Shown piece after piece: positions 1 to 36,786 of a stretch of DNA of 36,786 nucleotides. The notes beneath the pieces were generated by a model. It was not told the origin of the DNA. It saw only the letters and a program-made list of their open reading frames with translations, and did not search any database. How positions within the stretch are numbered: the stretch's first letter is position 1; each line of letters starts with the position of its first letter. Source of the DNA: an uncultured Woeseiaceae bacterium (GTDB lineage: Bacteria > Pseudomonadota > Gammaproteobacteria > Steroidobacterales > Woeseiaceae); assembly GCA_945788575.1 (NCBI GenBank), contig CALZMR010000002.1, forward strand, positions 1 to 36,786, read 5' to 3'. The translations under genes were made by a program, and so were the position numbers.

Positions 1-535
1 TGATCGAGTAAGGCGGCTGCCGGTCGATCGTATCGGCTCGCCAATTGACGGCGCCCGACTCGGCGTCGAGAGACACCAGGTGACCGTCCAGCGTGCCCAC
101 GAATACGCTGTCACCCCACACGGCCACGCCGCGATTGACAACGTCGCAGCAGGCGTACTGGCCCCACTCGCGCGGAACCTCCGGATCGTATCGCCAGAGT
201 TCCTCGCCGGTCGCCGCATCGAGTGCGTAGACGATGCTCCACGAGCCCGTCACGTACATCCGGCCGTCGACGACGATCGGCGTCGCCTCGATGCCGCGTT
301 GAGTCGGTATATCGAAGAACCACGCGAGTCCGAGATCGCCGACGTTGGCAACGTTGATTTCGTCGAGAGGGCTGAAGCGCTGCTCAGAGTAGGTGCGTCC
401 GTGCGACAGCCAGTTCGCGGGTTCGTCGGCGGCCGCGATCAGCCTGGTGTCGGTGACACCCGCATCAGGCGTTGACTCGGAACTGCAGGCTGCGACAAAG
501 AGCGCGAGGGCAAGGAGACTACGGCGAAGGCTCAT
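1..535 (-). CDS. PQQ-dependent methanol/ethanol-family dehydrogenase, N-terminal part (cut by window edge)
   Basis: Translation of the minus strand from the ATG at 533-535 gives 178 residues before the window ends. The protein starts with a lipoprotein signal (MSLRRSLLALALFVAACSS, lipobox Cys17), so it is expected to be a periplasmic membrane-anchored quinoprotein. Residues after about 40 match the start of the eight-bladed propeller of pyrroloquinoline-quinone alcohol dehydrogenases: WLSHGRTYSEQRFSPLDEIN, then IEATPIVVDGRMYVTGSWS, and the adjacent Cys-Cys of ACCDVVNRG, which forms the vicinal disulfide over PQQ in this family. Such enzymes oxidise primary alcohols and pass electrons to a c-type cytochrome. 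The catalytic Asp and any C-terminal cytochrome domain lie outside the window, so substrate class cannot be judged. Family assignment is confident. Confidence 0.88.
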   Translation of the reverse strand, partial: MSLRRSLLALALFVAACSSESTPDAGVTDTRLIAAADEPANWLSHGRTYSEQRFSPLDEINVANVGDLGLAWFFDIPTQRGIEATPIVVDGRMYVTGSWSIVYALDAATGEELWRYDPEVPREWGQYACCDVVNRGVAVWGDSVFVGTLDGHLVSLDAESGAVNWRADTIDRQPPYSI

Positions 536-594
536 GTGGAGATTTCCGTCTTGCGGCCGCAAAGGCCGGGAGGGAGCTTGACGCTCCGATTAGG

Positions 595-625
595 GAAAAT
601 AATACGCAGCCCGGTCACCGGCTGC
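595..625 (-). terminator. Rho-independent terminator after the 639-1148 gene
   Basis: Read on the minus strand, GCAGCC and GGCTGC (606-625) form a 6-bp GC-rich stem around an 8-base loop, followed at once by GTATTATTTT. It begins about 14 bases after the stop codon of the preceding minus-strand gene and separates it from the dehydrogenase gene further downstream. Confidence 0.65.
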
Positions 626-638
626 CATCCAGAGCGCC

Positions 639-1148
639 CTAATGCGTCTGAGCGAGACCTACTACGTAGTTCTTGCCGTAGCTCTTGGCGCATCTGGGGC
701 AGGTCGTGTAGAAAAACCAGGTTGCCTCAAGCGTCTTGCCGGCGTCCTCGGCGCCGGCCTTCATTTCGTCACACCAATGGCGCGCATTCTTGAACGGCCC
801 CTCGAACACACTGGTGTCGAAGTCTCCGCTGACCCGGACGGTTTCACAATTCGGCACTTCGTGAGTCACGGCGAACAGATGTTCCGCGCGCCATGGGGAC
901 AACTCGCGGCTCATGACGACAAAGTCTTTGTCCGGAAGTGCGTTGGCGTCCTCGATAGCGGCGAATGCCTTCTTGAATACCGCGCCCATGTTCAGCGGGA
1001 TGTGCGCGATGCTGCGAGTTCGAGCGCGCACGAAGAGCTTATCTTTGAAGTGCAGATCCTGACCGTCCCAGTTCTCGGGATGGAATCGCGGGCAGCAGTG
1101 CGTCGGGTTATCGCTGCTGTCGTAGTCGGGCAATGCATTGATTTCCAT
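639..1148 (-). CDS. Conserved protein of unknown function, Cys/His-rich
   Basis: A 169-residue protein without signal peptide or membrane segment, so probably cytosolic. I do not recognise a characterised family. Related proteins are, as I recall, sometimes labelled 'hydrolase' without experimental support. Visible features are an N-terminal CCPRFHPENWDG stretch, a conserved-looking HIPLNMG segment in the middle, and a C-terminal TTCPRC pair. Together these could bind a metal, but that is inference. The start was placed at the ATG at 1148 because AGAAGG lies 8 bases upstream. The GTG at 1157, three codons earlier, overlaps that ribosome site and is less likely. The gene stands alone: about 280 bases separate it from the caspase gene upstream, and a terminator follows it. 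Confidence 0.72.
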   Translation of the reverse strand: MEINALPDYDSSDNPTHCCPRFHPENWDGQDLHFKDKLFVRARTRSIAHIPLNMGAVFKKAFAAIEDANALPDKDFVVMSRELSPWRAEHLFAVTHEVPNCETVRVSGDFDTSVFEGPFKNARHWCDEMKAGAEDAGKTLEATWFFYTTCPRCAKSYGKNYVVGLAQTH

Positions 1149-1425
1149 GAGTTCCACCTTCTCTCATTGAATATGCAGTATGCAATCGCCGGCCAGGCTG
1201 GGAAATACGGTGTTGTGCGTAATCCGCAGGCTGCCTCGGGCCTATGGTCTGGCGGATTCTCCGTCCACCACGCGGGCAGCGACGAGCGAACGACCCTCTG
1301 GGGGAGCGTTGAGGAATTCGCGGTCCACAAGGACCGGGTGAACAGATATTCTGGCGCGCGGCCGGCGTCGGACCCCCTCGGCTATCTGGAAGCGAGGCGA
1401 GGCCAGCTTGCTCGAGACTCCTTCG

Positions 1426-4400
1426 CTAGAGCGCGTCCCCCTGCGGACCGCGGTCGACGGTGAGCGTGTACGTACCCAGTGAGTTCTCGTCGTAGCCATT
1501 GGCGACCACGAACAGCACACCGTCACTCGGGACCGTGACCGTTAGCCGCGAGTCGGTTCCATTGCTCCCACCGCCGGAATCGTCGTCCTGTCCGAGCAGG
1601 TCTCCGTCGAGCGTGTAGACGTACAGATACGTGTCGAAGTTCGGAGACGTCAATAGAAAGCTGAGTGTCTCGTTGGCACGCACCGTGATGGTATGTATCG
1701 CGAAGTGGGAGTCGTCCTCCAGAGTGTCGTTGGCGCGGCTGAGTGCTCCGGTAACTACGTCACCGTGGTCGAGGTCGTCACCCAGCGACGCAGCTAAAGC
1801 GTCGCCGCTGAAGCCGCCGCCACCACCGCCGCCATTGCTGGCACCGCCGCCGCCTCGGCGAACGGTCACGGTGTAAGGCCCGCTCGCAGCTTCGCCATAG
1901 GCGTTCGCCACGATCGTGTACATGCCCGTCGCGGGAGCCGTGACCGATACGCGTGAGTCCGTTCCGCCACCAGAGTCGTCATCTTCGCCTATTTTATTGC
2001 CGTCGGAATCGAGGATCATGAGGTAGGTATCGAAGGCGCTCGACTGCATCGTGATCTCGAGCGACTCGCCGGACTGCGCCTGAATGAAGTGCATTTCATA
2101 AGGCGTGTTGTCGCCCATTCTGTCGCTCGACGAGGTGAGCGTGCCCTGCAGCACATCGCTGCCAACCGCGCCGCCACCGACATTGCCGCCGCCACCGCCC
2201 CCGCGTCGTATGTTTATCGTGTAGGCGCCGCTGGCGTCCTCTCCATAGCTGTTCGCAAAGACCGCGTAAGCGCCGCTCGTTGCAGCTGTAAACGAGATCC
2301 GTGAGTTGGTACCGCCGCCGGAGTCATCGTCCTCGGCGACCGCGTTGCCCATTGGGTCCAGCACGATCAGGTAAGTGTCAAACGCCGACGACTGCATGGT
2401 GATCTCGATGGTCTCACCGGACTGAGCCTGAACGTCGTGAATTGCATAGGGTGAATTGTCGTCCAGGCGGTCGTTGGCCGCGGACAGCGTGCCGTACAGT
2501 ACGTCTCCGCCCCCGGAGCTGCCGGTTGGTGGCGTGTAACCACCGGCCTGGCCACCGCCGACCTGGCCGCCACCACGGCGCACCGACATTGTGTAGTCAC
2601 CGTACGCGTCCGGTTCGTAGCTGTTGACGACGAGCGAGTACTCGCCAGTTGTAGGTATCGTGACCGATACCCGCGAATTCGTGCCGCCGGCGGAATCGTC
2701 GTCCTGGCCGACGAGCTCGCCATTGACGTCGAGGATGTAGACGATCGTGTCGAATGCATCCGATGCGACAGTGACTTCGATCTGCTCGCCGGCATTCGCG
2801 TCGATGAAGTGGACTTCGAATCTCGAGTTGTCATCGAGCGTCTCGCTGAGATTTGTCAGCGCTCCCGTAAATACCTGGGCCTGACCGCCTCCCTGACCTT
2901 CCGGGAGTTCGCGCAACATGACGATCTCGTAATTGCCGTACTCGCCCTGACTGTAGGTATTGGCGACGATCGTGTACGGCCCGGTTCGTGGCAGAGTCAC
3001 TGTCAGCGCCGCGTTGTAGCCGATCCCACTGTCATCGTCACGCCCAATCTCGACACCGCCTGAATCGTCATAAACGATGAGATACGGATCGAACGCGTCC
3101 GACCAAAAGAGAATTGTCCATTCCTCCCCGGCCTGGCCATGAACGGTATGCGGTACGTAATAGCTGCCGTCGTCGAAGGTGTCGGCAGTATTGTCGAGCC
3201 GCCCGGGAATCTCTTCGACCCTGCGGTCGCGCCGTGGCACTGTCTCATGGTCCTCGAGCAATTCGAGGCCATTGATGGCGAGCTGCGATGCGGGATTCAG
3301 GAGCAGTGCCGCGCGGTAAGCGCCTGCCGCTTCCAACCGAGCGGCAGGCGTGTTGAGCTTGCGTCGGGCATCGCCCAGGTTGGCGAGGATAAGTGCATCG
3401 TCCGGTGCGATATCCCGGGCCTGCTCGTAGGCGCGAATGGCGTCTTCGTACTGATACACCTGGATCTCGTAGAACACACCGAGGTCGTTCCACGCGCTGG
3501 ACAGATTCGACATTTCCGCGTGCAGCCGCAGGTGGCGCTCGGCCTGCTCATAGTCCTCGAGTTCCGTATAGACATTGCCGAGACCCATGTGCGCGGCGCT
3601 GTATTCGTCGTTGTTCGCGAGCGCTCGCTCGTAAGCCGCGATCGCTTCGGTATAGCGCTCCTGCGCGGCGTAAACGTCGGCGAGGTTGCGCCATGGGATC
3701 GGGCTGTCCGGAACTAGTTCGGCTGTTCGCGAGTAGGCTTCAGCCGCCTCGTCGTAACGTTCCTGAAACTCATACAGCAGGCCGAGACCGTTGTAAGCAG
3801 ACTCGTAGTCGGCATCGATGCGTTGTGCCTGTTTGTAATCCTCTTCCGCTTCGCCGAGATCGCCGTAAAAGCGATAGAAATCGCCGCGGTCGACGTACAG
3901 GCTCGGGCTATTCGGCATGCGGATCATTGCCTCGGCGTAGATGCTCTCGGCGATTTCCTCACGATCCGCGTAAACCCAGCGTTCCATGATGAAGTTGGCG
4001 ATGGAGGGCGCGGCCGCCTCGGCGTCGATATCCAGTGCACGATGCCACGCGGCCATCGCCGCTTCGAAGTCATCGGTCAGCGCATGCACTTCACCGATGT
4101 CGACCTGCAGGAAGGGGTTGTTCGGCGCCACGCCAGCCGCTCTTTCGTAGAAGGCGAGCGCTGTATCGTATTCAAACTGGTACTGTGCGACGAATCCCTG
4201 GAAGCGAACGGGTTCCGCCCAATTGGGCGCAAGTTCGACCGACCCGGCGAGCGCCTCCGCTGCCAGTTCAGGCTGACTGTTGTGATAGTAGGCGTAGCCC
4301 AGCGCGTTCAGCGAGAATGCTGACTGAGGGGTTACGTCCTTTAGGAGTTCAATAGCCTCTTCGTACTCACCTTTGACGACCGCCGCCCATCCTCGCAGAA

Positions 4401-5754
4401 AGCCCGCCTGGCTACGCATCGTCGGGTAGCTTATATAGGTTGCGCCGCGAAGCGCGAGCGCAGCGTCCATCGCATCGGCCGCCGCGGAAATGTCATTGTG
4501 CGGCACGTTCCAGATCGAGTCACCGTCGCCACTGGAGTCGGTCCGCATCTCGCCGCTAAGGTGAGTCGAAAAGAGTTCCTGGACCTGCACCTCGAGAGCT
4601 ACGGCGAGCTGCTGGCCGAGCTGAGTGAAATACGATGACGGGACGCGATTTCGGAGCGTCTCATAGAGTTCGACGGCTCCGCCGCCTCCAACGAGTTCGC
4701 CGGAATTGAGTTTGTCCTCGAACTGCTGGATCGCTGCGCGTTGCTCCGCGTTTAGTGACTCGAGCCGGGCTTCACGCTCTTCCGGCGCGAGTCCTCTATC
4801 CGCACCGTATTGTGGCGTTTCCGATCGTGCCGGTACGAGCTGCTGGAGCGTGTCCCAGGTGACGGAGGGCGATACCGTCGACAGAACGCGCCCTGGGTCA
4901 CCGGTCAGCACGGGCGTCTGATCGTTCGTCCGGCGTCTGACCTGCTGCGTGACGTAGAGGTTGATTTCCGTCGCTTCGACGACCCCATCCTCCACGATCA
5001 GTCCGTCGGCCGCGCCGAGAAGTCCGTCCAGCAAATAGTAAGTGAAGACGCCGTGACCGAGATCGGCATCCTCTTCGGAAAGCTGGTTCGCCCCGGAGGA
5101 CACGAAACGGAATACGTTCGACCAGGTGCCGGCGAGCTTGGCGGCTGTTACTTGTGCGCCCTCGAGCCCGCTATTCATACTGCCAGAGCGGCAGGCGTCG
5201 GTCAGGATGATCACCTGTGCGCCCTTGTCGACGATCACCTCCATGATGTCTTGTACGGTCTGCACCGGAATCGTCCCGCCCATGCCAATGTAGAGCTGGT
5301 TGCCGGGAGCATCGTAGGCCAGCAGGCGACCTCGATTCTGATCCCCGCCGATATTTTCTACGTCGCCGTGTCCGGCGAAGTAGAAGATGATCTCGTCGCC
5401 GGGCTGCGCCTGATCGCGGAGCGTGAGCAGCTCTTGCATAATTACGCCCGCTGTCGCTTCCTCGTCTCTAAGCAGCCTTGCGTACTCCGTAGGCCCGCCT
5501 GCGGGGCTACGGAGAAAGGCGTATACCATCTCCGCGTCGTCGTCAGCGAACTGCAGCTGCTGCGAACTCGGTAAGTTGGCGTACTGCGAGATACCCACCA
5601 CGAGCGCGCGGCGAGTGCCGGAAATCGTGTGCGCGGAGGAAGTCGCCGCTCCGAGGCCGCGGGTGTTGTCCCGTTCCTGAGCGGATGCGTGATCGACCGG
5701 TGCCAGCGCAATTGCCGCGGCGAGTCCTATGCACATAAACGTTCGAGACAGCAT
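1426..5754 (-). CDS. Secreted caspase-family (C14) protein with TPR array and five PPC domains
   Basis: A 1442-residue exported protein. A signal peptide (residues 1-25, cleavage after HASA) precedes a caspase-fold peptidase at about 47-300, with His129 in YFAGHGD and Cys188 in ILTDACRSG as the catalytic dyad. A long tetratricopeptide region (about 430-830) follows, with many A..LGNVY-type helices and segments such as YNGLGLLYEFQERYDEAAEA. Five tandem bacterial pre-peptidase C-terminal (PPC) beta-sandwiches end the protein; four carry the acidic DDDSGGG-type loop and the first has DDDSGIG. Start choice: ATG 5754 has AGAGGGG about 8 bases upstream and begins the signal peptide. An ATG at 5847 overlaps the anti-sigma stop (TAATG) and would add 31 residues before the signal. 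The gene is the last of a sigma/anti-sigma/caspase operon. Fold assignment is firm; substrate is unknown. Caspase-fold bacterial enzymes often cut after Lys/Arg, but this cannot be read from sequence. Confidence 0.9.
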   Translation of the reverse strand: MLSRTFMCIGLAAAIALAPVDHASAQERDNTRGLGAATSSAHTISGTRRALVVGISQYANLPSSQQLQFADDDAEMVYAFLRSPAGGPTEYARLLRDEEATAGVIMQELLTLRDQAQPGDEIIFYFAGHGDVENIGGDQNRGRLLAYDAPGNQLYIGMGGTIPVQTVQDIMEVIVDKGAQVIILTDACRSGSMNSGLEGAQVTAAKLAGTWSNVFRFVSSGANQLSEEDADLGHGVFTYYLLDGLLGAADGLIVEDGVVEATEINLYVTQQVRRRTNDQTPVLTGDPGRVLSTVSPSVTWDTLQQLVPARSETPQYGADRGLAPEEREARLESLNAEQRAAIQQFEDKLNSGELVGGGGAVELYETLRNRVPSSYFTQLGQQLAVALEVQVQELFSTHLSGEMRTDSSGDGDSIWNVPHNDISAAADAMDAALALRGATYISYPTMRSQAGFLRGWAAVVKGEYEEAIELLKDVTPQSAFSLNALGYAYYHNSQPELAAEALAGSVELAPNWAEPVRFQGFVAQYQFEYDTALAFYERAAGVAPNNPFLQVDIGEVHALTDDFEAAMAAWHRALDIDAEAAAPSIANFIMERWVYADREEIAESIYAEAMIRMPNSPSLYVDRGDFYRFYGDLGEAEEDYKQAQRIDADYESAYNGLGLLYEFQERYDEAAEAYSRTAELVPDSPIPWRNLADVYAAQERYTEAIAAYERALANNDEYSAAHMGLGNVYTELEDYEQAERHLRLHAEMSNLSSAWNDLGVFYEIQVYQYEDAIRAYEQARDIAPDDALILANLGDARRKLNTPAARLEAAGAYRAALLLNPASQLAINGLELLEDHETVPRRDRRVEEIPGRLDNTADTFDDGSYYVPHTVHGQAGEEWTILFWSDAFDPYLIVYDDSGGVEIGRDDDSGIGYNAALTVTLPRTGPYTIVANTYSQGEYGNYEIVMLRELPEGQGGGQAQVFTGALTNLSETLDDNSRFEVHFIDANAGEQIEVTVASDAFDTIVYILDVNGELVGQDDDSAGGTNSRVSVTIPTTGEYSLVVNSYEPDAYGDYTMSVRRGGGQVGGGQAGGYTPPTGSSGGGDVLYGTLSAANDRLDDNSPYAIHDVQAQSGETIEITMQSSAFDTYLIVLDPMGNAVAEDDDSGGGTNSRISFTAATSGAYAVFANSYGEDASGAYTINIRRGGGGGGNVGGGAVGSDVLQGTLTSSSDRMGDNTPYEMHFIQAQSGESLEITMQSSAFDTYLMILDSDGNKIGEDDDSGGGTDSRVSVTAPATGMYTIVANAYGEAASGPYTVTVRRGGGGASNGGGGGGGFSGDALAASLGDDLDHGDVVTGALSRANDTLEDDSHFAIHTITVRANETLSFLLTSPNFDTYLYVYTLDGDLLGQDDDSGGGSNGTDSRLTVTVPSDGVLFVVANGYDENSLGTYTLTVDRGPQGDAL
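1445..3210 (-). repeat. Five tandem PPC-domain repeats in the caspase gene
   Basis: Five copies of a roughly 90-100 residue module lie at approximately 3210-2910, 2875-2575, 2510-2205, 2160-1860 and 1760-1445 on the minus strand. Each runs from a G.L...D.L.D.S/T motif through an FDTYL/FDPYL strand and an acidic DDDSGGG-like turn to a YTxxVRRG-type end. Modules 2 to 5 are joined by glycine-rich linkers. Copies 3 and 4 are the most alike (both contain QSGE and ITMQSSAFDTYL), suggesting recent duplication. Confidence 0.85.
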
Positions 5755-5846
5755 TGAGAATACCCCTCTTCGATCAGTTACGACAGGGCGAAGGCTGGCC
5801 GACATGACGTCGCCGTGCCTTAATCTGATTCTAGCCCTTTTGTCCA

Positions 5847-6500
5847 TTACTGTTCAGGAACCAGTCGAACAGTTACCACGGAACTTCGGGGGTCCCGCAC
5901 CCCGAGTTCCTCGAGAATCTCCTGCGCGCCGGTAACGTTGCCGACGCCGTCAACCTGGATGCTGATGATCCTGTCCGGCGAGTCCGGTTCCACGGTCAAT
6001 AGCACGAACGGTATCTCGCGTTCGACGAGCGTCGAGCCCAGTTCGCGACCGTACGCATCGGGGTCCTCGACCGCGTGGATATTCTCTTCGCGCGTCCCGC
6101 GTACGATATCGATCTCACCGTACGACATGATGGTTTGCGGGCCAGCGGGGACGTCCGGGTTATTCAGGACCATCACTATGATTGCCACGAAGGCGACGCT
6201 GGCGGCGAGCAACATCCCAGGATTCTGCGGAGACCAGAATGAGCGCTTAGTCGATGGTCTCCGCGTCGAAAGTTCTATAACCGTCGAGTCTTTGTCCGCA
6301 GTTTCGTTGCTCTCCAGACGCGCAAGCAGTTTTTGCTTCGCGGCATCAAGCGCCTCGTCGTCGATAGCCACGGCCGTATGTTCGGCGTGCGCCTCGAGAG
6401 TCGCCCGGATCAGGCGCGCGTCCTCATCGCCTTCACTATTCTTACCGGTGAGCGTGTCGACCCAAGCGTCGTCCGTGATGTTCGATCGCTCGTCCGTCAT
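5847..6500 (-). CDS. Probable anti-sigma factor, single membrane span
   Basis: A 217-residue protein with an acidic, helical cytoplasmic part (1-90), one membrane helix at about 94-112 (GMLLAASVAFVAIIVMVLNN) and a C-terminal periplasmic domain of about 100 residues. This N-in/C-out layout and the gene position immediately after a sigma factor are what is expected of an ECF anti-sigma factor that binds the sigma factor and senses a periplasmic signal. No zinc-binding HxxxCxxC motif is present, so it is not a classical ZAS protein; assignment rests on topology and context. The ATG at 6500 was chosen because it overlaps the sigma stop codon (ATGA), a sign of translational coupling. Its own stop overlaps a possible start of the caspase gene by one base. 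Confidence 0.7.
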   Translation of the reverse strand: MTDERSNITDDAWVDTLTGKNSEGDEDARLIRATLEAHAEHTAVAIDDEALDAAKQKLLARLESNETADKDSTVIELSTRRPSTKRSFWSPQNPGMLLAASVAFVAIIVMVLNNPDVPAGPQTIMSYGEIDIVRGTREENIHAVEDPDAYGRELGSTLVEREIPFVLLTVEPDSPDRIISIQVDGVGNVTGAQEILEELGVRDPRSSVVTVRLVPEQ

Positions 6501-7108
6501 GTCGTTGCCCTCAGCCGCTCCGGTAGATAGTCGAGGCAAAGTTCACGGAGCAGCGTCTGGAATTTCTTCCGGCACTGTCTGAGGAACTCGCGAGTAGCTC
6601 CATGGCTTCTCCCCAGGAATTCAGCCATCTCCTCACCACTGAATCCTTCGACGGCCATCTGAATCGCGGTACCCGAATCGTGGTCGTCGTCGAAGAACGC
6701 TCTTAGCGCGCGCTGGAAGCATTCCAGGAAGCCGAGCTCCCCTTCGTCGAAACCCAGCTTGTCTGCGATTCTCTCGATAATGGCGGTATCCTCCCCGTCA
6801 TTTCGGCCAGCGAGCTCGGATTCACGAACTTCGGGCCGCTTGGCTCGCAAGTGGTCGACGAATCGGTTGTGCAGGGAGCGATACAAGTACGCCCTTGCGC
6901 TCTTGATCTCGGCCTTCGATTCACTCAGCGAATTAACCACGTTAACGAACACATCCTGTACGATGTCCTCTGCGTCCTGAGTCGCAACGCGACGAAACGT
7001 CAGATAGGACACGAACTTCCTGTAATAGCGCTCGAAGAGCAGGGATATTGCCGCCTGTTGCGCGGAGCCCCCACTGGCTATTTCCTGTACGCATTCTTCG
7101 TCGTTCAT
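6497..7108 (-). CDS. ECF-type RNA polymerase sigma factor
   Basis: A 203-residue sigma-70 family protein of ECF size and layout. Region 2 is at about 20-95: LLFERYYRKFVSYLTFRR, then DAEDIVQDVFVNV for core binding and -10 recognition, then ARAYLYRSLHNRFVDHLR. Region 4 is at about 140-200, with a helix-turn-helix around FSGEEMAEFLGRSHGATREF. Regions 1 and 3 are absent. The gene heads a minus-strand operon with an overlapping anti-sigma gene and the large secreted caspase gene, so the sigma factor probably controls that caspase and perhaps the divergent one. The 552-base non-coding stretch upstream would hold its promoter. I cannot assign an ECF subgroup from sequence alone. Confidence 0.9.
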   Translation of the reverse strand: MNDEECVQEIASGGSAQQAAISLLFERYYRKFVSYLTFRRVATQDAEDIVQDVFVNVVNSLSESKAEIKSARAYLYRSLHNRFVDHLRAKRPEVRESELAGRNDGEDTAIIERIADKLGFDEGELGFLECFQRALRAFFDDDHDSGTAIQMAVEGFSGEEMAEFLGRSHGATREFLRQCRKKFQTLLRELCLDYLPERLRATT

Positions 7109-7660
7109 TCTCTAATGCCTCGCCAGAAATCTGAGCGCAGATTGGCTGCGAGAACCGCCGAGCTGATCACAGCACGATGAATGCGTTCTACTATACTTGA
7201 CGCACATCGGCGAAGATTGTCAGGGAGCTGGTCAGTCGCCGCTTAGCCATTGATTCGGGGTTTATTGTGGTTATTTATACCGATTCTAAACAAAGGCTTT
7301 GCAAAGCGTATTGAAAGCCTGATAATCGATAACAGACTCGCATAATTAAAAAGCAACTTCCAGGCACGTCGGGGATTGCAAGAACAGAGAATTTGGGGGC
7401 GCCACGATCCATTCCTTATGTAGCGCAACATTGCTGGTTGAGCCACGATTTCGTGGCCGAACCGGATTGATTGGCTTTGCCCTGACAATTTTCGTCGGAC
7501 TACGTCGTAGCCGGTGAATCGGGATTTTTCGCAGCGTGTCTATATGCACTATTTCGAGGCACCAACTGACGTAGCCCGGCCATTCGTAAGTGAGGACTAG
7601 TGTCGATCGTTAGCTCTAGTACTCGTTTGTTTCAGCAAAAAAGAAAGGAGTGAACCCATC
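7109..7660. other. Divergent intergenic region between sigma factor and small secreted protein
   Basis: 552 bases with no credible coding frame and visibly more A+T than the flanks. It must carry promoters for both the minus-strand sigma operon and the plus-strand 7661 gene. The only firm site is the AAAGGAG ribosome site at about 7643-7650 before the ATG at 7661. I see no clear -35/-10 pair that I would defend; a TATAGT lies near 7190 on the minus strand but has no good -35 partner. Confidence 0.5.
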
Positions 7661-8350
7661 ATGACTTGCAAGATTGAGTCCGGATCCATCAAGACAGGCG
7701 TTCTCGCTTGCGTTGCCGCGATTGCCATGTCGTCGTCAATGGTCGCGATGGCCGACGAGCACGAAGAGGCCAAGCCGGAAGGCGAGGTGGTAGCGGCCGG
7801 TATGGACCTGGCACTTGCCAACCAGTTGGCCGACTACGGCGATCGCAACAGCGACGCGCTGTCCCTGATCGTTGCCGCAAACATCATGAACGGTCTCGGT
7901 ACCGTCGAAGAGCGCGAAGGCGAGCCGGAGTCCGAGGGCAGCGGCGAAGTCGGCGAGGATAAGCCGGAACAAGCCGGTATTCTCGATCGGGCACGCGAAC
8001 TCGCTGGCGACAACGAGGAGCTGATTGCGCTGATCGAAGATGCCGAGATGGCAGGCAGCCGCGCTGGTGACGTCGCCGGTCCCGGTTGTTATCACGATCG
8101 CGTTTACTCGGGTTACACCGACATCTGGACGATCACGTTCACGCCGGGGTCGAATTACATCTCCCTCGACGGTGACGGCGATACCGATCTCGACCTTCGC
8201 GTATACGCGGGAGGCCGACTGATCTGCCAGAGCCTGAGCTACAGCGACAACGAGTTCTGCTCGTGGAACCAGTACAACGTGGGCACGGTCCGCGTCGAAG
8301 TAGACAATCTCGGCCACGTCTACAACGTGTACGATCTCTGCACCAACTAA
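7661..8350 (+). CDS. Small secreted protein with C-terminal PPC-like domain
   Basis: A 229-residue exported protein with a signal peptide (about 1-31, ending SMVAMA before DEHEE). An acidic Glu/Gly-rich middle follows, with EGEPESEGSGEVGEDKPE as a flexible linker. The last 90 residues are a small beta domain: YSGYTDIWTITFTPGSNYISL, DGDGDTDLDLRVYAGG and a C-terminal YNVYDLC. The DGDTDLDLRVY strand-turn pattern resembles the FDTYL/DDD region of PPC domains in the neighbouring caspase, and four cysteines suggest two disulfides in the periplasm. The start is supported by AAAGGAG 11 bases upstream. It sits just before the second caspase gene, behind a strong hairpin, and faces the sigma operon. 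A regulator, inhibitor or substrate of the caspases is possible but is inference; no family name is recognised. Confidence 0.75.
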   Translation: MTCKIESGSIKTGVLACVAAIAMSSSMVAMADEHEEAKPEGEVVAAGMDLALANQLADYGDRNSDALSLIVAANIMNGLGTVEEREGEPESEGSGEVGEDKPEQAGILDRARELAGDNEELIALIEDAEMAGSRAGDVAGPGCYHDRVYSGYTDIWTITFTPGSNYISLDGDGDTDLDLRVYAGGRLICQSLSYSDNEFCSWNQYNVGTVRVEVDNLGHVYNVYDLCTN

Positions 8351-8360
8351 GGCTGCAGGC

Positions 8361-8397
8361 ACGCCGGCTGCGGACATGGTTCCGCGGCCGGCGTTTT
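8361..8397 (+). terminator. Strong hairpin with T-run between secreted protein and caspase genes
   Basis: ACGCCGGC-T-GCGGA (8361-8374) pairs with TCCGC-G-GCCGGCGT (8381-8394), giving a 14-bp stem with one T.G pair and a 6-base loop, directly followed by TTT. This is a typical intrinsic terminator, placed 10 bases after the stop of the 7661 gene and about 30 bases before the caspase start. It may act as an attenuator, letting only part of the transcription reach the caspase gene. It also argues against starting the caspase at 8376, inside the stem. Confidence 0.75.
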
Positions 8398-8426
8398 CAC
8401 CACCGAAGCTCTTTTCAGTGAGCAGT

Positions 8427-10622
8427 ATGATGACTACTCGCAAGCTCTCCAAACTCGTCCTGATTTCGATCCTGAGCACCTCGATTGGCTTGTTGGCAGG
8501 AGGCATCGTACCGAGCGATGCGTCGGCTGCGGAGCGCAGTTCACGGCACGCGCTGATCGTCGGCGTCAGCGAATATCCGGCGCTCGAAAATCGAGATCTG
8601 AGAGGGCCATCGAACGACGCCTTGCTGGTGAGCAATATCCTGACCAACTGGGGCTTCGAGCGTGATGACATTCGAATTCTCGCCGACGGAGTCGACGGCG
8701 CCGAATTGCCGACCCGAGACGCAATCATCGAAGCGATGGACGAACTCCTCGGCGATGTGCGTGAGGGTGATTTCGTTTATCTGCACTTCTCCGGTCACGG
8801 ATCGCGCCAGCCCGTCGTTTTGCGCGGTGATGCTGCGAGCGAGGAGGACGACAATTTCGACGAGATCTTCTTGCCTCGTGACATCGGACATTGGGACGAC
8901 GGTATCGATTCCGTAGAGAACGCAATCGTCGACGACGAGATCAACTACTTCGTCACGAATCTACGCAACAACGGCGCATTCGTCTGGATCGTGTTCGATA
9001 GCTGCCACTCGGGCGACATGACGCGCAGCATCGTTCCCGAAGACGAACTCGACCGCGAAATCGACTTCATGGAACTCGTGCGTCCGGATCAACGTGAGAG
9101 CGCGCTCGAAGCGCTTGCAGAAGCCGAAGAAAATCGTGTCCGCTCCCGCGGGGCCCGAGAAGCCGAGAACTCATTCAGCGGCGATTCCGCGGCGCTGGAC
9201 GACGATGCCGCGGGCTACGTCGCATTCTTCGCGGCACAAACAACCGAAACAACGCCGGAGCTAAGGCTCCCGCAGGGTCAGCGGCCGCGCCAGCCTCACG
9301 GAATGTTTACTTTCACGATCATGAATATTGTCCAGACCAACCCCGGTCTGACGTATCGGCAGCTCGGCGAGCAAGTGATGCTGTCGTATGAATCCATGCA
9401 TCGTACGCGGCCAACGCCGCTGTTCGTCGGGACCAGCCTGGACGCATCCGTATTCGGTGTGACCGAAGGCGAAAGGGTTGAACAGTACCGAGTTGAAATC
9501 AGCGGCGGCGAAATAACTCTTCCTGCCGGCAGTTTGCACAATGTTACCGCCGGTACGATTCTCGCGGTCGTTCCACAACCCGGTGCCGATATCGCGGACG
9601 CGATCGGCTACCTGGAAGTGACGGGCGCTCAGCTTTCCGAGAGCCGTGCGGTGGCCGTCGGCTTCGATGGGTCCGACCTGCTCGACGTCGAGTCCATTCC
9701 GGACTCCGCGTTCGCTCGGCCGGTTCAGCGGCCTATTTCACTAACGATGGCGATCGCGTTGCCGGATGACGACGCGGTAGCCGAGTCGATCACCGAGGCG
9801 GTTGCTTCGGATGAAGATGGCCTCGAGAATATGATCGAATGGGTCGGTGCACAGGAACCCGCCGACCTCAGGCTGGTCGCAATGGATGGCGATCTGTGGT
9901 TCGTGCCGCCCTCAGGACAGTTGTGCACGCGCGAGTTATTGCGCTCGGGAACGGACAGCACGTGCGCAGGCGAGGGAGACATTACGCCGTCGATCGAGCT
10001 CCCGACGCGGTCCGGTGCCGGCGAACTCGTCAACAACCTTCGGGCGGTGGCCAGAGCGACCAATCTCATGAACGTGGCTCGCTCGACCTCGTCGGGAGGC
10101 ATTGCAGAGGTTGTCCTTGCAATGGACGTTCGTCGAAGCGGCGAGACCGAATTCGAGGAAGTTCCGGCTGGTGTCCGGCCAGAGGTAAGACCAGGCGATT
10201 TCGTGCGCTTCCGCCTCGAGAACCGGTCCATGCGTGCCCAGGACGTCACCGTGCTTTTCGTAGACGGTCGGTGGGGGATCACGCCTTTCTTTCCCAACAG
10301 AAGCGGCGACCGAAACCGCATCGAAGCGGGGGGCAGTCTGTATATCGCGAACAATGCCGCCGGTTGGCCGGTGGAGGCGAACACGACCGGACTCGAACGC
10401 ATGCTCATGATCGCGGTTCCGGCGCGCGGCGGTATGCTCGCGGATTTCAGCTATCTCGCGCAGCCGCGCTTGCTGGCGACACGCTCACTGGGCGAGGGTT
10501 CGGCGCTGCAATCGCTGCTGGATCAGGCGGGCTTTTCTGGCGGGCAGACACGCGGGCTTGGGCAGCAGGCGCGTGACGATACGACCACCCAGGTCCTCAG
10601 CTGGGTAACCGTCACACAATAA
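8427..10622 (+). CDS. Secreted caspase-family (C14) protein with C-terminal DUF4384-like domain
   Basis: A 731-residue exported protein. The signal peptide (about 1-35, ending DASAA) is followed by a caspase domain at about 38-330 with catalytic His124 in LHFSGHGSRQ and Cys193 in VFDSCHSGD. The acidic EEDDNFDEIFLPRD segment between them is common in metacaspase-like proteins. The middle part (about 330-560) has no recognised motif. The C-terminal part (about 575-680), with RPGDFVRFRLENRS, VLFVDGRWGITPFFPN and NRIEAGGSLYI, resembles DUF4384. The ATG at 8427 (or 8430) was chosen over 8376 because it begins the signal peptide and 8376 lies within a hairpin; the ribosome site is weak. It has no TPR or canonical PPC array, unlike the caspase across the intergenic region. 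Orthocaspase-type protease is the best call; substrate unknown. Confidence 0.88.
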   Translation: MMTTRKLSKLVLISILSTSIGLLAGGIVPSDASAAERSSRHALIVGVSEYPALENRDLRGPSNDALLVSNILTNWGFERDDIRILADGVDGAELPTRDAIIEAMDELLGDVREGDFVYLHFSGHGSRQPVVLRGDAASEEDDNFDEIFLPRDIGHWDDGIDSVENAIVDDEINYFVTNLRNNGAFVWIVFDSCHSGDMTRSIVPEDELDREIDFMELVRPDQRESALEALAEAEENRVRSRGAREAENSFSGDSAALDDDAAGYVAFFAAQTTETTPELRLPQGQRPRQPHGMFTFTIMNIVQTNPGLTYRQLGEQVMLSYESMHRTRPTPLFVGTSLDASVFGVTEGERVEQYRVEISGGEITLPAGSLHNVTAGTILAVVPQPGADIADAIGYLEVTGAQLSESRAVAVGFDGSDLLDVESIPDSAFARPVQRPISLTMAIALPDDDAVAESITEAVASDEDGLENMIEWVGAQEPADLRLVAMDGDLWFVPPSGQLCTRELLRSGTDSTCAGEGDITPSIELPTRSGAGELVNNLRAVARATNLMNVARSTSSGGIAEVVLAMDVRRSGETEFEEVPAGVRPEVRPGDFVRFRLENRSMRAQDVTVLFVDGRWGITPFFPNRSGDRNRIEAGGSLYIANNAAGWPVEANTTGLERMLMIAVPARGGMLADFSYLAQPRLLATRSLGEGSALQSLLDQAGFSGGQTRGLGQQARDDTTTQVLSWVTVTQ

Positions 10623-10648
10623 CCTCAAGCTTCGTTACGAAGTGCCGG

Positions 10649-10679
10649 CGCTCGCCGCGGGAAGCCCGGCGAGCGTTGT
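10649..10679 (+). terminator. Hairpin after the second caspase gene
   Basis: CGCTCGCCG (10649-10657) and CGGCGAGCG (10667-10675) are a perfect 9-bp inverted repeat with a 9-base loop, 26 bases after the caspase stop. It is followed by TTGTA, a weak T-tract. It probably ends the caspase transcript. Confidence 0.6.
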
Positions 10680-10768
10680 ACACATGTCGCACTTTCCTGA
10701 GCCATACTTAATGCAGTGGCGCTTGTCAGACACCGGCCCCGGAATGCGGGAATGGAATTAGGCGGTCT

Positions 10769-11212
10769 ATGCAGAAAGTATCCTCCGACAAGAACGAAGA
10801 CCTCCGCTACGAAGTCGATTTCGGTGATCGGGCGATCGTCGTACGTTGCGAGGGCAAAGTCTGGCCCGGACCATTCTTCGACCTGATGGCGCAAAGCGTC
10901 GACGCTTGCATTGCAGCAGGCAGACGCGGCGTGCTCGTCGATATCCGTGCCTGTCACGGAACGGCGCCGAGTACGTCGGTTAGACACGAGGTTGGCGTCG
11001 GTATTTCCGAGCTTCAGAATTCACGTGCGCCGCTGGTCGTGATGGCCGTTCTGGGTTCGGAACCGTTCGTCGACCCTGGAAGATTCGCCGAGATGGTCGC
11101 CGTACAGCACAACGCCGTGTTCCGTGTATTCACGAGCGAACCACCTGCGCACGAGTGGCTGCAAAGTCAGATCGCGATGCGCGAGACGACCGTGTCGCCG
11201 CCTCTGAATTAG
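10769..11212 (+). CDS. STAS/SpoIIAA-like protein
   Basis: A 147-residue soluble protein with alternating strands and helices typical of the STAS/SpoIIAA-like fold. The core runs from [18 protein letters not shown] through an amphipathic helix ([16 protein letters not shown]) and a buried strand (GVLVDIRAC) to [10 protein letters not shown] and an FRVFTS strand near the C-terminus. STAS proteins usually act as phospho-switch or partner-binding domains. There is no clear phosphorylatable serine at the usual strand-3/helix-2 junction, where CHGTAPST is the nearest candidate. The gene is monocistronic, between the caspase terminator and a convergent pilin gene whose stop codon overlaps its own by three bases. 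The family call is from pattern only; it could be an uncharacterised SpoIIAA-like protein. Confidence 0.6.
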
Positions 11213-11637
11213 CGACAGACGGAGGGGAGATAGAGCTCCGGGATGACGCCGCCGCTGCCGCAGTCCCACTGGAGGCTGCCGGACGTGGGGACCGCCGTCA
11301 GCGTGACAGTTTCTCCTGCGAGCTGAGCACTGGCGTCGTTGCCATACTGAATCGAGATGACCGCGCCCGTGACCGAGATGCCTGATACGTACTTGCCGGA
11401 GTAGTTGCCCGCCGGATCCGCGCCGGCGTCGTTGTTGTCTGCCGGGAAGGCGCCGAAGTCGTTGTAGTACTCGACCACCGCCGCCTGCATTGGCCCAGTG
11501 AGATTAAGCCCTTCGGAAACCTGAGCGCGCAGCAGGTAGGTCTGATACGCCGGCATCGCCATCGACGCCAGTATGCCGATGATCGCAACGACGATCATGA
11601 GTTCGATCAGCGTAAATCCTTGTTCGCGTTTTTGCAC
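11209..11637 (-). CDS. Type IVa major-pilin-like protein
   Basis: A 142-residue prepilin. The leader is MQKREQG, cut by prepilin peptidase before the N-methylated Phe of [24 protein letters not shown], with the conserved Glu at mature position 5. The hydrophobic helix is followed by an alpha-beta head and a C-terminal disulfide loop between WDC and PSVC, as in PilA/PilE pilins. It starts at a GTG (11635-11637) with AGGGGA 6 bases upstream. No other pilus gene is present, so assembly genes must lie elsewhere. It converges on the STAS-like gene with overlapping stop codons. The family is certain; whether it is the major pilin or a secondary/orphan pilin cannot be told from one gene. Confidence 0.92.
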
Positions 11638-12025
11638 GTTACGTCCCCTTGATTCCGGCTAAATTCGCTTCGCTTGGCTGGGATCGTTCGTTCAGACCAA
11701 CCGCGAACGTATTGCGGCACCGCATCACAGGGGATTATGAGACCAACGCACGTTTTCGACTATGTAACTCGTCACATTTCCATGGAATCATGGGCCTGGA
11801 CGCTGCGTCGGCGCATGAGCCGGATCTCCGATTATTGTCCAATCTGCCTGCCAATACGCCCGGCGTAACGGTCCTCGGGAGACGCTCGAGGCACATATGA
11901 AGAACCGTTCGTGGCGTCGCGCAGCCCTCCATGAACACCAGCGGCGAAGGCCATCGGCGCATGAATCGATCGGCAAAAGAAGAGGGGGCGAATCGCCCCC
12001 TCGAGACCCGCCAGTCACCGTGCGA
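11638..12025. other. Non-coding stretch between pilin and beta-propeller lipoprotein genes
   Basis: 388 bases without a credible gene. The only clear element is the terminator of the lipoprotein gene at 11975-12002. The pilin promoter should lie within the first 150 bases upstream of 11637. I looked for a sigma-54 -24/-12 pattern, which often drives pilA, and found no convincing one. Confidence 0.5.
11975..12002 (-). terminator. Rho-independent terminator of the beta-propeller lipoprotein gene
   Basis: On the minus strand GAGGGGGCG and CGCCCCCTC (11982-12002) form a 9-bp GC-rich stem with a very short loop, followed by TTCTTTT. It starts about 24 bases after the lipoprotein stop codon and is the cleanest intrinsic terminator of the window. 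Confidence 0.85.
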
Positions 12026-13948
12026 TCAGAACGGACCGTTAACGATCGTCGGTGACAGCCAGGAAGCAGCCCAGGCGACGTCGTCTCTCACGTAGAAGAC
12101 GGTGTCGTCGTGGAAAAACGACCGGTTGCGATTGATATAAGGAATCTCGATCCCGTTGACGGGCGGTGTAATCGAACCTGCACGCACGAGCGACGCCAAT
12201 GCGGGCGTGGTCTTGTCATGAATCTCGAAGAGGTAGAGTCCGGAGAGATCCAGCGAGAACTGGCCGCTATCGTAGATCGTTGCCGGAATCGCGAAACGGT
12301 CAACGCCGCCAACGTCCGCCAGATAGGTGAACGCGTGTCGATCGTGGGTGGCTTCGCTGAAGGACCACCTGTCGCCAAGCACCTCCGCGCCTTGCGATAC
12401 CGGTGCTGACATGTCCGAGACATCGAACAGTTCCAGTTTGATACCGCCGACATCATCGCTGCCGATTCCCAGCAGGAGGTCGTTGCTGACCGGATGCAGG
12501 AACTGCGAAAAGCCGGCCACGGTTAGTTCGCCGGCAACGAACGGGTCTGTCGGGTCGGACAGGTCAATCGCGTACAGCGGGTCGATGCGTTCGAAGGTTA
12601 CCGCGAACGCCCGGTCGCCGAGGAAGCGGACCCCGAACAATTCCTCGCCGGGCTTACCGATCTCTGCTGGCCGTGTTGCATTGGGCAGTTCGGAGATTGT
12701 GTCGAGATCGGGTCGTGTAGACGACTCCCTCAGTACGAAGAGGTGGTGATCGACGAAATCGGGGTCGTTCCAATCGTACTCGGACGTGAACACGCGCAGA
12801 TCCCCGCCGTGTTCGCTCATACGGAAGTCTTGCTGACCGCCACGCCAGACCTGCCCGGCAATTTCGCCTGAACCGGAATACGTCGCGCCGGTGCCAGCGA
12901 GGCGGAATTTGTGAATCCGCGTCCTGCTGCGTGTCCACGTGTCATCGAAGCGGACGTCGGTAAAGTAGATCGAATTCTCGGAGACGTAGATGCCTTGAGC
13001 GGCTTCGTTGTAGCAAGTCGTCTCGTATGCTGACGGATTGTCGATCGGAATAGCCGTGATGCTGGTGATCACCGGGTATCCCGGCTCGGTCGTCGGGATG
13101 TAGCAATTTTCCGGGTCGACAAGCGAACTCGGCACGCCGTCAATCGTGATCTTCGGTAACAGGTCCTCGAGCGTGTAGTTCGCCAGAATCGCCTGGTTGC
13201 CGGCTTGTTCCGCTGGCGTCGTCACGTTGTACGCGATGCCCGGGACTTGCGGCGAGTAACGGCTGACCAAATAGAGCGTGTTTCCGATCCGGCGGCTGTC
13301 CACGAAGGTGCCGTCCACGAGTGCGTCGAACTCGAGTTCCGGCGTGCTCGGGTCGCTGACGTCGTAGATACGCAGCCCCGTCTTCTCTGGCGCCCAGATC
13401 GCGACGTCAGCCCAGTGATCGCCGTAACTGCCGTAGAACCATGTGCTCGTAAGGGCCACCATCCGGTCGCCGGATACATACATGCCCTGCACGGACGTCG
13501 ATTCGTCGAGGTCGATCGTGCCGCGCTCCACTGCCGTCCCGGAGGCGGGATCGGTTTCGAGGATACGAATCGATCGGTCGCCGGCTGGCTGCGGCGGCAG
13601 AATGCTCAAAGCCGCATTGTTTAGCGCAAAGCAGCAGTGTGTGAACAATCGAGGTGCGATGAACAACCGGCTGCCGTCGTATTTGACCGTATCGAACTCG
13701 TCGACGTTGAGCTCCTGGGTATAGGTACCGGTAAAGTTGTCGCTCGCCGGCAGCGCCCCGGTTGCCGCGAGGACGGATTCATCGCTTCGAATGGTCGTGA
13801 ACCCTGCCTTGATCGATGCCTCGAGGTCGGCGGAATTGGTCACCTTCGACAGTAGCCCCTGGTCCGGTCCGCGCGGTTCCTGCGAGCTCCCCGAACCGCC
13901 GCAGGCCGCAAGCGTGCCCAGCGCGATGCAAAGAATCAGCCGTTTCAT
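12026..13948 (-). CDS. Beta-propeller domain lipoprotein (PF09826-like)
   Basis: A 640-residue lipoprotein: the signal MKRLILCIALGTLAACGG has its lipobox at LAAC. The mature protein resembles the secreted 'beta propeller domain' family (COG4880 type). DTVKYDGSRLFIAPR near the N-terminus is followed by repeated blades with GDRMVAL, LRIYDVSDPSTPELE, GNTLYLVSRYSP, IYFTDVRF, LFGVRFLGDRAFAVTFE and LYAIDLSDPTDP. The many DVSDPS.P motifs mark blade edges. The function of this family is not established; a surface or periplasmic binding role is likely. The start was set at 13948 because GGAGAC lies 8 bases upstream and it begins the lipoprotein signal; longer frames run into the divergent promoter region. 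A strong terminator follows it, so it is probably monocistronic. Confidence 0.8.
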   Translation of the reverse strand: MKRLILCIALGTLAACGGSGSSQEPRGPDQGLLSKVTNSADLEASIKAGFTTIRSDESVLAATGALPASDNFTGTYTQELNVDEFDTVKYDGSRLFIAPRLFTHCCFALNNAALSILPPQPAGDRSIRILETDPASGTAVERGTIDLDESTSVQGMYVSGDRMVALTSTWFYGSYGDHWADVAIWAPEKTGLRIYDVSDPSTPELEFDALVDGTFVDSRRIGNTLYLVSRYSPQVPGIAYNVTTPAEQAGNQAILANYTLEDLLPKITIDGVPSSLVDPENCYIPTTEPGYPVITSITAIPIDNPSAYETTCYNEAAQGIYVSENSIYFTDVRFDDTWTRSRTRIHKFRLAGTGATYSGSGEIAGQVWRGGQQDFRMSEHGGDLRVFTSEYDWNDPDFVDHHLFVLRESSTRPDLDTISELPNATRPAEIGKPGEELFGVRFLGDRAFAVTFERIDPLYAIDLSDPTDPFVAGELTVAGFSQFLHPVSNDLLLGIGSDDVGGIKLELFDVSDMSAPVSQGAEVLGDRWSFSEATHDRHAFTYLADVGGVDRFAIPATIYDSGQFSLDLSGLYLFEIHDKTTPALASLVRAGSITPPVNGIEIPYINRNRSFFHDDTVFYVRDDVAWAASWLSPTIVNGPF

Positions 13949-13996
13949 TAGGATGTCTCCATTGGTTCCCATATCAATACAGTAAGGCCGCGACCC

Positions 13997-14015
13997 TACA
14001 GAATCTGTACAGAAT
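13997..14015 (+). promoter_or_regulatory. Candidate response-regulator binding repeats upstream of the MipA operon
   Basis: TACAGAAT occurs twice, at 13997-14004 and 14008-14015, with an 11-base period. AGAATGT recurs at 14024-14030. OmpR-family regulators bind tandem direct repeats with about this spacing, and the operon downstream encodes one. A TACAAT at about 14075 could be a -10 box without a good -35, as at activated promoters. The site also lies upstream of the divergent lipoprotein gene. Confidence 0.35.
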
Positions 14016-14145
14016 GTTGAGGGAGAATGTCGAGATTTGTAGTGCCGATACACAATTCGACAGTTTCCATACAATTCGCCAACGTGAGCCGCTGCGGTTC
14101 CTGCGAGACTGCTTTGCTGTGCGGTGCAACATAGGACGCCGAATC

Positions 14146-14958
14146 ATGGACTCAGCCAGAATGCTTCTCGCATGCTTGCTGCTGACACTCGCTCCGCAGA
14201 TCGGGCAGGCGGATGAGCCGGACGCCGAGGAATCGCGCTGGCAGTTGGGCATCGCCCTCGGTTACGGCATACGCACGAATCCGCTCGTGCTTTCAGACGA
14301 AATTCCGATCGCCGTCGATCTCGACATTGCCTGGTTCGGCGACCGGTTCTTCTTCGACAACGGGGATGTCGGTTTCACGTTTGCAGATAACGACTATGTG
14401 ACGGCCAGCGTGGTTGGCCGATTCAACAGCGACCGGGTCTTTTTCGGCAAAACCGATACGGAATTCGTCACAGCGGGGCTGGACGGTACGACCCTTCCGA
14501 TAGCGACGCTTCTCGAGATTCCGGACCGCGACTACGCCGGGGAGATGGGTATTGAATTGCTCGCCGGCGGGCGCTGGGGGCGCTTGCAGCTCACGGCACA
14601 CCACGACGTGTCCGGGACTCACGATGGCTATGAGGTACACGCCGATTACGGCCGCGGTTTCCGCCGCCAGCGGTGGTATGTAGAGCCTTCAATCGGTCTT
14701 AGCTACAAGAGCGCGGCGCTGAATGACTACTACTGGGGCGTGCGTTCAGGTGAAGCCTCGCCAGCCCTTCCGGAGTACGAGGCCGGCGCGGGCGTGAATG
14801 TGCATGCGAGGTTCATGTTGGGCTACCAGATGACACGCAATTGGCGCTTCGCACTCGTTGCTGAAGCGGAGCGTCTCAACGACGAGGCGTTTGCCAGTCC
14901 GATTGTCGTCGACAGGACCGTGTACGGCTATTTCGCCGGCTTCGGCTATCGGTTCTAG
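14146..14958 (+). CDS. MipA/OmpV family outer-membrane protein
   Basis: A 270-residue exported protein. The signal peptide (about 1-22, MDSARMLLACLLLTLAPQIGQA) is followed by amphipathic beta-strands to the end. Typical family features are WQLGIALGYGIRTNPL at the start, then the GLDGT and GRWGRLQLTAHHDVSGTHDGYEV region, the LSYKSAALNDYYWGV segment and a terminal aromatic residue (YFAGFGYRF), as in outer-membrane barrels. In other gammaproteobacteria MipA/OmpV proteins are controlled by adjacent two-component systems, as here. The start at 14146 has AGGA about 9 bases upstream and gives the signal peptide; longer frames are not credible. It is the first gene of a four-gene operon with DUF3019, a response regulator and a sensor kinase. 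The exact role (scaffold for murein enzymes or porin-like) is not settled. Confidence 0.85.
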   Translation: MDSARMLLACLLLTLAPQIGQADEPDAEESRWQLGIALGYGIRTNPLVLSDEIPIAVDLDIAWFGDRFFFDNGDVGFTFADNDYVTASVVGRFNSDRVFFGKTDTEFVTAGLDGTTLPIATLLEIPDRDYAGEMGIELLAGGRWGRLQLTAHHDVSGTHDGYEVHADYGRGFRRQRWYVEPSIGLSYKSAALNDYYWGVRSGEASPALPEYEAGAGVNVHARFMLGYQMTRNWRFALVAEAERLNDEAFASPIVVDRTVYGYFAGFGYRF

Positions 14959-14962
14959 CGCC

Positions 14963-15355
14963 ATGAGACTACTCGTCCTCGTACTAACCCTGATGCCCGT
15001 GGTGGTCGCGTCTGCCAACGACGCGGACGTAGAACTGCAGGTGAAACCGATTCTCTGCATTACCGACGAAGTAACGCCTTCCTGCGATATGTCCTTTCTG
15101 GTGCATTGGCAGAGCGAGCAGAGCGGGTACTATTGCTTATTCAACGATTTCGGTCGCGAACCACTGAGATGCTGGAGCGACGAGCGAATGGGCGAACTCG
15201 AAGACGATCGCAACGTGCAGGAAAGTTTCAGCTACTGGATGAGCGAGGAGGGCGGTGCGTCACGTCTGGCGACAGTGACGGTCGAAGTGTTGAGAATGGA
15301 CACTGACGACCGCAGGCGCAGGCGCAGGACGCGACACGTCTGGGACCTGCTTTGA
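14963..15355 (+). CDS. DUF3019 family protein
   Basis: A 130-residue exported protein: the signal peptide MRLLVLVLTLMPVVVASA is followed by a small beta-rich domain. It contains LQVKPILCITDEVTPSCDMSFLVHW, SGYYCLFNDFGREPLRCW and ATVTVEVLRM, with four cysteines that probably form disulfides in the periplasm. It ends in a very basic tail (DDRRRRRRTRHVWDLL). This matches the DUF3019 pattern, a family seen between MipA/OmpV genes and two-component systems in marine gammaproteobacteria. It starts four bases after the MipA stop, and its own stop overlaps the TTG start of the response regulator. Function is unknown; from context it may be a periplasmic partner of the sensor or of the MipA barrel. Confidence 0.75.
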   Translation: MRLLVLVLTLMPVVVASANDADVELQVKPILCITDEVTPSCDMSFLVHWQSEQSGYYCLFNDFGREPLRCWSDERMGELEDDRNVQESFSYWMSEEGGASRLATVTVEVLRMDTDDRRRRRRTRHVWDLL

Positions 15356-16071
15356 AGACACCGTCCGTGGACATCCTGCTTGTCGAGGACGATCGCAGGC
15401 TCGCTGAACTGACGGCGCAGTACTTTCTGCAAAACGGATTGACCGTGGCCATCGAGTCCCGGGGCGATCATGCGCTCGGCCGGTTCGGCGAGGAGCGTCC
15501 GCGAGTCGTGCTTCTCGACCTCAATCTACCGGGCAAGGATGGTCTCGAGGTCTGTCGTGAGCTTCGAGAGATCTTCGATGGGCCGATTCTGATGTTCACG
15601 GCAAGGGACTCCGACATCGATCAGGTGATCGGTCTGGAGGCGGGCGCCGACGACTACGTGAGCAAGCCGGTCGACCCGATGGTGCTGCTGGCGCGCACGC
15701 GCGCACTGCTGCGGCGAGTCGAGGCTCGTCCAGCCGCCGAAGAAGCCCGGCCCGACGTGATACTGGGCCGGCTACGCGTCAGCGAAGTTTCGCAGCAAGT
15801 CTGGCTCGGCGATGAGCGTATCGAAATGACCACCCAGGAGTTCGAACTGCTGGCGCTGCTGGCGCGACATGCCGGCAAAGTATTCAGCCGCGAAGACATC
15901 TTCCTGAAGCTGCGCGGCATCGACTATGACGGGCTCGACCGATCGATCGATGGGCGCATCTCGAAGCTGCGGCGCAAGCTCGGTGACGATGCCTCGACGC
16001 CGGCGCGCATCAAGACGGTCTGGGGTAAAGGCTATCTGCTGGTGCCCGACGCCTGGGACGAGGGAGAGTGA
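15352..16071 (+). CDS. OmpR/PhoB-family response regulator
   Basis: A 239-residue two-domain regulator. The receiver domain (about 6-122) has the acidic pair Asp13-Asp14, the phospho-acceptor Asp56 in LLDLNLPGKDG, the Thr of FTARD and the Lys of SKPVD. The winged-helix DNA-binding domain (about 137-235) has the EMTTQEFELLALLARHAGKVFSRE core and RSIDGRISKLRRKLGDD. The start is taken as TTG 15352, which overlaps the DUF3019 stop (TTGA); a GTG at 15367 is the main alternative. Its own stop overlaps the kinase start. It resembles the RstA/CpxR branch and probably regulates this operon through the repeats at 13997-14015, which is inference. Confidence 0.93.
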   Translation: MKTPSVDILLVEDDRRLAELTAQYFLQNGLTVAIESRGDHALGRFGEERPRVVLLDLNLPGKDGLEVCRELREIFDGPILMFTARDSDIDQVIGLEAGADDYVSKPVDPMVLLARTRALLRRVEARPAAEEARPDVILGRLRVSEVSQQVWLGDERIEMTTQEFELLALLARHAGKVFSREDIFLKLRGIDYDGLDRSIDGRISKLRRKLGDDASTPARIKTVWGKGYLLVPDAWDEGE

Positions 16072-17354
16072 GCGCCTCGTTCTTCCTTCGTCATCGACTG
16101 CTGTTCCGTTCGTATCTGTTTTTGGCGGCTGGTCTCCTTGTGGTTGCCGCCGTACTCGATTTCGGACTGGCGCGCCTGCAATCAGGTGTGCGCGCCCCCG
16201 AGGATCCCTGGATCACGGCGACCTTCGATCTGGTCGAGGCCCGGCTTGCGGCTGCCCCTGTGGCGAGCCGCAACCTCGAAGCATCAGAGATCGCTGAGGA
16301 ACTGGGCTTCGGAATCAGCCTGCTTGCGGCGGGAGATATTGCCGCGGCAACGCCGTCGGGAGAAGCGTTCGACACGCTCATCGACGCGGATGGCCGGCGA
16401 TCATACCTGCGCTACTTCGACGGACTGGGCGGATACCTTCGAATCGGACCGATCCCGCAGGAGCGAGAGGGGATCGTCGGTCGATTGCTGCCGCCACTTT
16501 TCTATCTCTCGATCTTCGTACTTGTCGGGCTATGGTTGCGGCCGCTCCTCAAAGACGTCAGGTCGATCACATCAGCGTCGCAGCGGTTCGCCGCAGACTA
16601 TCGAGAGCCGCTCCGAACGGCGGACGACACTACTCAGCTCAGGCCTCTGGCTACCAATCTCGACGAGATGTCGGCCAGGCTGAGCGGTTTGATTCAGACT
16701 CAGAAAGAGCTCATCGCGGCCCTGTCGCACGAGATGCGAACGCCGCTGGCGCGCATCCGTATGGCGCTGGCCGTACTCGGTGACCGCAGTGACGAAGACG
16801 CGCAGCGAGACATCGAAGCTGTAGTCCGAGACGTCGAAGACATCGACGACCTTATCGGCTCGATGCTCAATTATGCGCGGCTGGATCATCCGGACCTGCG
16901 CATGAACTGGCAGTCCGTACCGATTGGCGCGTGGCTGGAGCAGGTACTGGATCGCTGCCGTCGGCCGGACAGGACTATGTCGATCGATCTCGATCCGGAT
17001 ATCGACACGATCGATATGGATCCCAGGCTAATGGAGTTGGCTGTTAGCAATCTGGTGTCGAATGCCGGCCGATACGCGGAACAGTCCGTTCGAGTGAGCG
17101 TGGGTCGCAGAAACGGCGGTTTCAAGGTCGTGGTCGAGGACGACGGAGTGGGAGTTCCGGAGGACGACCGGGAGGCGGTCTTCAAAGCTTTCTCACGTTT
17201 GGACGATAGCCGCAATCGCGACACCGGCGGTTACGGCCTCGGTCTGGCCATTGTCTCCAGAATTGCCGCACTTCACGGTGGAGCCGTACAAGTCGACTCG
17301 TCGGAGCCCCTTGGCGGAGCCCGATTCACACTCGAATGGGCATCTCCCGACTGA
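16068..17354 (+). CDS. Membrane sensor histidine kinase
   Basis: A 428-residue kinase. The first membrane helix is at about 14-33, a periplasmic sensor of about 105 residues follows, and the second helix is at about 143-160. A HAMP region (about 160-212) leads to the HisKA helix with phospho-acceptor His221 in SHEMRTPLARIR. The ATPase domain (about 305-426) carries the N box (NLVSNAGRYA), the G1 box (EDDGVGVPEDD) and the G2 box (GGYGLGLAIV). The GTG start overlaps the response-regulator stop (GTGA). It is the last gene of the MipA-DUF3019-regulator operon and should phosphorylate the upstream OmpR-type protein. The layout is RstB-like. The signal is unknown. Confidence 0.92.
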   Translation: MSASFFLRHRLLFRSYLFLAAGLLVVAAVLDFGLARLQSGVRAPEDPWITATFDLVEARLAAAPVASRNLEASEIAEELGFGISLLAAGDIAAATPSGEAFDTLIDADGRRSYLRYFDGLGGYLRIGPIPQEREGIVGRLLPPLFYLSIFVLVGLWLRPLLKDVRSITSASQRFAADYREPLRTADDTTQLRPLATNLDEMSARLSGLIQTQKELIAALSHEMRTPLARIRMALAVLGDRSDEDAQRDIEAVVRDVEDIDDLIGSMLNYARLDHPDLRMNWQSVPIGAWLEQVLDRCRRPDRTMSIDLDPDIDTIDMDPRLMELAVSNLVSNAGRYAEQSVRVSVGRRNGGFKVVVEDDGVGVPEDDREAVFKAFSRLDDSRNRDTGGYGLGLAIVSRIAALHGGAVQVDSSEPLGGARFTLEWASPD

Positions 17355-17442
17355 CTGCTGATCGCTCGCCCGGCCTTGGTTCGGTAAACTATCGGCGCTC
17401 CAGCCGATCCCAGTCCAACAAGAACCAACAGAGGAAGCGGCC

Positions 17443-18759
17443 TTGAACGAACCGGGTCTAATTGCGCGTGCCGCGAAGGCGCTGTCTCAGATCGAAAAGA
17501 ACGAGCTGAAAGCCACGCTCGTCTCGATGCTCTTGGCATTCATTCTGATGGCATCATATTTCGTTTTACGCCCTGTGCGCGATGCGATGCCAAGTGACTG
17601 GAGCAACACCGAACTCAGTATTCTCTGGTGGCTGAATTTCCTAATCTGCGCAGCGTTCGTATCAGTCTTCGGGTACGCCGTCTCACGCGCTCGGCTAAGA
17701 AACGTTGTCGCAATCTTGTATGTCGCCTTCGCGGCGACGTTCGTGATCTTGTCCATAGGTGTGGCGATCGTCGAAGACCGCGCGTCGATCAGCAAGCTTT
17801 ACTACCTCTGGGTTAGCGTTTTCGCGCTTTTCAATACGTCCGTGTTCTGGACATTTATGACCGACATGTTCACGCGCGAACAATCAAAGCGCTTGTTTCC
17901 GGTTATCGCAGCCGGCGCGAGCGCCGGCGCTTTCGCAGGCCCATTACTCCCATTGTTTTATGCCGAGATTGTCGGCATTGAGACTTTGATCTTCATCGCC
18001 TCGATCGGACTCCTGCTAGGCGTGCCTTTGATTTTCTATCTCTACCGTCTCAAAGGCGCAGAATTGGGCAATGTCGATCTAAAGGCGGATACGACGGCAT
18101 TGGGCGGCAAATGGTGGCAAGGTTTCCGAGCGTTTGCGACCAGCCCATATATGTTGGGAATTGCCGCATTTATCCTTCTTTACACGTTTATTAGTTCGTT
18201 CGTCTATTTCGAACAAAAGAACGTTCTTGCGGATATCCCTATTGAGCGCAGGACACAGCTGCTTAGCCTGGTCGATCTAGCGGTAAATTCTCTGACTTAC
18301 GTCCTCGCACTGTTCGTGACAGGCAGGATCGTTCTGCGCCTCGGGATGCCCTTGGCGCTGGTCTTGATGCCTGTATTGATTTGCCTGGGCATGCTGATTC
18401 TGGCCATCGCGCCAATTGTCACCGTTGTCCTCGCCCTGCAGGTTTTCCGCCGCGCTGGCAACTATGGGTTGACCAAGCCGGCTCGCGAAACACTTTTCAC
18501 TAAGATTAGCCCTGAAGTTCGCTTCAAGGCCAAGCCGGTGATCGACATCGTCGTCTATCGTGGCGGTGACGCCGTAGCCGGGTCGTTGTTTTCGATGCTT
18601 ACAGATAAGATCGGCCTCGGTCTGGCAGCAATGGCAGCTATCGGCTCGGGTATCGCGGCACTCTGGGCGTGGGTCGGGGCGAAACTCGGACGGCGCTTTG
18701 ACGAAGGCGAATCAGAGCCCGAAAACGTTCAGGAATCGAAACAAAGCGAAAATACGTAA
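17443..18759 (+). CDS. ATP/ADP translocase-like MFS transporter (NTP/NDP exchanger family)
   Basis: A 438-residue membrane protein with about 11-12 hydrophobic helices. The N-terminal part (MLLAFILMASYFVLRPVRDAM) matches the Tlc/AAA-like branch of the MFS, whose members share the YFVLRPVRD signature. In obligate intracellular bacteria such carriers exchange ATP for ADP, but the free-living homologues are functionally unassigned, so nucleotide exchange here is only a possibility. The start is TTG 17443, with GAGGAAG about 6 bases upstream. Base composition differs from the neighbours: a hand count of 18121-18240 gives about 43% G+C, and the gene is rich in A/T third positions. Recent transfer is possible. 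It appears monocistronic. Confidence 0.8.
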   Translation: MNEPGLIARAAKALSQIEKNELKATLVSMLLAFILMASYFVLRPVRDAMPSDWSNTELSILWWLNFLICAAFVSVFGYAVSRARLRNVVAILYVAFAATFVILSIGVAIVEDRASISKLYYLWVSVFALFNTSVFWTFMTDMFTREQSKRLFPVIAAGASAGAFAGPLLPLFYAEIVGIETLIFIASIGLLLGVPLIFYLYRLKGAELGNVDLKADTTALGGKWWQGFRAFATSPYMLGIAAFILLYTFISSFVYFEQKNVLADIPIERRTQLLSLVDLAVNSLTYVLALFVTGRIVLRLGMPLALVLMPVLICLGMLILAIAPIVTVVLALQVFRRAGNYGLTKPARETLFTKISPEVRFKAKPVIDIVVYRGGDAVAGSLFSMLTDKIGLGLAAMAAIGSGIAALWAWVGAKLGRRFDEGESEPENVQESKQSENT

Positions 18760-18853
18760 CGTCAGCTAAGCCGCACCGGTCTGCTGAAGGTGTGCAGCAT
18801 ACGGCCGGGCAGCACCAGCGAGCATGAGCTAATCTGACATTGGGGGTACTAGA

Positions 18854-20503
18854 ATGAACTATTTACGCAGGATTTTGTGGCGCAGCCTCGCGTGCGTGCC
18901 GCTCATGCTGGTTGGAGGTCACGTGGCTATTGCTGACGATCATGACTATGACGCGCTCGTCGAGTTGTTCGAAGAGTGGCGAGAATTCGAGCGTCCGCCG
19001 CTTCAGGAAGGAGCGCCCGACTACACAGCGGAAACCTTCGACGCTCGGCACGGCGAATTCCTTGAGCTACGTGAACGCCTGCACGCATTCGACCTCGATG
19101 CATGGTCCGTCGAGCAGCAGGTCGACTGGCATCTCGTCCGCGCCGAAATGAACGGCTACGATTTCAATTATCGCGTGCTGATGCCGTGGGCGCGCGACCC
19201 TGCGTACTATCAGTCGATTTGGCTCTACAAGAGCGACGTTCCCGCTCACGAGGGGCCGACGCATCATGCTGTGACGGAACTCTGGGCTTACGAGTTCCCT
19301 CTGACCTCGGACGAAGAGCAGCGATTGATCGGCGATCTGAGCGTCATCCCGCCGCTCATGCGCCAGGCGCAACAGAATCTGACGGGCAATGCCAGAGAGC
19401 TCTGGATTGCCGGAATTCGCAACATCGAGGATCAGCGCGGGGCGCTCGACGATCTCGCAGCAACAGATGGCCTCGGCGAGCCTTTACGTGCGGCGATCGC
19501 CGACGCTCAGACCGCTACCGACGAATTGATCGCCTGGCTGTATGAGGAGGCCGAATCGAAAGACGGCCCTTCGGGAATCGGCCGGGACAATTACACGTGG
19601 TACGCACAAAACGTGCACCTCGTACCGCTAACCTGGGAAGACGAGGTGCGATTGCTCAAGCGCGAACTCGACCGGGCCTGGGCGTCACTCAGACTGGAAG
19701 AGCACCGTAATCGCAATCTTCCGCCATTGGTTGCGGCTTCGACACCAGAGGAGTACGACGCGCTCGCGGATCGTTCGGCGACCTACTTCATCGACTGGCT
19801 GAGGGACGAGGAGATCGTTACCGTCGCAGACTACTTCGATCCGGCATTGCGGGCACGGCTTGGGGAGTTCGTTCCCGAAGAGACGCGGAACTTCTTCTGG
19901 ATCGCGGCGCACTACGATCCGACGCCGCTCTACACGCACTTCTATCACTGGTTCGAACTCGCCCGTATGGAGAACGAGCCGCATGACAGCCCGATCCGCC
20001 GCGATGCGCTCCTCTACAATATCTTCGACAGTCGCAACGAGGGCACGGCGACGGGCGTGGAAGAGATGTTCATGCACGCGGGCCTTTACGACCACAATCC
20101 GCGTGTCCGTGAGATCGTCTGGATCATGCTCGCTCAGCGTGCCGCGCGCGGCCTCGGTTCCCTCTACGCGCATGCGAACGAGATGACGATGGAGGAGGCG
20201 GGCGGCGTGCATGTCGAATGGACACCACGCGGCTGGATGGCGACAGAGGAGGAGCTGTTGAAGTTCGAGCAGCACCTATACCTTCGTCAGCCCGGCTACG
20301 GCACGAGTTACGTGACGGGTAAGTACCTGTTGGAGCGGACGTTGGCAGACTACGCCAAGCTGCTCGAGGAACGTGGCGAGCCGTTTACCCTGCGCGAGTT
20401 CTTCGATCATCTCAATTCGATCGATAGCATTCCGATAGCGCTTGGCCGCTGGCAGATGACCGGGCTTGATGACGAGATGGCGTTGATCTCGGCCCCCGAC
20501 TAA
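18854..20503 (+). CDS. DUF885-type secreted protein, possible peptidase
   Basis: A 549-residue exported, mostly helical protein. A signal peptide (about 1-27, ending GHVAIA before DDHD) is followed by one long domain. It resembles the DUF885 family: [11 protein letters not shown] near the N-terminus, an [15 protein letters not shown] segment, [23 protein letters not shown], and a conserved [19 protein letters not shown] segment that takes the place of the EGWA.Y.E motif. No HExxH zinc-peptidase motif is present, so protease activity cannot be claimed. GGGGGT lies 7 bases before the ATG. It sits between a transporter and a decayed HDOD gene with no operon partner. Confidence 0.7.
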
Positions 20504-20604
20504 GCGAGGTCGAACCGGTAAGCGGACTTGCGCGAGACCGGCAAGCCGCTATCGACGGACCAGGTAATGGGCGTTTTAAACCAGACGCCCTGGCGAACTA
20601 TCCA

Positions 20605-21215
20605 TCAGCTGACGCCCAGTACCTGCAGTATTTCGTTTACCTCGGCGTCGGCTTCGCGGAGTAACGCGAGGCTCTCGTCCGGACCGATATCGCCTAACGG
20701 CAATTTTTCAAATGCCGGAATCTCGGTGATCTTTGGAGCCTCGTGCATCTCGGGTGTGCCGACGGCGCCATGCAGGCGCGCGACGAGTACGATGTCGCTG
20801 AGATCGGCGGCAGGCCCGGGGTCGCGCTCCCAGACCTTCCGGCTCCGAGCGACTTCGACCGTCTCTTCATCGAAGTCCCAATGCTTAAGAAGCACTACGC
20901 CGGCAATACCGGAGAACGTGCCGAGTGTGTGCTCGGAATGATCGACGTCGGATTACAAACCCCTTGCGTCTATGACCCGCAACAACGGCAGCACGCCGAT
21001 ATGCTGAAGGAGACCCGCCAGCATTGCGCGATCCGGGTCCGTCGTTCCGCAGCGGGATGCGATGACCGAGCTCAACGCCGCGCGCGCCTCAATATCGCGC
21101 TTATCCGGGTTGGATTGAGAGCACCGTTGACCGGTATCATGGATGGCCAGAGCCCGAGCGGACCGCATGGCGCTGGTCAGAGTAGAGTCGGCACGGCAGT
21201 CCTCGTGACCTTGCC
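20605..21215 (-). pseudogene. Remnant of an HDOD-domain signalling protein
   Basis: Reading the minus strand in one frame gives a continuous C-terminal HDOD-like sequence: LTSAMRSARAL, then RAALSSVIA, DPDRAMLAGLLQHIGVLPLL, HTLGTFSGIAGVVLLKHWDF, DIVLVARLHGAVGT and a C-terminal AEVNEILQVLG. It is interrupted by one in-frame TAA at 20953-20955 (after VIDARGL), and no frameshift is needed to join the two halves. The N-terminal half of the domain and a normal start are missing: the homologous part fades at about 21215, inside the leader of the next plus-strand gene. HDOD proteins bind nucleotides or partner kinases and usually are 270 residues or more; only about 200 remain. It is a decayed, 5'-truncated copy. 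Confidence 0.72.
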
Positions 21216-21251
21216 GGTCCAGAGTAATGAAACAACCCAGGAGGTCATTAC

Positions 21252-22115
21252 GTGAGCAGACTTGTAGTGCTCGTCGCAGCGTTGTTTGCGGCATCGTCCG
21301 CGTACGGAGAGGAATACGAGAGCAATCTGGACAGGATCGCCGCTACCGGCGAGTTCCGTATCGGTTTCGTCCCGGACGCTCCGCCGCTTTCGTTCGTCGA
21401 CCGAAACGGTGAGGCTGTGGGCTACTCCGTGGATCTTTGCCGCCGAATCGCATCGGGTATCCGGGACGAACTCGGTCTCGAAAATATCGAGATTACGTTC
21501 ACGCCGCTGGTATCGATGCAGGAGCGCCTGAGCGCGGTCGAAGAGCGGCGCGTCGACATCGAGTGTGGCGCGACGACGGTTACGCTGGCCCGGCGGGAGC
21601 GTGTGGACTTCACGCTCATGATATTCATTACGGGCAGCACGGTCTTGTCCAGAAGGAGCGACGGGATCGATGACGTTGCGGACCTGGACGGCAAACGGGT
21701 GGCCGTGATTGCCGGCACAACAACCGAAGACACGATTCGCGAATTCGTGGCCGTCAATGAATTCGACATCGAGATTCAGTTGATCGCAACTCACGACGAG
21801 GGGATGGAACTCCTGAATCGCGGTAGCGTTGACGGATATGCGTCGGATCGAGCGATGCTGCTCGGACAGGTATTCCGCAGCGAAAACGCGGCCGAGGAGT
21901 ACACGATGCTGGGCACCGTACTGTCTTTCGAGCCCTACGCGCTGGTCGTGCCACGCGGCGACAGCCGATTCAGGCTGAGCGCGGATCGGGCTCTGGCCCA
22001 GCTGTATCGGTCAGTCGCGATTCGACGCCTTTACGACCGGTGGTTCACTCGCTTCGGTGAGCCGCTCTCGCCTATCGTCGAGGCCATGTATCAGTTTCAG
22101 GCGGTCGGAGAGTAA
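21252..22115 (+). CDS. Periplasmic amino-acid-type solute-binding protein (SBP_bac_3)
   Basis: A 287-residue secreted binding protein. The signal peptide (about 1-19, ending SSAYG) is followed by the two-lobe fold of polar amino-acid ABC receptors: IAATGEFRIGFVPDAPPLSFVDRNGEAVGYSVDLCRRIA, then the ERLSAVEERRVDIECGATTVTLARRE hinge region, DLDGKRVAVIAGTTTEDTI and GSVDGYASDRAML. The usual R.DF.....T motif is present as RVDFTLMIF. The start is GTG 21252 with a strong AGGAGGT site about 7 bases upstream. No ABC permease or ATPase is adjacent, so the partner transporter lies elsewhere or the protein serves another system. Its stop directly abuts that of the convergent M14 gene, with no room for a terminator between. 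Confidence 0.9.
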   Translation: MSRLVVLVAALFAASSAYGEEYESNLDRIAATGEFRIGFVPDAPPLSFVDRNGEAVGYSVDLCRRIASGIRDELGLENIEITFTPLVSMQERLSAVEERRVDIECGATTVTLARRERVDFTLMIFITGSTVLSRRSDGIDDVADLDGKRVAVIAGTTTEDTIREFVAVNEFDIEIQLIATHDEGMELLNRGSVDGYASDRAMLLGQVFRSENAAEEYTMLGTVLSFEPYALVVPRGDSRFRLSADRALAQLYRSVAIRRLYDRWFTRFGEPLSPIVEAMYQFQAVGE

Positions 22116-24761
22116 CTACTCGTCTTCCCTTGGCGGATCGAACAGTGTGGAGAAAAACACGCTGTTCATGAACAGCTTGTTCGTTCCGTACCAGTAGCCT
22201 CGGAAGTTGGGATTGTCCGCGAATAGAATGACGCTGCCGGCGCCGGATCGCTCAGCGATGAGCGCGGCCGTGCCGGCCAGCGCCTCCGCGTTCTCCTCGG
22301 ATACATAGCCCGAGTAGACCGGCTCGTCCGTATAGGCGATCACGGTCGCATACGGGTTGTCTGTCGATTCCATCGGTTCTTCGACGTTTTTGTGCAGAAA
22401 GATGTCGCGCTGCGGGTAGCCGAAGCCCAAAGGGTGCGTGTTGTCGAGGTTCGCCGCGAAGATCGCCCCGCCGACAACGTCGACGGCGTCGAGGCGTTCC
22501 TTCTCGCCGTAATCGGTGCGCTCCACGGGTTCCGGTTCTTCTTCGTCTTCTGGTTCCGCGGCCGCGGCCAGTGCTTCTTCGCTTTCGGGATCGACGTAGT
22601 CGAGGGTCATCGACCGCAGCCAGGGAGATGCGTCACGAAACCCGACGGCGGTCCCGCCTTCAGCGACCCACTGGCGCAGCCGACCGGCATACTCCGGCGC
22701 ATACTCTTCGTAGTCTCCTGAGGGGAATACGATGTGCGTGTAGCGATTCCAATCAATGCCTCCCAGGTCGTCGCGGGCACGCAAGGTAACCGGCATGTTC
22801 ATGCGATAGTCGAGCAGATGCCAGATCTCACCGGAGTCGTACAGATTGATACCGTCCCCCGTTGCCAGCAGGATGGCCGGCTCCGAAACCGCACGGAATG
22901 ACGGACCGCCGGGATCGATGCCTGCCGTTCCTGTCGCACTGCGGCCGGAGGTCAGGGCATAAACCCTCAGGTGATCTTCGCGAGCGATCGTCTGCATTAG
23001 TTCGTGAATGTCGTCTCGACCGGTCTCTTGACGGTCGAACGGCACGAGGATGCTGCCCTGCGGGAAGGCGCGAACTCCGGCTGATGTCTGTACCGAGAAC
23101 GGCTTCATGGCGACACGGACGAGCAGACCCTCGGCGAGCAGCCGATGCAGCGCCCGTGGGGCGAAGTACGCGTCATACTCGAATACGTAGGCATAGTCGG
23201 CGCGGTCGGGAGCCGGGGCGGTCGGCATCGCCGGTTCGTGCGCGTCGCCGAGCAGCGAGGCGCGAAAGTCGCGCCTTTCCAGCGCGGCGTACTGCAGCCC
23301 GAAGGCCGGTGGCATCGTCCAGGTCGAGACGTCGTAGAACGTCGTGTCCTCGAATTCGAGTACGGTCTCGAAAATGCTGCGTATCAGCCGATACTGCGGC
23401 TGGTCGATCGGGACGAGAAGCGACTCCGCGGCCGGATACCGTTCTCCGCCGATTGTCAGATCGCGAGTCGGCCGGTGTGCCTGAATGCGATGATAGTCGA
23501 GCAAATCGGCGAACAGGTGTAAGCGAACGGGATCGCCGGGCGCCGTGAGTATCCAGGCGCGTGTACTCGAACTCTCGGCTTCGTCGAGCGCGGATGCATA
23601 GAAGTCACGTTGATACGCAAGGTAGTCGCGACGCAGCGCCGAACCGGCCTGGATGCTGGCAATACTCGTGCGGAAATGCTTTCGAATGTTCTCGCGGAAC
23701 GTTCGCAATCCGTTGCCAGTCTCCAACTCGCGGCCGAGCGCGGCTCCTGCTTCGTACAGCACGCCGACACCGCCGTTCAGAAGCGGAAAGGTCGAACCCT
23801 TGCCAACGTAGTAGTTGTCGAATCCTTCACCGTGGAAATACAGCCTCGCCTCGGAGTCGAGAAATGCCTCGGAGGTGCGCACGGTTTCCTCCATCAACCT
23901 CTCCGCTTCGTCGGGGGCCAACGGGTTCGTCCGGGTGGCGACGCCGGGATGGAAGTAGTACGTCTGACCGCCGCCCATCTCGTGATAATCGACGGTGATA
24001 TTCGGCCGCCACTCGTGCCACTTGCGCATCCACGCTCGCGGTTCCGGCTGCGTCAGCAGCAGCCACTGGCGATTGAGGTCGAATCCGTAGTGATTCGTGC
24101 GGGCATGCTGCCAGCTGAACTGGTGCTCGATATGCGCCGGGTCGGCTATCGGCAGCTGACCGCCCCAGGCGTCGAACCAGGCAACGCGCTGCGAATGTCC
24201 GTCGGGATTGAAGATCGCCGTTACGAGGATGACGCTATCGGAAAGTATGCTCTCGATCTCGTCGCCCTGAGCCGCGGCGAGGTAGTAGACGAACGGCAGC
24301 GATGCGTCCATGCCGCTGGATTCTGCCCCGTGAACGCCGTAGTTGAGCCAGGTGACAATAGGGGCATCCGCATCGTCGCCCTGGGGTTCGCCCGGTTCTG
24401 TCCGAGCGACGTGCCGCTCGCGTATGTCGTCGATGCGCGAGTGGTTCTGCGCTGACGTGACCACGAGGAACAGTATCGGGCGCCGTTCGTGCGTATACCC
24501 GATGACCTCGAGGCTCATACGATCGCTTGCTTCGGCAACCGCGGAGATGTATTCGACCAGCTGATGGTGCCTTACTGGCTGCAGACCGAGCTCGAATCCC
24601 AAAAAGCTCGCTGGCGTTGGGATGGCAGGGTCGTAACTGACGTCGGCAGGATACATGTCGGCATCGGCGTCGCGAACGTCGATGTCCGCAAAGGCCGGCC
24701 GGCCGATGACAGAGAGTAGAAGAGTTAGGCTAACGAATAGCGCGGCGATTCTTGTTTTCAT
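22116..24761 (-). CDS. Secreted M14-family zinc carboxypeptidase
   Basis: An 881-residue exported enzyme. A signal peptide (about 1-25) precedes a pro-region and an M14 domain at about 60-370. Zinc ligands are His144 and Glu147 in YGVHGAESSG and His260 in VDYHEMG. NPDGH (about 185) and LNRQW (around Arg231) match conserved substrate-site segments. A long C-terminal part follows with a THIVFPSGDYEEYAPEYAGRLRQWVAEGG segment like type-1 glutamine amidotransferase-like (ThuA/GATase-type) domains and an acidic EEALAAAAEPEDEEEPEPVE linker. Such large M14 proteins are common in marine protein degraders and probably release C-terminal residues from peptides outside the cytoplasm. It follows the small 24825-25040 gene by 63 bases on the same strand and may share its transcript. 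Confidence 0.9.
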   Translation of the reverse strand: MKTRIAALFVSLTLLLSVIGRPAFADIDVRDADADMYPADVSYDPAIPTPASFLGFELGLQPVRHHQLVEYISAVAEASDRMSLEVIGYTHERRPILFLVVTSAQNHSRIDDIRERHVARTEPGEPQGDDADAPIVTWLNYGVHGAESSGMDASLPFVYYLAAAQGDEIESILSDSVILVTAIFNPDGHSQRVAWFDAWGGQLPIADPAHIEHQFSWQHARTNHYGFDLNRQWLLLTQPEPRAWMRKWHEWRPNITVDYHEMGGGQTYYFHPGVATRTNPLAPDEAERLMEETVRTSEAFLDSEARLYFHGEGFDNYYVGKGSTFPLLNGGVGVLYEAGAALGRELETGNGLRTFRENIRKHFRTSIASIQAGSALRRDYLAYQRDFYASALDEAESSSTRAWILTAPGDPVRLHLFADLLDYHRIQAHRPTRDLTIGGERYPAAESLLVPIDQPQYRLIRSIFETVLEFEDTTFYDVSTWTMPPAFGLQYAALERRDFRASLLGDAHEPAMPTAPAPDRADYAYVFEYDAYFAPRALHRLLAEGLLVRVAMKPFSVQTSAGVRAFPQGSILVPFDRQETGRDDIHELMQTIAREDHLRVYALTSGRSATGTAGIDPGGPSFRAVSEPAILLATGDGINLYDSGEIWHLLDYRMNMPVTLRARDDLGGIDWNRYTHIVFPSGDYEEYAPEYAGRLRQWVAEGGTAVGFRDASPWLRSMTLDYVDPESEEALAAAAEPEDEEEPEPVERTDYGEKERLDAVDVVGGAIFAANLDNTHPLGFGYPQRDIFLHKNVEEPMESTDNPYATVIAYTDEPVYSGYVSEENAEALAGTAALIAERSGAGSVILFADNPNFRGYWYGTNKLFMNSVFFSTLFDPPREDE

Positions 24762-24824
24762 TCAGGCTGCTTATCCGGGACTAAGTTGCCCGAAGATAGC
24801 GAAAACCCGACCGCTTGTCCCTAC

Positions 24825-25040
24825 TCAGTCCTTATCGTACTTGCTGAATGCGGGCACACAGAACTGGCCTGTGCAATTGTAGGGATCGGAGCCGGCATCG
24901 TCGTCGGCGTCGAGTTCCAGCGACGTAATCTCCACGGACCGCGGTGGCGGCCGATGTTCGTCATCCTCGGCGGCGGTTCTCTTAGGCTCGTTCTCGGGCT
25001 TGCCGGCCGCGTCGTCTTCCGCGTGTTTCCAGTTTGACAT
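24825..25040 (-). CDS. Small acidic peptide with C-terminal Cys pair, function unknown
   Basis: A 71-residue, strongly charged protein with no signal peptide or membrane helix. Residues 1-50 are rich in Asp, Glu and Lys (KHAEDDAAGKPENEP and ADDDAGSD), and the last 20 carry two cysteines four residues apart in PYNCTGQFCVPAF. The leader-plus-short-Cys-tail layout is reminiscent of ribosomally made modified peptides, but no modifying enzyme is next to it and the similarity may be chance. GGGATAG lies about 6 bases upstream of the ATG. It precedes the M14 carboxypeptidase gene on the same strand. Alternative explanations are a small regulatory or stress protein, or a spurious frame. Confidence 0.5.
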   Translation of the reverse strand: MSNWKHAEDDAAGKPENEPKRTAAEDDEHRPPPRSVEITSLELDADDDAGSDPYNCTGQFCVPAFSKYDKD

Positions 25041-25345
25041 AATACTATCCCGTTGATCTTGCTCGAGTTTCCATTATTCGCGACAGGACGGTGAGGGTTG
25101 AACGTTAATGGTCGGCCGATTCCTACCGTTCGTCGGTGTTGCGCCGTTCGTCGGCAATGAGTGACCGTTCAGTCAAGCCGTTGCAGAAGGAACGAATTTT
25201 CCGAGGCATATCAGTGGCCTGTCGCTCGACGGCGACAGTGGCAGAGCGTAGCGAGTTATGTGACGCTGGTCGTAGCTTGGATAAGGCAGCGCGATACCAT
25301 CGACTATTCACAGAATTTGCGCCGTGTGCGGCGGAGTGACCGGCT
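25041..25345. other. Divergent non-coding region between the small peptide and the Pro-rich lipoprotein
   Basis: 305 bases with no credible gene. It contains a short direct repeat (25126-25154). A -10/-35 pair for either flanking gene is not obvious. Confidence 0.4.
25126..25154. repeat. 11-base direct repeat with 18-base period
   Basis: CCGTTCGTCGG is present at 25126-25136 and again at 25144-25154. It lies in the promoter region between divergent genes, where such a pair could be a regulator site; chance is also possible. Confidence 0.4.
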
Positions 25346-26617
25346 ATGAGCATTACGATCAGACAACAGTTGGCGCGTGCAGTGCTTGCAGTCGCAGCGC
25401 TTGCAGCGTCGCTCACCGGCTGTGACGTGCAGACCTATGATGACGCGGTTGCGTCCATCAACAGCCCGTCGCCACCGCCACCGCCGCCGCCGCCTCCGCC
25501 GCCGCCTCCGCCACCTCCGCCGCCGCCACCCCCGCCGGCGGGCTTCGGTCCGACATTCTCAGAGATTCTGGCTGCTGTGTATACGCCGACCTGCGCGACG
25601 GCAGGGTGTCACGCCGGAGGTGCGCCCCCGGCGGCGCTCAACCTCGAGGCGGCGAACAGCTACGCGATGTTGGTAGGAATCGCGAGTTCGCAGGACATGG
25701 GCATATTACGAGTGAATCCCGGTAACCCGAATGCGAGTTATCTGATACAGAAACTTGAAGGCACAGCGGGCGGCCAGCAGATGCCGCCGACGGGCAATCC
25801 GCTCGCGCAGGCCGAGATCGACGTCATCCGCCAATGGATAACGGACGGTGCGCTCGACGATACTGCACCACCACCATCGAACCCCATCCGTGTTTCGTCG
25901 CTGTCGCCCGCGCCGGCCGCCAATCTGGACACGCCCCCAACTCAGATCGTTGCCGGTTTCGATCGCGACCTTGATGCTTCAACCGTCAATATGCTGACGT
26001 TCCTGTTTGAGGCGAGCGGGGGAGACGGCACGTTTGCAGACGGTAATGAAGTGCCGATCGACGGTACTGGCAGAATCGCTATCGGTGCCAACCCGGCAAG
26101 TGCAGTCTTCGACCTGCAGGGCGTCGCGCTGGCAGACGATACCTATCGCATCCGTCTGCTCGGTAACGGTGCCAACGTAATCATGGACCTAGATGCAAAT
26201 GCGCTCGACGGTGAGTACCTCGGCGGTTTGCCGTCAGGAAATGGTGCGGCTGGTGGTGATTTCACCGTGACCTTCACGATTACGACACCAGTCGTGCTCG
26301 GGCCGACGCTCGACCAGATCCAGGCGGTCGTTTTCACGCCCAACTGTTCCAGCTGTCATACGGGAGTCGGCGCAATACTGCCGGGTTCGATGAATCTCAG
26401 CGATGCGGATGCGAGCCTGGCGGCACTGGTCAACGTCGATAGTATCCAGGAGCCCGGCATCTTCCGCGTGGTTCCGACTGATCCCGACAACAGCTATCTG
26501 ATCGACAAGCTCGAAGGTACACATATGGTGGGCGGTATCATGCCGCCGACCGGCATGTTGCCGCAGGCGACGATCGACGAGATACGCCAATGGATCACCG
26601 ACGGCGCGCTGCGCTGA
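25346..26617 (+). CDS. Lipoprotein with two cytochrome c-like domains around an Ig-like domain and a polyproline stalk
   Basis: A 423-residue lipoprotein: the signal (about 1-26) ends in the lipobox LTGC. Residues 43-64 are 22 consecutive prolines, a rigid stalk. The first heme-binding-like domain (about 68-165) has CATAGCH, which is CX4CH rather than CXXCH. An Ig-like segment (about 180-310) follows, then a second similar domain (about 313-423) with a standard CSSCH. Each domain ends in a near-identical MPPTG...Q..ID.IRQWITDGAL motif, typical of cytochrome c-like domains where the Met is the distal ligand. The two domains are clearly duplicated. It is probably a periplasmic or surface redox protein, but one domain may not hold heme in the usual way. 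It is a single gene with a hairpin after it. Confidence 0.78.
   Translation: MSITIRQQLARAVLAVAALAASLTGCDVQTYDDAVASINSPSPPPPPPPPPPPPPPPPPPPPPPAGFGPTFSEILAAVYTPTCATAGCHAGGAPPAALNLEAANSYAMLVGIASSQDMGILRVNPGNPNASYLIQKLEGTAGGQQMPPTGNPLAQAEIDVIRQWITDGALDDTAPPPSNPIRVSSLSPAPAANLDTPPTQIVAGFDRDLDASTVNMLTFLFEASGGDGTFADGNEVPIDGTGRIAIGANPASAVFDLQGVALADDTYRIRLLGNGANVIMDLDANALDGEYLGGLPSGNGAAGGDFTVTFTITTPVVLGPTLDQIQAVVFTPNCSSCHTGVGAILPGSMNLSDADASLAALVNVDSIQEPGIFRVVPTDPDNSYLIDKLEGTHMVGGIMPPTGMLPQATIDEIRQWITDGALR
25472..25537 (+). repeat. Polyproline (CCN)22 tract
   Basis: 22 consecutive proline codons, mixed CCG, CCA, CCT and CCC, inside the lipoprotein gene. The mixed codon use argues that the tract is old or selected at protein level. 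Long proline runs need elongation factor P for efficient translation. Confidence 0.9.
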
Positions 26618-26653
26618 TCGACTGACAGATCCTCGATCCTCGACTCCGATTGA

Positions 26654-26683
26654 GGCCGTTTCCCGATTCTTCGGGGAACGGCC
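26654..26683 (+). terminator. Hairpin after the Pro-rich lipoprotein gene
   Basis: GGCCGTTTCCCGA (26654-26666) pairs with TCGGGGAACGGCC (26671-26683), a 13-bp stem with one T.G pair and a TTCT loop, 37 bases after the stop. No T-run follows, so it may stabilise the mRNA end or need Rho. Confidence 0.5.
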
Positions 26684-26687
26684 CAAC

Positions 26688-26716
26688 GGGACGTCGGCGC
26701 CCAGAACCGCTATGAT
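26688..26716 (+). promoter_or_regulatory. Candidate promoter of the amidohydrolase gene
   Basis: TATGAT at 26711-26716 matches five of six bases of the sigma-70 -10 box, with GGGACG 17 bases upstream as a weak -35. It lies 41 bases before the ATG. Confidence 0.3.
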
Positions 26717-26757
26717 GCGGGCGGTCAGAAGAATAAGAATCCGCATAAGGGGGCGCC

Positions 26758-28383
26758 ATGATTTCACGGCAGCGGCGATGCATCGCGCGTCGAATCTTCC
26801 TCGGACTATTGCTCCTCGGTTGGGCATCGATCGGCGTCGCACAGGATGAGGCACCCTCGATGGTTCCGGCTCCGGACCGAGCCGAAGGCGAGGGTCCCTT
26901 TGATCGCCTGATTATTCGCGGAGCCACTTTGATAGACGGCACTGGCGCGCCGCCGATCGGTCCCGTGGATATCGTCATCGAGGACAATAGAATAGTCGCC
27001 GTCCAATCGGTCGGCTATCCCGGCCTGCCGATCGATGAGGATCGCAGGCCGACAGATGCGACCTACGAGATCGACGCGCACGGTGCCTACGTCATGCCCG
27101 GCATTGTCGATATGCACACGCACACGGGCGGCGCGACCAAAGCGCCCGAAGCCGAGTACACCTACAAGCTCTGGCTCGCGCACGGCATCACGACGGTGCG
27201 CGGCGTGCCGCATGGCAACCTCGAATTCGCGCTCTCGGAACGTGAGCGCAGCGCGAACAACGAGATCACCGCGCCTCGCATGTTTTCGTATCACCGCATG
27301 GGCTCCGGTGAGCGTTACGACGACGTCGACATTCTGACGCCGGACGATGCACGTGAGTGGGTGCGTTATGCGGCACGGCAAGGCGTCGACGGATTGAAGC
27401 TCGGCGCACACCGTCCTGCGATCATGGAAGCCCTGATCGACGAAGCAGAGCAGCTCGGTCTCGGAACGGTCGCCCATCTCGGACAGATGGGCGTTGCGCA
27501 AATGAACGCACAGGATGCCGCGCGTTTGGGTCTGGATACGCTTACCCACTACTACGGCCTGTTCGAGGCGATGTACGAGGACCATGACGTCCAGCCGTGG
27601 CCGGCGGATATGAACTACAACAATGAACAGCATCGTTTCGGTCAGGTCGCACGGCAATGGAGTCTGATCGCCGGAAGAGACTCAGATACGTGGAATGCAT
27701 TGCTCGACGAGTTCCTGCAACTTGGATTCACGCTGGATCCGACATTCAACATTTACTCGGCCGGTCGCGACGTCATGCGTGCTCGAAACGCAGACTGGCA
27801 CGACACCTACACGTTGCCGACGCAATGGGACTTCTACACACCCAATCGTGAGAGTCATGGTGCGTACTGGTTCTATTGGACGACCGCGGACGAGGTCGCC
27901 TGGAAGAACTTCTTCCGTGTGTGGATGCAGTTCGTAAACGACTACAAGAACCGTGGTGGTCGCGTGACCGTCGGTTCCGACTCGGGCTTCATCTATCAGC
28001 TCTATGGTTTCGGTACGATCCTCGAAATGGAGTTACTTCAGGAAGCCGGGTTCCACCCGCTCGAGGTGATCCGCTCGGCGACGATGTACGGTGCACAGAC
28101 GCTGTTCGAGCCGCGCGGTGAGGAGATCGAGTTCGGCGTCGTGCGGCCGGGTTTGCTCGCCGACCTCATTATTGTTGACGAGAACCCGCTCGAGAATCTG
28201 CAGGTGCTGTATGGCACGGGCGCGGTACGCCTCAATGACGAAACCGGCGAACCTGGCCGGGTCGGCGGCGTGAGAATCACGATCAAGGACGGCATCGTCT
28301 ACGATGCGCGGCAACTGCTTGCCGACGTGGCGGCGATGGTCGAAGAACAAAAGGCGGAACTCGGCGACCTCGCCGAATACTGA
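26758..28383 (+). CDS. Exported amidohydrolase-superfamily protein
   Basis: A 541-residue protein with a signal peptide (about 1-28, ending SIGVA). The metal-dependent amidohydrolase fold begins with an N-terminal beta-sandwich strand (LIIRGATLIDGTGAPPIGPVDIVIEDNRI). The metal motif MPGIVDMHTHTGG follows (His120, His122), then GLKLGAH (with the Lys often carbamylated), GTVAHLGQMG and GSDSGF, the usual Asp of the last strand. The C-terminal LADLIIVDENPLENLQVL is typical of the imidazolonepropionase/Xaa-Pro dipeptidase-like branch. Exported members of this group often hydrolyse N-acyl or proline-containing dipeptides, but the substrate here cannot be set. AGGGGG lies 6 bases upstream of the ATG. 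Confidence 0.88.
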   Translation: MISRQRRCIARRIFLGLLLLGWASIGVAQDEAPSMVPAPDRAEGEGPFDRLIIRGATLIDGTGAPPIGPVDIVIEDNRIVAVQSVGYPGLPIDEDRRPTDATYEIDAHGAYVMPGIVDMHTHTGGATKAPEAEYTYKLWLAHGITTVRGVPHGNLEFALSERERSANNEITAPRMFSYHRMGSGERYDDVDILTPDDAREWVRYAARQGVDGLKLGAHRPAIMEALIDEAEQLGLGTVAHLGQMGVAQMNAQDAARLGLDTLTHYYGLFEAMYEDHDVQPWPADMNYNNEQHRFGQVARQWSLIAGRDSDTWNALLDEFLQLGFTLDPTFNIYSAGRDVMRARNADWHDTYTLPTQWDFYTPNRESHGAYWFYWTTADEVAWKNFFRVWMQFVNDYKNRGGRVTVGSDSGFIYQLYGFGTILEMELLQEAGFHPLEVIRSATMYGAQTLFEPRGEEIEFGVVRPGLLADLIIVDENPLENLQVLYGTGAVRLNDETGEPGRVGGVRITIKDGIVYDARQLLADVAAMVEEQKAELGDLAEY

Positions 28384-28506
28384 CGCACACGCTGTCGGCG
28401 CCTGGAGCGAAGCAGCGAAGTGATTGTGAGAAGATACGGCATTCGGCGCGCCATTCACGACGGCCAGACCGAATCAGAATAAAGAAACAGAACAAAGAGG
28501 TGACTT

Positions 28507-30012
28507 ATGGCGGGTGGTTCGGGATCAGGTGAGCAATGGTCGTCTCGCTGGGCGTTTTTGCTTGCGGCAGTCGGCTTTGCCGTGGGTATGGGCAACATCT
28601 GGCGGTTTCCGTATCAGCTCGGTGAGAATGGCGGCAGCGCATTCCTGATCATCTATCTTGCCTGTGCTTTCGCGATTGGACTGCCGCTGCTCATCACCGA
28701 GATTTCAATGGGACGGCGGGGCGGCGCGAGTGCGTCGCAGAGCGTGATCAATGTCGCGCAGGAGTCCGGGCGCAGTAGCCGATGGGGATTCATCGGCAAC
28801 CTCGGAATATTCTGCGCGTTCATCATTCTCTCCTACTACACCGTGCTGTCGGGCTGGACACTCGACTATTTCGTGAAGGCCGCGTCGGGTGCGTTCGACG
28901 AGGTCGATCGTGCGGCAACCGAGAGTATGTTCTCGGGCCTGCTCGCCAATCCCTGGCTGTTGATGTTCTGGAATACGATCGTGCACTTGCTGATTATCCT
29001 GGTGATCAGAAACGGTGTGCAGTCCGGCATTGAGAGGGCCGTGAAGATACTGATGCCGGCCCTGTTCGGCGCGATAATCATCATGGTCTTGTACGGCGTC
29101 GTGGCTGGCGACATGGCGCAAACGCTGCGCTTCCTGTTGGAGCCGGACTTCTCGAAGATCACTCCGGGTATTGTCATGGCCGCGATTGGCCAGGCTTTCT
29201 TCTCGATCGGTATCGGCATGGGCTCGCTGATCGTATTCGGCGCCTACATGCCGAAGGATTTCTCGATTCCCCGCTCGTCGACGGCAGTGATCGCCATGGA
29301 CACCGGCGTCGCCGTGCTGGCAGGATTCGCGATCTTCCCGCTCGTCTTCAAGTATGGACTCGACCCCGAAGGCGGAGCCGGTCTGATCTTCGAGACCCTG
29401 CCGTTAGCCTTCGGCCAGATGCCCGGCGGCCAGATCTTCGGCTCGATATTCTTCGTACTGTTGATATCGGCCGCACTGTCATCCTGCATCGGGTTGGCTG
29501 AAGGATGCGTGAACTGGGTCGATGAGCACCTCAATATTCCGCGGAAGAAAGGCGTTCTCTACATCGCCGGAGCCGCATGGATACTCGGTATCGCGTCGAT
29601 TCTTGGCTTCTCGACGTGGTCGGGCGTCAGCCCGCTGGATTTCATCCCGTCTTACGAGGGCCTCGACATCTTCGACACGTTCGACACGCTTGCCGCGAAC
29701 AACCTGTTGCTGATTGGTGGCACGCTGTCGGCAATATTTTTCGGTTGGCGTGTGCCGAAAGCGCTCAAGCTCGACGAGATGGGGGTCGAAGACAGCCTGT
29801 TCTTCGCATTCTGGCGCTTCACGATCCGCTTCGTCATCCCGCCAGTACTCGTGCTGGCACTGGTGCTCGGTATCAGCGAAGCCGGTCCGGAACCCGACGA
29901 TGAGGCGCCGGTTCCTGCTCAGGAGGCCGTCGAGCAAGCGCCATCAGTCGACGACGAAGCGACCGCCCTTCATTACGAAATCGACATACTCATCGAGGAA
30001 GTAGCTGGCTAA
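28507..30012 (+). CDS. Sodium-dependent neurotransmitter:sodium symporter (SNF) family transporter
   Basis: A 501-residue membrane protein with about 11-12 helices. The signature GMGNIWRFPYQLGENGGSAFLIIYL in helix 1 carries the unwound Na+/substrate site of LeuT-fold transporters. NSS bacterial members take up amino acids with Na+, consistent with a marine habitat. The C-terminal tail is hydrophilic and acidic (PEPDDEAPVPAQEAVEQAPS). AAAGAGGTG lies 4 bases upstream of the ATG. It follows the amidohydrolase by about 120 bases on the same strand; the two could serve uptake and degradation of the same peptides, which is inference. It ends 29 bases before the convergent respiratory operon. Confidence 0.93.
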   Translation: MAGGSGSGEQWSSRWAFLLAAVGFAVGMGNIWRFPYQLGENGGSAFLIIYLACAFAIGLPLLITEISMGRRGGASASQSVINVAQESGRSSRWGFIGNLGIFCAFIILSYYTVLSGWTLDYFVKAASGAFDEVDRAATESMFSGLLANPWLLMFWNTIVHLLIILVIRNGVQSGIERAVKILMPALFGAIIIMVLYGVVAGDMAQTLRFLLEPDFSKITPGIVMAAIGQAFFSIGIGMGSLIVFGAYMPKDFSIPRSSTAVIAMDTGVAVLAGFAIFPLVFKYGLDPEGGAGLIFETLPLAFGQMPGGQIFGSIFFVLLISAALSSCIGLAEGCVNWVDEHLNIPRKKGVLYIAGAAWILGIASILGFSTWSGVSPLDFIPSYEGLDIFDTFDTLAANNLLLIGGTLSAIFFGWRVPKALKLDEMGVEDSLFFAFWRFTIRFVIPPVLVLALVLGISEAGPEPDDEAPVPAQEAVEQAPSVDDEATALHYEIDILIEEVAG

Positions 30013-30041
30013 GCGATCGGCAGCGATACCGCGCTGGGACG

Positions 30042-30455
30042 TCAGGATTCTTCGGCCGTGGGATGCGGGAGCATGCTGTGGAGCCGAGCATCGTGCGTGC
30101 TGAAGTGTTCGTTGAACCAGCGGCGCATATCCTGTGACAGGCGAGCTTCGTCGAACCAGCCGTCCGCTTCGATCTCGTCCATGATGTCGCGCAGATCGTC
30201 GAGCAAAGCCTCGTGGTCCTGCTTGTGTTCGTTGAACGCGGGATATCGGTGTTCGCGCATGTGTTTTTCCTCGAGCGCGAAATGGGACGCGATCTGCGCG
30301 TAGATCTCGCCAAGCGTCTCCAGCACGGCCGCCGTACTGGAACTCTCACGCATCGTGTCATGAAGGCTGTTGATCAGTTCGATCAGTTCGCGGTGTTCAT
30401 GGTCGACCGAAGCGATGCCGAGGCTGAACTCTTCCTGCCATTCGATCAGTTTCAT
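30042..30455 (-). CDS. Bacteriohemerythrin
   Basis: A 137-residue four-helix di-iron protein. All ligands of the diiron site are present at the canonical spacing: His21, His58, Glu62, His77, His81, His117 and Asp122. It opens with the family-typical EWQEEFSLGIASVDHEH. Hemerythrins bind O2 reversibly and several also bind or protect against NO. Its start overlaps the stop of the preceding gene (ATGA), so it is the last gene of the heme-copper operon and co-translated with it. A stand-alone cytosolic protein, possibly handing O2 or NO to, or buffering it for, the membrane enzyme; that role is inferred. Confidence 0.93.
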   Translation of the reverse strand: MKLIEWQEEFSLGIASVDHEHRELIELINSLHDTMRESSSTAAVLETLGEIYAQIASHFALEEKHMREHRYPAFNEHKQDHEALLDDLRDIMDEIEADGWFDEARLSQDMRRWFNEHFSTHDARLHSMLPHPTAEES

Positions 30456-30949
30456 CGGAAGCGAAACTCCGTGCCGTCGAACGTGATTGTAAAGTACCGC
30501 CCGGCCGCCAGCACGACGTCGTCAGAACGCACGTAGTCCCATTGCGTCGTGTCTTTGCCGTCTCTCAGCCTGACGGTGATGGAGTGAGTGCCCGGTTCGA
30601 TTTCGAATCGCTCATAGACCGAGGCCGGCCCGTCGTCCCAGAGCCCGGACGGCTGCGCGACGATGTCGATCACCGTCATGCCATCGACGTCCAGCTGAAG
30701 TCGGAGCGGTATACGCTGACGCTCGCAGTGTGCCGGTTGCCGGATGTCCGGCGGCAACGCCGCGACTTCCGCTGGCGTTAGTCTGACGCAGGGCTCGACT
30801 CGTTCTGCAGCGTGATCGAGGGACAATTTGAGCACCGCCATGTCGGCCGATCCATAGTGGTAGACCGGCGACGCCGATAGGTATCCGATTGCCACGGCGA
30901 AGACCGCATAGGCGGCGACAGCGACCGCTAAACGCAGGCCCCTAATCAT
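30452..30949 (-). CDS. Membrane-anchored periplasmic protein of unknown function
   Basis: A 165-residue protein with one N-terminal membrane helix (about 5-25, LRLAVAVAAYAVFAVAIGYL) and a beta-rich outer domain. Cysteines in EPCVRL and AHCERQ could form a disulfide. FEIEPGTHSITVRLRDGKD and AAGRYFTITFDG suggest an Ig-like or FixH-like sandwich. I do not recognise a named family. The start at 30949 overlaps the stop of the cytochrome b fusion gene by 8 bases, and the stop overlaps the hemerythrin start by 4. Its position suggests an accessory or assembly factor of the oxidase-like complex. Confidence 0.7.
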   Translation of the reverse strand: MIRGLRLAVAVAAYAVFAVAIGYLSASPVYHYGSADMAVLKLSLDHAAERVEPCVRLTPAEVAALPPDIRQPAHCERQRIPLRLQLDVDGMTVIDIVAQPSGLWDDGPASVYERFEIEPGTHSITVRLRDGKDTTQWDYVRSDDVVLAAGRYFTITFDGTEFRFR

Positions 30950-32462
30950 CTTCGCTACCGTCAACGGTTGGAAGCGATCGTCTGAATTCTGCGACCGCCG
31001 CTTGCGCGCGCGCCTCAGAGCCAGCCGGAAGCCAGCTCTCGGCCAGACGATCTGAAGGCACCCGTCTGCGCAAATACGGGTCCCGGCGCCTGGCAAGACG
31101 CTCACGCGTCCAGTCGCCGCCGAATCGGTAATAGCAATCGCCCTCGGCGCAGCCGGCGATCATTACGCCGTCCGCGATACCTCGCGACAACACGAAATCG
31201 ATAAACGGCGGCGGCAGCATGCCGACACAGGGTAGCGAAACGACGGCGGTCTCCGTGTCCGTAGCCGGAACCGCGGCCGTTTGCCGGCAGGCGAACACCA
31301 TCAGGCGCTGATTACCGGTTAGTTGCTGTCCAAGCTGCAGCACTTCGTCGCGCAGCTCCGAGATGTCGTGGTTCGGCAGCTGGATGCCCGGCTCGATCGG
31401 CTTCGCCCGCCGAAACGGCGTCGCCGTCGGGCATGCGCCTGCGCAGATGCCGCAACTCACGCACAGGCCGTCGTTCACGACGGCCTCGGTCTCGAAGGAC
31501 TTTCCGTCGCTGCGAGGCGCGAGCCGGATCGCGCTGTACGGGCAATCATCGACGCAGCGCCCGCAGCCGTTGCAGTTCTCGAGGCTTACGATGGCCGCCG
31601 GCCTGGGCGCTTGTGGCGGCATCCAGGGCAGCAGCATGAGCAGCAGAGCTCCACCGGCGACGATCACCCAAAGCCAGCCGCCAGGGATCACCTCGAGCAG
31701 CGGATACAGTGCGAGGTAGTACCAGTCCAGTCCCACAGTTACCGGTACGACGTCGAGGTCCGCCGGCCCCTGGCTGGTGGCGGGATAGACGATGGAGAGC
31801 AGTAGCGTCGCGAGTCCCGTACCAATCATCAGATTTCGCGTGGGATTCACGCGGGCTGCCGCATGCCGTTGAACGTGTACCCACATCAGCAGCAGCATAA
31901 ATAGCGGCACGAATATATGAATGAAGACCATCAGCGTGAAGAAACGGCCACCGAGCGTCGTACTGTTGAAAAAGTTGTTGGCGATAGGTTCGGAAAAGAC
32001 CGGCAGGGCATCCAGCCATTCACTCGTACTCACTGCAATGTACTGCGCAAGTTTGTCCCATACGAGCCAGTAACCGCTGATTCCGCAGATGTAGATGAAT
32101 GCCAATAATGGAACACCGGTGAGCCACGCGAAAAAGAGCTTGCCGCGGAAGCGATCCAGCGAATACTCGCGCAGCAGGTGTATCACTGCCACGACCACGA
32201 GTGCGTCCGACGTGTAACGGTGCAGGCTTCTCATGATGCCAGCGGCATACCACTGCTCGTTGGTCATGTATTCGACTGACGCGTAGGCATCGACGATGCC
32301 TGTATCGAAGAAGATATACAGGTAGACGCCGCTCGCGGCACAGATCCAATAGAAGAACCAGCCGAGTGCGCCGAGGTTTGTGATGGGATTGTCGCGCCGG
32401 CCGAAGCCCACGTCGAACACGGCCTCGGCACGCTCGAATACTCGCCGGAGCAGCACTTTCAC
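30942..32462 (-). CDS. Cytochrome b / two-[4Fe-4S] ferredoxin / MvhD-like fusion
   Basis: A 506-residue multidomain redox protein. Residues 30-280 are a cytochrome b-type membrane domain with His81/His95 and His182/His196, both pairs 14 residues apart as in cytochrome b6 bis-heme sites. Residues 296-346 hold two CxxCxxCxxxCP clusters (Cys297/300/303/307 and Cys334/337/340/344) for two [4Fe-4S] centres. Residues 385-480 resemble MvhD (hydrogenase iron-sulfur subunit), with Cys392, Cys412, Cys438 and Cys443 in AGCAEGDCYYRFGG. GTG 32462 was chosen: it overlaps the SCO1 stop (GTGA) and has GGAAG 8 bases upstream. ATG 32477, five codons earlier, lacks a ribosome site. This fusion in a heme-copper operon is unusual; it may move electrons between quinol and a cytosolic Fe-S partner. 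Confidence 0.85.
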   Translation of the reverse strand: MKVLLRRVFERAEAVFDVGFGRRDNPITNLGALGWFFYWICAASGVYLYIFFDTGIVDAYASVEYMTNEQWYAAGIMRSLHRYTSDALVVVAVIHLLREYSLDRFRGKLFFAWLTGVPLLAFIYICGISGYWLVWDKLAQYIAVSTSEWLDALPVFSEPIANNFFNSTTLGGRFFTLMVFIHIFVPLFMLLLMWVHVQRHAAARVNPTRNLMIGTGLATLLLSIVYPATSQGPADLDVVPVTVGLDWYYLALYPLLEVIPGGWLWVIVAGGALLLMLLPWMPPQAPRPAAIVSLENCNGCGRCVDDCPYSAIRLAPRSDGKSFETEAVVNDGLCVSCGICAGACPTATPFRRAKPIEPGIQLPNHDISELRDEVLQLGQQLTGNQRLMVFACRQTAAVPATDTETAVVSLPCVGMLPPPFIDFVLSRGIADGVMIAGCAEGDCYYRFGGDWTRERLARRRDPYLRRRVPSDRLAESWLPAGSEARAQAAVAEFRRSLPTVDGSEDD

Positions 32463-33226
32463 CGAGCGTGCTTCCATTCGCGCACGATAAATATGGCGAC
32501 TGCCCCCAGGGAAAGAATACCGACGAACAGCGTCATCAGAATCGAATAATCGAAGCGATAGCGATCGGAGTTCGGATCGTACACCGTACAGAACAGCCGG
32601 AACGTGTCCACCCAATGATCGATCAGACCTGCCTCTCCTCGCGTGTCGAACACCAGTTCCTTCAGTGGCTCGACGAGGGCCTGCGTTTCGATGTCGACAC
32701 CGTAGACCTGCCGATAGATGATGCCGTCGGCATCGATGATCGTCGTCTGGGCCAGATGATCGAAGCCCTTGGCGCTTGCGTAGAAACTGAATCCGAGCGC
32801 GTCACTGACGGCGTCGATCGACGGTCCGTCCCCTGCCAGAAAGATCCAGTTGTCGGCGTTGACGCCTTGCTGACGGGCATATTGCCGCATGCGATCCGGC
32901 GTATCGACCTGCCAGTCGAAGCCGATCGTAACTACGTTGAAGGCGTCCTCACCCAGTGCGTCCAGCCCGATGTCGACCGTGTCCGCAAGGTTGCGAGTAA
33001 TGAGCGGGCAGATGTGATGGCAGCTCGTGTAGATCATGCTCACGACAAGCGGCTTGCCGCGCAGACTGGACAGATCGAATGGCTGGCCGTCGATATCGCG
33101 GAATACATACTCCCCGAATTCCCGGCCGATCGCGGCCTGACTACTCGATAGTGCTTCGTCGCGATCGTACGCCGCGCCATCCGCGGCGACCGTGAGAAAA
33201 ATCAACAAGCCCGTGGCTAGCGCCAT
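32459..33226 (-). CDS. SCO1/SenC family copper chaperone
   Basis: A 255-residue protein. A signal peptide (about 1-19) leads to a thioredoxin-fold SCO domain with the copper-binding CxxxC at Cys69 and Cys73 (MIYTSCHHICPL) and His157 in FDHLAQTT. A C-terminal membrane helix (about 230-250, LMTLFVGILSLGAVAIFIV) is unusual for SCO1 proteins, which usually have only an N-terminal anchor. It probably loads copper into the CuA site of the adjacent subunit II. The start at 33226 is 7 bases after the heme O synthase stop. Longer frames with a 341-residue product run into the upstream gene and are not credible. Confidence 0.88.
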   Translation of the reverse strand: MALATGLLIFLTVAADGAAYDRDEALSSSQAAIGREFGEYVFRDIDGQPFDLSSLRGKPLVVSMIYTSCHHICPLITRNLADTVDIGLDALGEDAFNVVTIGFDWQVDTPDRMRQYARQQGVNADNWIFLAGDGPSIDAVSDALGFSFYASAKGFDHLAQTTIIDADGIIYRQVYGVDIETQALVEPLKELVFDTRGEAGLIDHWVDTFRLFCTVYDPNSDRYRFDYSILMTLFVGILSLGAVAIFIVREWKHAR

Positions 33227-33233
33227 TGTCGGT

Positions 33234-34100
33234 TCAACCGAGTATGAGCCGATCGAGCATTGCGGCGCTGAGAAGTACCCCGAGCTGCACGATCGATGCG
33301 GCGAAGGCGCGCCAAGCCTGAGCTGTTTCCGGCTTCGCGGCGAGCCGCAGACAGGCAACGATGAAGAAGCCGCCGCCAAGGACTGCGCCGACGAGATAGA
33401 TGATACCCATGCCGAACATGGCTGGTAGCAGCGATAGCCCGACCATCGCGACGGCATGCGCGAGAATCGTCCTGGCCGTAGCACGGCCGCCGATTACGAC
33501 AGGCAGCATCGGAATGCCGGCAGCGCGGTAATCATCGCGGCAGGCGAGGGCAAGCGCCCAGAAGTGGGGCGGCGTCCAAAGAAAAAGAACGCCGGCCAGG
33601 ATCAGGGGTGCAGGGCCCATTCCGTCGCCGGCAGCGGCCGCACCGGCGAGTACCGCGAAGCTGCCGGCAAGCCCGCCGATCACGATGTTCATCCAGGTGC
33701 GACGCTTGAGCCATACGGTGTAGACCACGCCGTAGGTGAAAGCGCCGAGGAATACGTATAAGGCGGCGAGCCAGTTCGTCGCGAAAGCCGCCAGGACGAC
33801 GGCCATTGTCAGCGCCAGCAGTATCGCGGCGAGCCACGGCCAGTCGGCTTCGAATCGCCCCGTGACGAACGGTCGCCCGGCGGTTCGCCGCATTCTCCCG
33901 TCGAGATCGCGTTCGTAGTATTGATTGAATGCGCCTGCGGCGGAAGATGCGACCAAGGTCGCGAAACCCAGCGCGACAATCTGCCATGCCGACAGCGGAT
34001 GTTCGGAGCTAACCGCGACACCCGCGAATGCACAGGCCATGATCAGGAATCCGAGGCGGACCTTAGCAGTCTGGTACAGGAGTAGCAGCGTGGCAGCCAT
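33234..34100 (-). CDS. cyoE/ctaB: Protoheme IX farnesyltransferase (heme O synthase)
   Basis: A 288-residue membrane enzyme with about nine hydrophobic helices. The prenyl-diphosphate site is in NQYYERDLDGRMRRTAGRP (about 58-76), the first Asp-rich motif of UbiA-type prenyltransferases. The second motif is near DDYRAAGIPMLP (about 188-199). It adds a farnesyl group to heme B to make heme O for heme-copper enzymes. No heme A synthase is present in the window, so the product could be heme O or, with a distant CtaA, heme A. AGGAAACG just before the ATG is a good ribosome site. It lies between subunit I and SCO1. Confidence 0.93.
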   Translation of the reverse strand: MAATLLLLYQTAKVRLGFLIMACAFAGVAVSSEHPLSAWQIVALGFATLVASSAAGAFNQYYERDLDGRMRRTAGRPFVTGRFEADWPWLAAILLALTMAVVLAAFATNWLAALYVFLGAFTYGVVYTVWLKRRTWMNIVIGGLAGSFAVLAGAAAAGDGMGPAPLILAGVLFLWTPPHFWALALACRDDYRAAGIPMLPVVIGGRATARTILAHAVAMVGLSLLPAMFGMGIIYLVGAVLGGGFFIVACLRLAAKPETAQAWRAFAASIVQLGVLLSAAMLDRLILG

Positions 34101-34158
34101 CGTTTCCTAGCGTTCCATCCGAATCATGGCGACGGCGGAGTGCCGTCGCCATAACAGC

Positions 34159-35853
34159 TTAGCTCAGTGGCCAGACTTCGGACAGGTACTTCCAGTTGAC
34201 GAAGTAATAGAGCACGAAGGCGAGGAAGAATATGGCAACCAGCATCGTCGTGCCGGGGATTCGCAAGGTCTTCGCGCTGCCGTGTTCCGCGACGACCGCT
34301 GCCGCCGGCGGTACTTCCGGGTAGCTCGGCTTCTCGTCCGGCGCGAGCTTCCGACCGAAGAAGACCGACTTCACGACGACCACGACGTACATTACGCCTC
34401 CGACTGCCGCGAGCACTGCGAATAGACCGTTGAGGCCCATCATTAACTCAGCTGCCGACGGATAGTCGAACGGCAAGATCGCATCGGCGAACTTCATATC
34501 CCAGTGTCGCCTCGATACGCCGAGCGTACCGGCACCCATCATGAACAGTGAGATGCCGGCGACACCGATGCCGAAGACGTAGGGCTGCCATCGCGCCACC
34601 CCCTGCATGGCGAGTTCGCGTCTGAATATCAGCGGTATGAGCAGATAGGTGATGGCCATGAAAGCGAGCGTGGTACCGGCTACGACCGTCCCATGGAAAT
34701 GGCCCGGCACGTATAGCGTGTTGTGCATGATCAGGTTGATCTGTTCCGTGCCCATGACGACGCCGGAAATACCGCCGATGAAACCGAAGAATACGAGCGA
34801 CATGAACATTCCCGAGAATGCCGGATTTCCCCAGGGCGCTTTGCGAAGCCACTCGAACATGCCCTTGGTCAGCCCGCGGCTACGCTGGGCCGCCTCGATC
34901 GATCCCGGGACAGTGAGCCCGTGAACCATGCTGCCGAGTACCGCCAGATACATCGCGTAGCTGGTATTGAAGATCTTCCATTCGGGACTGAATCCGGGCT
35001 CTACGAGCATGTGGTGCGCGCTGGCGAGTTGCAGGAACAGGATGTACATCAGAAACGCCATGCGGCTGACTTTCTCAGACAGTGGCCGGGCGCCAAAGAC
35101 CATCGCGGCGATTGCATACCATACGGCGACATGTGCGGAGACGTTTATCTGTTGCGACGAGTGGCCCATCGCCCACCAGATCGTCTTGTAGAGAATAGGA
35201 TCGATGTGCGCGACGAGACCGACCGACCACAGCAGTGTCGGAATCAGGATGATCGCTCCGGAGGCGATCGTGAAAACGGCGATGATCGCCGCCGTCAATG
35301 CACCGAAAGTGACGAGCGGAATCGAGCCTTCATAAGTTCGTTCCTGACGGGCGACGACAAGCGTGCCGAAGAACACGAAGCAACCGATCAGTGCGCCCAC
35401 CGCGAACAGAATGATGCCCAGATAGAATGTTGGTTCCGCCTTTAGCGGCACATAGGACGTGAACATCACGCTCGACTGGCCAAGCAGCACCGTGACGTTC
35501 GTAATCAGCGCGCCCGAGAGCATCAGGCCAAAGCCGGCCCACGCCCATCTTGGAGTTGCGATTCGGCAGCCGAGAAGTACTGCGGACGCAAAGTACAGCA
35601 CGGCCATCTCGAAGAAGATGATCCAGACGAGTAGCACGTCAAGCCCGTGCGCGGTCAACGCGAGATAGAACCAATCTGCTGGCAGGAAATGCACCGCCGG
35701 CCAGCGCGTCAGCGCCACCAGCAGCCCGAACAGTCCACCGATCGCAAGGAACACGACAGCGGCGACAGCGTTCGCCTTGATGAGTCTTTCGGCAGCAAGG
35801 TTGACTTTGAGGCCGGTCGTCGGACAGGTACGGAATTCGGCGGTCTTACTCAT
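34159..35853 (-). CDS. Heme-copper oxidoreductase subunit I without active-site tyrosine; candidate NO reductase
   Basis: A 564-residue protein with about 12-14 membrane helices. All six metal-ligand histidines are present: His69 (LTAHGLD) and His387 for the low-spin heme, His385 for the high-spin heme (VPGHFHGT), and His231, His280 and His281 (GHSSQQ and SAHHM) for the copper. In A- and B-type oxygen reductases the residue four after the helix VI His is the cross-linked Tyr (GHPEVY); here it is Gln235. The helix VII Tyr of cbb3 oxidases, six before the HH pair, is Leu274. Lack of both points to a nitric oxide reductase-type heme-copper enzyme of the non-canonical families; I cannot assign the exact family without alignment. 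The start 35853 has GGGAGGAG 6 bases upstream, overlapping the subunit II stop by 8 bases. Confidence 0.85.
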   Translation of the reverse strand: MSKTAEFRTCPTTGLKVNLAAERLIKANAVAAVVFLAIGGLFGLLVALTRWPAVHFLPADWFYLALTAHGLDVLLVWIIFFEMAVLYFASAVLLGCRIATPRWAWAGFGLMLSGALITNVTVLLGQSSVMFTSYVPLKAEPTFYLGIILFAVGALIGCFVFFGTLVVARQERTYEGSIPLVTFGALTAAIIAVFTIASGAIILIPTLLWSVGLVAHIDPILYKTIWWAMGHSSQQINVSAHVAVWYAIAAMVFGARPLSEKVSRMAFLMYILFLQLASAHHMLVEPGFSPEWKIFNTSYAMYLAVLGSMVHGLTVPGSIEAAQRSRGLTKGMFEWLRKAPWGNPAFSGMFMSLVFFGFIGGISGVVMGTEQINLIMHNTLYVPGHFHGTVVAGTTLAFMAITYLLIPLIFRRELAMQGVARWQPYVFGIGVAGISLFMMGAGTLGVSRRHWDMKFADAILPFDYPSAAELMMGLNGLFAVLAAVGGVMYVVVVVKSVFFGRKLAPDEKPSYPEVPPAAAVVAEHGSAKTLRIPGTTMLVAIFFLAFVLYYFVNWKYLSEVWPLS

Positions 35854-36400
35854 CGCTCTGCTCCTCCCGGTCGACGACATAGATCTTGCCCACCATCAAG
35901 TGGTGGCCAAGGCCGCAGAACTCGTTGCAGACGACTCCGTATTCTCCGACCTGGTCCGGACGGATGGTCATGACCATTTCATAGTCTGGATGCACCTGAA
36001 CATTGATGTTTACGGGTTGCAGCGAGAAACCATGCTGCACGTCGAGGGACGACAGATGCAGACGGTAGGTCTGGTCCTTCTCGAGTTCGAGGATCGGCGA
36101 CCATTGGTATAGGCGGGCCATCATGTAAACGTCGCTGCCCGCCGGCGGGTGCACGACCGGGAAGCCGCTTTCGTCACGGACCGTGTGTTCGTCGATCATC
36201 GCCTGCGTTCGCTCGGCGAAGACTTCGGCCTTGATCTGATAGGCCTCGCTCGACAGGTTCTGTTCGCCCGCACCGTGCCAGTAGATCATCATGAAGAACA
36301 TGACGAGACCCCAGGTGAATGCGATCACGATCCAGATCAATTCCACGCGCGCGATTGGTTCTTTCCACCAAATGCGCTCACTCGGCGGTGTGATGGCCAT
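35846..36400 (-). CDS. CuA-type subunit II of the heme-copper enzyme
   Basis: A 184-residue protein with one N-terminal membrane helix (about 20-42) and a cupredoxin domain. The full CuA set is present: His123 (DVQHGFS), and Cys158, Glu160, Cys162, His166 and Met169 in CNEFCGLGHHLM. Electrons therefore enter from a periplasmic one-electron donor such as cytochrome c or a blue copper protein. It is shorter than usual subunit II proteins, with a single membrane span and no c-type heme, as in B-type enzymes. AGGGGAGGT lies 7 bases before the ATG. It overlaps subunit I by 8 bases and follows a small membrane-protein gene by 14 bases. Confidence 0.93.
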   Translation of the reverse strand: MAITPPSERIWWKEPIARVELIWIVIAFTWGLVMFFMMIYWHGAGEQNLSSEAYQIKAEVFAERTQAMIDEHTVRDESGFPVVHPPAGSDVYMMARLYQWSPILELEKDQTYRLHLSSLDVQHGFSLQPVNINVQVHPDYEMVMTIRPDQVGEYGVVCNEFCGLGHHLMVGKIYVVDREEQSDE

Positions 36401-36414
36401 GTCGGAACCTCCCC

Positions 36415-36642
36415 TTAGTCGGCGACCGGTATCTGCAGGATTTCGATGATCCCCCAGATAATGTAGAAGACAGTCGGTACCGCAACGCCGAGGAACAGCA
36501 GCAGGAACGGGTTATCCAGGATTCTCTGCATCAATGGAATGGGCTGATGCTCGCCCGTCTCATCGTGCGGCTTGTTGTCTTTGTCCACGACTTCACCCCC
36601 CTTCAGGTGCGGCGGGATCGGATATCTCCGATTGTGCGCCAC
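36415..36642 (-). CDS. Small single-span membrane protein of the respiratory operon
   Basis: A 75-residue protein with a polar N-terminal half (RRYPIPPHLKGGEVVDKDNKPH) and one membrane helix at about 45-70 (NPFLLLFLGVAVPTVFYIIWG). It starts at a GTG (36642); an in-frame stop closes the frame a little upstream and no ATG is available before it. It may be a small accessory subunit of the heme-copper complex, like the small subunits of ba3-type enzymes, but the family is not recognised. Confidence 0.7.
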   Translation of the reverse strand: MAHNRRYPIPPHLKGGEVVDKDNKPHDETGEHQPIPLMQRILDNPFLLLFLGVAVPTVFYIIWGIIEILQIPVAD

Positions 36643-36666
36643 GCTAAGGGTAAAGGGCGGATTGCG

Positions 36667-36786
36667 CTATCCGGAGTTACCCGTATAAATACGTATAAGG
36701 GCGAACGAGGAGAGCGCCAGCGTCATCAGGATGGCGAAAAACACCAGTGAACGGTATTCGAGGCGACGACCGATCGCGATCTCGAT
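36667..36786 (-). CDS. C-terminal end of a membrane protein (cut by window edge)
   Basis: An open frame enters from the window edge on the minus strand and ends in TAG at 36667-36669, giving the last 39 residues. They contain a basic RRLEYRS followed by one hydrophobic helix (FFAILMTLALSSFALIRIY). It lies 24 bases before the small membrane-protein gene on the same strand, so it is probably an upstream gene of the same operon. Too little is visible to name it. Confidence 0.6.
   Translation of the reverse strand: MEIAIGRRLEYRSLVFFAILMTLALSSFALIRIYTGNSG

Follow-up and report, generated by a model that had tools for sequence, protein, structure and literature searches.

The question raised by this locus is which reaction is catalysed by a heme-copper subunit I that keeps its metal-binding histidines and lacks the active-site tyrosine at both the helix-VI site and the cbb3-type site on helix VII. 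The window, that is, the whole stretch of 36,786 nucleotides from an uncultured Woeseiaceae bacterium that was analysed, contains one such gene, which a first-pass annotation had put forward as a candidate NO reductase of non-canonical type. We propose that the enzyme is, with high probability, an eNOR, a B-family-related enzyme in which the tyrosine is replaced by glutamine and which is predicted to reduce NO. According to the available text of PMC8756737, eNOR is marked by Gln at the helix-VI Tyr site, where sNOR has Asn, gNOR Asp and c/qNOR Glu, it has one proton channel, and putative members are known from Alpha-, Beta-, Gamma- and Deltaproteobacteria. The family was proposed in 2008 and has been characterised since (available parts of PMC8756737, PMC11388526, PMC8879329); biochemical characterisation is stated in the part of PMC11388526 at hand, the ba3-a1 subtype of Alphaproteobacteria is identified with eNOR, and credited with NO reductase activity, in the accessible portion of PMC8879329, and a Tyr-less, SCO-linked enzyme of this kind was already described in 2019 (excerpt of PMC6431628). 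NO reduction by an enzyme with a CuA subunit is thus the best reading, as first suggested, but since the glutamine is the published mark of a characterised family, the window protein is not a new candidate type: it adds a further eNOR to an already described type of NO reductase.

The subunit I gene sits on the minus strand; the interval 34159-35853, as originally given, has stop codons on the plus strand. The open reading frame runs from 35880 to 34159 on the minus strand (573 amino acids) and is assigned to COX1 by Pfam (PF00115, E 2.5e-65). An internal in-frame ATG at 35853 is probably the start, judged from relatives, most of whose alignments begin at residue 5-16, and this start would give an 8-base overlap of subunit I with the end of subunit II. 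Residues are numbered here from 35880, whereas the first-pass annotation counted from the ATG at 35853, so that its numbers are ours minus 9. In its numbering, all six metal-binding histidines (His69, His231, His280, His281, His385 and His387) are there in the window protein, the GHSSQQ motif places Gln235 (our Gln244) four residues after His231 at the helix-VI Tyr site, and Leu274 (our Leu283) stands six before His280 at the cbb3-type helix-VII site, all as it had reported.

These features extend across relatives. A genome scan gave at least 453 relatives, of which we used the best 80, with 70-89% identity and titles that are mostly Gamma- or Alphaproteobacteria, several of them Woeseiaceae. 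Together with the window and three plasmid loci they make up 84 Gln-family rows; loci L004 and L009 duplicate the window, and no subunit I row came from L003, L005, L010, L011 and L092. The plasmid matches come from Defluviimonas (69%), Thermus (45%) and Thermomicrobium (49% over 80% of length), all with the Gln-Gln motif, and are annotated as cytochrome c oxidase. With the best 80 of at least 453 relatives included, Gln-Gln stands three and four residues after the helix-VI histidine in 84/84 rows, and the motif is therefore no sequencing accident; Tyr fills the same site in 15/15 B-type reference rows, so that the window enzyme has Gln where the B family has its helix-VI His-Tyr cofactor. The cbb3 (C-family) Tyr, which we take to precede the helix-VII HH pair by six residues, is also replaced, by Leu283, with Leu in 82/84 and Ile in 2/84 of the rows from the same best 80 of at least 453. 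Among these rows five of the six histidines are present in 84/84 and the sixth in 83/84, where one Thermus row has Lys instead, and Gln243, Gln244, Asn246, Tyr279 and His320 occur in 84/84 (best 80 of at least 453 included) versus 0/15 of the B-type rows. In four of four copies read from Thermus thermophilus plasmids (L007, L120, L121 and L122), Lys replaces the second histidine of HxH on helix X, the presumed low-spin heme ligand.

Subunit I belongs to a cluster whose genes are all on the minus strand, in the order subunit II, subunit I, CyoE, SCO/SenC, cytochrome b fusion, small protein and bacteriohemerythrin. Subunit II (35846..36400), encoded upstream and adjacent, carries a CuA domain (TIGR02866, E 5e-14, under the curated cut-off) with the ligand pattern His123, Cys158, Cys162, His166 and Met169, each found in 84/84 rows (best 80 of at least 453 included), and this complete ligand set argues for a soluble electron donor, as had been proposed at first. 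On the other side of subunit I lie the heme O synthase CyoE/CtaB (33234..34100, TIGR01473 above cut-off), an SCO1/SenC copper chaperone-like protein (32459..33484, PF02630, E 1.2e-16) whose reading frame probably starts too far upstream, a fusion of cytochrome b with a two-[4Fe-4S] ferredoxin and FlpD/MvhD (30942..32477; PF00033, PF12838 and PF02662), with an internal ATG at 32477 chosen by us as its start, a small protein with an N-terminal helix and a beta-sandwich (30452..30949, no family found) and bacteriohemerythrin (30042..30455, NF033749 above cut-off). The gene order subunit II, subunit I, SenC first described for this locus holds insofar as all three are clustered, but the CyoE gene lies between subunit I and SCO/SenC. 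Where the locus extends for at least 5 kb beyond subunit I on the downstream side, as in 62 out of the best 80 of at least 453, SCO, the fusion and the small protein each occur in 62/62, hemerythrin in 60/62 and CyoE in 45/62, CyoE not being found by blastp in 17/62. Elsewhere in the window, an open reading frame at 25346-26617 on the plus strand encodes a stretch of over 20 prolines together with a single CxxCH motif (NCSSCHTG).

We know of no activity for any close relative of the window enzyme. In the model that we infer for the activity, donor and proton coupling of the window protein, a periplasmic donor, either a cytochrome c or a cupredoxin, would pass electrons to CuA in subunit II, from where they would travel to the low-spin heme and on to the heme/CuB site, and the reaction would be 2 NO + 2 H+ + 2 e- -> N2O + H2O. 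Protons would be drawn from the cytoplasmic side by way of a changed K-channel, which would probably make the reaction electrogenic. The K-channel positions Tyr255 and Ser317 of subunit I and Glu20 of subunit II are kept in 84/84 rows (best 80 of at least 453 included) and presumably correspond to Tyr248, Ser309 and Glu15(II) of ba3, whereas Val251 (83/84) and His320 (84/84, same rows) replace the B-type K-channel Tyr and Thr, which we take to be Tyr244 and Thr312 of ba3. Glu20 is likely to lie at the channel entrance, Tyr279 may also be on the proton path, and the combination of kept and altered residues makes cytoplasmic proton uptake through the changed channel plausible. The NO reductase activity of eNOR and its single proton channel are taken from the published papers. 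In the host cell, the NO made by NirS would be removed by eNOR.

The host genome (93% complete) contains one full nirS, where controls matched in 2/14. Searches of this genome gave no NirK match, NosZ matches only under cut-off at CuA domains, and no qNOR/cNOR match at E 1e-12 with a qNOR protein query. It has five COX1 matches, which their motifs assign to an A-type enzyme (contig C20), an A-type enzyme interrupted by the contig end (C87), a fragment of A-type (C127), a cbb3-like enzyme (C13) and the eNOR of the window; C87 and C127 cover the same profile region with different letters and hence are not simply halves of one gene. The eNOR is probably the main enzyme for the conversion of NO to N2O in this bacterium. 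The NirS of the same genome (L092:7792-9969, contig C13) has two CxxCH motifs before its D1 domain (at about 75 and 230), as have those of L118, L020, L014 and L015. By Pfam, the L092 and L118 proteins have two c-type domains, a domain count like that of C1-C2-NirS, an arrangement that a section heading in the available text of PMC8756737 calls unique to Chloroflexi.

This pairing of nirS and eNOR recurs in 107 genomes of the host's family, a sample that overlaps with the 80 named-genome loci (L014 and L119, for example), so that the two sets are not independent. Strong nirS, defined by E below 1e-40, is present in 56/107 (any PF02239 match, 64/107) and eNOR in 44/107; 38 genomes have both, 6 eNOR only, 18 nirS only and 45 neither. 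The association (p = 1.9e-9) and the avoidance of c/qNOR by eNOR (p = 2.3e-4) are nominal values, as the genomes are related. Classical NOR was found in 1/38 genomes with eNOR and nirS (G034) versus 8/18 with nirS and no eNOR, and the 56 nirS genomes accordingly divide into 37 with eNOR only, 1 with both, 8 with c/qNOR only and 10 with neither, of which three have an eNOR cluster broken off by a contig end and seven gave no NOR of either type in these searches. Because the c/qNOR DNA motif alone found 5/107 genomes, a qNOR protein query was used, which at E 1e-12 gave a c/qNOR-like protein in 9/107. The qNOR-like matches are full in five genomes, and G034, G071, G072 and G005, with matches only at E 1e-25 to 1e-34, were taken as cNOR-like; G072 also has the c/qNOR motif and G071 gives COX1 only by Pfam. 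Among the named-genome loci, qNOR-like reading frames (31-37% to a family qNOR) share their loci with eNOR clusters at L033:6281-8767, L080:3798-6449 and L084:1-954. NirK gave matches in 44/107 family genomes, over cut-off only in G061 and as a long partial match in G057.

Physical linkage is seen in part of these genomes. Of the 38 with both genes, 10 have nirS 4.1-5.4 kb from eNOR, one has the two on a shared contig 243 kb apart, and 27, the host genome among them, have them on different contigs. A NirS match of more than 40% identity is held by 18 of the best 80 of at least 453 named-genome loci, which overlap with the 10 genomes with close nirS. The Thermus relative has a nitrite reductase and an Rrf2 regulator nearby, and a published paper, in the part available, places an eNOR of Ardenticatena in an operon with NirK. 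The distribution also bears on the role of the enzyme in vivo, as eNOR might serve mainly in NO detoxification instead of energy conservation. This role, which is compatible with the enzyme being an eNOR, would suit the hemerythrin in the cluster, the altered K-channel residues and the six of 44 eNOR genomes without strong nirS, one of which (G045) has a nirS fragment at a contig end; the nirS pairing in 38/44 and the remaining K-channel positions, which are kept, speak against it and leave it rather unlikely.

That the enzyme is an eNOR has to be weighed against oxygen reduction, on which the two checks proposed in the first-pass annotation, a tree and a look for a displaced tyrosine, bear in part. 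The maximum-likelihood tree holds 44 rows, with 26 of the 84 Gln rows and 15 B-type rows, and was built without named sNOR sequences and without the characterised Rhodothermus eNOR. All 26 Gln rows share a single branch (support 99/96), where those of Thermus and Thermomicrobium cluster with the window, but the 15 B-type rows do not form one clade: 10 are placed as neighbours of the Gln branch and the other 5 outside it, with weak support (84/67), so that the Gln clade may have arisen from within the B family. The tree programme flagged long branches for L007 with L008, L102 and L097, and for L106, at 7.0 changes per site; the last, which the tree places adjacent to the Gln clade, was excluded from the B-type count. 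In the alignment, to which the second check was confined, Tyr279 (270 in the earlier numbering) is invariant in the Gln rows; it precedes the HH pair by ten residues and is four residues, roughly one helical turn, away from the position of the cbb3 Tyr. A B-family O2 reductase that has no His-Tyr cofactor, or a displaced tyrosine in the form of Tyr279, would fit the presence of this residue in 84/84 rows (best 80 of at least 453 included) and 0/15 B-type rows, the closest solved structures, which are B-type ba3 oxidases (E about 1e-44), and the placement of the clade next to some of the B-type rows. We set this explanation aside on the Gln residue and the separate clade, and the association with nirS, the rarity alongside cNOR/qNOR and the published assignment of the eNOR family to the NO reductases (available parts of PMC8756737, PMC11388526 and PMC8879329) further make it improbable. 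Least of all do we expect an sNOR of the NorSY-SenC type of ammonia oxidisers, a likeness first drawn from the clustering of CuA subunit II, subunit I and SCO, which fails on the residue itself, Asn in sNOR (PMC8756737, available text) against Gln in 84/84 (best 80 of at least 453 included). The Gln signature, the one Gln clade and the published family assignment are the grounds on which the window enzyme is filed as eNOR.

Other COX1-like proteins occur near this clade or its gene clusters. L106, from an Azospirillum plasmid, has the aberrant metal-site motif HNLHYL on its long branch beside the eNOR clade. Near some eNOR clusters there is a degenerate COX1-like protein with a GGGH motif and without the helix-VII HH and the helix-X HNT (L111:1421-2911; L112; L114; L118:12098-13507; L054:9592-11016; L070:4523-5953), which in L118 adjoins nirS on the same strand.

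The less explored and more interesting part of the cluster is the cytochrome b fusion with its small protein. In the 52 rows with usable start and length, from 82 inspected, His86, His100, His187 and His201 of the fusion are invariant (52/52) and spaced as in cytochrome b, where four His hold two b hemes, and 11 of 12 cysteines are found in 52/52 and Cys448 in 51/52, eight for two [4Fe-4S] clusters and four in the FlpD part. Profile matches are to cytochrome b6 and MvhD chains, and the structure model has a pLDDT of 83.8. In a phylum sample of 398 genomes, with at most three candidates scored per genome, the fusion is present in 34, eNOR in 30 and both in 29, on different contigs in 12 of the 29; five genomes have the fusion only and one eNOR only. 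The 107 family genomes give 47, 44 and 43, respectively, and in all four with the fusion only, the cluster is truncated by a contig end. The small protein has no Pfam match at E up to 1, its model (pLDDT 95.8) consists of one helix, likely a membrane anchor at the N-terminus, and a beta-sandwich, and Cys54 and Cys75 are invariant (57/57). A fold search returned nothing at E of 0.001 or below, VIA-align Z scores reaching 8.9 with unrelated beta-sandwiches, and consequently allows no function to be assigned. The fusion and the small protein share one reading frame in L031 (13433-15562), L033 (13516-15600), L077 and L112 (1056-3335), which may be a natural fusion or a MAG contig effect.

We tentatively raise the possibility that proteobacterial eNOR has a dedicated membrane partner, consisting of the fusion and the small protein, which would connect a cytoplasmic donor or the quinone pool with the periplasm and either feed eNOR or reduce copper/SCO during assembly. 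The fusion could supply eNOR with electrons at the periplasmic side or could serve copper-site assembly, for which CcoG/FixGH provide the analogy in cbb3. A literature search found no paper linking NOR, hemerythrin, cytochrome b, ba3 and SCO, the 2024 PNAS paper on eNOR being outside its reach. If true, this would be a new respiratory module, in which a membrane-bound conduit of MvhD type is tied to NO reduction. The partner provides a testable lead on the electron or copper supply of eNOR.

The assignment matters for surveys of denitrification. Woeseiaceae are described, in the available text of a published paper, as having truncated denitrification with NirS/NirK and/or NorBC and N2O release from sediments, and eNOR genes are frequently labelled cytochrome c oxidase (PMC8756737, available text), so that surveys restricted to cNOR/qNOR count such bacteria as NO producers without an NO sink. 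Of the family's nirS genomes, 37/56 have eNOR without a detected classical NOR.

The window enzyme can finally be compared with the known systems. cNOR and qNOR, which have no CuA, share its presumed reaction, and the nirS genomes of the family mostly carry one kind or the other. They differ at the helix-VI site, where they have Glu (PMC8756737, text as available) and the window enzyme Gln. The B-family ba3 oxygen reductases share sequence kinship and some K-channel positions, but have Tyr at the site in all the B-type rows where the window enzyme has Gln in a clade of its own. The sNOR encoded by norSY-senC is similarly a two-subunit enzyme with a cupredoxin subunit and an SCO/SenC gene, yet differs in its Asn (same source and limit). 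No tested feature separates the window enzyme from eNOR (ba3-a1 in Alphaproteobacteria), with which it shares Gln at the Tyr site, the six His, a CuA subunit II and the link to nitrite reductase; beyond the eNOR subunits, the window cluster holds the cytochrome b/ferredoxin/FlpD fusion, the small beta-sandwich protein and the hemerythrin.
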